From: Limihaloglobus sulfuriphilus
GTDB lineage: Bacteria; Planctomycetota; Phycisphaerae; Sedimentisphaerales; Sedimentisphaeraceae
DNA: 64,000 nucleotides
NCBI RefSeq assembly: GCF_001999965.1
Contig: NZ_CP019646.1
Span: forward strand, 1,922,001-1,986,000
Direction of reading: 5' to 3'
Shown here one piece after another: positions 1 to 64,000 of the stretch. The notes beneath the pieces are model-generated. The model had not been told where the DNA came from. It ran no database searches and worked only from the letters and a program-made list of their open reading frames with translations. Numbering within the stretch: position 1 is the stretch's first letter; the number at the start of each line of letters is the position of its first letter. The translations under genes and the position numbers were made by a program.

Positions 1-486
1 GAATTAGTTTTTTTAGACAGGATTAACATGATTATTTTGAATGTTTTGATCTTGTCTAATAAAGAAAAAAAATTGATTCATCAAGTGCCGGGCCGGAAGC
101 CTGACACTGCACGCCGTATAACCCAACTATCATTCCATAATTTACATTCAAATTATTACAGCGATTACTGGTAAAGCCTGTTATCCGCAAATAAAAGCAA
201 ATAGCTAAGAGTTGAATTCGTGCCGAACCACTTCGGGCTCATACTTTCTACTCACAAGCGGGGCCGCTTGTCCTGCTTATCCAATTCTTAATTACTCATT
301 TTTGATTTTATCACATAAATCGAACATTTCAAGCGTCAAATCACAACCCGCAAAAGTGCGTAATACTCTGATATACAAATACTTATTAGCCTTAGCCGCT
401 TTAAAAAAAACAAATACCATGCGAATTCCTGCAATCCGAGCGTTGAAATTCTGGTATAATTTATGATTTATGTCATAATTAAATAT
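1..486. other. Intergenic region upstream of rnpB, no gene seen
   Basis: I find no convincing protein gene here; the short open frames lack a ribosome site and coherent composition. The stretch holds an imperfect inverted repeat at 13-59, a run of AT-rich sequence, and a TATAAT hexamer at 455-460 about 27 bases before the RNase P RNA. No good -35 box pairs with that hexamer, so a promoter for rnpB is only a guess. Confidence 0.5.
13..59. repeat. Imperfect inverted repeat, possible terminator or dispersed repeat
   Basis: TTAGACAGGAT at 13-23 pairs with ATCTTGTCTAA at 49-59 with one mismatch, around a 25-base AT-rich loop. T-rich sequence lies to the left and A-rich sequence to the right. It could end transcription of a gene left of the window or be part of a dispersed repeat family. 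Only the base pairing is seen. Confidence 0.4.
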
Positions 487-846
487 GAGAGCGGGCCGGG
501 CGGCCGCCGGATGTTTCGGCATCCGGAGGAAAGTCCGGGCAGGACAGGACACGGTGACGGCTAACAGCCGCCCGGGGCGACCCGCGGGAAAGTGCCGCAG
601 AAAATACACAGCCGATGGCCCTTACGGGCACAGGCAATGGTGAAATGGTGCGGTAAGAGCGCACCGCGAATCCGGCAACGGGTTCGGCACGGCAAACCCC
701 ACCGCCTGCAAGACCAAGCATGCCGGTGCCTTCGTCCGGGCAATACCGGCGGGTAGGTCGCTTGCCATAAAAGCAGAGCCGGCCGGCAACGGTCGGTCAA
801 GTTAGATGGCCGCCAGATACAGAACCCGGCTTACAGGCCCGCTCTC
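487..846 (+). ncRNA. rnpB: RNase P RNA (bacterial type A)
   Basis: This is the catalytic RNA of ribonuclease P, which trims the 5' leader from tRNA precursors. The closing P1 helix is seen as GAGAGCGGGCC at 487-497 pairing exactly with GGCCCGCTCTC at 836-846. The universal 5' core GAGGAAAGTCCGGGC follows soon after (from about 525), and the matching 3' core ACAGAACCCGGCTTA lies at about 820-834. The length of about 360 bases fits bacterial type A. A short T run follows directly at 847-852, consistent with termination. The gene lies about 100 bases before dapF in the same orientation. Confidence 0.95.
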
Positions 847-878
847 ATTTTTAAAATAGACAGATGCCCTGATTATGG

Positions 879-905
879 TTGAATATCTTTTTTTAACCGT
901 ATAAT
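879..905 (+). promoter_or_regulatory. Possible sigma-70 promoter of dapF
   Basis: TTGAAT at 879-884 and TATAAT at 900-905 are separated by 15 bases, slightly short of the usual 17. The dapF start is 39 bases downstream and is preceded by GGAGA at about 935-939. Prediction from hexamers only. Confidence 0.35.
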
Positions 906-944
906 AAAAACCGTTTAAAACAGGATTCATTTAACGGAGAAACA

Positions 945-1817
945 ATGAAATTTACAAAAATGCACGGCCTCGGCAATGACTATGTTTATGTCAACTGCTT
1001 CGAGGAAGACGTTATAGACCCTTCATCAATGGCGATAGCTGTCAGCGACCGCAACTTTGGTATCGGCTCAGACGGGCTGATCCTTATCTGCCCGTCAAAA
1101 CTGGCCGACGTGCGTATGCGTATGTTCAACGCCGACGGCAGCGAATCGCAAATGTGCGGCAACGGCATCCGCTGCGTCGCCAAGTACGTTTTTGACAACA
1201 AGATAGCAGAGCCGGGCTCATCGTTTTCAGTTCCAGGCCAGCCGACATTGCCGCATTCACTTACTGTCGAGACCGGCAACGGCATACTCACGCTGGGCAT
1301 AATGCCCGGTGAAGACGGCCTCGCCGAGCAGATATGTGTCAATATGGGACAGCCGATACTCGAAGCCTCCGAAATCCCGACAACCTTTCATTGCAATCCG
1401 TGCGTTGGAGAGGCGATCGAAGCCGGCGGCGAGACTTTCGAGGTTACATGCGTCTCGATGGGAAACCCGCACGCGGTTATTTTCTCCGAAAACCTCGACG
1501 AAATTGATCTCGAGAAAATCGGCCCGGCCCTTGAAAACCACCCCGCATTCCCCGAGCGGATAAACGTGCATTTTGTAAAGGCGGAATCGCCCGAAGAGTT
1601 TTCCATGATTACCTGGGAACGCGGCTCCGGGATTACCCTTGCCTGCGGAACAGGGGCATGTGCCTGCGGAGTGGCGGCAAGCCTCAACGGCAAATGCAAC
1701 CGCGCAGTGCTGGCGCATCTGCCCGGCGGCGACCTGATGCTGAACTGGTGCGAAGACGACAACTGTGTCTATATGACCGGCCCTGCAACCACCGTTTATT
1801 GCGGCGAGCTGTGCTGA
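945..1817 (+). CDS. dapF: Diaminopimelate epimerase
   Basis: This cytoplasmic enzyme interconverts LL- and meso-diaminopimelate, without a cofactor, for lysine and peptidoglycan precursor synthesis. The 290-residue length is close to the family norm. The two catalytic cysteines are visible: C71 in MCGNGIRC and C234 in ACGTGACA. The start MKFTKMHGLGNDY is the typical family N-terminus and follows a GGAGA ribosome site. About 20 extra residues around positions 90-110 look like a lineage insertion. The next gene begins 10 bases after the stop and may be co-transcribed, although it has no obvious functional link. Presence of dapF suggests meso-DAP synthesis in this organism. Confidence 0.96.
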   Translation: MKFTKMHGLGNDYVYVNCFEEDVIDPSSMAIAVSDRNFGIGSDGLILICPSKLADVRMRMFNADGSESQMCGNGIRCVAKYVFDNKIAEPGSSFSVPGQPTLPHSLTVETGNGILTLGIMPGEDGLAEQICVNMGQPILEASEIPTTFHCNPCVGEAIEAGGETFEVTCVSMGNPHAVIFSENLDEIDLEKIGPALENHPAFPERINVHFVKAESPEEFSMITWERGSGITLACGTGACACGVAASLNGKCNRAVLAHLPGGDLMLNWCEDDNCVYMTGPATTVYCGELC

Positions 1818-1827
1818 ATATCTAATT

Positions 1828-2898
1828 TTGCGCAAAACCTTAAAAAATCTGTATTTGTGTCTAATTTTAACCGGTGCGGTTCTAACCGGCGGCTGCCGGC
1901 AGAGCGGCAGTGATGTATCTGCTGCGCCGGGCAAATCAGACTGGGCGATATCAGAAACCTCCCGCCGGAGGCTCATAAGTCAGCCCAGGGTGCTCTCGGT
2001 GGAGAGATGGAACGGTGATTTCGGTATTGTCGTCTCCACAGACCACTACCGCGTTTTTACCACAGAAACTGACCCGCTGTTTCTTGAGCGGCTGCCGGTA
2101 TTCCTCGAAGCCGTACACGGAGCCTACCAGGACATGCTCGGATACCGGCTCAAAAACCCCAAAACCCTGGATATATACCATTTTGCCTCGCGAGAACAAT
2201 GGGAAGACTTCACAGAACAGATCACCGGAAGCTCATGGCCCGTATATAAAAACATAAACCGCGGCGCATATTACCTTAACGGAATATGCGTATCATACAA
2301 TATCGGCAGGACAGAGACACTAAGCGTGCTGGCGCATGAAGGCTGGCACCAGTTCTCCAGGACATATTTCGAATACGCCCTCCCCAGCTGGCTCGATGAG
2401 GGGCTTGCGATGCAGTTTGAGTCCTTCGAGTTTGAAAATGGAAGATACATTTTTAACCCCTCAAGAAATATCAACCGGCTCGCCGCCCTGAAAATCTCAC
2501 TCCAAAACTACTACCGCGGCCGCGGGGGATTTTTTACTATCGGCGAGCTGATAAGCCTCAACCCCGCACAGGTGATAATCCACAAGAATCAGCAGCTCAC
2601 AGGCTCCTACTACGCCTCGGTTTACGCGCTCGTGCGTTTCCTGAGAGAACACGATTTCGGCAGATACCGTAAAGACTTTACAGACATGCTCAATGACGGG
2701 ATGCTTGGGAAATGGCCAATCGATGATAATGCGGCGGAGACACTTTCAAACAAAGACGGCAGCGTCTCGTCACAATGGAACAGTGAATTTGCCGGCAAGC
2801 TCTTTGAGCGGTATTTCGATATCGACGGCGAAAAGTTGTCTGTAGATTATTTCAATTTCTGCAACGGCCTCACCGCGAATATCAGGTTGTCCAGATAA
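1828..2898 (+). CDS. Lipoprotein with gluzincin peptidase-like domain (DUF1570/peptidase MA type)
   Basis: The product is 356 residues with a lipoprotein signal (hydrophobic segment ending LTGGC near residue 23). The body resembles the DUF1570/peptidase-MA metalloprotease-like family common in planctomycetes. H170-E171-x-x-H174 in HEGWHQ supplies two zinc ligands and the general base, and E191 in WLDEGLA fits the third ligand of gluzincins. The start is TTG with a weak ribosome site, only 10 bases after dapF, so translation may be coupled. Peptidase activity and substrate are inferred from motifs only. Likely location is the envelope, facing outward. Confidence 0.7.
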   Translation: MRKTLKNLYLCLILTGAVLTGGCRQSGSDVSAAPGKSDWAISETSRRRLISQPRVLSVERWNGDFGIVVSTDHYRVFTTETDPLFLERLPVFLEAVHGAYQDMLGYRLKNPKTLDIYHFASREQWEDFTEQITGSSWPVYKNINRGAYYLNGICVSYNIGRTETLSVLAHEGWHQFSRTYFEYALPSWLDEGLAMQFESFEFENGRYIFNPSRNINRLAALKISLQNYYRGRGGFFTIGELISLNPAQVIIHKNQQLTGSYYASVYALVRFLREHDFGRYRKDFTDMLNDGMLGKWPIDDNAAETLSNKDGSVSSQWNSEFAGKLFERYFDIDGEKLSVDYFNFCNGLTANIRLSR

Positions 2899-2938
2899 AC
2901 CGTCTCAAACACCGCCGCGGCGGCTATAAGGAGTAATA

Positions 2939-3406
2939 ATGTTTTCAGAACATAAATACAAAATTCTGGCAATACTCATCGTTGCCGGCATAATTCACCT
3001 TGGAATAAGCGTTTATAACGCCCAGCAATCGTACAAAGACCAGCAGCCGGTTATCGAGCAGCTTATCAGCGATACACTTTCAGAGCATCTTGGCCGGATA
3101 CGCGGCTACCAGGCGAAATTTTATCCTGCCGCGATGATACTTCGCTGGCCCGCCTCGTTCGAGGTTCAGGGCTCATTCGCACCGCCGATCCCCGAGGAGA
3201 AACGTGAAATCGCCGCAAAATCCGGAAAGCCCCGCGACCTTCTTCGGGTAAAGCTGACGGTTGAAATCGATTTGCGAAATAATACTCTCGAAATTACCGC
3301 CATGGGCAGGGGTTACGAAATCGGAGACAACTACGCGATTCACTTTGACCCGCAGCCGTATGTGGGCCGGACATACCCGCTCATAAGAGAATATCAGCCC
3401 GAATGA
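2939..3406 (+). CDS. Small protein with N-terminal membrane anchor, function unknown
   Basis: The 155-residue product begins with a charged stretch followed by one hydrophobic segment (about residues 9-26), then a soluble domain of alternating hydrophobic and polar residues, probably beta-rich. The start follows AAGGAG with good spacing. It lies 40 bases after the peptidase-like lipoprotein and probably belongs to the same transcript. I do not recognise a family. A membrane-anchored extracytoplasmic role is likely from the topology, but nothing in the sequence points to a reaction. Confidence 0.7.
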   Translation: MFSEHKYKILAILIVAGIIHLGISVYNAQQSYKDQQPVIEQLISDTLSEHLGRIRGYQAKFYPAAMILRWPASFEVQGSFAPPIPEEKREIAAKSGKPRDLLRVKLTVEIDLRNNTLEITAMGRGYEIGDNYAIHFDPQPYVGRTYPLIREYQPE

Positions 3407-3600
3407 GCGAATTACGAGCCATTTTTTGAGAAAGCCGATTTGACGGATGCGGCCGCAATTGCCAACGTAGAGTTAACATGAAAGCCGGTTGTCCTGTAAA
3501 AAAACCGGACAATTCAGCAGGATTGTGTTAAACAGGGGTAAAATAAATCAAGAACTTTTTCCGTTTACTGTTATCATATTACTCAAAGAAACAACCCGAC

Positions 3601-3622
3601 TGCGGAAACATGCTTTTCCGCA
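3601..3622 (+). promoter_or_regulatory. Strong hairpin in the leader of the methyltransferase-thioredoxin gene
   Basis: TGCGGAAA at 3601-3608 pairs perfectly with TTTCCGCA at 3615-3622 across a 6-base loop. It lies 53 bases before the chosen start at 3676. No T run follows, so it is unlikely to be a terminator. It may be a 5' leader element affecting RNA stability or translation. I see no B12-box, so I do not call a cobalamin riboswitch. Confidence 0.4.
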
Positions 3623-3675
3623 AGGAATTGTTTAACTGCATTCTTATTAAATGTTTATATCAACGGAGAAATATA

Positions 3676-5319
3676 ATGACCGGCAAAGAACGTGTTATTA
3701 AAGCTATTAATTGTGAAAAAGTAGATCGTATTCCCTGGGTGCCTTTTGTTGGCTGCCACGCGGCGTCACTTCTTGGACTTACAGCAACCGATTATTTCAA
3801 ATCGGCCAAGTTGATCGCCCAGGGAGCTCAAAAAGCCGTCGAAGAATACTCACCCGACGGAATCCCCGTAACTTTCGACCTTCAGATAGAGGCCGAAGTG
3901 CTCGGCTGCGGCGTGAAATACGCCGACGACAACCCGCCGGCAGTCGTAAACCACCCTCTGGCTAACGGCACAAAACTTGAAGACCTCAAAATTCCCGGCC
4001 CCAACGAAGGCAGAATCAAGGTCGCCATGGACGCGGCGAAAGCCATACGTAAGGCCAACCCGGATATCGCGCTTTACGCAACCATAACCGGCCCGTTCAC
4101 CCTGGCACTGCATCTTCAGGGCACCGATATCTTTATGAACATGTTCGAGGATCCCGACCATGTTATAAAGCTGATAAACTACTGCACCGGCGTTGCAAAA
4201 GCCATGAGCGATTATTATGTTGATGCCGGCTGCGATATCATCGCCGTGGTTGACCCGATGACCAGCCAGATCGGCCCCGATCAGTTCCGCCAGTTTATCA
4301 GCCCGGCAGCAACTGAGCTTTTCGAGCACATACGCACCAAAGGAGCAAAAGGCTCTTTCTTCGTCTGCGGCCACGCCCAGCAGAACATCGAGGCGATGTG
4401 TGAATGCAAACCTGACAACGTTTCGATTGACGAGAACATCCCTCTGGATTATGTGCGTGATGAATGTGTAAAACGCGGCATCAGTTTCGGCGGAAATCTC
4501 CAGCTGACAACGGTACTTCTGCTCGGCAGTGAAATAGACGCACAGAAAGACGCGATACGATGCATTGACCTGGGCGAAGATACAGGATTCATCCTGGCTC
4601 CGGGCTGCGACCTGCCATTTGCGACTCCGGTTGAAAATTTAAAGGCCGTTACCGCGGTTGTACAGGATGAATACCAAAGAGATGTTATCAGGACAATGGA
4701 AAACACCGCGGGAATGGAAGACATTCTTGACATGTCGCTTTACGGCCAGACCGACAAGGTAATCGTGGACATTGTAACCCTGGATTCCGAGGCATGCGCA
4801 CCATGCCAGTATATGGTGGACGCCGTTCGCAAGGTCGCACCGCAGTTTGACGGCATAGTTGAATGGCGCGAACATAAGATCAAGAACAAAGAAGCCATTC
4901 AATTCATGGCAGCGCTTATGGTCAAGAATATTCCGACAATCTGCATCGACGGAATGATTACATTTGTTTCTCGAATTCCGCCTAAAGATGAGCTGATTAA
5001 GGCCATCCAGAACCGAATTAACGAGAAATTCCGACTGAAGATCAAAAACCGCAAGGCTTCTGTTTACCTTCTAAGCCTTACCGATGAAGCAAACTGTGAA
5101 AAATGCACAAAGGTCAAAGAAAATATTGAACAGGCCAAACAGGAACTTGGGGCTGATATCGACCTTGAGATAGTAAGCGACAAAGACAAGATACACGAAT
5201 TCGGGATCGCTGACAACCAGCTCCCCGCTGTTGTAGTGGCTAAATATCAGCTCAAATCCACACATACAGTGCCCGAAGTAATAGTGCTCAAAGAATGGCT
5301 AAAAGACGCTGTCTCTTAG
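3676..5319 (+). CDS. MtaA/UroD-family methyltransferase fused to two thioredoxin-like domains
   Basis: I chose ATG 3676 (547 residues) because GGAGA lies just upstream; an in-frame ATG at 3610 would add 22 residues but overlaps a strong hairpin. Residues 1 to about 345 are a uroporphyrinogen-decarboxylase superfamily TIM barrel of the methylcobamide:thiol methyltransferase (MtaA/CmuA) type. The usual HxC metal motif appears altered: F229-V-C231-G-H233, with the later C311 in APGC. The C-terminal 200 residues carry two thioredoxin-like modules, C374-A-P-C377 and C474-E-K-C477, spaced 100 residues apart. Such a fusion may couple methyl transfer to thiol redox chemistry. The partner gene is a CobW-type GTPase 95 bases downstream. 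Substrate unknown; cytoplasmic. Confidence 0.8.
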   Translation: MTGKERVIKAINCEKVDRIPWVPFVGCHAASLLGLTATDYFKSAKLIAQGAQKAVEEYSPDGIPVTFDLQIEAEVLGCGVKYADDNPPAVVNHPLANGTKLEDLKIPGPNEGRIKVAMDAAKAIRKANPDIALYATITGPFTLALHLQGTDIFMNMFEDPDHVIKLINYCTGVAKAMSDYYVDAGCDIIAVVDPMTSQIGPDQFRQFISPAATELFEHIRTKGAKGSFFVCGHAQQNIEAMCECKPDNVSIDENIPLDYVRDECVKRGISFGGNLQLTTVLLLGSEIDAQKDAIRCIDLGEDTGFILAPGCDLPFATPVENLKAVTAVVQDEYQRDVIRTMENTAGMEDILDMSLYGQTDKVIVDIVTLDSEACAPCQYMVDAVRKVAPQFDGIVEWREHKIKNKEAIQFMAALMVKNIPTICIDGMITFVSRIPPKDELIKAIQNRINEKFRLKIKNRKASVYLLSLTDEANCEKCTKVKENIEQAKQELGADIDLEIVSDKDKIHEFGIADNQLPAVVVAKYQLKSTHTVPEVIVLKEWLKDAVS

Positions 5320-5362
5320 TAACTTAATTAAAAAAATCGCGGCTGCCGTCTCCACGTATAAT

Positions 5363-5380
5363 GGAGCCGGAGGCGGCTCC
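5363..5380 (+). repeat. Short hairpin between the methyltransferase and GTPase genes
   Basis: GGAGCC at 5363-5368 pairs with GGCTCC at 5375-5380 over a 6-base loop inside a GC-rich patch in the 95-base gap. There is no following T run. It could be a processing site or a weak attenuator between two genes that otherwise look co-transcribed. Confidence 0.25.
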
Positions 5381-5414
5381 GCGGTTCTAAGCTAACATAA
5401 TATTAGAGTTTAAT

Positions 5415-6314
5415 ATGGCTATACCTATCTGGACATTGACAGGATATCTCGGTGCGGGCAAGACAACCACGCTGAACAAAATGCTGGAAACACCGGCAAT
5501 TAAGGACAAAAAGTTAGCTCTCATCATCAACGAATTCGGAAAACTTGGAGTTGACGGAAGCCTCGTCAAACCGGGTGATTATGCGAAATATGAAATCAAC
5601 AAGGGCAGCATCTTCTGCATCTGCACAAAGACGGACTTTATAAAGGCCCTGACCGAAATATCGCAAAGCAGTATAGAAGCCGTCGTGGTAGAAGCCACCG
5701 GAATCGCCGAGACCCGCGATATACAAGGATTTATACAAGAACCGTACCTTAAGGGACAGTTCGAAATAAAGGCGAATATATGCATTGTGGACGCGGTAAA
5801 CTTTACCAAAACCGCACCATTCCTGAAGCCCGTTACCGGCCAGCTTGCCTGGGCGGATCTGGTGGTAATAAACAAGGTTGACCTGATAAACGGAGAGGAG
5901 CTTGAAAGACTCAAAGAGATAATTGCAGGATACAACAAAGAAGCACCTGTTGTTACCGCAAGCTACGGAGAGTTCGAACCGTCCGCTCTCGACAACATAA
6001 AACACATAGTTCGCGGCGGAGATATGGCTACAGAGCCGCCGGCAGATATTATCGCCGTCGCTGTGAAAAACTCCGCCAGGGCAGACAGGCAAAAGTTCAT
6101 GTCTCTGATAGATCAGCTTTCGGAAAACATTCTCAGGCTCAAAGGCAACATAGAATTCACAGACAAAAGCAGCTATGTAGAAATTGTGGGCAAGGACTTA
6201 TTTGAACGCCCCCGCCAGGAGAATCTCTCCCAAGGTTCGGCTTTTACAGTTATAGCCTGGAAACTTGACAAAGAGACTCTCACTGACAGGTTCGGCGAAA
6301 TATTCAAAGACTGA
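5415..6314 (+). CDS. CobW/HypB-type G3E family GTPase
   Basis: The 299-residue product is a P-loop GTPase of the G3E group, whose members insert metals or protect cofactor-dependent enzymes (CobW, HypB, UreG, MeaB). Visible motifs are the Walker A GYLGAGKTT near residues 10-18, VVEATGIAE near 92-100 and the base-recognition NKVDL near 153-157. The metal motif between Walker A and B reads CICT rather than the usual CICC of CobW-like proteins, so it may have lost one metal ligand. The neighbour upstream is a methyltransferase-thioredoxin fusion, which suggests a chaperone or reactivation role for that enzyme (inference). It faces the next gene tail to tail. Confidence 0.82.
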   Translation: MAIPIWTLTGYLGAGKTTTLNKMLETPAIKDKKLALIINEFGKLGVDGSLVKPGDYAKYEINKGSIFCICTKTDFIKALTEISQSSIEAVVVEATGIAETRDIQGFIQEPYLKGQFEIKANICIVDAVNFTKTAPFLKPVTGQLAWADLVVINKVDLINGEELERLKEIIAGYNKEAPVVTASYGEFEPSALDNIKHIVRGGDMATEPPADIIAVAVKNSARADRQKFMSLIDQLSENILRLKGNIEFTDKSSYVEIVGKDLFERPRQENLSQGSAFTVIAWKLDKETLTDRFGEIFKD

Positions 6315-6361
6315 CAAAGCCGATATAATAATAACAGCTTTTATTCAGTTTTTTACCATTG

Positions 6362-8956
6362 TTAATTGTCAAGAATCTCAAGCATCACGCGGCGGAGACG
6401 GTGGTACAATCCGGGCTCTTTTTCGTAATCCAGAGGAGTTCTGACTATTTTGTTTACCAGCTCATCTGCCCTTTCAGAGTCTTTTTCGGCGAGCATATCC
6501 AGCAGTGTATAGTCAATAACGCCTTCTCTGAAAGCAACCATCCGCATCGAGCCCCGCAGCCCCTCGGGGCCTGGGTAATACATCCAGTCGTCTCCCGGCG
6601 GATGTCCGGGGTTGGTTACGCCTCCGGGCAGCGGGCCGATGGAGCTTTTGTACGGGTCAGCCCCGCGGTAGTTATTAGCCGCCCAGAAAAGATACCCGTC
6701 TGCGTTGAGTGAATATACCAGCCAGGGGTAGAGCCGCGAACATGACAGCGGGTCATCAAGATGCCTGTTGGGATAAGGCGGATACGGGCTTGCGCAGTGA
6801 TAGAACCAGACGCCTTTGCCCTGGCTGCGGCGGTCTTTGGCGAGCCGCTGATAAGATTCCTTTGCAAGGGCATAGTTGAAAACCTGTATGTCTATATAAT
6901 CAGAATAATCGGCGTTGCCGCAGGCCTCTTTTGTTTTTATCCCCGGCATGTGCTTTTTGGTCAGCTCATACGCCCGGCGGTAATTGGCCATATCCGTCGG
7001 CTCATCAAGTATCGCCTGAACATAATATTTATCCCAGCCCCTCTCTTTGAGGTGCGAATAAAGGTGGTCATAGAATACACCAACAAAATCATACCAGTCC
7101 TCGAGTGAAGACCCGTCGGTAAAGATATCTATCATCTTTCCTGTAGATTCATCCAGAGCCTTAACATTCTGGGCGGATGCCTTGTGCCCGCCGAATGTGC
7201 AGATGCCCTCGAAATACTCAAAACCGCATCTGCGGAAAGTTTCAAACCAGCGGTCAAACATGGTAAAATCAAAGTCGTACGAGCCGTCCTTTTTTAATAT
7301 TGTCTGTATGTAGTTGACCGTTTCATCTCTATGTGTCATAAGAGAAATTGAAATAGCGTTCTGCCCGAAAGAATGCAGCGTCCTGGCGGAATTTTCTATA
7401 AGCTGCCAGTGCCGCGGGCTCCACATCTCCGGAAGCGGCCCATTAGTCAGATTCTTCGGGTCGGCCTTAAACCAGAACACATTGTTGAGCCTGGGGAAAC
7501 CGTCCAGAATTGTCTTATGCACCCTGAACTCAAAGGGCCGTGAAATGGTTTCACTGCCCGTATCAATCTCTATTTGAGCCTTGTAAATCCCCGGCTCGCA
7601 ATCACTGTCAATATGTATATCAAGCAGAATCGCCTTGTACATAATCTCGTGCATGTTGTTTTCACGCAGATCGAGAGTGTCCGTCTCAATAAGGGCCTCT
7701 GCAAGCTGGAAAGGAGCCTCTCTGGTTATATGCTCCATCCATATCTGCGGCGGTCTTGACGATATTGTCGTGCGAATTCCGCCGTTATTGTTCGCCTCCA
7801 CCGGCACATGCTTTACCTGATAGGTCTTGATTGTACCGGCAAAGACACTGCCATCCTGCGAAACTGGGGCTGAGACCTTGACCGCGGCATCGATCTTCGC
7901 TTTCTCTCGTGACATAGCGGCAAACTGCAAAGGCAGCACCGACCCCTTCGCCGCACTGACCGGCTCGCTCTCAAGCAGCGGCATCGGTGCAATATCCGAA
8001 AAAACATGGCTGAGCGAATCTACCTGATGCAGATTCAGCGTATCTGACCAGTATTTCTGTTCAATATCCCACTGCCTCTGGCTCTCGAGCAGCTCTTTTT
8101 CCGCTTTCTCAATGATGTAGTTTTTAACCGCATCATAACCGAGGTCGTTTTGCCTTACACTTTCTACCTGTGAGCGGGTGAGAGCAGCAGATGAATCCGT
8201 ATCGCTTGCAAATATGCGGATACTATCGAGCATACCCTTAAATGGCTGAGAACCCGAGCCGTCACGCGCACCTATTACCAGCGATTCTGCCGGCTTGTCT
8301 GAAAGTGTGCCGGCGGAAGATAAAACTTTTTTCTCGCCCGTCCACATCTCGTCCGGGTCTGTATTGACCTGACCGGAATCAGCCGGCTGATAGGCTTCCA
8401 GCTCAACAGGATACTGCTGATAACCGTAATAAAAAGCGGCATTTGGGCCGGATTTCAGGCCGTCATAAGTAAACGCGAAAAACACCCACCTGTCATCGGG
8501 CAAGAGATTGGGTATGTTTATCCAGCCGCTCCAAATCTGTTTTCTTCTGCCGTCCTGGCCGGTCATCACCAGACCTATCCGCCCCCAGCGGCCGAAAGTT
8601 ATATAAAAATGACCGGGACAGTTGAGCATAACGGGAACTTCAACGTCTATATCGTCAAAGCTCATCTGACGCCGCATCCAGCCGGTTATGGTAAGCGAGG
8701 TTATACCGGAAAGTTCATCGAGAACCCGGTCATCCTCAATGACAATCGGTTTGAAAGATGCCGGGTCTGTAAAATCAAGGCATGAGCCGCCGGATATGCC
8801 GTGCTCTGCTTTTATTATGGTATCGGGCACATTTTCTGTCCGGGCGTTAATCGTTATCAGCGGCTCAGGAGTATGGGCTAACGTTGAGCCTAAGCACACT
8901 GCCGGCAGGATCAAGCAAGCGATCAGAGCTATTTGGTATTTAAACAGTTTTTGCAT
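6362..8956 (-). CDS. Secreted LamG plus GH123-like (DUF4091) glycosidase, paralog 1
   Basis: The 864-residue product starts with a signal peptide, then a LamG/concanavalin-like domain (about 40-270), a linker, a beta-rich domain, and a C-terminal GH123/DUF4091 catalytic barrel. Characterised GH123 enzymes are exo-beta-N-acetylgalactosaminidases that use an adjacent Asp-Glu pair with substrate assistance; D651-E652 in ILDEPTD match that pair. Start 8956 is preferred over 8968 because GGAG precedes it. The C-terminal part shares long conserved blocks with the paralog at 13639-16902, so the two arose by duplication. It is the last gene of the - strand cluster. Substrate preference is not known. 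Confidence 0.8.
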   Translation of the reverse strand: MQKLFKYQIALIACLILPAVCLGSTLAHTPEPLITINARTENVPDTIIKAEHGISGGSCLDFTDPASFKPIVIEDDRVLDELSGITSLTITGWMRRQMSFDDIDVEVPVMLNCPGHFYITFGRWGRIGLVMTGQDGRRKQIWSGWINIPNLLPDDRWVFFAFTYDGLKSGPNAAFYYGYQQYPVELEAYQPADSGQVNTDPDEMWTGEKKVLSSAGTLSDKPAESLVIGARDGSGSQPFKGMLDSIRIFASDTDSSAALTRSQVESVRQNDLGYDAVKNYIIEKAEKELLESQRQWDIEQKYWSDTLNLHQVDSLSHVFSDIAPMPLLESEPVSAAKGSVLPLQFAAMSREKAKIDAAVKVSAPVSQDGSVFAGTIKTYQVKHVPVEANNNGGIRTTISSRPPQIWMEHITREAPFQLAEALIETDTLDLRENNMHEIMYKAILLDIHIDSDCEPGIYKAQIEIDTGSETISRPFEFRVHKTILDGFPRLNNVFWFKADPKNLTNGPLPEMWSPRHWQLIENSARTLHSFGQNAISISLMTHRDETVNYIQTILKKDGSYDFDFTMFDRWFETFRRCGFEYFEGICTFGGHKASAQNVKALDESTGKMIDIFTDGSSLEDWYDFVGVFYDHLYSHLKERGWDKYYVQAILDEPTDMANYRRAYELTKKHMPGIKTKEACGNADYSDYIDIQVFNYALAKESYQRLAKDRRSQGKGVWFYHCASPYPPYPNRHLDDPLSCSRLYPWLVYSLNADGYLFWAANNYRGADPYKSSIGPLPGGVTNPGHPPGDDWMYYPGPEGLRGSMRMVAFREGVIDYTLLDMLAEKDSERADELVNKIVRTPLDYEKEPGLYHRLRRVMLEILDN

Positions 8957-8986
8957 GGTTATCTCCATAATATAAATAAATTCACG

Positions 8987-10015
8987 TTAAGCGGGATTCT
9001 CACAGAAATCCCTGAGCGTCTCAACATAGGCCTGAATGTTTTCAAACGGAATATTTGCCATTACAGCGTTGCCCGCGCCGTAAATTGCCCCTCCACGCGG
9101 GCTGTAAAACAGCTTTGCCCTTTCACGGATTCCGGCCTTTATCTGCTCGGGCGTGCCGAAGGGTATGAGATTCTGAACATCCATTCCCACCCAGAAGGCT
9201 ATTTCGCCGCGGTAATTTTCCAGGGTCTTCCGGGCATCCATGCAGCCCACCTGCACGGGGTGAAACACATCGACGCCCGCCTCGATCAGGTCTGAGAGAA
9301 TATCATAGTTGTTGCCGCAGCTGTGAAGCCAGAAGTCGAGGCTGTTTTTATGAAGTATTTTGGCAAGCTCGGTGTAGAAAGGTTTGTAAATCTGGCGGAA
9401 CTTATCCGGCGACATGAACAGGCTGGTCTGCATTCCCAAATCGTCGCCCGCCCAGACACCATCGGCTCCGGCATCGCGGCTGCGAACCGCCCATACGCTG
9501 TAAAAGCCAAGCAGTGCCTCCATCAGCCGCGTCAGATTGCTTACATTATCGTACATGTCAATGAGCAGGTTTTCTATGCCGCGTAGATACGCGATACGCT
9601 GGTGAAAGTAATGCCCCCAGTTCGCCAGTATATACCTGTCGGGAAACTGTTTTCGCAAGAGCTTTATCTCATCCATTGCATCAGGCCTGTTCGGGTCCGG
9701 CATATCCTCTATGAACCTATCCAGCTGCGAGTCCCAGTCAGTAATTATCGGGCAGTTGTCTATCGCTGCCGCCGGTTTCTGCTGGCCGCGGCAGGCCCAC
9801 CGGTAATTTGGGTCATCATTTATGCTGTGCCAGTAATGAATGCCTATATGCGCGGCAAGGACATCATCGGGAAACTCCTCAAGAAGTTTCTCAAACCTGC
9901 CGCCGAAATATTCCAGCGTTTCTTCGTTGTGCCACAACGATAAACACCTCGGAGGGTTAGAAGGGCCTTCAAACCTGATTGCTTTTCGGACTTCAGTTCT
10001 GTTAAGTAGATTCAT
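8987..10015 (-). CDS. UroD-superfamily methyltransferase-like protein
   Basis: This 342-residue protein is a single uroporphyrinogen-decarboxylase superfamily barrel. It keeps the HxCG metal motif (H231-S-C233-G), which is characteristic of the MtaA/CmuA methyltransferase branch and not of HemE. The C-terminal position where MtaA has the third zinc-binding Cys reads GAGN here, so that ligand is missing or replaced. The gene sits 31 bases upstream of GH123 paralog 1 and 10 bases from the broken GH116 gene, so all are probably co-transcribed. A role in demethylating a sugar or other substrate is only inference, and no corrinoid protein is encoded nearby. Cytoplasmic. Confidence 0.75.
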   Translation of the reverse strand: MNLLNRTEVRKAIRFEGPSNPPRCLSLWHNEETLEYFGGRFEKLLEEFPDDVLAAHIGIHYWHSINDDPNYRWACRGQQKPAAAIDNCPIITDWDSQLDRFIEDMPDPNRPDAMDEIKLLRKQFPDRYILANWGHYFHQRIAYLRGIENLLIDMYDNVSNLTRLMEALLGFYSVWAVRSRDAGADGVWAGDDLGMQTSLFMSPDKFRQIYKPFYTELAKILHKNSLDFWLHSCGNNYDILSDLIEAGVDVFHPVQVGCMDARKTLENYRGEIAFWVGMDVQNLIPFGTPEQIKAGIRERAKLFYSPRGGAIYGAGNAVMANIPFENIQAYVETLRDFCENPA

Positions 10016-10024
10016 ATATTTTCT

Positions 10025-11353
10025 TTATAAACAAATAACATCTAAGCTCCGGCCTGTTTTGATTTTCAGAATTTCAGGCATTTTTATAACTATAAACCCG
10101 TCAATCCTCTCAAAATCCATAGCCCGCTGCACCTGGCCGGCCTTGAGCAGGACTTTTTTTATTTTATGCTCCTCAGGCATTTTCAAACGAAGGGTTTTGA
10201 GCTCAACGAAGCCGTAATCAACAGTAATTACAGCTTTTAAGCTGCCGCTGAACGTTTGCTGATAAGTGCCCCAACCGGAGTTTGTTACGAAAAACGATAC
10301 GTGATCATCAAAATCGATGTTCGGCGCGAAACCAAGCGACTTTTCAGGCCCGTTGAAGCTGAATCCCTGATAAGCGGTCAGCACAGACCATATACTTAAA
10401 GGCCTGGCATAAAAAAAGCCGCACTCCACATCGCCAAAAGGATTGCCGTTGTAGTCTTTGAGGTAACAATCCTTTCTAAGCCTGCCGTCGTACCTTTTGG
10501 CGGCTGTCTTGAGCACCTTATACGGTTCATCTCGCAAGCCGGCATAAATCATCATCGAAGCGGCAGAATACTCAAAACCGCTCATTATTTCATCAGCGTA
10601 TTTTATATGATTGTCCGGCCTGTCATCACCCGGCCAGGTTGCAATTAACATCCCGCCGTCAGAATCAGCGGCAAATTTTCTGGGGTATTGTTTTATACCC
10701 TCAAGTTTATCTTTGAAATTGTATTTAAAAATGGCTCTGGCGGCATTAGTTGTATTCTGTTTGTCGTAAATCCATCCCAAATCCAGCTGAGACGCCCACC
10801 ACTGCCCCAGCAGCTGGTCTATCGAACTGCCGTTTATGAGTTCTCTGGAACCGCTGTACTTTTGAGCTACCTGCATGTTTTCGACTGCCGCTTCACCTTG
10901 AACTGAACTCTCGGGCAGCTGAATATAATACTCCCCATTGAACAGGGCTGAATCCTGATTTTTCGCGGCGGTATCTGCAAGGGCTGAGTACCGGCCGCCC
11001 TTTTGGATATCATTGTTTAACTTCGCCATCTTCGAGGAAGCCCGCAGCGCGGCTACATACATCGAACCTATCCACGAGGACGTCCCTGTCATGGACGCAT
11101 CCAGCGTGTTGTGAGAGAGCCCCTGAAAAAAGCCGTCCTCATCACTGTCCCAGCGTTCTATGACATAATCCATTGCTTTTTCAATATTATCCCAGTTTTG
11201 GGCAAGCCATTTGCCGCTGCCGCTGCAGAGATACTCACGATAGCTTGCCAGAACAGCACCAAGCTGGCCGTCAATAGCCGCGTCATAATCCAGTCCGATC
11301 CTGAAGGGGATTTTGCCTTCGGGACTCATCGCCCCGAACTCCTGCTGCCTCAT
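10025..11353 (-). pseudogene. C-terminal fragment of a broken GH116 (DUF608) glycosidase
   Basis: These 442 codons encode the (alpha/alpha)6 catalytic region of a GH116/DUF608 glycosidase (beta-glucosidase and beta-xylosidase family). HNTLD near residue 82 fits the conserved block that carries the family acid/base Asp. The apparent ATG at 11353 is not a true start: it lies inside the reading frame of the upstream fragment (11283-12584), which encodes the N-terminal half. In this frame the codons before the ATG read AAGRN, then MRQQEF, as expected for mid-gene sequence. Taken with the upstream half, about 25-30 codons appear to be missing between WEG and RNMRQ. Probably inactive, or a sequencing gap. 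Confidence 0.7.
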
Positions 11354-12584
11354 ATTCCTGCCAGCGGCCTTCCCAGCCGCCGAAGTTGCCGTCTTTGTCG
11401 ATAAAGCAGGTAGGGCTTGCCGGAACAGCTATTTGAGCATTGATCCTGTTGAGAATATAATTGGGCAGAGAGGTTTTGTAAAACGACTCTACAAATTCGA
11501 CGCTTTCACAGTTGAGTCTGGTGAAATTGTTCAAGACATATTTCTCCACCGCGGCGCTGTCTTCAAACCAGTTTGCGTACTGCCGGCCCAATCCGTCCCA
11601 GCTGCTGCCGTGGCTAAGCATTCCATTGGCGGCATTTGGAAAGTACCAGCTCAGGAACACAGGCACAGAAGCCTTTTCGCCGGGCTCTATTTTGAGATTC
11701 ATCGACAACATACCTGCCAGTGAAACATACTTGCGTCTAACCCAGGGATAGGGAATTGCCTCAAATTCGAGGAAATCTACGTTTTTGTGTTTGGCAATCT
11801 GGTCTTTGACCGCCCCAATATCAGTCCAGTTCGCTGCGCCCGAACAGGCATTTGTGTCCGCGGCGATGGAAAGTGTCATATTACCTGCGCCGTTCCACCC
11901 CGGAGGCGTTGCACTGTCCATGTATAGCGTTATCTTACCGTCAGTTTTGCTGATTCGATTGAAAGCTCTCTGGAGTCCGAGGTGCTCTCTGCTGTTTATG
12001 GGAGAATCATCCCGGTAGCCGGAAAGGTTTAACTGGCTCGCAAAGAAAGTTATATCTAAAGCATTATCAGATGTGTTTTCAAACTCAAATTCAAAAACGG
12101 CACAGGGCAAAGCTGAATCCTTGAGATTGAGCGGTATTTTGGGGTTAAAAGCACTCATAGATACTTTTAGAGGAAGGCCGCTGTATTTATAATCAAATCT
12201 GGCAAATGGATATATGCCTCTGAAGCTGACTTTGTCCGCCGGTTGCAAACTTCTGGTTTCATTGGTCTGTATAGCGTAATACGAGCTGCCGCGATCCCGG
12301 TTTACCGAAAACCCGAAAAAACTGTCAACAGCGCCGGTCTCTATAGAATTACCCATACAGCTCCAGCGGTGTATCCTGCCCTGTCCGTTCAGTCTGACAC
12401 TGCCGCCGCCTATTGCTCCAACCACAAAATCCAAAGCCTCCAGACGGTTTTCTTCATAGACATCTGAACTGGCATATAACTGATCAAGGGGAACTTTTAA
12501 AGATACACCTTCTGCCTGTGCGGTGATACCAGCTGAAACGAAACAAAGCAAAAAAAATGAGAATGAAATACTTAATCTACTCAC
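11283..12584 (-). pseudogene. N-terminal fragment of a broken GH116 (DUF608) glycosidase
   Basis: The 433-codon frame begins with a clear signal peptide and continues as the GBA2-type N-terminal beta-sandwich of GH116. It reaches DGNFGGWEG near residue 403 and then runs out of frame, ending in about 30 residues of nonsense sequence. The catalytic half continues in another frame at 10025-11353. The segment that should follow WEG in this family, which holds a THVWNYAQ-like motif near the nucleophile (from memory of the family), is absent from both frames. A small out-of-frame deletion therefore explains the break better than a single-base shift. Its ATG overlaps the stop of the upstream UroD gene by 4 bases. 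Confidence 0.7.
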
Positions 12585-13639
12585 GGCCGATACTCCACTG
12601 CCGTTTTGTACATGGCTAAAATATTCTCAAGCGGCGCATCGATCTGGATATACGTATGGCCCGGGCCCAGGACATAACCGCCGTCTCTGCCGAGAATATC
12701 TATCAGCCTTTTAACCTCGTCACTGACCTGCGCGGGGCTGCCTTTGCATAATATCTGCTGAAGGTCAACGCCGCCGTAAAAGCAGATGTCTTTGCCGAAA
12801 TCACGTTTCAGGCCCTCGGGCTCCATGCCCGCGGCGCGAATCTGTATCGGCTCAAGCATATCAACGCCGGCCTCTATGATCATCGGCAACAGCGGCCTGA
12901 CCGCGCCGCAGCAGTGCAGAAGAAACTTTTTGCCGTGTTTGTGGGTTATCTCAACAAATTTCGTCAGGTAGGGCATTACGAATTCACGGAAATCAGCCGG
13001 ACTGAACAGCGGCGCATCCTGTGAACAGTAATCATCCGCCATATATACAATGTCTATGCCGTCGCCGTGATTTTCAAGCATATTTTCGAGGTATGCCAGA
13101 CACGGCTGGGTAATCTTTTCAATAAGTTTGGCGGCGTATGAGCGGTTGAGCCCGAAATCCATCATGAGATTTTCCATGCCGCGAACATCAGTAGCGATAA
13201 AATACGGGCCGTGGGTAAACACACCGATAACCGCCCTTTCACGATTGGCGGCGGCCTCATCTCGAAAATGACCGAATTTTACCGCATCAGCTCCCGGCAC
13301 CTGCCAGTTGTCTATGTCCGAAAGGCTGTCTCTGCCGGCAAGCGGGGACTTGTGGATTTCCTGATAGACGCCGCCGGAATAATGGGCGTCTATATACTCC
13401 ACACCCCATATATTTACTGCCGCACCGTCAGGGCCGCCGGTAGGCTCGGGGAAAAACCCCTGCGGCAGAATCATCCATGTATCACAGCCCAACCTGTCGA
13501 AGAGAACCTTCTTTTCAGACGTTTTGAAGTGGCTGTAAAGAAGCTCATAAACCTCTTTTTCGGCGTCAAATGTAATTGCGGTGCGGTCAGCGGTTTTATG
13601 CTCGGCCGCCGCTATAACTCTTTGTTTTGAACTGATCAT
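12581..13639 (-). CDS. UroD-superfamily methyltransferase-like protein
   Basis: The 352-residue single-barrel protein carries H242-C-C244-G, the HxCG metal motif of the methyltransferase branch of the UroD superfamily. At the place of the third MtaA zinc ligand it has GPGH, so His may replace Cys. Its start codon overlaps the stop of GH123 paralog 2 by one base, and its stop overlaps the GH116 start by 4 bases. This tight coupling indicates one operon and coordinated expression with secreted glycosidases. The enzyme itself has no signal and should be cytoplasmic. Methyl donor and acceptor cannot be told from sequence. Confidence 0.75.
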   Translation of the reverse strand: MISSKQRVIAAAEHKTADRTAITFDAEKEVYELLYSHFKTSEKKVLFDRLGCDTWMILPQGFFPEPTGGPDGAAVNIWGVEYIDAHYSGGVYQEIHKSPLAGRDSLSDIDNWQVPGADAVKFGHFRDEAAANRERAVIGVFTHGPYFIATDVRGMENLMMDFGLNRSYAAKLIEKITQPCLAYLENMLENHGDGIDIVYMADDYCSQDAPLFSPADFREFVMPYLTKFVEITHKHGKKFLLHCCGAVRPLLPMIIEAGVDMLEPIQIRAAGMEPEGLKRDFGKDICFYGGVDLQQILCKGSPAQVSDEVKRLIDILGRDGGYVLGPGHTYIQIDAPLENILAMYKTAVEYRP

Positions 13640-16600
13640 TATGGAGTACTCCCGTAACCTGTATTCTCGAGTGCCTCAAGTAATTCGATTCTCGCATCAT
13701 AGTAATCCTGCGGCTCTCTGCTGTATTCTACCGGCGAGACGGCAATTTTCCGCATTATCCTATTGGCTGCTTCTTTGTCGGTCTCTGCAAGTTTGCGAAG
13801 CATGGCGTTGTCGGCAAGCCCGTCCCTGAATGCCGCCATTCTCATAGAGCCCCGCAGTCCGTCGGGTCCGGGATAGTACATCCAGTTGTCACCGGGGCCG
13901 TGGCCGGGATTCTGGCTGCCGCCGGGCAGAGGCCCGATCGATGTCTTGTACGGGTCAGCGCCGCGATATACGTTTACCGCCCACCACAGGTAGCCGTCAG
14001 AGTTGCCCAGCCAGGCAAGCCAGGGATATAGCCTCGAGCCGGCGAGCGGATCATCTAGGTGTCTGTTGGGATACGGGGGGTACGGGCTGCAGCAGTGATA
14101 AAACCACACGTCTTTGCCGCCGGCTTTTCGCTCGGCAGCAAGCTGCTGGGCATCCGCCCTGAGCAGATTGATATCAAAGACCATTATATCAACAAGGTCT
14201 GAGTATTCCGGTTTGGTTTTTATCGCGTCCATTGTCTTTATGCCCGGCATGTGTTCACGTGTGAGCTTTGAAATCCGCTCGTAAAGCCGGGCGTCTTTGG
14301 GCTCATCATACTGCTGCTGGACATAAAAGTCCGCCCAGCCCTTTGCCTTGAGATGGGCATAGAGCTTATCATAGAAAACCGGCACGAATTCAAGCCATTC
14401 GTCCAGGTCGTATTTCGCAGAGAAAAGCATTTCCGGCTCTTCGTTGAGGCTGTCCCAGATATAAACTCCCTGATAGGCCCTTTTGCCTAAAGCAGATGAG
14501 CCGGAGCTTGGCAGCCAGAGGATATGCGAGCCGGCTATCTGGACAAAACCCTTATCAAGAGCCATCTGGAAGTATTCATCGAACAGAGTAAAATCAAAAT
14601 CGTAGCCATTGTCGGTTTTTAGAGTCCGTATTGGAGCAAACGGGCCGTAATTAAGCAGTGGAATGTTTATACAGTCCTGGCCGAAATCGCGAACCCTGTC
14701 CATAGCCCCGCTTAGCATGAGCCAGTACTCATCCGACCACCACTGCAGCGGTTCTTCATACATCAGGTTTTCAGGCTCCGGCATCAGCCAGTGATACGAA
14801 TGCAGGGGGAAATCATCTTCCAGCGAAACATCGTAAACCTGAAAGCTGAAAGACGATGCCGCCGCCTGCCTGCCGTTATCCTTTAGCTGGAGCTCGCCGC
14901 GGTATATGCCCGGCTCAACATCTCGTGAGAGACATACCTCCAGAAGTATCCCGCTGTAAGAATCAGGCTGACTGGCATTCTCTTTGAGGGTTATAGAATC
15001 GGACTTTACAAGCACCTCTGCCGCTTTGAACGGTGCCTCGGCGATTAAATACTCCATCCACCGCTGCGGCGGGCGGGTAGTGAGGCTGGTATTTATGCCG
15101 CCGTTATTGTTTGCCTCTACCGGCACATGTTCAAGACGGTAAGTCTTTACATATCCGTCAAAAAACTGACCGTTTTCGCCTTCTATGGTGCCTGGTGATA
15201 TTTCATAAGAAGTGCCGGCCTTTTTCCCGGAAGCAGCGAACTGCAGATATAGCTTTCCGCCCGGATATATACCGAAGGGGCGATTCATTTTGAGCGGCTC
15301 TGGCGGGATTGTACTGATTATCCGCTGAAGCGAGCCGACCTGATGCAGGTTCACATCATTGGAGTAGTATTCATCGGTTAAAGCGGCCTTCTTGAGCCTG
15401 TCTTTTTCGGCTTGCGCAAGCTCAAGCCGGGCAAGGTTCAGAAGCCACTCTTTGCCCAGATCGTCCTGCCTGATACGTTCTATCATATCCGCAGAAACAG
15501 CCGCGTTGTGTGACGGCTTTGCCGAAGCATAAACCCTGATCCCGGATAGCATTCCTTTTAATATTCCGTCCCCCTTTTCGTTATATGCCCCGAAAATCAG
15601 CTTTTTGAGATCAGAAGATGCAAGCTCGTCAACACTTATACTTGCGGTAGTATCACAGAATACAGGATATTTTTCTGAGCCGACGTAAAATCTGGCGTTG
15701 TTCTCTTTTTTTGCGGTATCGAAGGTAAAGGCAAAAAACACCCACCTGCTGCCCGGGTTGAGATGATTTGTGCTCAGCCAGCTCGAATATATCTGGGGGC
15801 CTATTTTGCCGTCTTTGCCGAACATACGCAGCGCCATGCGGCTCCACTGGTCAAACATCAAATGAAAACGTCCAGGGCAGTTCAGCACGTACTGAATATC
15901 AGATGCTTGCGAATCGTTAAAATCAAGTTCACGGTTCACCCAGCCTGTTATGGTCAGCGATGTTAGATCGTTAAGGCTGTCTGAGACAAACTCATCTTCA
16001 ACCGCCGCGGCTTTTGATGTTTTAACAGTACGCCAGAAATCCAGACAGTCAGTGCCTGCCGGCCCGGCTGAACGCAGAACTTCGGCATTATCCAGAGAGC
16101 TTTCATGCCGGCCGTTCCATTTCAGAGACGCATTCTTGCCTGCAACATTAAGCCGTAAAGCCGGCTGCGGCAGCGGCTTTTGTGCGGAGACAAGTTTTAG
16201 AGTGCCAAACTTCTCCGGCAAATGAAAAGCCGGTTCCTCTGTATTTGTGGGATTCAACGCCGTATAACGGCGGATATCCTTGTATTCTTCCAAGTCTCCG
16301 GATATGCGGTAAAAGTTTGCGTGAAAAACCTTTCCTGGTTCAATCGGGGTGCTTGCTATAGTTTCCATCGGTATTTTGAGCTGGCATATCCACTGTTTTG
16401 AAGCGTTTAAGACCTCAACTCTGGCCTGCCAGAGCGAAGTCCAACCGGTTTCAAAATCATTTCCCTTTGGCAGGTTCTTATCGTGGCGAATGTCTATCTT
16501 CCTGCCGTCCGGGCCGCAGACAAACTCAAAGTATTTTTTTATGTCGGGGCCGTCGCCGATAAATATTTCGCAGGCATCATAGTTCCACACGCCCCAGCAG

Positions 16601-16902
16601 TCGCCGTTTTCATCACAACTTACGTTCCGCGATGGAACTAAGGTGTCAAAATTCGCTCTAAAAAGAACATACAGATAATTATCCGTCCACAGCGACTTGA
16701 TACTCGTGTGCCAGTGAGACTCTACAGGATTCCCCTGCCAGTCATTTTCTATAATGTAAGCCTGCTCCGCGGCACTCCACGGACCGCCGGCCACATCGGA
16801 TGTGAGCATAAAGTCATCTTCTATGCGGCAGGATTCCACTTCAATTGCGGATAAAATCGAAGATAGTCCAAGCAAAAATAGAATTACTGTTTTTAAACCC
16901 AT
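13639..16902 (-). CDS. Secreted CBM9-like, LamG and GH123-like glycosidase, paralog 2
   Basis: This is the largest gene in the window, with 1087 residues. After a signal peptide comes a domain resembling the carbohydrate-binding family 9-like fold (about 20-240), then a LamG domain (about 290-480), and the GH123/DUF4091 region to the end. D866-E867 in YDEPKD correspond to the GH123 catalytic pair. The LamG and barrel blocks match paralog 1 closely (for example LTSLTITGW, NRHLDDPL and RGADPYK), showing duplication, with the CBM9-like domain added or lost. It lies 50 bases after a sulfatase and shares one base with the next gene. Likely acts outside the cytoplasm on a complex glycan. Confidence 0.82.
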   Translation of the reverse strand: MGLKTVILFLLGLSSILSAIEVESCRIEDDFMLTSDVAGGPWSAAEQAYIIENDWQGNPVESHWHTSIKSLWTDNYLYVLFRANFDTLVPSRNVSCDENGDCWGVWNYDACEIFIGDGPDIKKYFEFVCGPDGRKIDIRHDKNLPKGNDFETGWTSLWQARVEVLNASKQWICQLKIPMETIASTPIEPGKVFHANFYRISGDLEEYKDIRRYTALNPTNTEEPAFHLPEKFGTLKLVSAQKPLPQPALRLNVAGKNASLKWNGRHESSLDNAEVLRSAGPAGTDCLDFWRTVKTSKAAAVEDEFVSDSLNDLTSLTITGWVNRELDFNDSQASDIQYVLNCPGRFHLMFDQWSRMALRMFGKDGKIGPQIYSSWLSTNHLNPGSRWVFFAFTFDTAKKENNARFYVGSEKYPVFCDTTASISVDELASSDLKKLIFGAYNEKGDGILKGMLSGIRVYASAKPSHNAAVSADMIERIRQDDLGKEWLLNLARLELAQAEKDRLKKAALTDEYYSNDVNLHQVGSLQRIISTIPPEPLKMNRPFGIYPGGKLYLQFAASGKKAGTSYEISPGTIEGENGQFFDGYVKTYRLEHVPVEANNNGGINTSLTTRPPQRWMEYLIAEAPFKAAEVLVKSDSITLKENASQPDSYSGILLEVCLSRDVEPGIYRGELQLKDNGRQAAASSFSFQVYDVSLEDDFPLHSYHWLMPEPENLMYEEPLQWWSDEYWLMLSGAMDRVRDFGQDCINIPLLNYGPFAPIRTLKTDNGYDFDFTLFDEYFQMALDKGFVQIAGSHILWLPSSGSSALGKRAYQGVYIWDSLNEEPEMLFSAKYDLDEWLEFVPVFYDKLYAHLKAKGWADFYVQQQYDEPKDARLYERISKLTREHMPGIKTMDAIKTKPEYSDLVDIMVFDINLLRADAQQLAAERKAGGKDVWFYHCCSPYPPYPNRHLDDPLAGSRLYPWLAWLGNSDGYLWWAVNVYRGADPYKTSIGPLPGGSQNPGHGPGDNWMYYPGPDGLRGSMRMAAFRDGLADNAMLRKLAETDKEAANRIMRKIAVSPVEYSREPQDYYDARIELLEALENTGYGSTP

Positions 16903-16952
16903 GTTTAAATTCCTCGTTATTTATGTTTCTGCAGGTTTTAAGAAAGCCGGTT

Positions 16953-18527
16953 TTAAATTTCTTTGAATTTTTCCCACTCTTGAATATTACAGAGCACGGG
17001 CGGCGGCATCTCATTTATCCACTGCCTGAATATACCCTTAAGCTCCTCTACAAGTTCGGGGTACTCCGCGATAACGTTGTTCTGTTCCTCAATATCATCT
17101 GCAAGGTTATACAGTTCAGGCTCACCAGAGCTGGGGTCTATCAGTTTCCAGTCGCCTTTACGGACATACCAGCCCGCCGGCAGTATATCCCAATGACTTA
17201 CCCCAAGTTCTTTGGCCTTTTTCTTGTATTGACCTAACCTTATGCTGTAGCGGCCGTTAGGCCCTGCCCAGCAGAGACTTTCGCGCTGAGTCTGTTTTCT
17301 GCCGGTTAATACCGGCAAGAGGCTCTTGCCGTCCAACTTCAGGGATTTGGGAGGCGAGATTTCTGCCGCGTCAAGAATTGTGGGCAGAATATCCATTACG
17401 CTTGCCATTTGGTCAAAGCTCACGCCTTGAGGAAGCCTTCCCGGCCAGCGGGCAATCAGGGGTGCCCTGATGCCACCCTCGTAATATTGGCGTTTATAAC
17501 CTTTGAGATTTCCGTTTGAGGGCAGCGGATGCCCGAAAGGTGCCCCGTTGTCACTGGCGAACAAGACAAGAGTGTCTTTATCAATGTTGAGTTTTTTCAG
17601 ATGCTCCATAACATCCCCGATGCCCTTGTCCATTGCGTGGATTGTTCCCGCGATATTGTTCATCGTCTCGTTTCCAAGGTCAAACGGCTCGAGATATTCT
17701 TGCGGCGGCCGTGCGATAGGCCCATGCGGGGCATTATAAGCCAGGTAAAGGAAAAACGGTTTGTTGCTGCCGCTGCTATTGTCAATATATTTAATCGCCT
17801 CTTTTGTAAGCTGATCGGTCAGATATCCTTCTGGTTCTGCGCCGAAGGTTCTGCCGCTCCATAAGTCCTTTGAGTCGTAATAGGTAGTTTCAGCGGCATC
17901 AAAACCCCAGAAATGATCAAAACCCTGGCTCATAGGGTGTTTTTCGGGAACAAAATTAAATTCACTGGCTCCTTTTTCCCGTTTGCGGCCCAGATGCCAC
18001 TTGCCGACCAGTGCCGTATTATATCCGTTATCCTTCAGCAAGTGCACCAGGGAGTATTCCTGGTCAGGGAAACCATCATAATAAATGTCTCCGTTGCGGT
18101 ATATACCGCTGCGCTGCGGGTAGCGCCCACTCATCAGAGCCGCCCGCGAGGGAGCACATGAAGGGGCCATGTGGATATTAGTCATCCTGACTCCCGCGGA
18201 GGCAATCTTGTCGATATTTGGAGTGCATTTCAAGGCGGCCTCAAGGGCTTTGTCCAGATCGTAACCGCATGCCCGGGCATGTTCCAGACCTTCCTGCGGA
18301 AGTGTGTCCCGGGTCCAGGTATCCTCGTAGCAGCTCACCTCCGCCCTGCCAAGGTCATCGGCAAGTATCAAAATGACATTGGGTTTTCTTTGATTTTGGG
18401 CGAAACTTTTCGCAAAGCCCGAACATCCGGCCAGCATTGCCGAGCCGCACGCAAGTGCGCCAAAGCCGGCAAGTCCGAGAAAATCTCTGCGATTGCATAA
18501 AGTCCTGTCAGAAATGTTTTTACTCAT
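16953..18527 (-). CDS. Tat-exported lipoprotein sulfatase (S1 family)
   Basis: The 524-residue product has an RR motif (CNRRDFLGLAG) and hydrophobic stretch ending in LAGC, so it looks like a Tat-exported lipoprotein. The formylglycine site is C124 in CAPSR, with the conserved ALMSGRYPQR following. Metal-binding features ADDLG near the N-terminus and ASDNG about residues 325-330 are present. Family S1 sulfatases hydrolyse sulfate esters of glycans. The active-site Cys must be oxidised by a maturase, which is not encoded in this window. The stop codon of the SSS symporter lies 2 bases upstream, indicating co-translation with a transporter. Exact sulfated position and sugar are unknown. Confidence 0.9.
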   Translation of the reverse strand: MSKNISDRTLCNRRDFLGLAGFGALACGSAMLAGCSGFAKSFAQNQRKPNVILILADDLGRAEVSCYEDTWTRDTLPQEGLEHARACGYDLDKALEAALKCTPNIDKIASAGVRMTNIHMAPSCAPSRAALMSGRYPQRSGIYRNGDIYYDGFPDQEYSLVHLLKDNGYNTALVGKWHLGRKREKGASEFNFVPEKHPMSQGFDHFWGFDAAETTYYDSKDLWSGRTFGAEPEGYLTDQLTKEAIKYIDNSSGSNKPFFLYLAYNAPHGPIARPPQEYLEPFDLGNETMNNIAGTIHAMDKGIGDVMEHLKKLNIDKDTLVLFASDNGAPFGHPLPSNGNLKGYKRQYYEGGIRAPLIARWPGRLPQGVSFDQMASVMDILPTILDAAEISPPKSLKLDGKSLLPVLTGRKQTQRESLCWAGPNGRYSIRLGQYKKKAKELGVSHWDILPAGWYVRKGDWKLIDPSSGEPELYNLADDIEEQNNVIAEYPELVEELKGIFRQWINEMPPPVLCNIQEWEKFKEI

Positions 18528-18529
18528 GA

Positions 18530-20398
18530 TTAACCTTTGTCTGAATCAATATTTACCAGCAGGTGGTTTTCTTTAAGAGTCTTGAAAAGCGTTCTTAAAT
18601 CAAACAAACTGCCTATAAAGAACCATATTGCAACCGGAATGCTGTAGCCGAACACAATAAAGGAATACCACTTCCAGAATGTAATCCAGCTCTGAGCGGA
18701 TATTTCATGCGTTCTGCTGTACCATCCGCCGATTGCAAGCGAAACAAGAAGAACAATCGTTATAACTGTAATCAACATTTCAAACCATGTATATTTAACC
18801 TTATCCGGGTGTTTTTCCCACAGATGCGGTTTACGGTTTAACAGCTCTTCAAGATCATAGGGTTTCTTATACGTTAAAAAAGATATTATAACAAAGATTA
18901 TTATCGCGCACAAGGATGCCATAACCGAAAGCCATAATCCGTTTAGCCAGTGCGGCCACCAAGGCATTTTCGAACACTGCTGCTGCACAATAATAGATAT
19001 TATTGCAAGCGATGAGCCTGTTATCATTGCCGCCCAGGCGCCCTTTTCAGTTGCCTTTCGCCAATAGATTCCTCCCAGAATAACCGCACCTGCCCCGCCG
19101 GTATAGATGGAGCCTGTTATCGCAAAATACATCCATATATAATCGCTCTGCTTCCAGACAAGGCTGAAGAAATAAACAAAAACTGCAACGCCGGCAACCG
19201 ACCAGCGAAGGAACCTGAGCCGAGATTCGTTTGACAGCGGTTTACGCCTTAACGGAGCTATAACATCCTGAGTAAGTACGCCGCCCCAGCTGAGAAAATA
19301 GGTATCCAGAGTGCTTATCGAGGCAGCCACCATGCCGGCTACGAAAAGACCCTTGATTCCAGCGGGGAGTATGTAGGAAAGAAATATCGGCACAGCCATT
19401 TCGGACTGAACCTTGGTGTTTGGTATATTCTGAATAGTGGCCTGTATTTTTGCCGCCATATCGGCGAACTGCGGGCTGTTCATGAACGCAAAACATGCGA
19501 CTGATGCAAATATAAGCCCCATGTTAGCTCCCTGGCGTATATAGCTGAGTATCCACATCATCTTTGCCTCGCGTGCCTGGGTGGCTGACTGTGCGCGGCC
19601 GCTGCCGGGAGCCCAGCTAAGTACATTATAAAACGCCCTGAAAGAGAAAAGCACGAAATACCAAAGTCCAAACGCGTTGGCGGTTGTCGGCATATACGGA
19701 TCCAGCATGGGCCGTGTGTCTTTTTGAGCAAGAATTGCCGCGGATATATCGTCCCAGTTGACAATCCGGTAAACGGCAATACCTACAGCTATATACATAG
19801 CCATAATAACTGACCACTGCATGAAATCGGTTATTATCAAAGATATCTGTCCGCCTTTAAACGCGAGAAGAAGCGAAATTGCTACAAGCAGACCTGTTGT
19901 CACCCATACTGTCTTGAATGTAATGCCGGCAAAGTCAAAGTAAACGGGAAGATTGCAGATATACATTATAAATCTGCCGGTTACTATAGGGAATATGCCC
20001 ATATTCAAAACACCCGAGATAAAACATAAAACACCGCAGAAAACTCTCAACCGGCGGCTGTATCGTTTCTCGAGCAGCTCATTGAGTGTCATAGCCCGTG
20101 TTTCGCGCAATCTGTAAATGCCCCAGCCGGTTACGGATATAAGCAGATAAACCACCACTGTAACTATCATCGTCCACCATGCTACCGGCCCGCCGACATA
20201 CGCGGCCTGTAGAAAAGCGATAAGCGATATAGCTCCCATACTCGCCGCTTCTCCGGCGGTTGCGCCGAGATATTTGCCGCAGCCCCTGCCGGCAACGAGA
20301 AAATCCGCCGCGTTTTTTACGTATTTCTGGCTCCAGATACCGAAAAAGATTATTATCCCAACAAGACCTGCAACAATTGCCCATTCAAAGCCGGCCAT
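18530..20398 (-). CDS. Sodium/solute symporter (SSS family)
   Basis: The 622-residue inner-membrane protein has about 13-15 hydrophobic segments and typical SSS features, including a tryptophan-rich N-terminal helix and TDFMQW near residue 190. Family members use the sodium gradient to import sugars, sialic acids, amino acids or similar solutes. A good ribosome site (AAGGAGAG) precedes the ATG. It lies between a sialidase-fold gene 9 bases upstream and a sulfatase 2 bases downstream, so it probably imports a product of the cluster, perhaps a mono- or disaccharide. The C-terminus has a long hydrophilic stretch with additional membrane segments, longer than minimal SSS proteins. Confidence 0.88.
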   Translation of the reverse strand: MAGFEWAIVAGLVGIIIFFGIWSQKYVKNAADFLVAGRGCGKYLGATAGEAASMGAISLIAFLQAAYVGGPVAWWTMIVTVVVYLLISVTGWGIYRLRETRAMTLNELLEKRYSRRLRVFCGVLCFISGVLNMGIFPIVTGRFIMYICNLPVYFDFAGITFKTVWVTTGLLVAISLLLAFKGGQISLIITDFMQWSVIMAMYIAVGIAVYRIVNWDDISAAILAQKDTRPMLDPYMPTTANAFGLWYFVLFSFRAFYNVLSWAPGSGRAQSATQAREAKMMWILSYIRQGANMGLIFASVACFAFMNSPQFADMAAKIQATIQNIPNTKVQSEMAVPIFLSYILPAGIKGLFVAGMVAASISTLDTYFLSWGGVLTQDVIAPLRRKPLSNESRLRFLRWSVAGVAVFVYFFSLVWKQSDYIWMYFAITGSIYTGGAGAVILGGIYWRKATEKGAWAAMITGSSLAIISIIVQQQCSKMPWWPHWLNGLWLSVMASLCAIIIFVIISFLTYKKPYDLEELLNRKPHLWEKHPDKVKYTWFEMLITVITIVLLVSLAIGGWYSRTHEISAQSWITFWKWYSFIVFGYSIPVAIWFFIGSLFDLRTLFKTLKENHLLVNIDSDKG

Positions 20399-20407
20399 AT
20401 TCTCTCC

Positions 20408-22270
20408 TTATGAGTTTATCATTTCTCTGGTGATTTTTTTGCCTAAGAGGAAGAATTTTCTGTCCGGATACCACAACATCCGTTCACCGTTAAAAACTGT
20501 CATGCTCGGATAGCTGCCTATCTCATTAGACGCTTTGGGGCTTACTATTACTCCGTCTGTATCAAAAAGCTCTTTGGGCTTTGAGAACCACAGCGGCTGA
20601 TCAGCCTGCGGGTTGAACTCACCTATTGAATAAACCATGGGCCTGCGATTTGTAAACATGCTCATTCCCGCAGGCAGAGGTTTTCCATTTCGAATGTAAT
20701 CAGCGTAAAAACTGTTATTGCAGTATAAAAGGATGTACTTTCCATCTTCCAGCGGATACAGCGGGCAGCAGTTCAGGGGGTTTTTAACAGCTTCGCCGCC
20801 GTCGCGATAAAGCAGCGGCCTGGCAGCAGTCCAGCTGCAGCAGTCATCTTCTGATACGCTGTACCAGATATTGCCGGTAATCGTCCTCATTACGCTGAAA
20901 ATCCGCCCGTCGGGCAGCAGAACGGGAGCCGGTTCTGAACAATGCCGCTCAGAAACATCTGCCGGCATCTCAATAGAATTTCCAATCGAAGAAAGGTATG
21001 TGATTTGAATATCTTCAATTTCCGGAGCATCATCAATATTATCAAAGGCCATAAAACGGCAGCAGCTTTTCGGGCAATCTGATCCATTATAGGTATAACC
21101 GACAACTACGCGGCCGTTTTTATCTTTAATCGGTTTTTGCCAGACAATTATCTCACCCAGGGGCATCTTGCTGCCGTCTTTGGATTTAAAACAATCCTCA
21201 AGCTCAATTCTTCCGGCACGATTCCAGGTGTAACCGTTATCATCAGATATATGACAGCCGAGTACGCCGCTTGCGCCGCCGAGCTTTCCTTTGGGAGTCT
21301 CGCAGTAGAAACAGTATATCCGGCCGGTTTTTGACGCGACCAGCGGAAATCCCCAGCTGGCCTGGTTCTCGTCCGTATCCTTGTGTGTGCCGGTGATCCA
21401 AACGGGATCGCTGAATTTTACTCCGTCGCTGCTCCGAGATATAACGATGTGGTTGTCACCGGAGGGCTCCATTGACCCCTGTGTCCACATTGCCAGCAGC
21501 TCCCGGCTTTTGGGGGCGTTGAATACGAGAAAATGTTCGTTGTCGCCGTCATTGTGGCCCTCGCCCTCTTTGGGAATATACACAACCGCATCGGGTTTAG
21601 AACGCAGATGCTCATTGTTGCTGATATGGCCTATTTCGATATACTGATTTTCCTCGTCGGGGTTTTTGCAGAAAAGCTGCGTATCAATATCACCGTTGGT
21701 CATGAACCCGGTCTTTACCCAGCCGTCACGGAACGGCTTTCCGTCAGCATGGCACAAGCCGGCATAGAAACTCTTATCGTCTTGAGGCGAGTAATCCAGC
21801 CTGAGCATAAGCAGGTTCCAGCCGTGGACAAGATCAATGTCAAAATTTGCGCTATCAGACGAAAACATAGTCCCGCGTATCTGACGGCCGTTAAGAAACA
21901 ATTGCATATCACCCTGATGACCGGCCGCGAGAATGCATTTATGCTGTTTGCGGCTGTAAACATAGGTGGCAAGATAAATGCTGTAAGCCCCATCCGCCTC
22001 GGCGATTGAGTTGTCTATGATGCCTGTTTCTTCCGGGACAAGTGTAACATCTTCCCATTCTACTGCCCCGTTGAGACCTTTGTAAGAACCATTGGGGTTG
22101 GTTTTGTCCAAAGGCATATCAGCGTTGAGCTCAGAAGCAAAAGGCCCTATTCTCATCCACCTTGGCACAACAATTCGGGTTTTGTCAAAAAGGCTTATCT
22201 CGCCGGAACCGCAAAGTAGTCCTCCAAAAAGTTTTTTTTGTAATAATTTATTGTAAGCTGTTTTGTACAT
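20408..22270 (-). CDS. Sialidase-fold (BNR repeat) protein without signal peptide
   Basis: The 620-residue product has an N-terminal beta-rich section (about 1-190) and a six-bladed sialidase-type propeller. BNR/Asp-box-like sequences include SRSSDGVKF, SDDNGYTWNR and SEDDCCSWTA. Such proteins in planctomycete glycan clusters are often annotated exo-alpha-sialidase, but the arginine triad of true sialidases is not evident to me, so the activity is open. No signal peptide is visible at the chosen start, which would place it in the cytoplasm unless the start is wrong. It is spaced 4 bases from GH123 paralog 3 and 9 bases from the symporter, within one operon. Confidence 0.72.
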   Translation of the reverse strand: MYKTAYNKLLQKKLFGGLLCGSGEISLFDKTRIVVPRWMRIGPFASELNADMPLDKTNPNGSYKGLNGAVEWEDVTLVPEETGIIDNSIAEADGAYSIYLATYVYSRKQHKCILAAGHQGDMQLFLNGRQIRGTMFSSDSANFDIDLVHGWNLLMLRLDYSPQDDKSFYAGLCHADGKPFRDGWVKTGFMTNGDIDTQLFCKNPDEENQYIEIGHISNNEHLRSKPDAVVYIPKEGEGHNDGDNEHFLVFNAPKSRELLAMWTQGSMEPSGDNHIVISRSSDGVKFSDPVWITGTHKDTDENQASWGFPLVASKTGRIYCFYCETPKGKLGGASGVLGCHISDDNGYTWNRAGRIELEDCFKSKDGSKMPLGEIIVWQKPIKDKNGRVVVGYTYNGSDCPKSCCRFMAFDNIDDAPEIEDIQITYLSSIGNSIEMPADVSERHCSEPAPVLLPDGRIFSVMRTITGNIWYSVSEDDCCSWTAARPLLYRDGGEAVKNPLNCCPLYPLEDGKYILLYCNNSFYADYIRNGKPLPAGMSMFTNRRPMVYSIGEFNPQADQPLWFSKPKELFDTDGVIVSPKASNEIGSYPSMTVFNGERMLWYPDRKFFLLGKKITREMINS

Positions 22271-22274
22271 TTTG

Positions 22275-24995
22275 TTAATCTTTATTTAAATGATCAAGTT
22301 TTTCAAGCAGTTTTGCTCTTAAAAGGTGATATTTGGCGAATTGGCCGCGGCTGTGCTCGTTGAGACTTGAAACTACCTGATTGAGCATCGCAGAGGCTAA
22401 GTCCTGGTCGATATCTGAAAGCATCCTGAGCAGCTCATTGTCTGTCATACCGTCGCGAAAATTCAGCACCCTCATTGACGGGATAAGGCCATCGGTCGAG
22501 GGATAATAACGCCAGTTGTCGCCGGGAGGGTGCCCAAAATCAGTCACGGGCTGACCGTCCCAGGTTGGCCCAATTGAATACAGGTAAGGATCCCTGCCGC
22601 GGTAGCGGTTTGCCGCCCAGTGTATCAGCCCCGTAGCATTGTACTTATGACATATAAGCGGATAAACTCTTGAAGACGTCAGATAATGATCGAGCTGTGC
22701 CGCGTTTGGGCCGGGAGCCAACGGCTTGCAGAAGTAATACATCCAGTTTTTCTGCCCCTGCTCAAGCCGGCTGTTTACCAGATCCTGGTGGTCATCAATT
22801 AATGTTGTGCCAAAGATAAATATGTCTGTATTTGGTGAATAAAGATTCGGGTCCGTGCCCCAGGAGTGAATGGCATCCAGCGTTTCCACTTCCGGCATAT
22901 ATGTTTTAACAAGGGTATAGCCCTGTAAAAGTCTTTCAATATCGTTAGGCTCATCCATAACGTGCTGTTTAAACATTGCAGTCCAGGATTTATCCTGAAG
23001 ATGGGCATATAAACTCTCTAAAGCAAAACGAAGAAAACGAGAATATTCACTGAATGAAGCAGTTTTGGGAACAAGAGTCAGCTCACGCGACTGCAGCTCA
23101 CTGTAGCAGACAATGTCATCAGTGGGCGAAAGTGTCTGACGATTAAATAAGTGCTGACCCTCAAACAGCTTAAAACCCATCTCTTTAAATGTAAGAATCC
23201 ATCTGTCAAACCTCGTATAATCAAATTCAAGCTGTCCTGTGGAATTTAAAGTTATCTGAATTGCCGGGTTTTCACCCAGAAAAAGAGGTGTAAATATGAC
23301 ATTCTCCCCGAATTTTCGCTGAACAGCGGCTGAGTTTTCCAGCAGCTGCCAGTGCCTTTCTGACCAGTATTCGGGAATATAAGTATTGTAACAGAGATTT
23401 TTTGGCTGCGGGTCTAACCAGCTGTCAAGATACATTGTGTAACTGCTTGAATCAACAACTGTATTGTGAACCGCAAAGTACACACTTGCAATATTTCTGC
23501 CGGCGGCTGTCTCGAAGTTGACTCGTGCATTATAAAGACCGGCGGGCGCATCTAATGGTACCAGAATATCCAGAACAGCCGCGTTGTTGCGTGAGTGGTC
23601 AATAGTTATGACGTTTACCGGCTTGAGAGCCTCGGAAAATTCATACGGGGCCTGACGCACGAGATATTGCAATACTGACGGGTCAGGCGGATTTGTTGGA
23701 TGGCTCTCACCGCAGTCATTGCTGTTAGCCTCAACTGGGATCATAACTCCCTGCATGAAGGTATGCTCCGGTTCCATGCCCTTGCCGGTGAGGCTGTGCT
23801 GCACTGACATTAAACCCGGCCGGCATAATTGATTTGTATCTGAATTTAGGGCAAACTGAAACGACACGTGAGAGCCCCGAGGAACATGATAGAGGACATC
23901 TTGAGACTTAGGCCTCGGCTCCCAGTCTGTAAAGATCCTGTCCATTATATCAACTTCCAATATTTCAAGAGAATCATCTTTTGTTTTCTGCCAGTTCTTA
24001 CTTAAAATGCCGTAATCAACCGCGTTTACATTTCTATCTGCATTTATATCCCCGGCGGTAAACGCTCCCGCAAGAGTAGTCTTTAGCCAGTTAAAACCAA
24101 AAGCAAAAAGATCATACAGATTCACGCTGCCGCTGAGGTCAATGTCGCCGCCTATATAAGCATCGAACGGATTATAATACTCTGTTAGATCGCTCTGGCG
24201 TATCTGCTCAATCTGGTCGATCGACATTACCGCTGATGAATCATTTGCGGAAAAAATGCGAAGCTCATCAAGGTACATACCCATAAAAAACGTTGTTTCA
24301 AGGGTACCGGGATCATACCATGTATTCAAAGCAAAAATGCAGGGCTCGGCGGCTTGAGGTGAAATTATCGGCAAAGCTCCGGAGCTGTTATCAAAGGAAT
24401 CTATAATTTCTACAGGCTCTGTTTCACTGCCCGCGTAGAACCTTATTTTGCCGGCCTGGGCGTCGAGTGAAATTGCCAGAAAACGCCATTGGCCATAGCT
24501 GGCCAGCTCTTTTCCGCCATAAAACGTACCTGTGTTATCAGATGTACTGCCGTAATAGAGATAAACCTTACCGTCTGTCCTCCACCTTGGCGATATAATA
24601 AAATTATTCATACCTCTGTAGTGCCAGATATATCCATTACGATATTCTGAGCCGGCGTTAGTGCCGCTGCCCTTTATCCACATTGTGGTAGTGAAACTCT
24701 TTGCAGAGCTCAATGCCGCAGCGGCCGAGCCGGTATAGGTAGCAACCTGCATACGTGCAGAAAGTGACTCATTTGTCAAATCCTGACACGAGCCTCGAAC
24801 ACCTGCAGCAGATATCGACGGAACGAGCGCGTTATCCCCAGAAGCAAATTCAACCATATCCGCCCCGTAATCTCCATTAACCATGTACGGAGCTGTTTTA
24901 TGGTCGAATGAGAGATAAATATCCGGCTCCAGAGCCAGAATACCGGCGTTTACAAGGGTAATAACCGCCAAAAAAGTAACTTTCTTTTGAAGCAT
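22275..24995 (-). CDS. Secreted LamG, dockerin-like and GH123-like glycosidase, paralog 3
   Basis: I chose ATG 24995 (906 residues), preceded by GGAA, over ATG 25016, which lacks a ribosome site. Order: signal peptide, LamG domain (about 20-270), a pair of calcium-loop dockerin-type repeats (GDIDLSGSVNLYD and GDINADRNVNAVD, about 285-340), then the GH123/DUF4091 region with D681-E682 in MDEPND. A dockerin in the middle of a chain rather than at the end is unusual. It is a more distant paralog of the proteins at 6362 and 13639. Likely extracellular or surface attached. The gene begins about 145 bases after the pseudopilin-like gene, with a hairpin in the gap. Confidence 0.8.
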   Translation of the reverse strand: MLQKKVTFLAVITLVNAGILALEPDIYLSFDHKTAPYMVNGDYGADMVEFASGDNALVPSISAAGVRGSCQDLTNESLSARMQVATYTGSAAAALSSAKSFTTTMWIKGSGTNAGSEYRNGYIWHYRGMNNFIISPRWRTDGKVYLYYGSTSDNTGTFYGGKELASYGQWRFLAISLDAQAGKIRFYAGSETEPVEIIDSFDNSSGALPIISPQAAEPCIFALNTWYDPGTLETTFFMGMYLDELRIFSANDSSAVMSIDQIEQIRQSDLTEYYNPFDAYIGGDIDLSGSVNLYDLFAFGFNWLKTTLAGAFTAGDINADRNVNAVDYGILSKNWQKTKDDSLEILEVDIMDRIFTDWEPRPKSQDVLYHVPRGSHVSFQFALNSDTNQLCRPGLMSVQHSLTGKGMEPEHTFMQGVMIPVEANSNDCGESHPTNPPDPSVLQYLVRQAPYEFSEALKPVNVITIDHSRNNAAVLDILVPLDAPAGLYNARVNFETAAGRNIASVYFAVHNTVVDSSSYTMYLDSWLDPQPKNLCYNTYIPEYWSERHWQLLENSAAVQRKFGENVIFTPLFLGENPAIQITLNSTGQLEFDYTRFDRWILTFKEMGFKLFEGQHLFNRQTLSPTDDIVCYSELQSRELTLVPKTASFSEYSRFLRFALESLYAHLQDKSWTAMFKQHVMDEPNDIERLLQGYTLVKTYMPEVETLDAIHSWGTDPNLYSPNTDIFIFGTTLIDDHQDLVNSRLEQGQKNWMYYFCKPLAPGPNAAQLDHYLTSSRVYPLICHKYNATGLIHWAANRYRGRDPYLYSIGPTWDGQPVTDFGHPPGDNWRYYPSTDGLIPSMRVLNFRDGMTDNELLRMLSDIDQDLASAMLNQVVSSLNEHSRGQFAKYHLLRAKLLEKLDHLNKD

Positions 24996-25049
24996 TGAAT
25001 TTCCAGAAGGACTCATTTGGTATTAGTTGAATTAACAGGAACATAAGTA

Positions 25050-25082
25050 AGGGCGGCCATGGTTTTAGCTCACAGCCGCCCT
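25050..25082 (-). terminator. Hairpin between pseudopilin-like gene and GH123 paralog 3
   Basis: AGGGCGGC at 25050-25057 pairs exactly with GCCGCCCT at 25075-25082 around a 17-base loop. On the - strand it follows the 25140-25982 gene and is trailed by a weak T-rich tract (TTACTTATG). It could be a leaky terminator that lowers expression of the downstream operon relative to the pseudopilin-like gene. Confidence 0.45.
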
Positions 25083-25139
25083 GCTGTAGTTTAATATATA
25101 GTCTTTATACTTGAAGATATGTCCGATCAGGGACTGCTC

Positions 25140-25982
25140 TTACCAGAAAAAGGACCTGAGACTCGGGTCACCGTTTTTGGGATAGCCGTACGGAACAAAA
25201 CCGTTGCCGGTAGCCTCAAGAGGACCTTCCTTGCCGGTTTTAATGCTCAGAGCCATCTCTTTGTAGTCAACCCATTTGACAGAACCGTCAGAATGCAGTC
25301 TTGACGCGCCCTTCACCGGCCGATCGGGATCGTTTGAACGATGAGCGATCAACGAAGCAAACGGCATTGGATGTCTCCTGTCAGGATTTTTCTCTGATAT
25401 CAGCGTCAGGTCGGCGGCAAGAATCTTATCGCTGCTGTCTTTGAGCGGGCTCAGTGCAGTCTCACTTTTATACAAGAAATTCTGCGGAACTCTTGTATCA
25501 GCCTTGATAAGGTAAGAGACTCCCAGACTCCAGTACATAGGCGGCCAGGTTCCATTACCCTGTGAATAAGTGATCCTGCCGTTTTTCATGCCTGAAATTC
25601 TATCCTTGTAAAATGGCCTTTCGTGCCTCTGCAAGCCCGGGCAAAACCAGAATTTGTCTTCGATCCCGTAACTGTCACGAACATACTCGAAGGGCTCTTT
25701 CAGCATAACGTTAAGCCATGCTACAACTCCGCCTTTCTCATTGTTGTAACCATATTTTTCAAGCTCAGGAACCGTCTTTGCCCTGGGAAGCCAGGACTGA
25801 AATTCAGCAGCGTAAAGCCCCTGCGAAAGCCCAATCTGTTTGAAGTAACTCATGCAGGTTGTCTTTATCGCCTGCTCCCTGGCTTTACTCAGCGCCGGCA
25901 TCATAATCGCCATTAAGAGGGCAATTATAGATATTACAACTAAGAGCTCTATAAGTGTGAAACCTTTTTTAAAATTCAACAT
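25140..25982 (-). CDS. Type II secretion/pilin-like protein with prepilin signal and H-X-DG motif
   Basis: The 280-residue product begins with a class III signal: a lysine-rich leader, then [13 protein letters not shown] and a long hydrophobic helix. A prepilin peptidase should cut after that Gly and methylate the Phe. The remainder is a globular domain ending with [11 protein letters not shown], similar to the H-X9-DG/DUF1559-type proteins that are greatly expanded in planctomycetes. It lies inside the carbohydrate cluster next to LamG-dockerin proteins, so it may be a surface or pseudopilus component linked to glycan handling, but no direct function is known. GAGG precedes the ATG. Confidence 0.82.
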
Positions 25983-26045
25983 AATGTTACCTCAATTTTA
26001 CAACTCCAATGCTTACACATCAGATTTAATTCAATTATTCTTTTT

Positions 26046-27023
26046 TTAAGGACGTGTATTAATGAGCCAGTTGTCGAATAATACTGCAAAATCAGCCAAA
26101 TTGACTAAACAGTCAGCATCGAGGTCTCCAGTGGGTATTACGTGGTCGGCATCGCCGCAAACTGCCGGGCTTGGGTCATAGTCAAATGCCCATATCGCTG
26201 TTATCTGGTCCAGGTTTAAATCTGCCGATTCATCGGTTTTACTCGCCCACATGCGAAGCTCATCCATATCAAAATTCTGGTAAACAGCAGCAACATAGCT
26301 TCTGTAACCATAATAAAAATCTGTTAAACCATCGCGGCTTTTACCCAGATTTTCAACCACAACTTCGCCTACGAGCTGAGGTGCTTCTGTAGGAGAACCT
26401 GCGTAGAATTTAGCGCCGTTATCGCCAATGGTAACCGCTACAAATACCCACTCGCCTGTCCAGCCGTTAGGGCCTATATCGTAAGCGTCATTGGGGCTTG
26501 CTTTCCAGTCAAGTCCGGACCAGTAGTGGATGCCTATACGTCCGTTAGTAGTCAGATACATCTGGTATGGAGGTACCTGAAACAGATAATTTGTTGTCGT
26601 AACAGGCGCAGTTGTTCTAAGCCAGAATGAAACCGTAAACGAATCCAGGCCTGACATCGCTGTGGCAGCATCGGCTCCCCTGAATGTTACAATACGGCAA
26701 TATTCACCATAGGCATCCATGCTTGAACCATCCATATAGTTGCCCTTAACGCCGCCGCCGAAACCGCGGGTTTTGAGCCAGTTCTCTGTCAAACCTTCAT
26801 CGCCGCCCCTGTCAAGAACTTCAGCAAGATCATTGGGATAAGCGTAGTTTATCCAGGCGGGATTGTCGCCTGTACCGGGACCGTACATCCCGTTTGTGTT
26901 CTCAAAAGGCATATAGAGCGCCGGCGAGGGTATACCCTCAGGCAGGCTTGTATCAACATCAAACCCCAGAGACCAGCTTGACACTATCAGGGTCAAAACT
27001 AAAATATACTTTATGTTATACAT
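26046..27023 (-). CDS. Secreted LamG protein with C-terminal dockerin-like repeat
   Basis: The 325-residue protein has a signal peptide, a LamG/concanavalin-like jelly roll across about residues 30-270, and a C-terminal calcium-loop repeat (GDLDADCLVNLADF, then the closing FDNWL). LamG domains commonly bind glycans or proteins; no catalytic residues are apparent. The dockerin-like tail may mediate attachment to a partner, but no cohesin is seen in the window. AGGAG with good spacing precedes the ATG. It is paralogous to the next upstream gene at 27062 and shares its LamG type with the N-terminal domains of the GH123 proteins here. Confidence 0.78.
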   Translation of the reverse strand: MYNIKYILVLTLIVSSWSLGFDVDTSLPEGIPSPALYMPFENTNGMYGPGTGDNPAWINYAYPNDLAEVLDRGGDEGLTENWLKTRGFGGGVKGNYMDGSSMDAYGEYCRIVTFRGADAATAMSGLDSFTVSFWLRTTAPVTTTNYLFQVPPYQMYLTTNGRIGIHYWSGLDWKASPNDAYDIGPNGWTGEWVFVAVTIGDNGAKFYAGSPTEAPQLVGEVVVENLGKSRDGLTDFYYGYRSYVAAVYQNFDMDELRMWASKTDESADLNLDQITAIWAFDYDPSPAVCGDADHVIPTGDLDADCLVNLADFAVLFDNWLINTRP

Positions 27024-27061
27024 AAGAAAACTCCTGTATTATTAATTTATTTGTTAATAGT

Positions 27062-28069
27062 TTATTCCGCTGGAGCATTATCCGCCAGCCAGTTAGAGGC
27101 AAGTGCGGCCACATCATCACCGTCAACGATACAGTCACCCGTGAGGTCTCCGGGAGGATATGGATTGTTTTCATCGCCGCACCGCGGAGTCAGCAGGTCT
27201 GCTTCATAGACTGCAAGAATCTGCTCTTCTGTCAGAGCGCCCGAACCGTCTGCCGTGCTTCCGTAGATTCGGAACTCATCAATATAGCCGTCAAAGCCGC
27301 CAGTTGTTTCGTATTCGATCTCTGTTTCTTCGTCAATAACATAGTTAAATGTCCATGCCCCTATCGAAAGAGGAGCGCCCGAAATACCCTCTAAAGCTTC
27401 TCCTGGTGTACCGAAATCTCCTGCATTTTTGGCATAAAGATCATCGGAACTGTTACCAAGTCCCTGATACCAGCTCAATTGCAGCATGAAGTTATCAGTG
27501 TTATACGTCGCGGCCATAAACATCCACTTGTTGTATGCAATTCCACTAGGCCAGGTCATATCACCGCTTCCCTGCCCGGAATTATTAAAACCATTCATCA
27601 GAATTCTCAAACCGTTACCACCTGCAACCGGGTACATAGCCCAGTCTGCCCAATACACTTCGTCTGCTCTTTGAGAACGAGACATAAATATTGGACCAGA
27701 GAAAGTGCCGCGATCGTTGAATTTGTACCAGAATAAAATCGTATAGGATTTTAGTCCTGCAAGTGCCTGCTGGATGGCGGTTGGGTTTTCGGGATCGTAG
27801 CTGCCGTACTCCAGCCTTGCCCAGATGCTGTCATCTTCGGGGTCAACAATGCTGGTAGTATCCAGACAATATCCTATGATACCCTTGGCATCGAATTTGG
27901 GGCCGAAACCGCCGTTATCAAGCGGAGCGGACGGTCCCTCAGGGCCGGCAGTCCCCGCATTCTCCCAGGTCTGATCAAAGCTCAGATGCACAAGCGGCTG
28001 CGGCAATTCAGCGATTACCGCTCCGCTGCTAAACACAATGGCCATTAAAAAACAAATTAATCTTTTCAT
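27062..28069 (-). CDS. Secreted LamG protein with C-terminal dockerin-like repeat
   Basis: The 335-residue product has a signal peptide (to about residue 20), a LamG domain to about residue 285, and a C-terminal dockerin-like segment beginning GDLTGDCIVDGDDV and ending SNWLADN. Both tails contain a CGD motif at the start of the dockerin-like region, as in the neighbour at 26046, so the two proteins are tandem paralogs. AGGAG precedes the ATG. I expect an extracellular glycan-binding or assembly role, but enzymatic activity cannot be claimed. The gap to the upstream GH123 paralog 4 is 61 bases and contains a 10-base palindrome. Confidence 0.78.
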   Translation of the reverse strand: MKRLICFLMAIVFSSGAVIAELPQPLVHLSFDQTWENAGTAGPEGPSAPLDNGGFGPKFDAKGIIGYCLDTTSIVDPEDDSIWARLEYGSYDPENPTAIQQALAGLKSYTILFWYKFNDRGTFSGPIFMSRSQRADEVYWADWAMYPVAGGNGLRILMNGFNNSGQGSGDMTWPSGIAYNKWMFMAATYNTDNFMLQLSWYQGLGNSSDDLYAKNAGDFGTPGEALEGISGAPLSIGAWTFNYVIDEETEIEYETTGGFDGYIDEFRIYGSTADGSGALTEEQILAVYEADLLTPRCGDENNPYPPGDLTGDCIVDGDDVAALASNWLADNAPAE

Positions 28070-28108
28070 TTATAGCTCCTAATTTAAGAAACTCATTTTA
28101 AAATTAAG

Positions 28109-28118
28109 CGTTGCAACG
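28109..28118. promoter_or_regulatory. Perfect 10-base palindrome, possible operator
   Basis: CGTTGCAACG is a perfect palindrome in the 61-base gap between GH123 paralog 4 and the LamG-dockerin gene at 27062. Its size and symmetry suit a regulator site (LacI-type operators often centre on CG-rich palindromes), but a single copy is weak evidence. Confidence 0.25.
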
Positions 28119-28130
28119 TAGCAGCACATT

Positions 28131-29951
28131 TTATTCACTGTCTAAAATTTCCAGAAGATCCCTTCTTGCAATATGATATGCTCTGCTGCTGCCTTGAAAA
28201 GCAGTCAGCGACTCAGTAATCCGGCTGCTTAAGGATCGTGCAGCATCAGGGTTTGTGTTTTCAAGCAGTTTTAAGAGTGTATAATCTGTCAAACCTTCTC
28301 TAAAAGCAAAAGCGCGCATAGAAGGGGTAAGTCCGTTATCGCCGGGGTAGAAAATCCAGTTACAGCCTACCGGATGTCCCGGGGTCTGAGAGCCGCCAGG
28401 CACTGGCCCAACAGATGTTTTATAAGGATCAGCCCCCCTGTAGTTATTGCCTGCCCAATGGATGTAGCTTTCAAGGCCGTATTCATAAAGTATCCAGCCC
28501 AGTGCTCTGTTGTCTATAAGCGGTTTGTCAAGCAGACGATTAGGCATTTTAAGGTTATTGGCTAACAGGTATATGCCTGTTTCTTTGCCTTCTGATTCTC
28601 GTTTTTCTATCAGACTTCTGGTTTTGGGCTTCAAAACGAGATTGGACTCCATGATCCATTTGTCAACAAGCGGCGAAAACTGCTCGTAATCATCTACCCC
28701 ATAGGCATGAATTGCATTACTTATCTTTATGTCAGGCATACACCTGCGTGCTATGTTTGAAAGATATGCATAGTCGGAGACTGTTCGGGGCTCGTCTATA
28801 AGCTGTTGAATATAAACGTCTTTCCAGCCCTTTTCAGATATGTGTTTGTAAGTGCTTTTCAGAAATTCTTCTATAAACGCACCAAACTCTGCAACCTTTT
28901 CTCTGTACTCCTCTGAAGCGGCAAATTTATCTCTGCTCTCGGGCCATTCATATTTATCGCTGTAGTCCGACCAGGCGGTTGTACAATAACCCTTAGGAAA
29001 TACCATCTCTTTTTTGCCATCTACAGTATTAACGGCGTAGATATTATCTAATGGTGTTATCCAGTGGCCGCTGAAGCAAAGGCATTCTATTTTCTCATAG
29101 CCAATTGAAAGAAACAATTCCATCCATTTATCAAACATTGAATAGTCGAAGCTGTATCTGCCCTCAGCATCGACAAATGTCTGTATCACAGGTTTTTGAC
29201 CGTATATAGTCGGGAAAGTTACATTCCTGTCTCCAAAATCATAAAGTTTTTGAGCAGAATTCTTTATAAGTTGCCAATGCTCCTGAGACCAGCTCTCGGG
29301 GGGTGTATTACGGGTAAGATTCTCGGGCTCAACTGTAAGCCAGTGTGAGGTCTTAAGCGCATAACTCTCCGGCATAACAGCTTTGTGTACCCTGAAACTG
29401 AAACCACAGGATGCTGCTTCTTGCTGTGAGCTGGATATAATAACCCTGCCGCGGTAAATTCCAGGCTTACAGTCAGCGGGGATTGCAGCATCAATCAGTA
29501 AAACCGATTTTTGGTCTTTATTCAGGGTAATATTTCTCTGTTCGAACGCCGGTTCAAAAACCTCAAAAGGTGCTTCTCTCGCCAGATATACCTTGTTAGG
29601 ACCCTGCGCCGGTTTACCGGCCTGTGTGCCGTTAGAGTTAGAATTAGCCTCAACGGGCACCAGAATCACAGAATAGATATCAAAACTGCCGTTAAACAAT
29701 TCTCCTTGATCTGTCTTGACCTCATTGACGGTTAATTTTGAATCTATATTTCTTTCAGATATTATCACAAACTGCATCGCAAGCCGGCTATTGCGGGGAG
29801 TGCTGATTGGCTCCATATAAAACAGGGGTTCAGGCTGAACGTCATTGTAAACAAATTCGCAAGTTTCAACCTGGTAAAATTCCATACCGGCCAGACAGGG
29901 AATACTCAGAAAAAAAATAACCCAGAAAATGCTGCAATATCTTTTAGTCAT
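28131..29951 (-). CDS. Secreted GH123-like (DUF4091) glycosidase, paralog 4
   Basis: I chose ATG 29951 (606 residues) because GGAG lies just ahead of it; 29963 would add four residues. After a signal peptide the protein goes directly into the GH123/DUF4091 region with no LamG, CBM or dockerin domain, making this the minimal form of the four paralogs. D386-E387 in IDEPRT match the catalytic pair, and RGADPYKTSVG and PGHPVG match the conserved C-terminal blocks. It is the first gene of the long - strand cluster downstream of the AraC regulator, so its upstream region (29952-30138) is a good place for cluster control. Predicted extracytoplasmic hexosaminidase-like enzyme. Confidence 0.8.
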   Translation of the reverse strand: MTKRYCSIFWVIFFLSIPCLAGMEFYQVETCEFVYNDVQPEPLFYMEPISTPRNSRLAMQFVIISERNIDSKLTVNEVKTDQGELFNGSFDIYSVILVPVEANSNSNGTQAGKPAQGPNKVYLAREAPFEVFEPAFEQRNITLNKDQKSVLLIDAAIPADCKPGIYRGRVIISSSQQEAASCGFSFRVHKAVMPESYALKTSHWLTVEPENLTRNTPPESWSQEHWQLIKNSAQKLYDFGDRNVTFPTIYGQKPVIQTFVDAEGRYSFDYSMFDKWMELFLSIGYEKIECLCFSGHWITPLDNIYAVNTVDGKKEMVFPKGYCTTAWSDYSDKYEWPESRDKFAASEEYREKVAEFGAFIEEFLKSTYKHISEKGWKDVYIQQLIDEPRTVSDYAYLSNIARRCMPDIKISNAIHAYGVDDYEQFSPLVDKWIMESNLVLKPKTRSLIEKRESEGKETGIYLLANNLKMPNRLLDKPLIDNRALGWILYEYGLESYIHWAGNNYRGADPYKTSVGPVPGGSQTPGHPVGCNWIFYPGDNGLTPSMRAFAFREGLTDYTLLKLLENTNPDAARSLSSRITESLTAFQGSSRAYHIARRDLLEILDSE

Positions 29952-30035
29952 TAAACACTCCATTTATAAGAATAACTCTGTATGGTATATTTTTATCATG
30001 AATACAGTTTAATACTTCAAAATTGCTTTGGCAAG

Positions 30036-30059
30036 TACGTTGTGTTGAATTATAACGTA
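30036..30059. promoter_or_regulatory. Inverted repeat upstream of the GH123 cluster, candidate operator
   Basis: TACGTT at 30036-30041 and AACGTA at 30054-30059 form an inverted repeat with a 12-base spacer, about 85 bases upstream of the GH123 paralog 4 start. A TATAAT hexamer reads on the - strand at 30049-30054, overlapping it. This arrangement would suit a regulator such as the adjacent AraC protein, but binding is not shown. Confidence 0.3.
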
Positions 30060-30138
30060 TAATAATTGACCTATATGGCCAAAATAGAAGTTTAAGAGAA
30101 AAATTACTATTATCGATGTAAGTTTAGCCACTAAGATG

Positions 30139-31134
30139 CTATTGGCCGGGTGCATCAATTTTAGCGGAATTGATGCGCCTGTAATCTGTCGGGGTGCAGC
30201 CGAAAAACCGCTTGAACTGCCGGCAGAAATACGATTCACAAGCCATGCCGATTTCATAGGCAACCGTTTTCACCGGTTTGTCATAATCTTCAAGCAGCAG
30301 TTCAATTGCTTCAAAAAGCCGCATTTGAAGCAGTTTTTCGATCACTGTCATGCCTGTCGCGGCCTTGTAATGCCGCATAACCGAACGCTTGCTTTTACAG
30401 GCGAACCGGGCAACCATATCAAGGCTTATATCTTTTTTATAGTTATCTTCAAGGTATTTGTTTATCAGAACAACCAGGTGGTCCTGCTCGCTCTTTTCCA
30501 GCTTAACGCTTTCAGATACCCCGGCAAGGGCATCGTTTACCGTCCTTGCGATAGAGATAATCAGCTCTCTGGTATAATTCATCAGCATATAATGAACGCC
30601 GGGTTTGGGGCTGTTTATTTCATTCTCGATGCACTCAATCGCCCGATAAGCATCCTCGGGGCATTGAGATATAAAGTCTTCAACATCAAAAAGCTGCGCA
30701 AGAACAATATCCACCGGATTTACGGAATTCTGCGTATCTTTGACCCTGTTCAATTCAAACTTGATCACATACATATAAAGATCGTCCACATCAGTATCCC
30801 AGGAATGCTCAAAGTTAGGTCTGGAAATTACTATATCGCCTTCTTTGAAAATCTTTGTACCGTTGTGGCTTACGACTCTGCCTTGGCCGTTTATGATTAT
30901 ATGCACCTCGAAAAAACTGTGTGAATGCCATATACATTTCTTAAAATTTGGCAGATGATAATGAATGTCCACAATCTCAACATTATAGTTTCCAAGCTGA
31001 AAACACAATGCGTCATTGGGCAGCCTTCTTAAAAGGCGGTTCCTGGCGTTGATCTGTGAGCTTGAAACAGGTTTTTCCAAAGTGTTAACCTTAAAACGAT
31101 AAATATCTATAAGGGCCGCGGCAAAGAATATCAA
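30139..31134 (-). CDS. AraC-family transcriptional regulator
   Basis: The 331-codon frame has an N-terminal cupin-like sensor region (about 40-150, with HSHSFFEVHIIING) and a C-terminal double helix-turn-helix AraC domain (about 225-325), with YKKDISLDMVARF and the signature IGMACESYFCRQFKRFFGCTP. AraC proteins of this layout usually bind a sugar through the cupin and activate catabolic genes. The frame opens with TTG at 31134; a TTG at 31080 (residue 19) is an alternative start and I cannot decide between them. It is divergent from the DUF5107 gene and points into the GH123 cluster, so it probably controls one or both. Confidence 0.88.
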   Translation of the reverse strand: MIFFAAALIDIYRFKVNTLEKPVSSSQINARNRLLRRLPNDALCFQLGNYNVEIVDIHYHLPNFKKCIWHSHSFFEVHIIINGQGRVVSHNGTKIFKEGDIVISRPNFEHSWDTDVDDLYMYVIKFELNRVKDTQNSVNPVDIVLAQLFDVEDFISQCPEDAYRAIECIENEINSPKPGVHYMLMNYTRELIISIARTVNDALAGVSESVKLEKSEQDHLVVLINKYLEDNYKKDISLDMVARFACKSKRSVMRHYKAATGMTVIEKLLQMRLFEAIELLLEDYDKPVKTVAYEIGMACESYFCRQFKRFFGCTPTDYRRINSAKIDAPGQ

Positions 31135-31242
31135 AACAAGTATTGAACTAAATGGCCAATTTATATTATTATACAGTCATACCGCTTGCAATTCAACCCG
31201 TAATACTTATAAATAACAAAAACTTTTATTAAGGAATATTTT

Positions 31243-33258
31243 ATGTCTGAAATTAGATTTGAAGAAATAAAAATGTCTGCCGGCGGTTTTGAACGTGAAT
31301 GCAACCCTCTGCCCCGTCTTGAACAGCTCAAGAGCGTACCGTGGCCGGTCGAGGTTGGACCGGATATGCCCCAACAGGACGCGAAATATATCAATTACGG
31401 CTGCGGCACTCCGCTGCTGCCCTACCTGCTGCAGGACAATTATAACAGGGACAGGAAAACAAGAAGTTTCAAGACAGCTGTCCTTGAGAACGAATTTCTC
31501 AAAGCTGTATTCCTGACAGAACTCGGCGGACGGCTGTGGTCACTTATCTATAAACCTCTCAACAGAGAACTTTTATATGTCAACCCCGTATTTCAGCCGA
31601 CAAATGTCGCTTATCGCAACGCATGGTTCAGCGGCGGCGTGGAATGGAATATGGGTATCCCGGCACACAACCCGTTCACCTGTGACAAACCGTTCTTTGC
31701 CCTGTTAAAAGACGGAGATACGCCGGTACTCAGGATGTACGAATGGGATCGCATAAGAAACGCACCTTTTCAGGTTGATTTTTATCTGCCGCCCAACAGT
31801 CCCCTTCTGTATGTAAGAACAAGGCTGATCAACCCTCATAAGAGAGAAATACCGGCATACTGGTTTTCAAATATAGCCGTCCCCGAGTCACCAGGCCACA
31901 GGGTTCTGGCTCCGGCATCAAAAGCATATACATTTGACTATTCAGAATCAAGATTTGCTGTAAAAGCCGCTAATATACCAGAAGAGAAAGGCATAGATGT
32001 TACCTATCCAACCAACATCTATACCGCCAACGATTTTTTCTTCAGAATAGAAGATGGCGAACGTCCCTGGATCACATCGCTGGACAACGAGGGTTGCGGC
32101 TTGATTCAGGCCTCTACAAGAGAGCTCAAGGGCAGGAAACTCTTTGTCTGGGGAATGAATGCAGGCGGACGTAAATGGCAGGAGTTTTTGAGTGTGCCCG
32201 GGGCCCCTTACATCGAAATACAGGCCGGACTTGGAAGAACACAGGTAGAATGCATCCCCCTGCCGGCAAAATCAGAATACGAATGGCTTGAAGTATATGG
32301 ATATCTTCAGGCTGACAGCGGCACAGTGCACGGCAGCGACTGGCAAAAGGCCTGCGATGAAGTAGAAACTCGGCTCAACAGGTTTGCAACGATTGACCAG
32401 CTTGAGCAAGAACTCAAAAGAAGCCGCGAAACCGCCGAGACCAAACCCGATGAGATAATACAGCGGGGCAGCGGCTGGGGCGCTCTTGAACGCAGACTTA
32501 ACGGTCTCTCAGAGACGCAGAATTTTGTCTCTAAAGGGATAATATTCCCAGACAGCTCTATGAACCGCGAGCAGGAGGACTGGCTCAGCCTGCTTGAAAA
32601 TGGATTCTTCCCGGACAACCCGCCGGTGAGCCGGCCCAAAAGTTATATGACTGACAATCGGTGGCTCAAACTTCTCGAAAAAATGCCGCCGCAATACACC
32701 GGCTGGGAGGCGAATTACCATTGCGGGCTGATGCATTACACGGCAGGTGAGATTGAGACCGCTCTGGATTATCTGGATAAATCTATAAAATCTGCAAAGA
32801 ACCTCTGGGCATACAGAGCACTTGCACTGATATATCTCAAGAAAAACATGAGCGAGAAGGCGTTAGAATTTATGGATATGGCCTGGGGATTATCTCAAGG
32901 GATGCCTGAACTTGCGGATGAATACTGCCGGATGCTCTGCTCGCTTGAACAATTTGACAGATGTGAAGATATATTGAAACAAATGAATCAGGATCTCTTA
33001 TCCCGCCCCAGAGTCCAGATTGCCAGGATACAAACCTGCTTCGAGAAAAAGGATTATGATACTGCCGAGGATTTACTTAATAAGATTGTCTTAGCTGACA
33101 TACGCGAATGCGAGACAACTCTGACGGATACATGGTTTTCGATTAAAGCCGCGCAGGAAGCGCAAAAACGCAAATGCAGCGTCAATCAGGAAATCGTCGA
33201 ACATGTACGTCAACACCTTAAACCGCCGGCTAATATAGATTTCAGAATGCATGAATAA
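31243..33258 (+). CDS. DUF5107 domain protein with C-terminal TPR repeats
   Basis: The 671-residue product has no signal peptide and should be cytoplasmic. Residues 1 to about 360 match the DUF5107 type, a galactose-mutarotase/beta-sandwich fold seen with glycoside-metabolising genes (motifs GGRLWSL, VEWNMGIPAHNPF). Residues about 470-650 form helical repeats resembling TPRs, e.g. GWEANYHCGLMHYTAGEIE. Such proteins are common in carbohydrate clusters, but their reaction is unproven; a glycosidase or epimerase-like role is possible. AAGGAA precedes the ATG. It is transcribed divergently from the AraC regulator and ends at a strong bidirectional terminator. Confidence 0.75.
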   Translation: MSEIRFEEIKMSAGGFERECNPLPRLEQLKSVPWPVEVGPDMPQQDAKYINYGCGTPLLPYLLQDNYNRDRKTRSFKTAVLENEFLKAVFLTELGGRLWSLIYKPLNRELLYVNPVFQPTNVAYRNAWFSGGVEWNMGIPAHNPFTCDKPFFALLKDGDTPVLRMYEWDRIRNAPFQVDFYLPPNSPLLYVRTRLINPHKREIPAYWFSNIAVPESPGHRVLAPASKAYTFDYSESRFAVKAANIPEEKGIDVTYPTNIYTANDFFFRIEDGERPWITSLDNEGCGLIQASTRELKGRKLFVWGMNAGGRKWQEFLSVPGAPYIEIQAGLGRTQVECIPLPAKSEYEWLEVYGYLQADSGTVHGSDWQKACDEVETRLNRFATIDQLEQELKRSRETAETKPDEIIQRGSGWGALERRLNGLSETQNFVSKGIIFPDSSMNREQEDWLSLLENGFFPDNPPVSRPKSYMTDNRWLKLLEKMPPQYTGWEANYHCGLMHYTAGEIETALDYLDKSIKSAKNLWAYRALALIYLKKNMSEKALEFMDMAWGLSQGMPELADEYCRMLCSLEQFDRCEDILKQMNQDLLSRPRVQIARIQTCFEKKDYDTAEDLLNKIVLADIRECETTLTDTWFSIKAAQEAQKRKCSVNQEIVEHVRQHLKPPANIDFRMHE

Positions 33259-33285
33259 TATTCAGAGCATTCTGGTATAACATGC

Positions 33286-33329
33286 AAAAAAAAAGGCGGG
33301 CTGACATTTTTTCTGCCGGCCCGCCTTTT
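33286..33329. terminator. Bidirectional intrinsic terminator
   Basis: AAAAGGCGGGC at 33291-33301 pairs perfectly over 11 bases with GCCCGCCTTTT at 33319-33329. An A run lies on the left (33286-33294) and a T run on the right, so it can end the DUF5107 gene on the + strand and gdhA on the - strand. Confidence 0.85.
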
Positions 33330-33356
33330 GATGCTATATAAAATCAACGCTGGTTA

Positions 33357-34706
<1,350 letters not shown>

Positions 34707-34763
34707 CTATCTTAATATTCTTTCTTACGCGTTTATTTTCTTATACTAAGACTATTTAAATAC

Positions 34764-34791
34764 TTGACTTAATCAAATATTATATTCTAAT
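34764..34791 (+). promoter_or_regulatory. LysR promoter overlapping a near-palindrome
   Basis: TTGACT at 34764-34769 and TCTAAT at 34786-34791 (16-base spacer) make a plausible promoter for the LysR gene. TTGACTTAATCAA at 34764-34776 is a 13-base near-palindrome over the -35 box. It contains the LysR-like T-N11-A layout and could mediate autoregulation and control of divergent gdhA. Prediction only. Confidence 0.4.
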
Positions 34792-34848
34792 GCTAATATT
34801 AAATATAATAATCGTTTATCATAAGAACCGCTTATATCAAAGAGGCCT

Positions 34849-35730
34849 ATGCATATTGAGAATCTCAGAATATTTTGTGACCTTGTGGACTCGCAGAGTT
34901 TTTCCAGAGCGGCTGAAAAGAACTATATAAGCCAGTCGGCTGTTTCGCAGCAGGTTGCGCAGATGGAGTTTGAATTCAGCAACAAACTCCTGGACAGAAG
35001 TACCCGCCCTTTTCGGCTAACACGCTATGGTAAAACATTTTACGAGGCGGCTAAACAAATCGTAGAGATCTACGATACAGCAGTCAGCGAAATTAAAGCC
35101 GCCGAGTCAGACCCTCCGGTTCTGCTCGGGACGATTTACAGCATTGGAATACATTCAGTTTCGGGTTTTATCCAGAAATTCATGAAACGCCACCCAGATA
35201 TGAAAATCAAGATAGAGTACCTTGAAGCAAAGTCAATCTATGAGATGATTAGCTCAGACATGCTGGATATAGGCCTCGTTGCGGTGCCCGAAGCGGGTAA
35301 AAACTATCAGGTTTACCCGTTTATTTCAGAAAGAATGGTTTTTGTATGCTCACCTTCCAATCCATTGGCCAGGGAAAAGAGTATAAACGTCAATTCAATA
35401 GCCCAGCAGGATTTTATTGCCTTCGAAAAGGATGTACCAACCAGGCGGCTGATTGATAACATAATGTCTAACTATGGTGTTACCCTCGAGATAAAACACG
35501 AATTCACCAATGTAGAAATGTTGAAACGTTCAATTGAAATTGACGCAGGCGTCAGCATTCTTCCGGAAATCACCGTTGATAAAGAAGTGCATACCGGAAC
35601 TTTAAAGGCAATACCGATTAACAGCGATGCTTTTTTACGTCCCTCGGGTATTGTTGTTAAGCGGGGCAAAAAACTCTCAAAATCCGCGGCGGCTTTTTTA
35701 CAGCTCTTAATCAATCAAAACAAGCAGTAA
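34849..35730 (+). CDS. LysR-family transcriptional regulator
   Basis: The 293-residue protein has the N-terminal winged helix-turn-helix of LysR regulators (about 1-60, with SFSRAAEKNYISQSAVSQQV) and a C-terminal periplasmic-binding-type effector domain (about 90-290). Members sense small metabolites and often regulate a divergent neighbour. Here the neighbour is glutamate dehydrogenase, so a nitrogen or 2-oxoglutarate/glutamate-related signal is possible, by context only. A CysB/CbbR-like subgroup is suggested by the general look but cannot be fixed. AGAGG lies upstream of the ATG. Confidence 0.9.
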   Translation: MHIENLRIFCDLVDSQSFSRAAEKNYISQSAVSQQVAQMEFEFSNKLLDRSTRPFRLTRYGKTFYEAAKQIVEIYDTAVSEIKAAESDPPVLLGTIYSIGIHSVSGFIQKFMKRHPDMKIKIEYLEAKSIYEMISSDMLDIGLVAVPEAGKNYQVYPFISERMVFVCSPSNPLAREKSINVNSIAQQDFIAFEKDVPTRRLIDNIMSNYGVTLEIKHEFTNVEMLKRSIEIDAGVSILPEITVDKEVHTGTLKAIPINSDAFLRPSGIVVKRGKKLSKSAAAFLQLLINQNKQ

Positions 35731-35763
35731 TTTTTTTGTTTATTATTATCGGCTTTATTATTG

Positions 35764-35792
35764 TTGACAAAATCGGTTTTATTTGATAAAAT
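35764..35792 (+). promoter_or_regulatory. Sigma-70-type promoter of tatA
   Basis: TTGACA at 35764-35769 and TAAAAT at 35787-35792 are separated by exactly 17 bases, close to the housekeeping consensus. The tatA ATG is 48 bases downstream with GGAG in between. Confidence 0.6.
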
Positions 35793-35839
35793 ATCAATTT
35801 GTAAAAATCATAAACTTTTCTCTTGGAGATGTTTAAAAC

Positions 35840-36052
35840 ATGGCAAACATTTGCAGCATATTAGCCTGGGCCCCCGGTCCTATGGAATTGACTATCATAC
35901 TGGTTATCGCGGTAATACTCTTTGGCAGACGGCTGCCTGAGGTCGCCCGCAATATGGGCAGAAGCCTAACTGAGTTCAAAAAAGGTGTTAAAGACACCAC
36001 TGACAATGTCAATAACGCAATAAACGAGTCAGAGGAAGAATCAGACAAATAG
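35840..36052 (+). CDS. tatA: Twin-arginine translocase subunit TatA/E
   Basis: This 70-residue protein has one membrane helix (about 15-32), the hinge FGRRLPEVAR, an amphipathic helix (KSLTEFKKG-like, here GRSLTEFKKGVKD) and an acidic, lysine-containing tail. TatA assembles the pore through which folded proteins with RR signals are exported. All five complete sulfatases in this window carry Tat-type RR signals, so this subunit is relevant to them, although it has its own promoter and no tatB or tatC gene beside it. The extra N-terminal stretch ICSILAWAPGP before the helix is typical of planctomycete versions (from memory). Confidence 0.93.
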   Translation: MANICSILAWAPGPMELTIILVIAVILFGRRLPEVARNMGRSLTEFKKGVKDTTDNVNNAINESEEESDK

Positions 36053-36118
36053 GTATCCATTCTTATTTGACAGCTGAGCCTTTAGATTTAAATACCGCCA
36101 ACCAGAAGCATTGCCGCA

Positions 36119-36150
36119 CCGGATAGACGATCATAAAGATGCCTATCCGG
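36119..36150. repeat. Inverted repeat between tatA and the downstream convergent gene
   Basis: CCGGATAG at 36119-36126 pairs with CTATCCGG at 36143-36150 around a 16-base loop. No T run follows on either side. It may contribute to separation of the two convergent units. Confidence 0.35.
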
Positions 36151-36190
36151 CGTGGATATTCTGTGCCCGTCCCGGATTGAGCGACACATT

Positions 36191-36224
36191 TTAAAAGCCG
36201 GCTTTTCAGCCAATATTGCCGGCT
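36191..36224 (-). terminator. Intrinsic terminator of the 36224-50914 gene cluster
   Basis: On the - strand AGCCGGC (36218-36224) pairs with GCCGGCT (36196-36202) across a 15-base loop and is followed by TTTTAA. The first stem arm touches the stop codon of the glycosidase-like gene at 36224, a position expected for the end of the cluster. Confidence 0.5.
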
Positions 36225-38017
36225 CAGTCCTGTTCTATAACAAGAATACCCCAAAATTCAAGACGGGGAATCTGTATTGTAACTTTGTCAGCATCAGCTT
36301 TGAAAGGGAGCTCAACCGTTTTTACCAGTCTGGAATAATCTTTACTTTTTTCAGCCTCATTGTGCATTTGCCGATCATAGACACGCGGCGTCATCAATTT
36401 GAATTTCAGCTTTTCCGGCTCAACATTAAGGGCATTTCGTTTTATGTTGAGTTCAAACGGCTCTGGTTTGCTTCTTTTAAGATTTTCCATGCCCTTTACG
36501 TATTCGTATATCTTCTCGCCCGAAGCGAGCTCCCATACCTCGTTGGCGTCCTTTCCGTCGGGTGTTATCATCGCTTTGCCCCAGTCAACCAAATGCACTG
36601 CCAGAGGACTCCTGGCTGAACCGGGTTTAGAACGCACAAACACGCACACTTCGTTTTCTGTACCTTTAACCTCAAGGGGTTTATCATCAGCCTCAACTGT
36701 TTTGGTTAAAATGCCGGTTGTGCTGTAATCATAGCTGCGTTCATATCCGTCAAGGTAGTCGGCAGCTGCTCTGATAAATCCGAATGTCGGTGCGTAATCC
36801 TCCGGCTCGCCGAAAAACCTGCCGCTGCCGTCTTTGGTCTGTTCAAAAGTATCCCAGGGCACCTGTGCCAGGCCGCCGTTCGCGTAAATTGTAGCTATAA
36901 CCTTGAGATCCAGCGATTTTTTCTCATCATGCGTAACTTCAAGGCCAAGCAGTTTTGCGCTTCCGATGGTCTGGAACTTGCCCAGCTTCTCGCAGGCCCT
37001 GAACCTTTCCCAAAGATGCCCGGGGTTCGCCGAAACCATCATCAGCTCTGACATGCCGGCGTCAAAAATATTCTGCAGCGGCCCCCACCTCTGGAACGAA
37101 GTGTTGTTAAGGCTCATTGGTATATCTCTGTCGGCATAATCCTTGCAGTCCTTTACAAGTCTGGTGAAAAATTCCATTGTTAAGTCGTCCCAATATTTAT
37201 ACCAGTATTCTTTTATCGGGCATTTGTACTTACGGGAAAAATCGTCGCCGACAGGTGCGCCTTTTGCGATCAGGTACTCTTTGTAGTTGAAGTTGTCTAT
37301 CTCGCGAATGCCTATATTGTTCAATTCTTCGACGGTCAGGTTTTGTTTTAGCCACTTCGTGAAACCGGCAATGCCTGTTTTTGTGAAGCCGCCCCCGCAG
37401 GTTGTAACAGCAAGATAATGGTGCTCCGCCGCGTCACGCTGAAGCTGATCGCAGCCGGCGTCAATGAGTTTTTTGTAAAACTCAAGATGGCCTCTGTAAT
37501 ACTCCGGATTGGAGATATCTCCGATAAGCTGGGGATTCTTCCATGTCCTTATAAAGGGCATAATCGAGTAATTGCCTTCAATATCGGTCATTACAATGTT
37601 TTCCAGCCAGTCAACCGGTGCCCTGTCGCCGAGCCAGCAGGGTATATGCTGAGCCGCTGTGCCGCAATAGGTGTAGCCCATATCCTGGAGTTTCTTTACC
37701 GCATTCAGCTCACGCTGAGTGAACCAGATATAAGACCAGTCTATCCGTGTCAGGTGAAAAAGCGGGGCAACGCGGAAAATGTTTTTCTCATCCTCAAAAG
37801 GGACATCGCGTATTGTAAGTGTCCGCATACTTACATCGCTGTATTTCGGGAAAAAGGTTTTCAAGTCCCTCTCTTGAGTCATGTCATGAAAAACAGAGAA
37901 TGCCTTTTGCCCGCTTTTTAACGCGGCGGCATTAGCTGTGCTGACAAAAACCGCACCAAAGGCGGCAGCCAAAACAAAAACAGTTACTGCGAAAACAGAA
38001 ATTCTTTTAATATTCAT
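36224..38017 (-). CDS. Secreted putative TIM-barrel glycosidase, unrecognised family (member A)
   Basis: The 597-residue product has a signal peptide and then a region that looks like a (beta/alpha)8 barrel followed by a C-terminal beta-sandwich (about 470-597). It is clearly related to the proteins at 43225 and 39162. Shared landmarks are W94 in RIDWSY, D195 in QLQRD, N304-N305 in NNTSFQRW, and W388 in QVPWDTF, followed by GRFFG and YLDGY. D195 is a plausible catalytic acid because it sits at a conserved strand end in all three. I cannot assign a GH family; a distant GH42 or alpha-galactosidase-like barrel is possible. It is the last gene of the cluster, 25 bases after a UroD gene. Confidence 0.6.
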   Translation of the reverse strand: MNIKRISVFAVTVFVLAAAFGAVFVSTANAAALKSGQKAFSVFHDMTQERDLKTFFPKYSDVSMRTLTIRDVPFEDEKNIFRVAPLFHLTRIDWSYIWFTQRELNAVKKLQDMGYTYCGTAAQHIPCWLGDRAPVDWLENIVMTDIEGNYSIMPFIRTWKNPQLIGDISNPEYYRGHLEFYKKLIDAGCDQLQRDAAEHHYLAVTTCGGGFTKTGIAGFTKWLKQNLTVEELNNIGIREIDNFNYKEYLIAKGAPVGDDFSRKYKCPIKEYWYKYWDDLTMEFFTRLVKDCKDYADRDIPMSLNNTSFQRWGPLQNIFDAGMSELMMVSANPGHLWERFRACEKLGKFQTIGSAKLLGLEVTHDEKKSLDLKVIATIYANGGLAQVPWDTFEQTKDGSGRFFGEPEDYAPTFGFIRAAADYLDGYERSYDYSTTGILTKTVEADDKPLEVKGTENEVCVFVRSKPGSARSPLAVHLVDWGKAMITPDGKDANEVWELASGEKIYEYVKGMENLKRSKPEPFELNIKRNALNVEPEKLKFKLMTPRVYDRQMHNEAEKSKDYSRLVKTVELPFKADADKVTIQIPRLEFWGILVIEQD

Positions 38018-38042
38018 TTGCGATCCTTTATTACAATCAAAG

Positions 38043-39122
38043 TTAACAGTTATAGTTTCTGCCCTTTTCCAGGAAGTACTCTATTGTCTCATATTCAATT
38101 TCCGGCGGCTCGGAATGGTCGCTGTGCAGTATATATCCGCCTCCGTTTTTCAACACGTATTTTACCTTTTCAAATTCCTTGTCGATTTGCTCTTTATCAT
38201 TGCTTATGAGCGCCCTGACGTCAAACCCGCCGAAAAAGGCAATCCGGTCGCCGAATCTATCAAAAAGCCGCGGCAGATCCATACCGGCCTTAACCTCCAT
38301 GGCCTGAAGGCAATCCATACCGGCCTCTATCAGCCCCGGCAAAAGCGGTTCGACATAGCCGCAGGAGTGAACTATCACCTTGCAGCCTATACTGTGGGCA
38401 AAGTCAAACAGCAGCTTATGGCCGGGAAACATAATCTCGTTATACATCGCCGGCGACATAAATGGTTTTTCCTTAAAGCCCATATCCTCAAAATAAAACA
38501 TCCCGTCGGGTCTGCCGCACCGGCCGAAAAGCTCCTCAAGATGTTTTACTGTCATCTTAGCATAGGTCATAACCATATCCTTTACCCAGTCCGGATCAAG
38601 GGCCATACCCATTAAAAGGTATTCATGGCCGCATAACCGCTGCATCTGCTCGAAGGGAGCCATCGAGGCATGATAATAAAATCTGTCATTTTCAGCCGCA
38701 ATCGTCCTTCCTTCGGCGTAACCGTCAATATCGATTCTCCGCTGATCAAAATTCAGAAGAAACGGTTTTGCATATTCCAGCCAGCTTTTATTGTCTTTAA
38801 CCAGAAAATCAACATGTTCCGGCGTACTTTCATGCGCTTTATGGAGTCTTAATTTCGCGCCGTTACCGTCTAAGACGAGTTTCGTGAACTCTGTTTCCTC
38901 TAAAATCTCCGGCTCGAAATCCATATTTGCGACGCTGTTGACACATCCGCCGCCCCTTCGCAAGTCAAGATCGAAATGCTCCCAGAAATCCTCGTCCGGC
39001 AGATAACCCTGATCAATCCATTTGCTAAGGGTTGACTGCCACGGGGTTATTGCCGCCGGCACACAGCCGCCGTTATTTCTGTTTAATGCCGCTGCAACCT
39101 TTTCTTTGCTTGTCACACTCAT
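38043..39122 (-). CDS. UroD-superfamily methyltransferase-like protein
   Basis: I chose ATG 39122 (359 residues), immediately preceded in frame by TTG, with AAGGAA upstream. The single-barrel protein has H252-S-C254-G, the metal motif of the methyltransferase branch, and HSDH where MtaA has its third Cys ligand. It is placed between glycosidase-like members A (25 bases downstream) and C (39 bases upstream), repeating the pairing of UroD and glycosidase genes seen elsewhere in the window. No signal peptide, so it is cytoplasmic. The substrate cannot be inferred. Confidence 0.75.
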   Translation of the reverse strand: MSVTSKEKVAAALNRNNGGCVPAAITPWQSTLSKWIDQGYLPDEDFWEHFDLDLRRGGGCVNSVANMDFEPEILEETEFTKLVLDGNGAKLRLHKAHESTPEHVDFLVKDNKSWLEYAKPFLLNFDQRRIDIDGYAEGRTIAAENDRFYYHASMAPFEQMQRLCGHEYLLMGMALDPDWVKDMVMTYAKMTVKHLEELFGRCGRPDGMFYFEDMGFKEKPFMSPAMYNEIMFPGHKLLFDFAHSIGCKVIVHSCGYVEPLLPGLIEAGMDCLQAMEVKAGMDLPRLFDRFGDRIAFFGGFDVRALISNDKEQIDKEFEKVKYVLKNGGGYILHSDHSEPPEIEYETIEYFLEKGRNYNC

Positions 39123-39161
39123 CAAGATTCCTTATTATTCGAATAGTAATACGGTATTAGT

Positions 39162-41570
39162 TCAGTCTGTATCAAGAGCTATCTTCCGCACTTCAACACT
39201 GCAATATCTTGGATCAATCATAAGTGCCGGGCTCAGGCTTACCATCTGTGGGGAAAGCGGCATGTCAAAGGGGCGGGCTTTGCTCCATTGCCCGCCGTCT
39301 CCAACAGCCAGACGAGTAGTTTGAGCCTCCAAGTCATGACTTATCCGCAGGGTCATCCACTCATTTTGAGCAATATCGCTAGGCAGAACGTCGCCAAGCC
39401 GAATCCGGCAAAGATAGACACTGTGTTCGCCGTCCATTAGGAGCAATTCAGCATCATTAACGCTGCCCTCAGTGATGCGGAATTCTATCGCAGCGTTGAA
39501 TAAAGCATTGGGACGGGAAAAGGGTTTGGCAGGCCCAATCCAGACCAGCCCCGGATATCTGGGACTGGGTTTGCTCACGGATATCGTGCCGTCTTTCAAC
39601 TTCTCATAAACGGGGGTATATTTCATCTCTGACATAACCTGCTCACGCAGTTGGTCCAGCGGCGTATCCTCGGCAATGCCGTCAAAGCGGCGCTGGAGCA
39701 GATAATTCCGAAAGCAGGCAAAAAAGGCATCACCGAAATCGCCGCCATACTGCCAGACGCGATTGACCATGCCGCTGATATCGTCAAACTGAATGCCGGC
39801 CGCGCCCTTGTCGATCCAGTTTTTCCCGCGTTCGATCATTGCAGTACGGTATTGGGCAGAAGCAAAAGAGGCTCCGTAGCGAGGCGGCATAAAATCGGGT
39901 CGGATATGCATCGGTTGTCCATCCGGATAACGCACCCAACCTGACCAGTCCGGCGTAAAAGTTGGGATGCCCTCCTGCGGTGGTACGCCATCCAGGGCAA
40001 TGTAGCTGTGCAGAAAACAGTCACTGCCATGGAAAGCCATGCCGTTGCTCTGAGCGTATTCGAGCGTCTTAAGACTGTGGTCATAGCTCCAACTGATACG
40101 GCTGACATGATAGCCGTCTAACGGGTCGGTATCAGAGGCAATAGCGTCATCTACCCATTTTGGCCTCTGCCAGATGCTGCTGAAGCGGATCATTCGCATC
40201 AGCGGGATTTCCGATTCAGCCATTGCCTTTCGCAAATCCGGGCGTTCGACTCCGGGCAGCTTTACGGGCTCTGCGGTATGAACGCGAACAAGAGCCCAGG
40301 CTGAGACATTCTCAACCGATACCACAGGCTCGCCGCTTTCATCGGTCTCCCAACTTACAGAAGCACTTGCAGCATCCTGCCACTCAGGGGCAGCGATTTC
40401 CACTTTACTGACCTTTGCACCCTTAAGCAGCAATTTTGAAATGGTAAACTTTCCTGATGCAGGGACTGCTGATTTGTCTTTAAAATCCCTGATAATATGC
40501 AGCACCAGCGGTGCATCCGAGGCTTCATGCTGGACACGGGGAATAGGCGGCAGGAAAGCGGACCGGTATGAGTCTTCCATCTCGAAGGGGCAATCAGGTG
40601 CGGCGGCTTTTTTAGCCGAATCCATGGCAGTACGCAAATGCGGCCGGCCGCTGAAACGCTCGGGTATCGCAGGCGCCTTGTCTCCCTTTAGACGCAGAAC
40701 AGTGGGTACGCCTGCCCGGAACAAATCAAGGATCTGCAATTCCAATGCCGACAGGTCCTGGACTCCATCTTCTTCGTAGGGCACATCCAGTACATGCCAA
40801 AGAGCCGGGACATAGCCGTCAAACCAACCGGCATGATCGTGGATCATGCGAAAGATGGGCTGATGAGCGTCTAATGAACCGTAGAAGCGGGTAAACTGAG
40901 AACCGTCATATAAGCACCACGGGACATGCATATGACAGCCGATCGCATATGAAAGACCGGTTGCACCGGCATAGGCCTGCGGGTCTTCGAGTTGATTCCA
41001 GCGCCTATTCGAAGTGGCGTTGGGCATCACCAGAAGAGTCGTATCGACGGACTCGGATAAGGCAGCGATCCCAAGAAAGTGGGCCAGGGGCTTGTCCTCA
41101 TGAAGGGAGACGACATCACACTCAATGTTAAAGTAATCGAAAGGTGCAGCCATTTCTACCCAACGGGGGACATGCATGCTGCCGGCAGGATTGCCGCTAA
41201 GAACCACGGGCCGGCGGTCAGGGTAGGCCCTGGCCGAGTAATCACGGATGCTGCCCATGACTTGAGTCATGCAATCAAGGATCGTTTCAAAATGGAACTC
41301 TTCAAAGGCCTGTCCCAGCGGGCCAAAAGGTTTGGTGAATTCGACCACACCGCCCTGGGCCGACAGTGCCGCAGCCTTCTCGGGTAATACAATACAAGAT
41401 GACTCTACTTTATCATTGGGTTGCTGATTTTGGTTTACTGCGGTTTTGCTTGCTGTGTCAACCTTCTCAACACCGTCATCAATATCTTTACAACCAGTAA
41501 ATACCACCACAAAAAAAACCAAACTTAATAAGTGTCTCAAATACATAACATTTTTTTCTTTGCTCGTCAT
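39162..41570 (-). CDS. Lipoprotein TIM-barrel glycosidase-like protein with halves in swapped order (member C)
   Basis: The 802-residue lipoprotein (FTGC near residue 26) is homologous to members A and B but with blocks in a different order. Its N-terminal part has N127 in SGNPAG, then W218 in HVPWCLY, FYG and WFDGY, which in A are N304 and W388. A beta-sandwich with APLVLHII (about 355) follows. Only then come W494 in RISWSY and D596 in GIQFDD, which in A are W94 and D195. The W-to-D spacing is 102 here and 101 in A. The C-terminal 150 residues are an extra beta-rich domain. By eye it seems more GC-rich than its neighbours. GGAG precedes the ATG. Function unproven. Confidence 0.6.
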   Translation of the reverse strand: MTSKEKNVMYLRHLLSLVFFVVVFTGCKDIDDGVEKVDTASKTAVNQNQQPNDKVESSCIVLPEKAAALSAQGGVVEFTKPFGPLGQAFEEFHFETILDCMTQVMGSIRDYSARAYPDRRPVVLSGNPAGSMHVPRWVEMAAPFDYFNIECDVVSLHEDKPLAHFLGIAALSESVDTTLLVMPNATSNRRWNQLEDPQAYAGATGLSYAIGCHMHVPWCLYDGSQFTRFYGSLDAHQPIFRMIHDHAGWFDGYVPALWHVLDVPYEEDGVQDLSALELQILDLFRAGVPTVLRLKGDKAPAIPERFSGRPHLRTAMDSAKKAAAPDCPFEMEDSYRSAFLPPIPRVQHEASDAPLVLHIIRDFKDKSAVPASGKFTISKLLLKGAKVSKVEIAAPEWQDAASASVSWETDESGEPVVSVENVSAWALVRVHTAEPVKLPGVERPDLRKAMAESEIPLMRMIRFSSIWQRPKWVDDAIASDTDPLDGYHVSRISWSYDHSLKTLEYAQSNGMAFHGSDCFLHSYIALDGVPPQEGIPTFTPDWSGWVRYPDGQPMHIRPDFMPPRYGASFASAQYRTAMIERGKNWIDKGAAGIQFDDISGMVNRVWQYGGDFGDAFFACFRNYLLQRRFDGIAEDTPLDQLREQVMSEMKYTPVYEKLKDGTISVSKPSPRYPGLVWIGPAKPFSRPNALFNAAIEFRITEGSVNDAELLLMDGEHSVYLCRIRLGDVLPSDIAQNEWMTLRISHDLEAQTTRLAVGDGGQWSKARPFDMPLSPQMVSLSPALMIDPRYCSVEVRKIALDTD

Positions 41571-41687
41571 ATTATCTCCAGTACATTATCTGCTAATATT
41601 TTCAGATCCAAGTCCCCATTCTCTCAATACCTGTGTTTCTTTAGGTTTAACGTCTCTGCCGTTCCATCTCTTCTGCTAAACATAAAG

Positions 41688-43211
41688 CTAACCTCTTTGG
41701 TTTTCTATTATACCGGCTTTTTCGAAGCGTTTCATATACTCATTGATATCCCACGGGCTGTCGGAATAAACATCTTTTTTCCATTCTTTAAATGCCTCTG
41801 CCATTTTTGCGACACGTTCCGGATATTTGGAAGACAAATCCCTGAGCTGCTTTGGATCATCAGCAATATTATACAAAGCAATATCCTTTTGATTATTTTC
41901 TTTTACAAGCGTCCAGTCGCCGTCACGGACAGTCCAGCGGCGGTTGTCAAAATTCTTCATAAACACGCCAACCGGTTTTTCCCAGAACAGCATTCCTCGA
42001 TCAATGCTTTTACCGCCGGCAAGAACGCTTGTCAGGTCAATGCCGTCGATTTTCCTGCCCGCCGGGATTTGAGCACCTGCGATCGCGGCAAGTGTCGGCG
42101 TAATATCCATCGTCATTCCTATTTGAGAGCTTTTGACTCCCTGAGGGATTTTGCCCTTCCACGCGGCAATGGCCGGCACACGGATTCCACCTTCGTACAG
42201 ATTGGCTTTACGGCCTCTGAACGGGCCTGTACTGCCGTATCCTATCGGCCCATTGTCCGATGTAAAAAATATGAATGTGTTTTCTGCAAGGCCGCTCTTG
42301 TCTAAAGCCTTTAAAATGTTACCGACAGCCGCGTCCATGCCTTCGACGACTTCTTTATAAGCCTGATGTTTGTCTTCTCTGGGGCCGGGTCCGTAATCTT
42401 CCCTGCCGCTCCACGCGTTTGCAAGCTCTTTGTCATTTGGCCCAATATACGGATTGTGGGGAGCGGTGAAAGGCAGGTACGCAAAAAACGGCTGTGGCTT
42501 ATCTGCCGTCATGAATTTAATTGTTTCATCAGCGAGTACGTCAGTGTACCAATAGCCCGGAGCATCAACAGTCTTTCGCCCCCGGTAAAAATAAGACTCG
42601 CCGGAATCGCCGGGGCCCAGTTTCATTGTAAAATTATCGCCTGCGTTGCCGCCGGTACCGACGAACACTTCAAAGCCCTGATCCATAGGATGATGCGTAT
42701 CCATAGGCCCGAGGTGCCATTTACCGAACATGCCGGTACGGTAACCGGATTTTCTGAGAATTTCGGCAATGGTGATTTCGTCAGGTTTTAGTCCGAGAAA
42801 CATTTCTTCGCCGGGTTTGTTAACGGCTTTTATAGCATCTCCAAGCTGACCGAGCACGTTGCAAATGCCGCTTCGGTGATTGTACCTGCCGGTGAGCAGT
42901 GCCGCCCTTGTCGGGCTGCAAACCGAGCAGTTAGTATGAAAATCGGTAAGCATCATGCCTTTTTTGGCAAGTGCATCAAGGTTTGGTGTCTGGATATCTT
43001 CAACATTATCAGGTGCCGGTGTAATCGGCCGCCACGGTTGTCCGCCGCGAAAACAGCTCACATCGCCATAACCCATATCGTCGGCGACGATTAAAAGGAT
43101 ATTTGGGCGTGTCTGAGCTTTCGGGGTTGTAAAAAAACCGTCTCCGCAGCCGGCAGTCACAGCGGCAGCAAAACCGCCGGCAGTTTTAAGAAAATCTCGT
43201 CTTGAAAACAT
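41688..43211 (-). CDS. Tat-exported sulfatase (S1 family)
   Basis: The 507-residue product has an RR signal (FSRRDFLKTAGG) and VTAGC, so it may be a Tat lipoprotein. C98 in CSPTR is the formylglycine site, followed by AALLTGRYNHRSG. N-terminal VADDMGYGD and the later TSDNG give the metal-binding Asp/Asn set. It resembles arylsulfatase A-like S1 enzymes. Its stop is 117 bases before member C and its start is 13 bases after member B, so it is part of the - strand cluster. The target sulfate ester is not known; maturation requires a formylglycine-generating enzyme encoded elsewhere. Confidence 0.9.
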   Translation of the reverse strand: MFSRRDFLKTAGGFAAAVTAGCGDGFFTTPKAQTRPNILLIVADDMGYGDVSCFRGGQPWRPITPAPDNVEDIQTPNLDALAKKGMMLTDFHTNCSVCSPTRAALLTGRYNHRSGICNVLGQLGDAIKAVNKPGEEMFLGLKPDEITIAEILRKSGYRTGMFGKWHLGPMDTHHPMDQGFEVFVGTGGNAGDNFTMKLGPGDSGESYFYRGRKTVDAPGYWYTDVLADETIKFMTADKPQPFFAYLPFTAPHNPYIGPNDKELANAWSGREDYGPGPREDKHQAYKEVVEGMDAAVGNILKALDKSGLAENTFIFFTSDNGPIGYGSTGPFRGRKANLYEGGIRVPAIAAWKGKIPQGVKSSQIGMTMDITPTLAAIAGAQIPAGRKIDGIDLTSVLAGGKSIDRGMLFWEKPVGVFMKNFDNRRWTVRDGDWTLVKENNQKDIALYNIADDPKQLRDLSSKYPERVAKMAEAFKEWKKDVYSDSPWDINEYMKRFEKAGIIENQRG

Positions 43212-43224
43212 GTTACACCTAAGT

Positions 43225-44913
43225 TTATTCAGTATCGATTATCAATATTGCCCAGGGATTGATTGCAGGAACATTAACTGCGGTTTTAGAGTTATCCTTA
43301 GAGATCTCTAACTTTACAGTCTTAGAGAAACTTGCAAAGGCGCTGCTTTGTCTGCCGGAGAGCTTCTCGTTTTCTTCGAGCATTGCAAGAGCCGCCTTTT
43401 CAGCCCTGTCGTGCTCGGATTTTACATACTCAACCGGCACAGCCATTGAAACCGAAAGCCGGTCAGAATCAAAGAAATTCTTATTGTTCAAAACGAGCTT
43501 AAAGGGCTTATTCTGCTGATTCCAGTCAACAAGATGAATCACCACCGGGGCCTGCTTATCGCCGGGAACAGCCCTGATAAATGCGTAAATATCTTTCTCT
43601 TCTGACTCTATCAATACGGGCTTTTCGGCTCCATAGGGGTTCTCTTCGAGTCCAGGGCCAAATGCTCCCGCGTCCTGATAACCGCTCAGATACCTGTCAT
43701 TGGCACGTACAAAGGCATACAGGTCAGCATAATTTTCGGGTTTGCCGAAGTAGCGGCCGCGGCCGTCTCTGGTCTGCTGGAATATATCCCAGGGCACCCG
43801 TGAAAGTGCGCCCGACGCGTAGGTAGCGGCAACTACCCTGCGTTTTAGAGCAGTCATGAAATCTTCATCGAAATCCTTGCCCTGTGATTTTGGGGTACCG
43901 AAAACCTGTACCTTGCCGAAACTTCTGGCAGCCTGGGATCTTTCATAGATATGAACGGGATTAGCGGTATTGACAATCAGCTCCGAGATAGCAAAATCAA
44001 ACTCATGGTAATACGGCTGTTCCCACCTCTGGTATGAGGTATTGTTACAGGAAAAAGGCACACGTGTTTTTGCGTGAACATTAACCGCACTTCTTATGTC
44101 TTTGTAGAAATTTACCAGAGCCTGCAACTGAAAATCGATAAAGGGCTGCTTAAGAGGATTATCTGTCATCTTATTGTCTTTTACATAGCCGTTATCGAAA
44201 AGCCACTGCTTGAAATCAAAGCTCTCAAGGGCGTCGATACCTTTATTTTTCAGCTCATTGTCAGTAAAGTTTTCATCCAGATACCGGCTGAATTTTTCCA
44301 TGCAGTGCTCACAGAAACAGCCCATTCCGGCGGCGGCAAACGAATATTGAGAGCTCGGATCGTCGCGCTGGATAGTCTGGGCACCGTAATCAATATTTCT
44401 GTTGTAATATTCCAGATTGACCTTTTTGTAAGTGGGGTTATTCACGCAGCCGGGGTATATCGGTACTGTCCAATGGCGGCTGTGCTCAAGAAAAAGCGGC
44501 TCACCGTCCAGCTGAACCATACTGTTAGCTACGTATTCGCGACCCGCGGCCATTTCAACAACAACACCTGTGGCGCACTGGCCTGTCGTGCCGAATACCC
44601 TGCCCAGATCTTTTACTTTACGGATAAGCTGTTCTTCTTTGTCGTTGAACCGCAAATATACCCATTCAAGCCGGGTGGCGTGGAAGTTCTGCATCGCCTC
44701 AAGCGTGTCATAAGAATCGTTTTTATCCATAGGCCTGAAATTCAGCGACCTTATAGTAACATCACTGGCTGCCGGTACATAGTCAGGCCGCTCAAACGGC
44801 CGGGCAATTTCAAATGCTTTTTTAGATGCCTCTAACCGGGCTGAAACCAGTAAAAAAGAAATCACTGCTGAGATTGCCAGAATTATTGAAAATGATTTAT
44901 GTAAGTTAACCAT
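43225..44913 (-). CDS. Secreted putative TIM-barrel glycosidase, unrecognised family (member B)
   Basis: I chose ATG 44913 (562 residues), with AGG upstream, over a GTG at 44937. After an N-terminal membrane or signal segment it has the same order of landmarks as member A: RLEWVY, D184 in QTIQRDD, a CFCEHC stretch followed by MEKFSRYL, NNTSYQRW, SRVPWDIF, RYFG and YLSGY, then a C-terminal beta-sandwich with PVVIHLVDW. The C-x-C-x-x-C stretch is of the kind found in GH42-like barrels (from memory) and could bind zinc. Conservation of D184 across A, B and C makes it a candidate catalytic residue. It lies between two sulfatases, with 13 bases and 27 bases of spacing. Confidence 0.6.
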   Translation of the reverse strand: MVNLHKSFSIILAISAVISFLLVSARLEASKKAFEIARPFERPDYVPAASDVTIRSLNFRPMDKNDSYDTLEAMQNFHATRLEWVYLRFNDKEEQLIRKVKDLGRVFGTTGQCATGVVVEMAAGREYVANSMVQLDGEPLFLEHSRHWTVPIYPGCVNNPTYKKVNLEYYNRNIDYGAQTIQRDDPSSQYSFAAAGMGCFCEHCMEKFSRYLDENFTDNELKNKGIDALESFDFKQWLFDNGYVKDNKMTDNPLKQPFIDFQLQALVNFYKDIRSAVNVHAKTRVPFSCNNTSYQRWEQPYYHEFDFAISELIVNTANPVHIYERSQAARSFGKVQVFGTPKSQGKDFDEDFMTALKRRVVAATYASGALSRVPWDIFQQTRDGRGRYFGKPENYADLYAFVRANDRYLSGYQDAGAFGPGLEENPYGAEKPVLIESEEKDIYAFIRAVPGDKQAPVVIHLVDWNQQNKPFKLVLNNKNFFDSDRLSVSMAVPVEYVKSEHDRAEKAALAMLEENEKLSGRQSSAFASFSKTVKLEISKDNSKTAVNVPAINPWAILIIDTE

Positions 44914-44940
44914 AAAAAACCTTATATTAAAAATCACACT

Positions 44941-46467
44941 CTAAGCACGCTGATAAGTTCCAGGTATTTTATGCCGGTCCTTTGGTTTATTTTCAAGCCA
45001 CTCAAGCTCGCTTACAACAGCCAGATGTTTGCGAATCTCTTCGGTAAGCTCCTCTCTGATATCGGCATAAGCCGGATCGTCGCATAGATTATTCATCTGC
45101 AGAGGGTCGGCGGGATTATCAAAAAGGTGCCAGGGATAAACTCTGCCCGTATCGGGGTCTTTCTGAAGCGTAAACGTCCAGCGTTTAGTGCGTACGCCGC
45201 GGTAATCCATCAGCTTAGGCTGCTTGGCAATGATATAATGCGTCTCTTCGGGCAGATTATACAGTATAAACTGCGAATTCGGCTCTTTGCCCTTGCCGGT
45301 GCAGAGACGTTTAGAAAGGTCCATCCCCTGCATAGCCCTGTTAATCATGCTGCCGTGGCCTGTCAATCCAAGCAGCGTGGGAGCCAGATCAATTGAGCCC
45401 AGCAGCAGATCATCTTCCTTGTCGGCGGGGATTTTACCCGGATAACGGATTATAAACGGAACAAGTATTGACTCCTCATAAGGATAGCGTTTCCACTTCA
45501 CACCGTGTGCATAATGCAGGTCGCCGTGGTCGGAAGTAAATATCACTATCGTGTTATCAGCGATACCCAGCTCGTCAATCTTGTCAAGTATCTTTCCAAA
45601 CTCTTCATCGACAGATGATATCTGCGCATAAAAATGCTTAAGGTCGTGCATACGCCTCTCATCTCTGTATTCTTCGGGCACATTCTCCCAGTAAGGAGTC
45701 TCAATTGACTGATAGTAGTCAACCCAGTGCTCTTTTGCGCCGGGATATGAAGGGTGCGGCGGCAGAACACTCAAAACCCCGCAGAAGGGAGCTTCTTTTT
45801 GAGAGCTTTCTTCCATAAAATCTATAAACCTGTCCGTGAGGAACTCGGGTGCATAGGCGTTTATCTGCTTGTATTTGCCGTCTTTATCCCATACATAGGT
45901 ATTTCGCGGTCGGTTATGGTTGCTCGTCTGTATCCACAGATCATCGAAACCGTGCCGCAGCGGAGCGGGAGTTATCGCGGCGGGTGTCTTTACTTCTCCG
46001 TCACGTTTGTCGTCTTTCCAGATCGGGTCTTCACATCCCGGATAAAGGTGCCATTTGCCCACATAACCCATTGTATAGCCGGCGGATTTGAGGGTTTTTG
46101 ACCAGCTGGGCAGATCACCGGCGAGCGGAAAATCGCCATGGTTATTGACAAAGCCGGTCTGGTGGCCGTGCTGCCCCGTGAACAGCATTGCCCTGTAAGG
46201 GACGCATATTGGGTTGTTCGATACGCAGTTGGTAACCGTAACACCCTGTTTGGCGAACCTGTCAAGGTTAGGTGTTTTGAGCTCTTTTATTCCCCTGGAC
46301 CATCCCTTGGCGGGATGTTCATCGGTGAAAACAAATATCAGGTTCGGTCTGTCCTTGCCGCTGAAACGATTCGGGCTCTGGCAGCCGGTATTGAAAAGGG
46401 CCGAAGCACCCGAAATAACTGCTGCGCCTGCCATGCCGCTTTTTGCAATAAAGTCCCTTCTATTCAT
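44941..46467 (-). CDS. Tat-exported sulfatase with CVPYR active-site motif
   Basis: The 508-residue protein has the signal MNRRDFIAKSG with a hydrophobic core and NTGC, suggesting a Tat-exported lipoprotein. C88 in CVPYR is the formylglycine position; the usual Ser or Thr is Tyr here, which still satisfies the CxPxR minimum. FTDEHP near the N-terminus and TSDHGD near residue 315 provide metal ligands. It belongs to the choline-sulfatase/phosphonate-hydrolase-like side of family S1 by general look (for example TGQHGHQTG), but the substrate is uncertain. Only 3 bases separate it from the MFS gene, so the two are co-translated. Confidence 0.88.
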   Translation of the reverse strand: MNRRDFIAKSGMAGAAVISGASALFNTGCQSPNRFSGKDRPNLIFVFTDEHPAKGWSRGIKELKTPNLDRFAKQGVTVTNCVSNNPICVPYRAMLFTGQHGHQTGFVNNHGDFPLAGDLPSWSKTLKSAGYTMGYVGKWHLYPGCEDPIWKDDKRDGEVKTPAAITPAPLRHGFDDLWIQTSNHNRPRNTYVWDKDGKYKQINAYAPEFLTDRFIDFMEESSQKEAPFCGVLSVLPPHPSYPGAKEHWVDYYQSIETPYWENVPEEYRDERRMHDLKHFYAQISSVDEEFGKILDKIDELGIADNTIVIFTSDHGDLHYAHGVKWKRYPYEESILVPFIIRYPGKIPADKEDDLLLGSIDLAPTLLGLTGHGSMINRAMQGMDLSKRLCTGKGKEPNSQFILYNLPEETHYIIAKQPKLMDYRGVRTKRWTFTLQKDPDTGRVYPWHLFDNPADPLQMNNLCDDPAYADIREELTEEIRKHLAVVSELEWLENKPKDRHKIPGTYQRA

Positions 46468-46470
46468 AAT

Positions 46471-47781
46471 TTATACCTTTCTGATCTGAGGTTTAGCTAT
46501 TTTTTCCATGGGTAAAAACGGTATTATCGCAAGGGTAAGTAATCCTGCGGTACTGCTAAGTACAAAAAGACTGGGATAACCCAGCATCTGCTGCAGAACG
46601 CCGCTGATTCCCCCCGGTATATAAAATCCAAGCCCCATTATGCCGCTTGAAATTGCCAGCATTGACGTTTTATGCTCGCCGTCCGCTATGGCGTGGAGGT
46701 AGTAGAAAAACGCGCTGAATCCGATTCCGTATCCAAGCGTCTCAACTACTGCTGTGCCAAAGACGTAAGTGTAGAATTCCGTTCCGCCGATCATGAACTG
46801 TGCCTGCGGGCGGAATATTGCCAGGAAGATGTACGCGAAATTGGGCAGGTTCATAAACATTGTGAATGGTATAAGTGTTTTCCTAAGCCCAAACCACTTT
46901 ATAATGAAGCCGCCAAGAATTCCTCCAATTATCATAAACGGCACATCCGCATAGGTTTTGAGCATGGCAACCTCTTTGGCGTTCATGGCGAAACCGCCTG
47001 CGTCTGCCGCGTCCATCAGGAATGGCGGAACCATATACACCTGCATACCCTGTCCAAACCGAAAGATAAGCAGCATCGCTATTATTGCCCATGCTCTCCG
47101 CTGCTGCACGTATTCCTTAAGCACGGTAAACAAGGGAAAAGCCCCCGTATCCTTTACCGCATAGTCATCCTTTGCTTTGGGCAGGCCGAAAAGATAATAC
47201 ACAGCCAACACAAGCAGAGTAACAGAAGCCAGCCCCATCGCCTTGCCCCAGGCAATTTCGAGAGCCGCCCCGTCTTCCTGGAGCTGTCCGGCAAGCCTGA
47301 CAAACAATACAAGAGAAAGGATAATCCCCCCTCGTATCGCGGCGGTTTTTATACCTACAAACTCGGCCTGCTCCGCCTTGTCAAAAACCCGAATATAGTA
47401 TCCGTCAGAGGAAACTTCCAGGCATGAGAAAAGGAGCGCAAAACAGAGTATGAGGCTAAAAGCCAGCAAAGGTGTCATGTATCCAGTGTAGATAACTATA
47501 CTTAAGACCATAAGAATAACACCGATAATAGCGGTGAAGGTAAAGCAAAGACGTCTTTTACTGCCCAGAGCATCAATCCACGGCGACCATAAAAACCTGA
47601 AAGCACTCGGCAGTGACAACAGGGCCACTGCCCCGATCAAAGCATTTGAAAAGCCGAAGTCCTTAAACATAACTGAAGTCATGGTTCCGACAATTCCGCC
47701 GCCGCCAAGACCAATAGCCACAAACAGCATGGGGGTAAAGATCCATGGGCTGGAAAGCCTGTTCTTTTTTTCTATAAGCAT
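46471..47781 (-). CDS. MFS transporter, AmpG/PAT-like
   Basis: The 436-residue inner-membrane protein has about 12 hydrophobic segments. The loop after the second helix, WSPWIDALGSKRR, fits the major facilitator signature, and the general look is near the AmpG-like group that imports amino-sugar-containing muropeptides, although this is an impression only. AAAGG precedes the ATG. It lies between a sialidase-LamG gene 13 bases upstream and a sulfatase 3 bases downstream, so it probably takes up an oligosaccharide or desulfated sugar made by the cluster. The two other transporters of the window are of the SSS type. Confidence 0.8.
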   Translation of the reverse strand: MLIEKKNRLSSPWIFTPMLFVAIGLGGGGIVGTMTSVMFKDFGFSNALIGAVALLSLPSAFRFLWSPWIDALGSKRRLCFTFTAIIGVILMVLSIVIYTGYMTPLLAFSLILCFALLFSCLEVSSDGYYIRVFDKAEQAEFVGIKTAAIRGGIILSLVLFVRLAGQLQEDGAALEIAWGKAMGLASVTLLVLAVYYLFGLPKAKDDYAVKDTGAFPLFTVLKEYVQQRRAWAIIAMLLIFRFGQGMQVYMVPPFLMDAADAGGFAMNAKEVAMLKTYADVPFMIIGGILGGFIIKWFGLRKTLIPFTMFMNLPNFAYIFLAIFRPQAQFMIGGTEFYTYVFGTAVVETLGYGIGFSAFFYYLHAIADGEHKTSMLAISSGIMGLGFYIPGGISGVLQQMLGYPSLFVLSSTAGLLTLAIIPFLPMEKIAKPQIRKV

Positions 47782-47794
47782 GAATACCTTTGAT

Positions 47795-49654
47795 TTAGAG
47801 GTTTTTTAGTGTAGCCCTGAAATTGCCGACGGCTTCCGAGGACATTATAGCCCTGTTGTATATTCGAACGGTTTTTACACTGCCGTCAACATCCTTGCCG
47901 ATTGTCAGTTCATCTGAGCCGTTTATATCGTAGAGGTTTGGACTGAATCTGCCCCAGCCGAACTGCCGGTCATCACCGCCGTCACAGAACTTTCCATCAA
48001 TAATGAACGTTATAACCTTCGGCCCGCCGTCAATGATGATTGAAACATGGTGAATGTGGTCGGGCTTTATGCTTCCGGGGTCACTGCTCCAGCAGGACTC
48101 CGTCATGCCGTCATTTAGAGTAAGCCGAACATTCTCATAATCTCCGGTTGTAACACAGAAACCCCTTCCCTCGGGGGTGCGGTTATCAAAAATATTCTGC
48201 CCCGGAAGTACACTTGTCAGATTTACGTAGAAATCTAAACTGATGCCGTTTCTAAGGTCAAAACCCTTGTAATCAAAAGTGGTTACGTCTCTTACTAAAA
48301 ACTTGGGAAGTTTCGGGCATGATACAGTTGATGGATTGATTCCGACTCTCGTTATATCAAGAATCAAACCGTCCTGTTCAATCGATTCTACCCTGTCGAA
48401 GTTAAAAAGTTTATTCAGAAATTCAGGATTCAGTTTATGAATCCTCGCTGTTTCCTTGTCAGTCTCAGTAATATATATATCGTTATTTTCTTCTACCAGA
48501 TCAGGGTAACTCATTCTTATGAATGTGTCATCCGTATAGATAATAATTTCCGGCTGAGACCATTCAATAATCAACCCCTCGGGAGACTCTTTTTCTGCGC
48601 CGCACAACATCCAGACAGGATTTCTGTTTTCATAATCCTTTCCGCTGTGGTTGTGAAACCAGTAAAGGTATTTTCCGTTTGAGCATTTCCAGGCGAAGTT
48701 TGCCGCCCTGGGATTTTTTACCTTTTTACCTTTGTATGTATAGCTCAGATATTCAGGCTCGCTCCAGGTATGCCCCTCATCGCGGCTGTATGAACAGGCT
48801 GGATATCCATCTACAGTTCGATAAACACAAAAGAAACTGCCATCGCTCATAACTGAATAGCTTTGCTCTTCGGATATCGGCCCGCCGCCCGAGGGGGCTC
48901 GAAGGCCATGATCTCCATCAGGCAGTGTCTCCCAGGATATGTTCGCAGGGTCTGACTCTGTAAGAATATCGCTGCTCTTTACCAGAATGCCTTCACTTCT
49001 TGTAAAAAAGCCTTTCCCAATAGAGCCGACCTTATGAACAGAAACATAAGCAGCACCATCATGTATAAAAGGCTTGCCGACATTCCAGAAGAATCTTATC
49101 TTGCCCTGATAAGGGTTCTGCCGGTCAATCTCCATTTCGCGGATATCAACAACATACCTTTTATCCGACCAGCTTCTGCCGTGATCGTCGCTGTATTTGA
49201 ACACAAAATAGCCAAGGCTGTCAACGCGGCGGCATAAACCGTCAGGGTAAGCGTCTTTTGAAGCGATTATCTCACGCACATTATCGGTATTATGGTTATA
49301 AAAACAGAATATTCGTCCGCCGGGGGCTTTCAACAGCACCGCGTAAGAAGCCTCTATTTGTCCGGGCTGTTCAAGCTCTACAATATTCTCCCAGGTTTTG
49401 CCCTTATCTGTGCTTCGCTGCGAAATAACATGCTGGCCGCCCTCGCCTTCGCGGCCGACTCCGGTAGTCATGACACAAAGCCAGGCGCCGTCATCTGTTT
49501 TAATCACATAGGGCTGGTCTGAATAGGTCTTGCTCGGAATAACGTTTCCGTGTTTAAGGTGCCGCCAGTCGTCTTTTAAATTGCTGTAGTCATCAACATC
49601 AAGACCCATGCTGGCGATCATCTCGATGTCAATGGATAGTGTTTTTGAATTCAT
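47795..49654 (-). CDS. Sialidase-fold (BNR) protein with C-terminal LamG domain
   Basis: The 619-residue product has an N-terminal propeller (about 25-430) with Asp-box repeats SQRSTDKGKTWE, YSDDHGRSWS and YSRDEGHTWS, then a LamG/concanavalin-like domain (about 450-615). It resembles exo-alpha-sialidase annotations, but the complete catalytic set is not verified. No signal peptide is visible, implying a cytoplasmic location unless the start is wrong. It is the first gene of the cluster downstream of the GntR regulator, separated by 108 bases that should contain the promoter. The fold is also used by other glycosidases, so the activity may not be on sialic acid. Confidence 0.72.
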   Translation of the reverse strand: MNSKTLSIDIEMIASMGLDVDDYSNLKDDWRHLKHGNVIPSKTYSDQPYVIKTDDGAWLCVMTTGVGREGEGGQHVISQRSTDKGKTWENIVELEQPGQIEASYAVLLKAPGGRIFCFYNHNTDNVREIIASKDAYPDGLCRRVDSLGYFVFKYSDDHGRSWSDKRYVVDIREMEIDRQNPYQGKIRFFWNVGKPFIHDGAAYVSVHKVGSIGKGFFTRSEGILVKSSDILTESDPANISWETLPDGDHGLRAPSGGGPISEEQSYSVMSDGSFFCVYRTVDGYPACSYSRDEGHTWSEPEYLSYTYKGKKVKNPRAANFAWKCSNGKYLYWFHNHSGKDYENRNPVWMLCGAEKESPEGLIIEWSQPEIIIYTDDTFIRMSYPDLVEENNDIYITETDKETARIHKLNPEFLNKLFNFDRVESIEQDGLILDITRVGINPSTVSCPKLPKFLVRDVTTFDYKGFDLRNGISLDFYVNLTSVLPGQNIFDNRTPEGRGFCVTTGDYENVRLTLNDGMTESCWSSDPGSIKPDHIHHVSIIIDGGPKVITFIIDGKFCDGGDDRQFGWGRFSPNLYDINGSDELTIGKDVDGSVKTVRIYNRAIMSSEAVGNFRATLKNL

Positions 49655-49762
49655 TTAAGATGTAAACTCTCTTATTAATTGTGTATATTGTAAAATAGTT
49701 ATTATGGTATCTTAGAAACATTAGACTAAAAAACAGCAGAAGTCAATTAAGCCCCCTATAAA

Positions 49763-50914
49763 TCAATCTAAAATTTCAACGCTTAAATCTATGCCAGAGC
49801 TTTCAAAATCCTCAAGCCACGATTTTTCAAACTCGCGAACAACAGCCCTGCCCATATTTTCCAGGGGCCAGGCAACATTTATCATATTAAAATGCTTAAA
49901 CAAATCATAACGGCCCGAATAATAAATCCCCGAAGTGTTGACCATGTTTATCGATTTATTGAAAAAACCCGTGCAGTCCATTTTTTCAAGCTCTTCTATT
50001 ATATGTGTCTCATGAAGACAGACAATTCCGTCAACCTCGGGGTGATTTTCAATAAAAGAATGAACTATCAAAGCATCATAGGGTGTAAAAGCCGCCTGAC
50101 AAACCAACTCGTCTGAAAAAGTGAGCCCCCTCTTGTGCATTTCAACTTTCATTGCTTTTACAATATCGACAGAGTGGGCATCCTGAAACATCCCTTCAAC
50201 CGGGCCGGTAATAAATGCTATATTATTCGAACCGTGCTTGAGAAGGCAATCAATAGTTTTTTCAGCCAGGTCATCAAGATCCATCTGAATACATGTAAGC
50301 GGTATGTCGGGGAAATCTCTGCCCGTTACAACTACCTGATGCCCCCTGTCCACCAGCCGCATAAGATTCATACGGTGAGACAAGATCGGCTGGAGCCACA
50401 CAATGCCGTCAGGGCTGCGGCTTTCTATCTTATCTACAAAATCAGGATGATTCGACTCGTGAGATGAAAGATCGCCGGCATTATGAATCAGCTCTATTGA
50501 CCAGTGATGAGGGTCACTTTCTGAGAGCAGCCCCTTTATCATTCTGTAAATGTATGCCTCTCCACGTTCTGAAACCCAGAACGGCATAACCACCGCAATC
50601 GAATAATTACCATTCTTTTTGGTATATTTTTTTGGATTATCCCCATTGCTCTCAAGAAAAACAGACACGCTGCCCTCAATAGGCTCAACATTTCCGGTGA
50701 CATATATACCGTCTCCGGGCCGGGCCTCCAAAACACCCTGAATCTGCAGGGCCTTTACAGCTTTCTGGGCAGTCATATAGGAAACTTTATACTTTTTTGC
50801 CAAAAGCCGTATAGGCTCAAGTTTAGTACCCACAGAGTACTGATTACTGATCAACTCTTCAGCAATTTTCCTGTATGTGCCGTCAACAAGGCATTTTTTC
50901 TCGGTTGCTTGCAA
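49763..50914 (-). CDS. GntR-type regulator with LacI-like sugar-sensing domain
   Basis: The 383-residue protein has a GntR winged helix-turn-helix (about 8-75: NQYSVGTKLEPIRLLAKKY and SYMTAQKAVKALQIQG) and a C-terminal periplasmic-binding-type domain (about 100-350) with HRMNLMRLVDRGHQVVVTG and NIAFITG. Such AraR-like fusions bind sugars and usually repress catabolic genes. The start is TTG at 50914; no ATG is in frame and a stop lies a few codons upstream. It sits directly upstream of the sialidase-LamG/MFS/sulfatase cluster and back to back with an SGNH esterase, so it probably controls both. The ligand is not predictable. Confidence 0.85.
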   Translation of the reverse strand: MQATEKKCLVDGTYRKIAEELISNQYSVGTKLEPIRLLAKKYKVSYMTAQKAVKALQIQGVLEARPGDGIYVTGNVEPIEGSVSVFLESNGDNPKKYTKKNGNYSIAVVMPFWVSERGEAYIYRMIKGLLSESDPHHWSIELIHNAGDLSSHESNHPDFVDKIESRSPDGIVWLQPILSHRMNLMRLVDRGHQVVVTGRDFPDIPLTCIQMDLDDLAEKTIDCLLKHGSNNIAFITGPVEGMFQDAHSVDIVKAMKVEMHKRGLTFSDELVCQAAFTPYDALIVHSFIENHPEVDGIVCLHETHIIEELEKMDCTGFFNKSINMVNTSGIYYSGRYDLFKHFNMINVAWPLENMGRAVVREFEKSWLEDFESSGIDLSVEILD

Positions 50915-51212
50915 TTTATTAAAATGTTCCTTATGAGAGACTTATACAAAACTACAAATTACATTCAAGCATATTGTAGCAAAGAGAGATTGACAATCAA
51001 TATAAAAATCAATTTTATATATATTTTTAAAATTTTTATACCAGTACATTTTACAATATGTATAATACTAAAGTCCCTGTGTTGTTTTAATTTAACGCCA
51101 GTCATATTTGTTAATCTCAAAAAACTGATATATGATTAGAACTAAAATAAATTAAACAGACATAAATCGCTTTGAAATATTAGTAACCCATTTTTTATCC
51201 AAGTTAGAACTC
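50915..51212. other. AT-rich divergent intergenic region
   Basis: This 298-base, very AT-rich gap separates the GntR gene from the SGNH gene and must hold both promoters. I see TTGACA at 50990-50995 with T-rich sequence at the -10 distance and a TATAAT at 51061-51066 on the + strand without a clear -35. No coding sequence is apparent. Regulatory use is likely; exact sites cannot be set. Confidence 0.5.
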
Positions 51213-52580
51213 ATGAAAAAAACAAAATTTACTTTAATTATTTTTCAACTCGCGTTGACAATCTCAGTCCCGCAAGCCGCCAAGGCAGAAGCTGCAGCAA
51301 AGATGTTTGACGGCGGTGATGTTGTCTGCTTTATCGGCGACAGCATTACCCATTCCGGTACATGGCATGTTCATGTACAGAACTACTATCTGACGCGTTT
51401 TCCCGAGAGACATATAGAAATGTATAACTGCGGGATCGGCGGCCATACCGCAGAGAAAACTCTTGTAAATTTTGGATGGGATGTCACGCCCCGCAGGCCT
51501 TCACAGGCAGTTATTATGCTGGGAATGAACGACCTGCGCAAAGCAGGAACCGATTCCGAAGTCTGGCAGGACTACATTTCCCGCATGAAAGAGCTTTCGA
51601 ATCTTATAAAGACAGAAACAGACGCCCATATAACCTGGATATCACCAAGCCCATACGATGACATGCTTGAACTTGAGCTAAAGCCGCTTCAGGGCTTTTC
51701 AGACCTGCTCAACAGAACTTCACAGGAGCTCAAGGCTTTCGCCGCTGAAAACAACGGCAGCTATATCGACTTTAACCAGCCCATGAACCGGATAAATCTC
51801 AAACGCAAGCAGACAGACCCTGAATTTACACTGATTGGCGGCGATCGGATTCACCCCGGAGCGCTTGGCAATATGGTCATGGCATATCTTTTCCTCACAG
51901 CTCAGGAGGCGCCGGCTACAGTTTCCCGCGCCGGCATTTCCGCGGCAGAGGGCATTCTTTTTGAAGGAAACTGTAAGATAAATATAAAAACCCGCAGCTT
52001 CGACCGGATTGCCTTTACCATAAAGGCAAAGGCACTGCCCTTTCCCATGCCGGAAGAGACCTTCGCGGCGTTGGGTATTGTGCCGATTGAAAAGGAGCTC
52101 AATCAAGAAATTTTACAGGTTACAGAGCTCGATACGGGCTCATACACTGTGACTATCGACAATAAGATTGTCGGCCGCTTCACCAACAGCGAGCTGGAAC
52201 AGGGCATAAACCTGGCGTATAACAAAAATACTCCTCAATATATCCAGTCGCAGGAAATTGCCCGGCTCAGCGAGGAAAAAAGAAAAATCGAGTTCAAACT
52301 CCGCACAGAGTCAATGCTCAAGGTACTGCTAAGCCTGCATGGAATTGAGTTTGACGGTAATGACAGGACAAATGTTTATGCAATGTTTGATCGCGAAGAA
52401 GTCAAAGAGCTTTTCGCCCCGGGAGGCAAATTCAGCTCCGGCGGCGCGTTGCGGTACTGGAAGCGATATCAGGCTGAAAAACAAAGCCTTCATACTGCCC
52501 AGAGAGAGATCAAAGAAATAATCTCTGCTATTTACAAAATAAACATGCCCAGAGAGCATAGATACGAGATAAAGAAATAA
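51213..52580 (+). CDS. Secreted SGNH/GDSL hydrolase (carbohydrate esterase-like)
   Basis: The 455-residue product has a signal peptide, then an SGNH hydrolase domain (about 30-230). The catalytic set is visible: S44 in FIGDSIT, the GxND-type block LGMNDLR, and D211-x-x-H214 in GGDRIHPG. A second region of about 220 residues follows, rich in charged helices, and may be a separate domain. SGNH enzymes in glycan clusters commonly remove acetyl or other acyl groups from sugars. It is the only + strand gene of this part and is divergent from the GntR regulator, which may control it. Acyl group and sugar are not known. Confidence 0.82.
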   Translation: MKKTKFTLIIFQLALTISVPQAAKAEAAAKMFDGGDVVCFIGDSITHSGTWHVHVQNYYLTRFPERHIEMYNCGIGGHTAEKTLVNFGWDVTPRRPSQAVIMLGMNDLRKAGTDSEVWQDYISRMKELSNLIKTETDAHITWISPSPYDDMLELELKPLQGFSDLLNRTSQELKAFAAENNGSYIDFNQPMNRINLKRKQTDPEFTLIGGDRIHPGALGNMVMAYLFLTAQEAPATVSRAGISAAEGILFEGNCKINIKTRSFDRIAFTIKAKALPFPMPEETFAALGIVPIEKELNQEILQVTELDTGSYTVTIDNKIVGRFTNSELEQGINLAYNKNTPQYIQSQEIARLSEEKRKIEFKLRTESMLKVLLSLHGIEFDGNDRTNVYAMFDREEVKELFAPGGKFSSGGALRYWKRYQAEKQSLHTAQREIKEIISAIYKINMPREHRYEIKK

Positions 52581-52615
52581 CATCTCCGCTTAAGAAGCAT
52601 AATCAAATTCTCGTA

Positions 52616-54178
52616 TTATTTTGATTTCACCATCGTCCAAACGGTCAGGTTGTCAAGCGACGGTGCGGTTTTACTGCGTTTTATTACCAATGCCGCAACA
52701 AAGCTGACAACAAACATGAGTATATTGGCTACTATTGTTGTATAATAAAGATCAAAAGCGGGCATGGGTACAAATCCGTTCTGGCCGAGCAGGACATAAA
52801 TCGTAAAACATATAGTAGCAACCACGCCTAATCCGACTGACCTTGAATCTCCCATCTTGGTAAAAAATCCAAATGAAAACAGCCCCAGAAGCCCGCTGCC
52901 TATTATACTTGTAAGTATCAATACCGTATCCTGAATTGTTTTTGTCTGAGAGTATGCTAAAACTGTAGCAAAGACAATCATCACAACCGCCGCGACAGTA
53001 GCTGTAAGCCGCGATACAAACAGGTAATGTTTTTCATCTTTATCTTTGCAGATCCTGTTTCTATACATATCTGTTACAAATACAGCGGATATCGCGTTCA
53101 TCGATGAGTCCAGCGACGACATGGCCGCGGCTACAACTGCCGCGATTACAAGTCCGGATAGTCCCGGGGGCATATACTCCATTACAAAATACGGAAGTAT
53201 CCCCTCTGGTTTCTGGGCACCGCTGAGCATCTCCATCGCAGGCACAGTTGGGTTGAATTTGAAGAACACATACATAGAAGTGCCAAGAAACATAAAAAGT
53301 GCCCAGATAGGCAGACGTGCCCAAACAGTCCACCAGACTGCCTTGCGGGCTTCTTTGTCGCTTACCGCTCCGCAGTATCGCTGTACTACGTTCTGGTCAG
53401 TACCGAATTCCTGAAGCCAGTTTACCAGCCCAAGCAGCAATATCATCAGACCTGTTTTTTTAGACAATGACCAGCCCCATGACAGGGGGACCAGAGTATC
53501 ACCTTCCCGCTCACTGAATGCGAGTTTGCCGTCTTCTACTGCCACATCAATTATCAAACCGATGCCGCCTGGAATCTGTCTTAAAATTATCCAGAATATA
53601 ACCAGTCCGCCAAATATCAGCACCAGAGTCTGGATAACATCAGTCCATACAACCGCGTCGATACCGCCGGCGATTGTGTAAACAGATACCACAATTCCCG
53701 CGACAACAATACACACCCATATATCCCAGCCGAGCATCGTATTTAAGAGCTTACTGACCAGGAAAAGCACCACGGCAAGCCTGACAAACTGACCGATGAT
53801 ATAGGCGATACTGCCGTACATCCGAATCCCTTCGCCAAAACGCAGCCCCAGGTACTGATACGCACTTGTTTTGCGGCCGGCTCTGTAGAATGGTATAAAG
53901 AGATAGATCGCAATTGCACCTGCCACAGGCATAAGGAAATTGAGCAGCATTCGTATCCAGGCTGTATAGTATGCATCAGCCGGATAAGCCAGGAACGAAA
54001 CTGAACTTATAGACGTACCCACAAGACTCAGGCCCACAACCCAGCCTTTGAACCGTCTGCCGCCGACAAAATATTCTTCGGTGTCCTTGTTTTTCTTTGA
54101 AAACGAAAAACCAAGCCACGCCATTGCCAGAAAATATACAGTTATTACCGCCCAGTCTAAAAAGTGCAATGAAGCCAT
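52616..54178 (-). CDS. Sodium/solute symporter (SSS family)
   Basis: I chose ATG 54178 (520 residues), with GGGAT upstream, over TTG at 54202. The inner-membrane protein has about 13 segments and clear SSS features: EYFVGGRRFKGW after the first helix and GGIDAVVWTDVIQ in the central region, which is the classical symporter signature. It probably imports a sugar or organic acid with sodium. It is the last gene of the - strand operon that includes esterase, sulfatase, GH130 and UroD genes, and is convergent with the SGNH gene at 51213. It differs substantially from the longer SSS protein at 18530, so the two likely take up different products. Confidence 0.9.
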   Translation of the reverse strand: MASLHFLDWAVITVYFLAMAWLGFSFSKKNKDTEEYFVGGRRFKGWVVGLSLVGTSISSVSFLAYPADAYYTAWIRMLLNFLMPVAGAIAIYLFIPFYRAGRKTSAYQYLGLRFGEGIRMYGSIAYIIGQFVRLAVVLFLVSKLLNTMLGWDIWVCIVVAGIVVSVYTIAGGIDAVVWTDVIQTLVLIFGGLVIFWIILRQIPGGIGLIIDVAVEDGKLAFSEREGDTLVPLSWGWSLSKKTGLMILLLGLVNWLQEFGTDQNVVQRYCGAVSDKEARKAVWWTVWARLPIWALFMFLGTSMYVFFKFNPTVPAMEMLSGAQKPEGILPYFVMEYMPPGLSGLVIAAVVAAAMSSLDSSMNAISAVFVTDMYRNRICKDKDEKHYLFVSRLTATVAAVVMIVFATVLAYSQTKTIQDTVLILTSIIGSGLLGLFSFGFFTKMGDSRSVGLGVVATICFTIYVLLGQNGFVPMPAFDLYYTTIVANILMFVVSFVAALVIKRSKTAPSLDNLTVWTMVKSK

Positions 54179-54276
54179 CGATAAAATCCCTGCTTTAAAC
54201 AAGAGTTTATTATTATTTTTACGTCAATTAAAAAGTTTCTCAGTTGATATTATTTTTAACGAATCCCTGCTGGAAA

Positions 54277-55059
54277 TCAATCTTCATTCATCAAAATTTT
54301 AACAACCGGCTCAATCGCCTCTGCCCAGATCTGATAGCCTTTTTCGCGGGGGTGCAGAAGGTCAGGCATCACATCCCGTGTCAGAACGCCCTGATCGTTT
54401 ACAAATTTATCGTTAATATCGAGATAGTATAACATTTTATTGTCAGCTATTTTGGAAACTATCTCATTGGCCCTGTTATTTTTGGCCCACATGGGATTCA
54501 TATCCGCATCAGCGTCTTTTATTTTACGCTGCTCATAATCACCGCGGGGGAATATCGCCAGAAGCAGAATTTTTGTCTTGGGCAGTTTGCATCGAAGTTT
54601 GGCACAAATCGCCTTAATCCCGTCGGCGATCTCTTCGGCAGAATTATCTACATTATTGTTAGTTCCTATCATGACAACCGCCAGCTTTGGATTGATGCCG
54701 TCAATTTCGCCGTTTTCAAGCCGCCAGAGGACATGCTGCGTGCGGTCACCGCTGAAACCCATATTTACGGCATTTCTGGGGGCATAATACCGGTTCCATA
54801 CATCCTGGCCGTATCTCTCAAAGTAGTGGGTGATCGAATCGCCAACAAAAATCATATCCGCACCCCCTTTAGCGACGCGATCGAGGACATCTTGATGCCG
54901 CGGCATCCACCATTCAACATCGGGTCGTGCGGCGGGGGTTATCGCGGAATGTGATTTACCCTCCAGGTTGAAAGGGTCGCCGCAATACTGCTTAGAACAG
55001 CCGCCGATAATATAAATTGAGCTGATAAGTATAAGGATGTTAAGTAATTTAATTCTCAT
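54277..55059 (-). CDS. Lipoprotein SGNH/GDSL hydrolase
   Basis: I chose ATG 55059 (260 residues) because GGAA is upstream and the following sequence is a lipoprotein signal ending IIGGC; a frame start at 55113 would add an unlikely 18 residues. The fold is a short SGNH hydrolase with S75 in FVGDSIT, the block VVMIGTNN and D233-x-x-H236 in DLLHP. This type resembles platelet-activating-factor-acetylhydrolase-like and sialate O-acetylesterase-related enzymes. It lies in an operon with sulfatases, so removal of acyl groups from a glycan is a sensible guess. Outer-face attachment through a lipid anchor is expected. Confidence 0.82.
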   Translation of the reverse strand: MRIKLLNILILISSIYIIGGCSKQYCGDPFNLEGKSHSAITPAARPDVEWWMPRHQDVLDRVAKGGADMIFVGDSITHYFERYGQDVWNRYYAPRNAVNMGFSGDRTQHVLWRLENGEIDGINPKLAVVMIGTNNNVDNSAEEIADGIKAICAKLRCKLPKTKILLLAIFPRGDYEQRKIKDADADMNPMWAKNNRANEIVSKIADNKMLYYLDINDKFVNDQGVLTRDVMPDLLHPREKGYQIWAEAIEPVVKILMNED

Positions 55060-55122
55060 AATAAATTTCCTTGTTGTAATTGCTTTAATTATTTTCATTC
55101 TACATTTAAGCAATAACTCACT

Positions 55123-56592
55123 TTATTTTCGTGATGATTCTGCCTGTTTCTGGGGTATATGTGCCGCGAGAGCTTCTTTTATAGTTTTAAATTCGGGTTT
55201 TGAAGCCAGATTATGCCATTCATACGGGTCTTCAATATGGTTGTACAGCTCTTCACTGCCGTCGTCATACCTGATATACCGCCAGTCTCTGCTTCGGACA
55301 CTATTCAAATGCGGGCCGTACGCCGTCACGCTGATACGGTTAAAAACCGCCTTTGGATTGGCGATAATATCTGTAATGCTGCTGCCGTCAAAAGGAACAT
55401 CCGTTTTAAGGCCGCAGATTTGAGCAAAAGTCGGGTAAAGATCCAACAGATTCACAGGCTCTGCGGATTCCGAACCGGATTTTATTCCGGGGCCTGAGAA
55501 CATCATCGGCACCCGGGTGGCCTCTTCCCAGAGAGTGTACTTTGACCAGTTCTCCTTTTCGCCCTTGTGAATACCATGATCACTTACAAGAACGACAATT
55601 GTGTTGTCTTTGTAAGAGCTTTCTTCAAGACCCTTGAGAACCCTGCCCACGCAATCATCCACATATGAAACACAGGCCAGATACGCCTGAACGCATTCGC
55701 GCTGCTTGCCGTATTTTTTGAAATATTCGTGCGGCTTCCACGGCCAGCTGTAAGAGCCTATTTCCCTGGCTGCCTGGGGAACATCGTCCAGGTCATTTTC
55801 CAGAATAACCGGCATCTTTATCTTATCAAGCGGGTACATATCAAAGTATTTCTGCGGTGCGTACAAGGGTACATGCGGCTTCTTGCAGCCCCAGGCGAGG
55901 AAAAACGGCTCTGAAAGCTCATTAGAACGTAATCTCCGGGCGGCCCAGCCGGCTGTCTTCCAGTCGCGTGTCTCTTCATTTGGCACTGGAATCGGCCCGA
56001 AATCGTTGCCCCAAGCCTTTTTGGGCACCGGCATTCCGTGCAGGGGCATCTCGCTTTCCGGCGGAGCGTATGTCTCGGGATTGGGAACATCAATCGCCGG
56101 CCAGTATTCATGCCAGTTGTCAGGCTCGTGGTCCGCTTCATGGAATATCTTGCCGGTTCCGCTTACATAATAGCCGGCTTCTTTGAAACTTTTGGGCATC
56201 AAAACGGTATTTTCAAGAACAGAGGAATTCCTGAGCCTGTTTCGGTTTTTATAAACGCCTGTATTATAAGGTGCTATTCCAGACAAAAACGCAGCTCTGC
56301 AGGGACCGCACAGCGGCGCGGGGCAATGGGCGTTTGTGAACAGCATCCCATTCGCGGCGAGCCTGTCCATATTCGGCGTTTTAGCGTCGGGATGGCCGCC
56401 CATACAGCCAACCCAGTCATTCAGGTCATCAATGCAGAGAAACAGTATATTAGGCCTTGTATTTTGGCCCTTCCATTTCTTCAGCGAAGAGCAGCCCATC
56501 AGCGATAAGCCCAGTAAACCGCTGTATTTCAAAAACCGCCTTCTCGAGACGAGGGAATAATCTTTTACATTCTCATTTAATCTGTTATTCAT
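55123..56592 (-). CDS. Iduronate-2-sulfatase-like Tat-exported sulfatase
   Basis: The 489-residue product has SRRRFLKYSG followed by a hydrophobic stretch and LMGC, so it is a likely Tat lipoprotein. C95 in CGPCR is the formylglycine site, with Cys at the fourth position where Ser is usual. LCIDDLNDWVGCMGG near the N-terminus and the later LVSDHGIHKGE are typical of the iduronate-2-sulfatase-like branch of family S1. This branch acts on uronic-acid 2-sulfates in sulfated polysaccharides, so a uronate-containing glycan is possible, but branch membership does not prove the substrate. It is 41 bases after the next sulfatase gene and 63 bases before the SGNH lipoprotein. Confidence 0.9.
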   Translation of the reverse strand: MNNRLNENVKDYSLVSRRRFLKYSGLLGLSLMGCSSLKKWKGQNTRPNILFLCIDDLNDWVGCMGGHPDAKTPNMDRLAANGMLFTNAHCPAPLCGPCRAAFLSGIAPYNTGVYKNRNRLRNSSVLENTVLMPKSFKEAGYYVSGTGKIFHEADHEPDNWHEYWPAIDVPNPETYAPPESEMPLHGMPVPKKAWGNDFGPIPVPNEETRDWKTAGWAARRLRSNELSEPFFLAWGCKKPHVPLYAPQKYFDMYPLDKIKMPVILENDLDDVPQAAREIGSYSWPWKPHEYFKKYGKQRECVQAYLACVSYVDDCVGRVLKGLEESSYKDNTIVVLVSDHGIHKGEKENWSKYTLWEEATRVPMMFSGPGIKSGSESAEPVNLLDLYPTFAQICGLKTDVPFDGSSITDIIANPKAVFNRISVTAYGPHLNSVRSRDWRYIRYDDGSEELYNHIEDPYEWHNLASKPEFKTIKEALAAHIPQKQAESSRK

Positions 56593-56633
56593 AATTCACA
56601 GCCTTTCCTGTCACTGAATACCAAACGTAAAAG

Positions 56634-58037
56634 TCAAATTTGCTCTTCCTGCTTCAAAGGCCTCTGCCAGGGCACAGCACCAGTTTGATTAACATGTAAT
56701 TTCAGAGCCTCAAATAGTTTTTTATACATCGGGTGAGAGGAATCTAAAGGATTCTTTTCCATGGGGTCATCCTTGAGATTATACAACCTCAAAGGCTCAA
56801 AAGGCGTATTCTGCAGGAGTTTCCAGTCGCCGCGGCGGACGGCATAGTAAACCTGGCCGCCGTGCTGGTTGCCTTCTCGTCGAACCCAGAAAAGGAGCCT
56901 GTCGCTGTCTTTTTTCACCGTATTGCCTGATAACTCTGCGAAGAAACTCTCGCCGTCAATTTCATGGACAAATTCGGCGCCCGCCGCCTCGCAGAGAGTA
57001 GGGAACAGATCCATTGTAATGCCAATGTTGTTATTGACGCTTTGCGGCTTGATCTTGCCCGGCCATACCGCACACATTGGAACCTTTATGCCGCCTTCAT
57101 TCATGTCCTGTTTGCCGCCGGCAGTACGGCCGTTGTTTGCGCCGACATTGAGCTGGCCGCCGTTATCAGAAACGAAGATTATAAGTGTATCATCGCTGAT
57201 TCCCGAATCCTCTATTTTGTCTATGACTTTTCCGATTCCATCGTCCATGTGTTCGATCAGTGCGGCGAGTTTGGCCCTCTTTTCGGGCATTGACGGGACT
57301 CTTTTCCTCACGCGATCAAGCCACTGCTGCGGCGGCTGAATTGGAGTGTGCGGCGCGGTATATGCAAGATACAAAAAGAACGGGTCGTTGCCGCCGGCGG
57401 TTTTGTCTAAATAATCCACCGCCCAGTCGGTAAACAAATCAGTCGCGTGGCCCTCGGCTTTAATCTCCTTGTCGTTTAATCGCAGATAGTTAAAACCAAA
57501 CCGCAGATGGTCGTAATAATCGTCCATCATACCGTCGAGGAACCCGTGAAAATGATCGAAGCCCCGCTCGTTGGGAGTGTTAGGGCTTTCAAGTCCAAGA
57601 TGCCATTTGCCGACAATCGCGGTTTTGTAACCCTGCTTCTTGAGTACCTGGGGCAGTAGAACCGCATTTTTATCCAGATAACCCCAGTTCATTTCCCTGT
57701 ACGTTCGTATTACTCCGGGCACACCCACCATATCGGGATAGCGGCCTGTGAGCAAAGCCGCCCGTGTCGGCGAGCATACGGGGCTGTTGGCGTAGAAATT
57801 ATCGAAACGCATACCCGCGCCGGCAAGCCGGTCGATGTTGGGGGTTTGCAAATCCTTCGCGCCGTAGCATGACAGATCGCCGTAACCAAGGTCGTCAACG
57901 ATTATAACTACAATATTGGGTTTTTTGTCCTTTTTGTTCCACCGGTTGGCCTGCGCTGCCGCCACAGATCCGAACTGACCGAGAAACGCGGCAGAACCCG
58001 CGGCTTTAACAAAATTTCGCCGACTTATATCAGACAT
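56634..58037 (-). CDS. Tat-exported sulfatase (S1 family)
   Basis: The 467-residue protein begins with SRRNFVKAAGS and a short hydrophobic segment, a Tat-type signal; unlike the others there is no Cys after it, so it should be soluble after cleavage. C88 in CSPTR is the formylglycine site, followed by AALLTGRYPDMVG. VDDLGYGDLSC and VSDNGG supply the metal ligands. It has the general look of arylsulfatase A-like enzymes. It is flanked by the iduronate-2-sulfatase-like gene and a DUF3748 gene with short gaps, in one operon. Substrate unknown. Confidence 0.9.
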   Translation of the reverse strand: MSDISRRNFVKAAGSAAFLGQFGSVAAAQANRWNKKDKKPNIVVIIVDDLGYGDLSCYGAKDLQTPNIDRLAGAGMRFDNFYANSPVCSPTRAALLTGRYPDMVGVPGVIRTYREMNWGYLDKNAVLLPQVLKKQGYKTAIVGKWHLGLESPNTPNERGFDHFHGFLDGMMDDYYDHLRFGFNYLRLNDKEIKAEGHATDLFTDWAVDYLDKTAGGNDPFFLYLAYTAPHTPIQPPQQWLDRVRKRVPSMPEKRAKLAALIEHMDDGIGKVIDKIEDSGISDDTLIIFVSDNGGQLNVGANNGRTAGGKQDMNEGGIKVPMCAVWPGKIKPQSVNNNIGITMDLFPTLCEAAGAEFVHEIDGESFFAELSGNTVKKDSDRLLFWVRREGNQHGGQVYYAVRRGDWKLLQNTPFEPLRLYNLKDDPMEKNPLDSSHPMYKKLFEALKLHVNQTGAVPWQRPLKQEEQI

Positions 58038-58072
58038 TTTTATTCCTTCCTAAGTTCTTTACATTTATATCT

Positions 58073-59440
58073 TTAAAACGGCTCAGTGATGAAAATCTGC
58101 AAAAATCTGCCGCCGCTGCCCTCAACCGCCCTGTTGAACGCGATCCTGTCACCGCTATTTGACCATATCGGGCTTGAGGCCGGCTTTTCGGCGGGATTTG
58201 TAACCCTGAATGTCCGCATACCGGATATTTCGGTCACATAGACGCAGCCTTCACAGATATAACATATCCTGCCGCCGTCACTGCTGATGCTCGGCGTGCT
58301 CATAACGTCCGTGGCCTGCGAAGTAACCTGAACTATAGGGCCGCCAAGAGACAAGACATAATAAATCTGGTTTATGCCGTTATCGTCACGGGCAAGAAAG
58401 AAAATCTTATCCCCTTTGGGGCTGGTTCTGAGCCAGAAACGCGGATCAACAGTCAACCCCGGGTATTTCCTGTCCGCTGTGTATGTCAATCTTCGCCACT
58501 TCGTGCCAAGCGGCGGCGAGGGCATCTTGTTTTCAGTGCCTTCCAGAGGATGTGCAGAGGAATCGGCCTGTATATCATCGGGAATATCAACAATGAAAAT
58601 TTCCGGAACTTCACGCCCGGTATTATCGACAACCTTGCCTTTGAAGGCTACCGCCCTTTGGGTCTTTCCGTTTTTGTCAGTGTATCCTTCATAGCCGACC
58701 CAGCAGTTCTCATACGCCCTGGATATCTCATCAGAACCCGGTTCGGGATCGGGCACAACCTCAACGAGCTGCACAGAAAACCACTCACCGTCAAAATTCT
58801 CACCGGCACTGTCTTCATCTACATCTACCGGCTTTATATTCGCGGAGACGCCTATCGTTCTAAGGTCAAGCGTCCTGCCGGTCTTCTTTTCAAGCTCCGC
58901 CATTATCATATCATTATAAGTAAACGCTACCCATTCGCCGTCATGGCTCCATTCGTGGCAGTGAGTGCCGCCCCTGAGAGCTCCGGGCGTAAACGGTGAG
59001 GTAACATCACGCGCATCAATAAAAACCGGCCGGTTATAGTCCGGCTCTCTGATAACCGCTGCGCTTCGCCGCCAGAATTCGTATTTCTGGTCAGGTCCGA
59101 AATTACGCGGCCCGTGAATAAATACAACCTTGTCCTGCGTGGGGCAATAGCTGGGCGTGCCGCAGCCGGGGCCGTATTCGGTCTGGTTATCTATCTTGTA
59201 AAGCGTGACAATCTCGCCGGTTTTTGTGCTGACCTTCTCTATCAAATCATTGAGATGATTAGGCCCGCACGCGTAAACAATCCATTCATCATCACCCGAC
59301 CATGCGTCAAATATTCCAAGCCCATGACTCTTTGAATCCGCCGTAAGCTGTTTTATTTTTACATCAGTATCCGCACATATTCCCTTAACAGTAAAAACCG
59401 TCAGGGTTAAAGCTAAACATAATATAAATATCTTTTTCAT
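58073..59440 (-). CDS. Secreted DUF3748/TolB-like beta-propeller protein
   Basis: The 455-residue product has a signal peptide and a propeller-type body. GGTHCHEWSHDGEWVAFTYND near the middle is the block I associate with DUF3748 (the YidR-like family) and with TolB-like repeats; other repeats such as SISSDGGRICY and WSNSGDRIAF fit the same fold. No activity has been established for the family as far as I know. In this operon it may bind or process a glycan or act as a scaffold. The ATG overlaps the stop of the sialidase-fold gene upstream by one base, so the two are translationally coupled. Confidence 0.72.
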   Translation of the reverse strand: MKKIFILCLALTLTVFTVKGICADTDVKIKQLTADSKSHGLGIFDAWSGDDEWIVYACGPNHLNDLIEKVSTKTGEIVTLYKIDNQTEYGPGCGTPSYCPTQDKVVFIHGPRNFGPDQKYEFWRRSAAVIREPDYNRPVFIDARDVTSPFTPGALRGGTHCHEWSHDGEWVAFTYNDMIMAELEKKTGRTLDLRTIGVSANIKPVDVDEDSAGENFDGEWFSVQLVEVVPDPEPGSDEISRAYENCWVGYEGYTDKNGKTQRAVAFKGKVVDNTGREVPEIFIVDIPDDIQADSSAHPLEGTENKMPSPPLGTKWRRLTYTADRKYPGLTVDPRFWLRTSPKGDKIFFLARDDNGINQIYYVLSLGGPIVQVTSQATDVMSTPSISSDGGRICYICEGCVYVTEISGMRTFRVTNPAEKPASSPIWSNSGDRIAFNRAVEGSGGRFLQIFITEPF

Positions 59441-60768
59441 TAGTACACCAGCTTCCTGAAATCTTTAACTGTATGAAGCGTTATTATATTGCCGTCGTGA
59501 GCCGTTTTCGCCTGCAAATCGCCCGAACGGCTCAGTATCAGCAAATCATCACGATAGATTAACATGCTTGCGTAATGCCTTGCTGACCGCTCCGAGGGGC
59601 CGATAGAAACAATGCCGGCAAAACACCAGTCAACCATGTTTTTGGAGAAATGCAGGGCAAGCCTGCTGCGCTGGTTATAAGCCAGGCTGTGCCTGTCCGG
59701 GCCCAGCAGCTCCGGGCGGGTCATACTGTCAGTCGATTGAGAGTTTACAAGCCAGTAGAGCTTTGTCTGCTTGTCATATACCACGTGAAACCGCAGATGG
59801 CCGCCCGGGAACGGTACAAACGCCATCTTTTTACCCGAAGGTGCCTTCTCAAGCATTGTCTTTATTGAACCGTCTTCCTGTTCTACCGCTTTGGCAAGGC
59901 AGGCGATATTTGTAACCCCTGTGTGGCAGCGGAGCCAGATATGGAACGTCCTGCCGGAGGGGTCGTACCAGTAGTGGTCTGGGTCGAGTATCTGCACGAC
60001 ATTAGCCTCTAACCAGCCGCTTGCGTGAAAGGTGCGTTTTGGGGCTACTTCATTTTTGCCTGGATAAAACTGATCGTAGAACGGAATTCCGAACCATTCA
60101 AGCTCACGGTCATCAATTGCCTCGCAAAACGTCAGCTCCGAGGCGTGAGTCCAGCTCTCCGGCTCGGTTAAATCATCATGAACATTGGCCCTTAGAAGCA
60201 CAGGAGCAAGCTCACTGACATACCAGCCCTTGTGTACCTTGCGTGTTCGCTTCTCCAGAACGCAATATACAAAATCGCCTTTGTGCCATACATTCGTAGC
60301 TGATGCGTGCCAGTTCTGACCGCTTGTCAAAAGAACCGGCTCAGTCCATGTATTGCCCCAGTCATCAGAACGAATAATCTTAAGATCCTTACCGTTGTGA
60401 TGACCAAGAATATAGAGACTCTTGCCTGCAACTAAAGGCCGGGCATGTACTATCGGGAAATTTGTTCTGTACTGCCAGCTCTTGCCGTGGTCATCGGAAG
60501 TGTAAGCGAAGCCTTTGCCGCTGCCTGCCTGCGCATCTTTGACCGCGGCGGCGGCTTTACTGCCTCCAAGCTCAAAGGTTGCAGCGATTCTGCCGTTTGG
60601 GCATACCGCCAGAGCCGGCGTGTAAGCACAGACATTCTGCGGATCATCGGAGCGGTAGAGCTCAATATAATCATCAGCCAAAGGCCTTACCGCACGAACA
60701 TCATCTGCCGCCATGAGCGGAGACAAAATAAGCAGGCAAACACAAATAATAATTCTATTTTCAGGCAT
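59440..60768 (-). CDS. Secreted sialidase-fold (BNR) protein
   Basis: I chose ATG 60768 (442 residues), where AGGGA provides a ribosome site and a signal peptide follows directly; a longer frame to 60921 adds low-quality sequence that overlaps the UroD gene. The body has sialidase-type repeats, for example YTSDDHGKSWQY and IRSDDWGNTWTE. The FIHIWLRCH-like stretch (here RTFHIWLRCHTG) and NQRSRLALHFSK are further propeller strands. It is often annotated as an exo-sialidase or a glycosyl hydrolase of unknown family; I cannot fix the reaction. It is coupled to the DUF3748 gene by a one-base overlap. Confidence 0.7.
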   Translation of the reverse strand: MPENRIIICVCLLILSPLMAADDVRAVRPLADDYIELYRSDDPQNVCAYTPALAVCPNGRIAATFELGGSKAAAAVKDAQAGSGKGFAYTSDDHGKSWQYRTNFPIVHARPLVAGKSLYILGHHNGKDLKIIRSDDWGNTWTEPVLLTSGQNWHASATNVWHKGDFVYCVLEKRTRKVHKGWYVSELAPVLLRANVHDDLTEPESWTHASELTFCEAIDDRELEWFGIPFYDQFYPGKNEVAPKRTFHASGWLEANVVQILDPDHYWYDPSGRTFHIWLRCHTGVTNIACLAKAVEQEDGSIKTMLEKAPSGKKMAFVPFPGGHLRFHVVYDKQTKLYWLVNSQSTDSMTRPELLGPDRHSLAYNQRSRLALHFSKNMVDWCFAGIVSIGPSERSARHYASMLIYRDDLLILSRSGDLQAKTAHDGNIITLHTVKDFRKLVY

Positions 60769-60799
60769 AATATCCCTCATAAGTCCAAATATAGTTCCT

Positions 60800-61924
60800 C
60801 TAATATCTTCCGTAATCGGCAGCCGTCTCGACCATAGCCCTGATATTTTCATCGGGAGTATCGCGCCCGCACTGATCGCCGGTGGAGAGTATAAAGCCCC
60901 CGCCTCTGCCGGCATCGTCAATCACCTTTTTACATTCCCGTACAACATCGGCGACAGTCCCTCTGAGCATCACTTCGGTTGTATGCAGATTGCCCTTTAA
61001 AATTATTTTATCGCCGTAGAGTTCCTTGAGCTCTTTAATATTGCAGTCACCCATCGGGGGAATCTCCAATGGGTCAATAACTGTAAGGTCTGTTTCCTCC
61101 GCGGCTATTTTGACCAGCTCTTTTTCCGGCCCGCAGGAATGCACATGCGTTGGTATATTCAGCTCTTTTGCCAGCTTAGTGGTTTCTTTTAATACCGGCA
61201 ATACAAGTTCCCTGAAAATATCGGGTGTCTGCATAACCAGCGTCCCCGATGCCCCGCAGAAGAGAAAGTCCGGTTTCTCGTCGAGACCTTTGATAATTTC
61301 CATGCGGTTTCTGACCCGCTCGAGCATCTTCTCGGCTTCGGCATAGAAAGGAGCGGGGTTGTCATAAAAGCTGTAAACGTCATCCTCTGTGCTGATAAGA
61401 CAGGTCTTCATGCCGGAGGGCATTCCGATTATCCCGTTATCGCCCATTTCTTTCTTTATATGGTTCCAGAGCTCCAGGCCCTCGGGCCATTGTTTGACAC
61501 CTTCAATCGGCTCCCATTTCTTAGGAATCGGCGGCAGCCCCATATTGGACGGCTTGACAAACTCAGCGGGCGGCTTATCAGCTGTATGGACATCAACATA
61601 CGGCGCCCATTTCTGCTCATCAAACATGTATTTCTGTGTAACAAAGCCGCCGTCATCAAACCTCTTGACAATTCTGTTCTCCCAGCGGGGAAGGTCGTTG
61701 AACATATTGCCGAAGGTGTACATTTCAAAACCGCCGTCGATGCCGAAATACTTCACCGCGTCGATATAAGCCTTCCACAGCGGCGGATCCTGATACACAT
61801 AGATATCCCAGTACGGTTTGCCGGTCAACCTGGCGGGAACCATATTAGATATATCAGGACAGACCGGAACATGGTCGGGTACTCCCCCGTCAAGAACGCT
61901 CAGCAGTCTTTGTCTTGAATTCAC
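60800..61924 (-). CDS. UroD-superfamily methyltransferase-like protein with complete HxC...C motif
   Basis: The 374-residue single-barrel protein has H262-S-C264-G and C352 in GDQCG, which together give the full zinc site of MtaA/MtbA/CmuA methyltransferases; this is the only stand-alone UroD protein of the window with all three ligands. In known enzymes zinc activates a thiol to accept the methyl group from a corrinoid protein, but no corrinoid-binding protein is seen nearby. It lies 31 bases upstream of the sialidase-fold gene and 6 bases after the GH130 gene. Substrate unknown; cytoplasmic. Confidence 0.78.
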   Translation of the reverse strand: MNSRQRLLSVLDGGVPDHVPVCPDISNMVPARLTGKPYWDIYVYQDPPLWKAYIDAVKYFGIDGGFEMYTFGNMFNDLPRWENRIVKRFDDGGFVTQKYMFDEQKWAPYVDVHTADKPPAEFVKPSNMGLPPIPKKWEPIEGVKQWPEGLELWNHIKKEMGDNGIIGMPSGMKTCLISTEDDVYSFYDNPAPFYAEAEKMLERVRNRMEIIKGLDEKPDFLFCGASGTLVMQTPDIFRELVLPVLKETTKLAKELNIPTHVHSCGPEKELVKIAAEETDLTVIDPLEIPPMGDCNIKELKELYGDKIILKGNLHTTEVMLRGTVADVVRECKKVIDDAGRGGGFILSTGDQCGRDTPDENIRAMVETAADYGRY

Positions 61925-61930
61925 TTTTGG

Positions 61931-62992
61931 CTAAGCCCCCTTTACTGATTCAAGATTATCCATGATATCTTTCAATTCCACTTCTGCATAAGCAACATAG
62001 GTATCGGCAGCACCATAGTATATCTTTACCAGAGAGTCTTCTGTCAGTACGCCGCAGTTGAACACCACATTGCCGAAAAAGCCGTTTACCTCGTAATCTT
62101 CTTCCGGGGCGAGAATTGGGTCTATGGAGCGGGAAATAATTTTCCACGGCTCATTCTTGTCCAGCAGAACAGCGCCCAGGCAGTAGCGGTCATCTTTTGT
62201 CGCTCCGTGGTAAATCTCCAGCCAGCCGCGATCCGTGAGGAAAGGAACCGCGCTGCAGCCAACCCTGCCGTCGTCCCAGTAGCCTTCTCTTGAGGACATC
62301 AGATATCTGTGGTTGCCCCAGCAGACTAAATCCGGGGATTCTGAAATCCATACGTCCTTGAATTTATATTCTTCTGATATAGGCCTGTTGAGGGCATAAT
62401 ATTTGCCGTTGATCTTTTCGGGGAATATTGCCACGTCCTTATTGTCCGGCGTAAATATAACACCGTGGCGTGTAAAACTCTTCCAGTCTTTGGTTGACGC
62501 GAGGCATGTTGTCACACCGCCGATTGTAGAGCAGGCGCTGTAATTTATATACCATGTATCTCCAATCAGTGTTATCCTCGGGTCTTCTATGCCGTACATC
62601 TCGTAAACGTTCGAGGCCTGCATCGCGGGTTTTTCATCGATTTCAAAATTTATACCGTCTTTACTCCTGGCGATGCGGAAATGCGAGATAGAAGTAAGAT
62701 ACTGCCTTCCGGGGGTCTGTATCCGCCTGCTGTCTGAGAAATCACAGGACGGGTCGTTTTTATTAAAGGCCTTTACAACCAGCTCGCCCGCCTCGTGGTC
62801 AAAATACGGGACCTTTATTATCTGCGGGTCATTCGATAAAACGTCTTCAGCAACCCTCAAAAGCAGCAGAACTTCATCGCCAATTCGTATTACACCGGTG
62901 TTGAAAACACATACAACTTTAAAATCCGGCCGCGAAGGCTTGACGTCTTGAGGTGTTATTATAGGGTTGGAGGGACAGCGTTTAACTTTCAT
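61931..62992 (-). CDS. GH130-family glycoside phosphorylase or hydrolase
   Basis: The 353-residue product is a five-bladed propeller of family GH130. GIEDPRI carries the conserved Asp of the active site, and NTGVIRIGDEVLLLLR plus GRVGCSAVP and WLEIYHGA are family blocks. GH130 enzymes mostly cleave or phosphorolyse beta-mannosides, so mannose in the target glycan is possible. No signal peptide is visible, in keeping with a cytoplasmic phosphorylase acting on imported oligosaccharide. It is tightly coupled to the UroD gene (6 bases) and lies 33 bases after the sulfatase at the right edge. Phosphorylase and hydrolase activities cannot be told apart from sequence here. Confidence 0.85.
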   Translation of the reverse strand: MKVKRCPSNPIITPQDVKPSRPDFKVVCVFNTGVIRIGDEVLLLLRVAEDVLSNDPQIIKVPYFDHEAGELVVKAFNKNDPSCDFSDSRRIQTPGRQYLTSISHFRIARSKDGINFEIDEKPAMQASNVYEMYGIEDPRITLIGDTWYINYSACSTIGGVTTCLASTKDWKSFTRHGVIFTPDNKDVAIFPEKINGKYYALNRPISEEYKFKDVWISESPDLVCWGNHRYLMSSREGYWDDGRVGCSAVPFLTDRGWLEIYHGATKDDRYCLGAVLLDKNEPWKIISRSIDPILAPEEDYEVNGFFGNVVFNCGVLTEDSLVKIYYGAADTYVAYAEVELKDIMDNLESVKGA

Positions 62993-63025
62993 AGGTTCTC
63001 CGGTAAATTATAAATCTAAGAATTA

Positions 63026-64000
63026 TCAATCCATTAAATGCAGATCAGGGTCATCTATCTTCTGCATATATTCACGCATTAGGCTGTTTAAAGCCTCTCT
63101 ATGTTTGATTACCTGCGACTCTGAAACGTCAATGAGGTTATGCCGCTCCGAGGGATCCTCGACAAGATAGTAAAGCTCATCAGGAACAGTTTTCCGCATG
63201 TCGCGAACAAGTTTCCATTGCGGCGTACGCATCATTCTCAGGCTCGCTCCGGTCTGGTTCCAGTCCCAGAAGCGGTACTGGGCAAAAAGCTGCTCGTCCC
63301 ATCGGTTCTGTGAGCCGTCAAACAGGCCGGAAAAATCCCTGCCGCGTATGCCGTACTGCTCAAAACCGTCTAAACCCGCCGCACGGCAGAGGGTGGGAAA
63401 CCAGTCCATGCTTGAAACAACATGTTTTAGATTAGAACCGGCTTTTGTCCTACCCGGCCAGCGGACTATCGCCGGCAGCCGCAGCGAGTTATCGTAGATA
63501 TTCGGGCGGTAGCCGTCATGGTTATTCGTCAAAATCCACCAGCCGTTGCCCTTGTGCCAGATTCCGTTATGGCCGAGATTGTAGCCGTTATCCGAGGTGT
63601 AAACTATTATCGTATTGTCACTTAAACCCTCTGAATCGAGCTTGTCGAGCAGTCTGCCTACATTACGGTCGATGCTGTGAACCGCCGCGAGATATTCCCG
63701 AAGCATCCGCTTGACTCTGGGGATATTCAGATTCGGATAGTCTGCGTGCGGCACAACAGGGTCCAGATCTTTGAACAGATCCCAGTCCTGCGGCGACAGC
63801 GGATGCCATGTCCTGTCACCGTCTTCGGTTGTAACTCCCTGGTTGGCGTGCGGCGCCCAGTAATGCAGAGACACGAGAAACGGCTCTGACTTGTTTCTGT
63901 CAACAAAATCCAAAGCATAATCAGTGATGATATCCGGAGTATAGCCCTCAACCTTCTGGTCGCGGCCGTCGATTTCGACAACCGGATCTTTTGAGATGCC
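63026..64000 (-). CDS. Sulfatase (S1 family), 5' end outside the window
   Basis: The 324 codons seen are the C-terminal part of a family S1 sulfatase; the reading frame stays open to the last base of the window, so the signal and the formylglycine site lie beyond 64000. Recognised blocks are the middle-domain FLVSLHYWAPH, TSDNGYNLG with its metal-binding residues, HKGNGWW and the C-terminal WKLVRD. The apparent TTG start at 63913 is not real, since homologous sequence continues upstream. It is the furthest upstream visible gene of the operon ending at 52616. Confidence 0.88.
   Translation of the reverse strand, partial: GISKDPVVEIDGRDQKVEGYTPDIITDYALDFVDRNKSEPFLVSLHYWAPHANQGVTTEDGDRTWHPLSPQDWDLFKDLDPVVPHADYPNLNIPRVKRMLREYLAAVHSIDRNVGRLLDKLDSEGLSDNTIIVYTSDNGYNLGHNGIWHKGNGWWILTNNHDGYRPNIYDNSLRLPAIVRWPGRTKAGSNLKHVVSSMDWFPTLCRAAGLDGFEQYGIRGRDFSGLFDGSQNRWDEQLFAQYRFWDWNQTGASLRMMRTPQWKLVRDMRKTVPDELYYLVEDPSERHNLIDVSESQVIKHREALNSLMREYMQKIDDPDLHLMD

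Follow-up and report, generated by a model that had tools for sequence, protein, structure and literature searches.

A Probable Circular Permutation in a GH96-Related, Glycosidase-Like Lipoprotein of Limihaloglobus sulfuriphilus

Models of how TIM barrels evolved from half-barrels rest mostly on engineered proteins. The permuted barrel of the GH70 glucansucrases, compared with the barrel of the GH13 amylases, has been attributed to a duplication with fusion and partial truncation (PMC4919382), and MalS, a periplasmic glycosidase of GH13 subfamily 19, carries a circular permutation at the level of domains (PMC10223318). In the Catenovulum maritimum GH96 enzyme Cm-AGA, residues Asp994 and Glu1129 have been studied by mutation, with the general base and the general acid as their respective proposed roles (PMC11311870).

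We analyzed a 64,000-nucleotide stretch of the L. sulfuriphilus genome (NZ_CP019646.1, positions 1,922,001 to 1,986,000; hereafter the window), which encodes a glycosidase-like lipoprotein of 802 amino acids, P, whose permuted order emerged from profile matches and whose gene is one intact open reading frame (ORF) in the ORF list (39162..41570, minus strand, as are all parts of P given below). The catalytic module and catalytic dyad of P resemble those of Cm-AGA (PDB 9m0b), but their order is normal in 9m0b and swapped in P. Although P and GH70 both have permuted glycosidase barrels, the families are unrelated; the GH70 barrel starts at α3, between β3 and β4, whereas P is cut between β4 and β5, the half-barrel boundary, and GH70 is a large lineage whereas P is so far a singleton. 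In MalS, it is the C domain that is split (C-A-B-A-C), whereas in P the barrel itself is opened. Thus, this kind of event is already known from GH70 and GH13, while its occurrence in a GH96-related family and the cut point appear to be new. Very probably, P arose from a single gene by circular permutation and belongs to this GH96-related glycosidase family.

The gene for P belongs to a same-strand run that also contains two paralogs, two sulfatases, an MFS transporter, a BNR/LamG protein, and a URO-D family protein. Paralog A (597 amino acids) is encoded at 36224..38017 and paralog C (570 amino acids) at 43225..44937. One sulfatase (41688..43211) adjoins P upstream, the URO-D family protein (38043..39125) adjoins it downstream, and the second sulfatase, the transporter, and the BNR/LamG protein occupy 44941..49654, all on the minus strand. 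By BLASTP, A and C, the unpermuted neighbors of P, gave an ordinary alignment over their whole length (E 3e-89). When P was compared with A, the second half of A aligned at P residues 69-253 (E 1e-4) and the first half at residues 487-626 (E 4e-3). In the comparison with C, E was 7e-4 for the first half and 0.025 for a short piece of the second half.

Using six relatives and excluding P, we built separate HMMs for the first and second half-barrels and scored them on P and, as a control, on 2000 shuffles of P. The first-half HMM reached 39.7 bits on P, compared to 5.3 for the best shuffle, and the second-half HMM reached 51.0 bits, compared to 4.3. These scores and the swapped BLASTP pieces place the motif matches from which the permutation had originally been proposed beyond chance. 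A family profile of 500 positions, derived from an alignment of 16 unpermuted relatives (A8) that likewise excluded P, gave the same order: profile positions 222-498 matched P residues 83-431 (77.9 bits) and positions 26-181 matched residues 463-626 (42.7 bits). The two pieces are complementary, leaving uncovered only positions 182-221 (~40 positions) and the first 25. Both pieces are present in 35 other non-redundant relatives, and in all 35 they stand in the normal order. The swap is therefore confirmed at the sequence level: the half-barrels of P stand in reversed order relative to the family.

The landmarks that the initial annotation had picked out from the sequence were recovered as well. 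They are N127, W218, the sandwich near residue 355, W494, and D596 in P, and W94, D195, N304, and W388 in A, with W-to-D spacings of 102 in P and 101 in A and N-to-W spacings of 91 and 84. Ten of the 13 columns that are invariant in A8 are kept in P (W494, G510, D596, N127, E150, Y208, A209, G211, P217, and R345); in the remaining columns, A375 is replaced by G, R416 is replaced by H, and V62 is unaligned. Among the unpermuted relatives, some have a LamG-like domain before the barrel (L003 and L036), and one A8 member, by sequence probably L003, has a dockerin domain.

Pfam and NCBIfam models gave no match to P, A, or C. The profile of the unpermuted family matched 9m0b, the C. maritimum α-agarase, from end to end (E 1.2e-56). 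The structure model of A, which is good (pLDDT 86.4, pTM 0.87), also had 9m0b as its top match (Foldseek E 3e-20; VIA-align Z 23.8 over 473 residues at ~18% identity). The homology of P to this GH96 enzyme was reached by way of the family profile. A and C conform to the linear order of the solved GH96 catalytic module and P does not; A and C are likely members of GH96. Two family-invariant residues of A, D195 and E324, fall opposite positions 323 and 458 of the 9m0b chain, which are 135 residues apart as counted on the alignment, and we equate these positions with Asp994 and Glu1129 on the basis of the identical 135-residue spacing. By profile alignment, the equivalents in P are D596 (39783..39785; proposed general base) and E150 (41121..41123; proposed general acid), such that the sequence order of base and acid is reversed. 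As far as can be seen, enzymes of this family would work like GH96, and P is predicted to be an inverting-type glycoside hydrolase that is held at the cell envelope by a lipid anchor.

P starts with a leader containing a lipobox-like sequence (VFTGC) and a linker (residues 1-82; 41325..41570), both recognized from the sequence. The second half-barrel, assigned by the family HMM and mapping from the A model to family strands β5-β8, follows (residues 83-260; 40791..41324). Next is an intermediate region (residues 261-337; 40560..40790), delimited by the family profile match and the architecture of relatives; an insert at a similar place is seen in 9m0b and in L003, L017, L027, and L031, and in these four relatives it separates the barrel from the sandwich. 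The β-sandwich, assigned by the family HMM, is C-terminal in the family and internal in P (residues 338-431; 40278..40559), where it retains R345, H358, and W425. The gap between the two HMM matches corresponds to a linker joining the original C and N termini (residues 432-461; 40188..40277). It leads into the first half-barrel, family strands β1-β4, which was placed by the HMMs and strand mapping (residues 462-626; 39693..40187). According to the profile, residues 627-668 (39567..39692) occupy the site of the variable β4-β5 insert (profile positions 182-221), to which they are at best weakly similar. The remaining ~134 residues form a C-terminal extension (residues 669-802; 39165..39566), which is strand-rich in a low-confidence model; searched by sequence on its own, the extension had no significant match in PDB or Pfam.

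To locate the cut, we mapped the barrel strands of the A model (residues 63-68, 91-96, 116-121, 191-194, 301-304, 320-326, 348-355, and 383-386) onto P through the profile. Strands β1-4 fell at P residues 462-467, 491-496, 512-517, and 592-596, and β5-8 at residues 124-127, 146-152, 178-185, and 213-218. Since all eight strands map onto P and the break lies between β4 and β5, the predicted order of P, β5-8, intermediate region, sandwich, linker, β1-4, and extension, is that of an exact half-barrel exchange. As roughly the segment that the profile leaves uncovered between the two pieces (positions 182-221) is also missing in unpermuted L008, L024, L026, L009, and L066, the P chain would have been opened within a naturally variable insert.

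The AlphaFold2 model of P was poor (pLDDT 50.8, pTM 0.45), with no closed barrel visible, as would be expected of an underlying alignment with 14 rows that were mostly fragments. Its best structural match was again 9m0b (Z 13.5 over 252 residues, model residues 104-435), a match that is silent on the C-terminal half. One alternative is that the halves are permuted but do not form a barrel within a single chain, with P being either a degenerate carbohydrate-binding protein or a chain that exchanges half-barrels with a second chain. The lack of a confident barrel in the P model and the high divergence of P would fit this explanation, as would the study of isolated β-glycosidase half-barrels as separate proteins (PMC4591997). 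However, P retains the two catalytic carboxylates together with N127, W494, and the YA.G and PW motifs, and these lie on both halves; the 30-residue linker is able to bridge the old termini, and low AlphaFold2 confidence obtained from 14 fragment rows is uninformative. We regard this alternative as unlikely; on the sequence mapping, P would most likely close a single eight-stranded barrel.

To place P among its relatives, we built a tree of the 35 relatives with both halves, leaving P out, and tried P on all 67 branches. The first half, the second half, and the combined data selected the same best branch, the stem of the clade comprising L003, L010-L017, L027, and L031, and the same top three of the 67 placements. 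Support in the single-half trees was moderate (57 and 88). For the combined data, the AU test rejected placement of P beside A or C (p 0.03 and 0.02), and derivation of P from these neighbors was therefore discarded. A second alternative is that P is a chimera of two paralogs, one contributing the second half and the other the first, for example through deletion between tandem genes that had already diverged. With A and C flanking P in one gene run, such a deletion is easily imagined, and the modest single-half support leaves some room for it, but the identical branch preferred by both halves and the rejected placements argue against it. As concordant placement of the halves and rejection of the A and C placements speak for a single permuted gene rather than a fusion of the neighbors, we consider the chimera improbable. 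P is best seen, from these trees, as a permuted relative of the L003-clade subfamily, to which the four relatives with an insert between barrel and sandwich belong, and not as a product of A and C. A, C, and the L003 clade share the sandwich, the dyad, and presumably the barrel with P, but have the normal order, and an extension like that at the C terminus of P was not recognized in them. The branch leading to P is very divergent (1.4-2.5 substitutions per site), and its function may have changed. The circular permutation of a TIM-barrel glycosidase put forward in the initial annotation is thus supported by the profile order, the complementary pieces, and the concordant placement of both halves.

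We also examined how widespread the permuted form is. With P as query, no full-length relative was found in 98 genomes of close relatives, 397 from the class, 343 from the phylum, and 388 from another genome group, sets that overlap. In overlapping sets of 198 and 258 genomes, a profile arranged in the permuted order aligned to P as a single piece and to the listed relatives with both halves as two pieces that kept the normal order. Scanning genome contigs and viral contigs with the single protein P gave no match, an alignment-based scan of genome contigs gave three loci, all unpermuted, and tblastn against plasmids gave no match. Neither a second permuted homolog nor a duplicated intermediate was present among the genome sets searched. 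P is so far the sole permuted member, and these searches revealed no permuted lineage.

That the permuted form is known from a single genome could also reflect a sequencing or assembly artefact joining two gene pieces. However, the genome is a single contig of 3.87 Mb that is 99.97% complete, the ORF runs unbroken across the two junctions, with a leader and a stop of its own and in keeping with the gene run, no copy in the genome is similar enough for a misjoin, and a search close to P found no leftover duplicated half. We therefore assign an artefact only a very small probability. That the swapped matches reflect chance likeness of unrelated TIM-barrel parts is the least credible explanation and is refuted by the profile statistics, for despite identities of only 20-26%, the scores far exceed those of the shuffles, the coverage is complementary, and the eight strands and dyad are placed consistently.

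We propose that permutation of a single gene gave rise to P as follows. In an ancestral gene with the order β1-4, β5-8, sandwich, the old C terminus would have been joined to the old N terminus through the linker of ~30 residues, and the chain opened in the variable β4-β5 segment. A lipoprotein-type leader would have been put ahead of β5 and an extra domain appended after β4. Most likely, the gene was duplicated in tandem, the copies were fused in frame, and the outer halves were then lost. Such a duplication with subsequent loss had been suggested from the motif order; as the standard model, it agrees with our data, but the intermediate it predicts was not found. The product would most likely be one closed barrel, with acid E150 and base D596 reversed along the chain, and would act at the cell envelope, hydrolyzing a glycosidic bond in a polysaccharide that is probably sulfated. 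On balance, we lean toward a natural and functional half-barrel exchange in a GH96-like glycosidase, cut exactly between β4 and β5, with acid and base reversed, beside unpermuted paralogs. If this is true, P is a natural counterpart to half-barrel shuffling experiments, a rearrangement of a rare type that could show how barrels get built and rebuilt, and its folding, stability, and catalysis can be compared directly with those of the neighboring paralogs. P also provides a caution: family searches that use linear profiles will split or miss permuted enzymes of this kind.

The gene run and the window, with their sulfatases, GH123, and URO-D proteins, suggest use of a sulfated polysaccharide. 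A galactan is a possible substrate of P, although this is a guess of low confidence. Positions 6362-34000 are a large polysaccharide-use region, encoding GH123-like proteins (6362, 22275, and 28131), URO-D proteins, a sulfatase, a GH116-like protein, and a BNR protein. A third unpermuted paralog, L006, is encoded elsewhere in the same genome (G000:C1:3131010-3132359).

The P gene had also been noted as more GC-rich. Its GC content is indeed 52.5%, compared to 46-50% in the direct neighbors, but the contrast is weak, as genes in the window span 43% to 56% and the GC3 of P (0.547) is ordinary. A foreign origin of P based on GC content was thus unconvincing. The first 60 codons of P have 34% GC, compared to 54% for the remainder, a contrast that exceeds those in A and C. 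An AT-rich leader is compatible with gain of the leader when the new N terminus formed, although leaders are often AT-rich. The first codons of P (MTSKEK; 41545-41570, minus strand) and the start of the downstream URO-D gene (MSVTSKEK; 39100-39125, minus strand) are identical at 15 of 16 bases, and either a URO-D-like start was captured by P or the likeness is due to chance. Methionine 9 of P is an alternative possible start.
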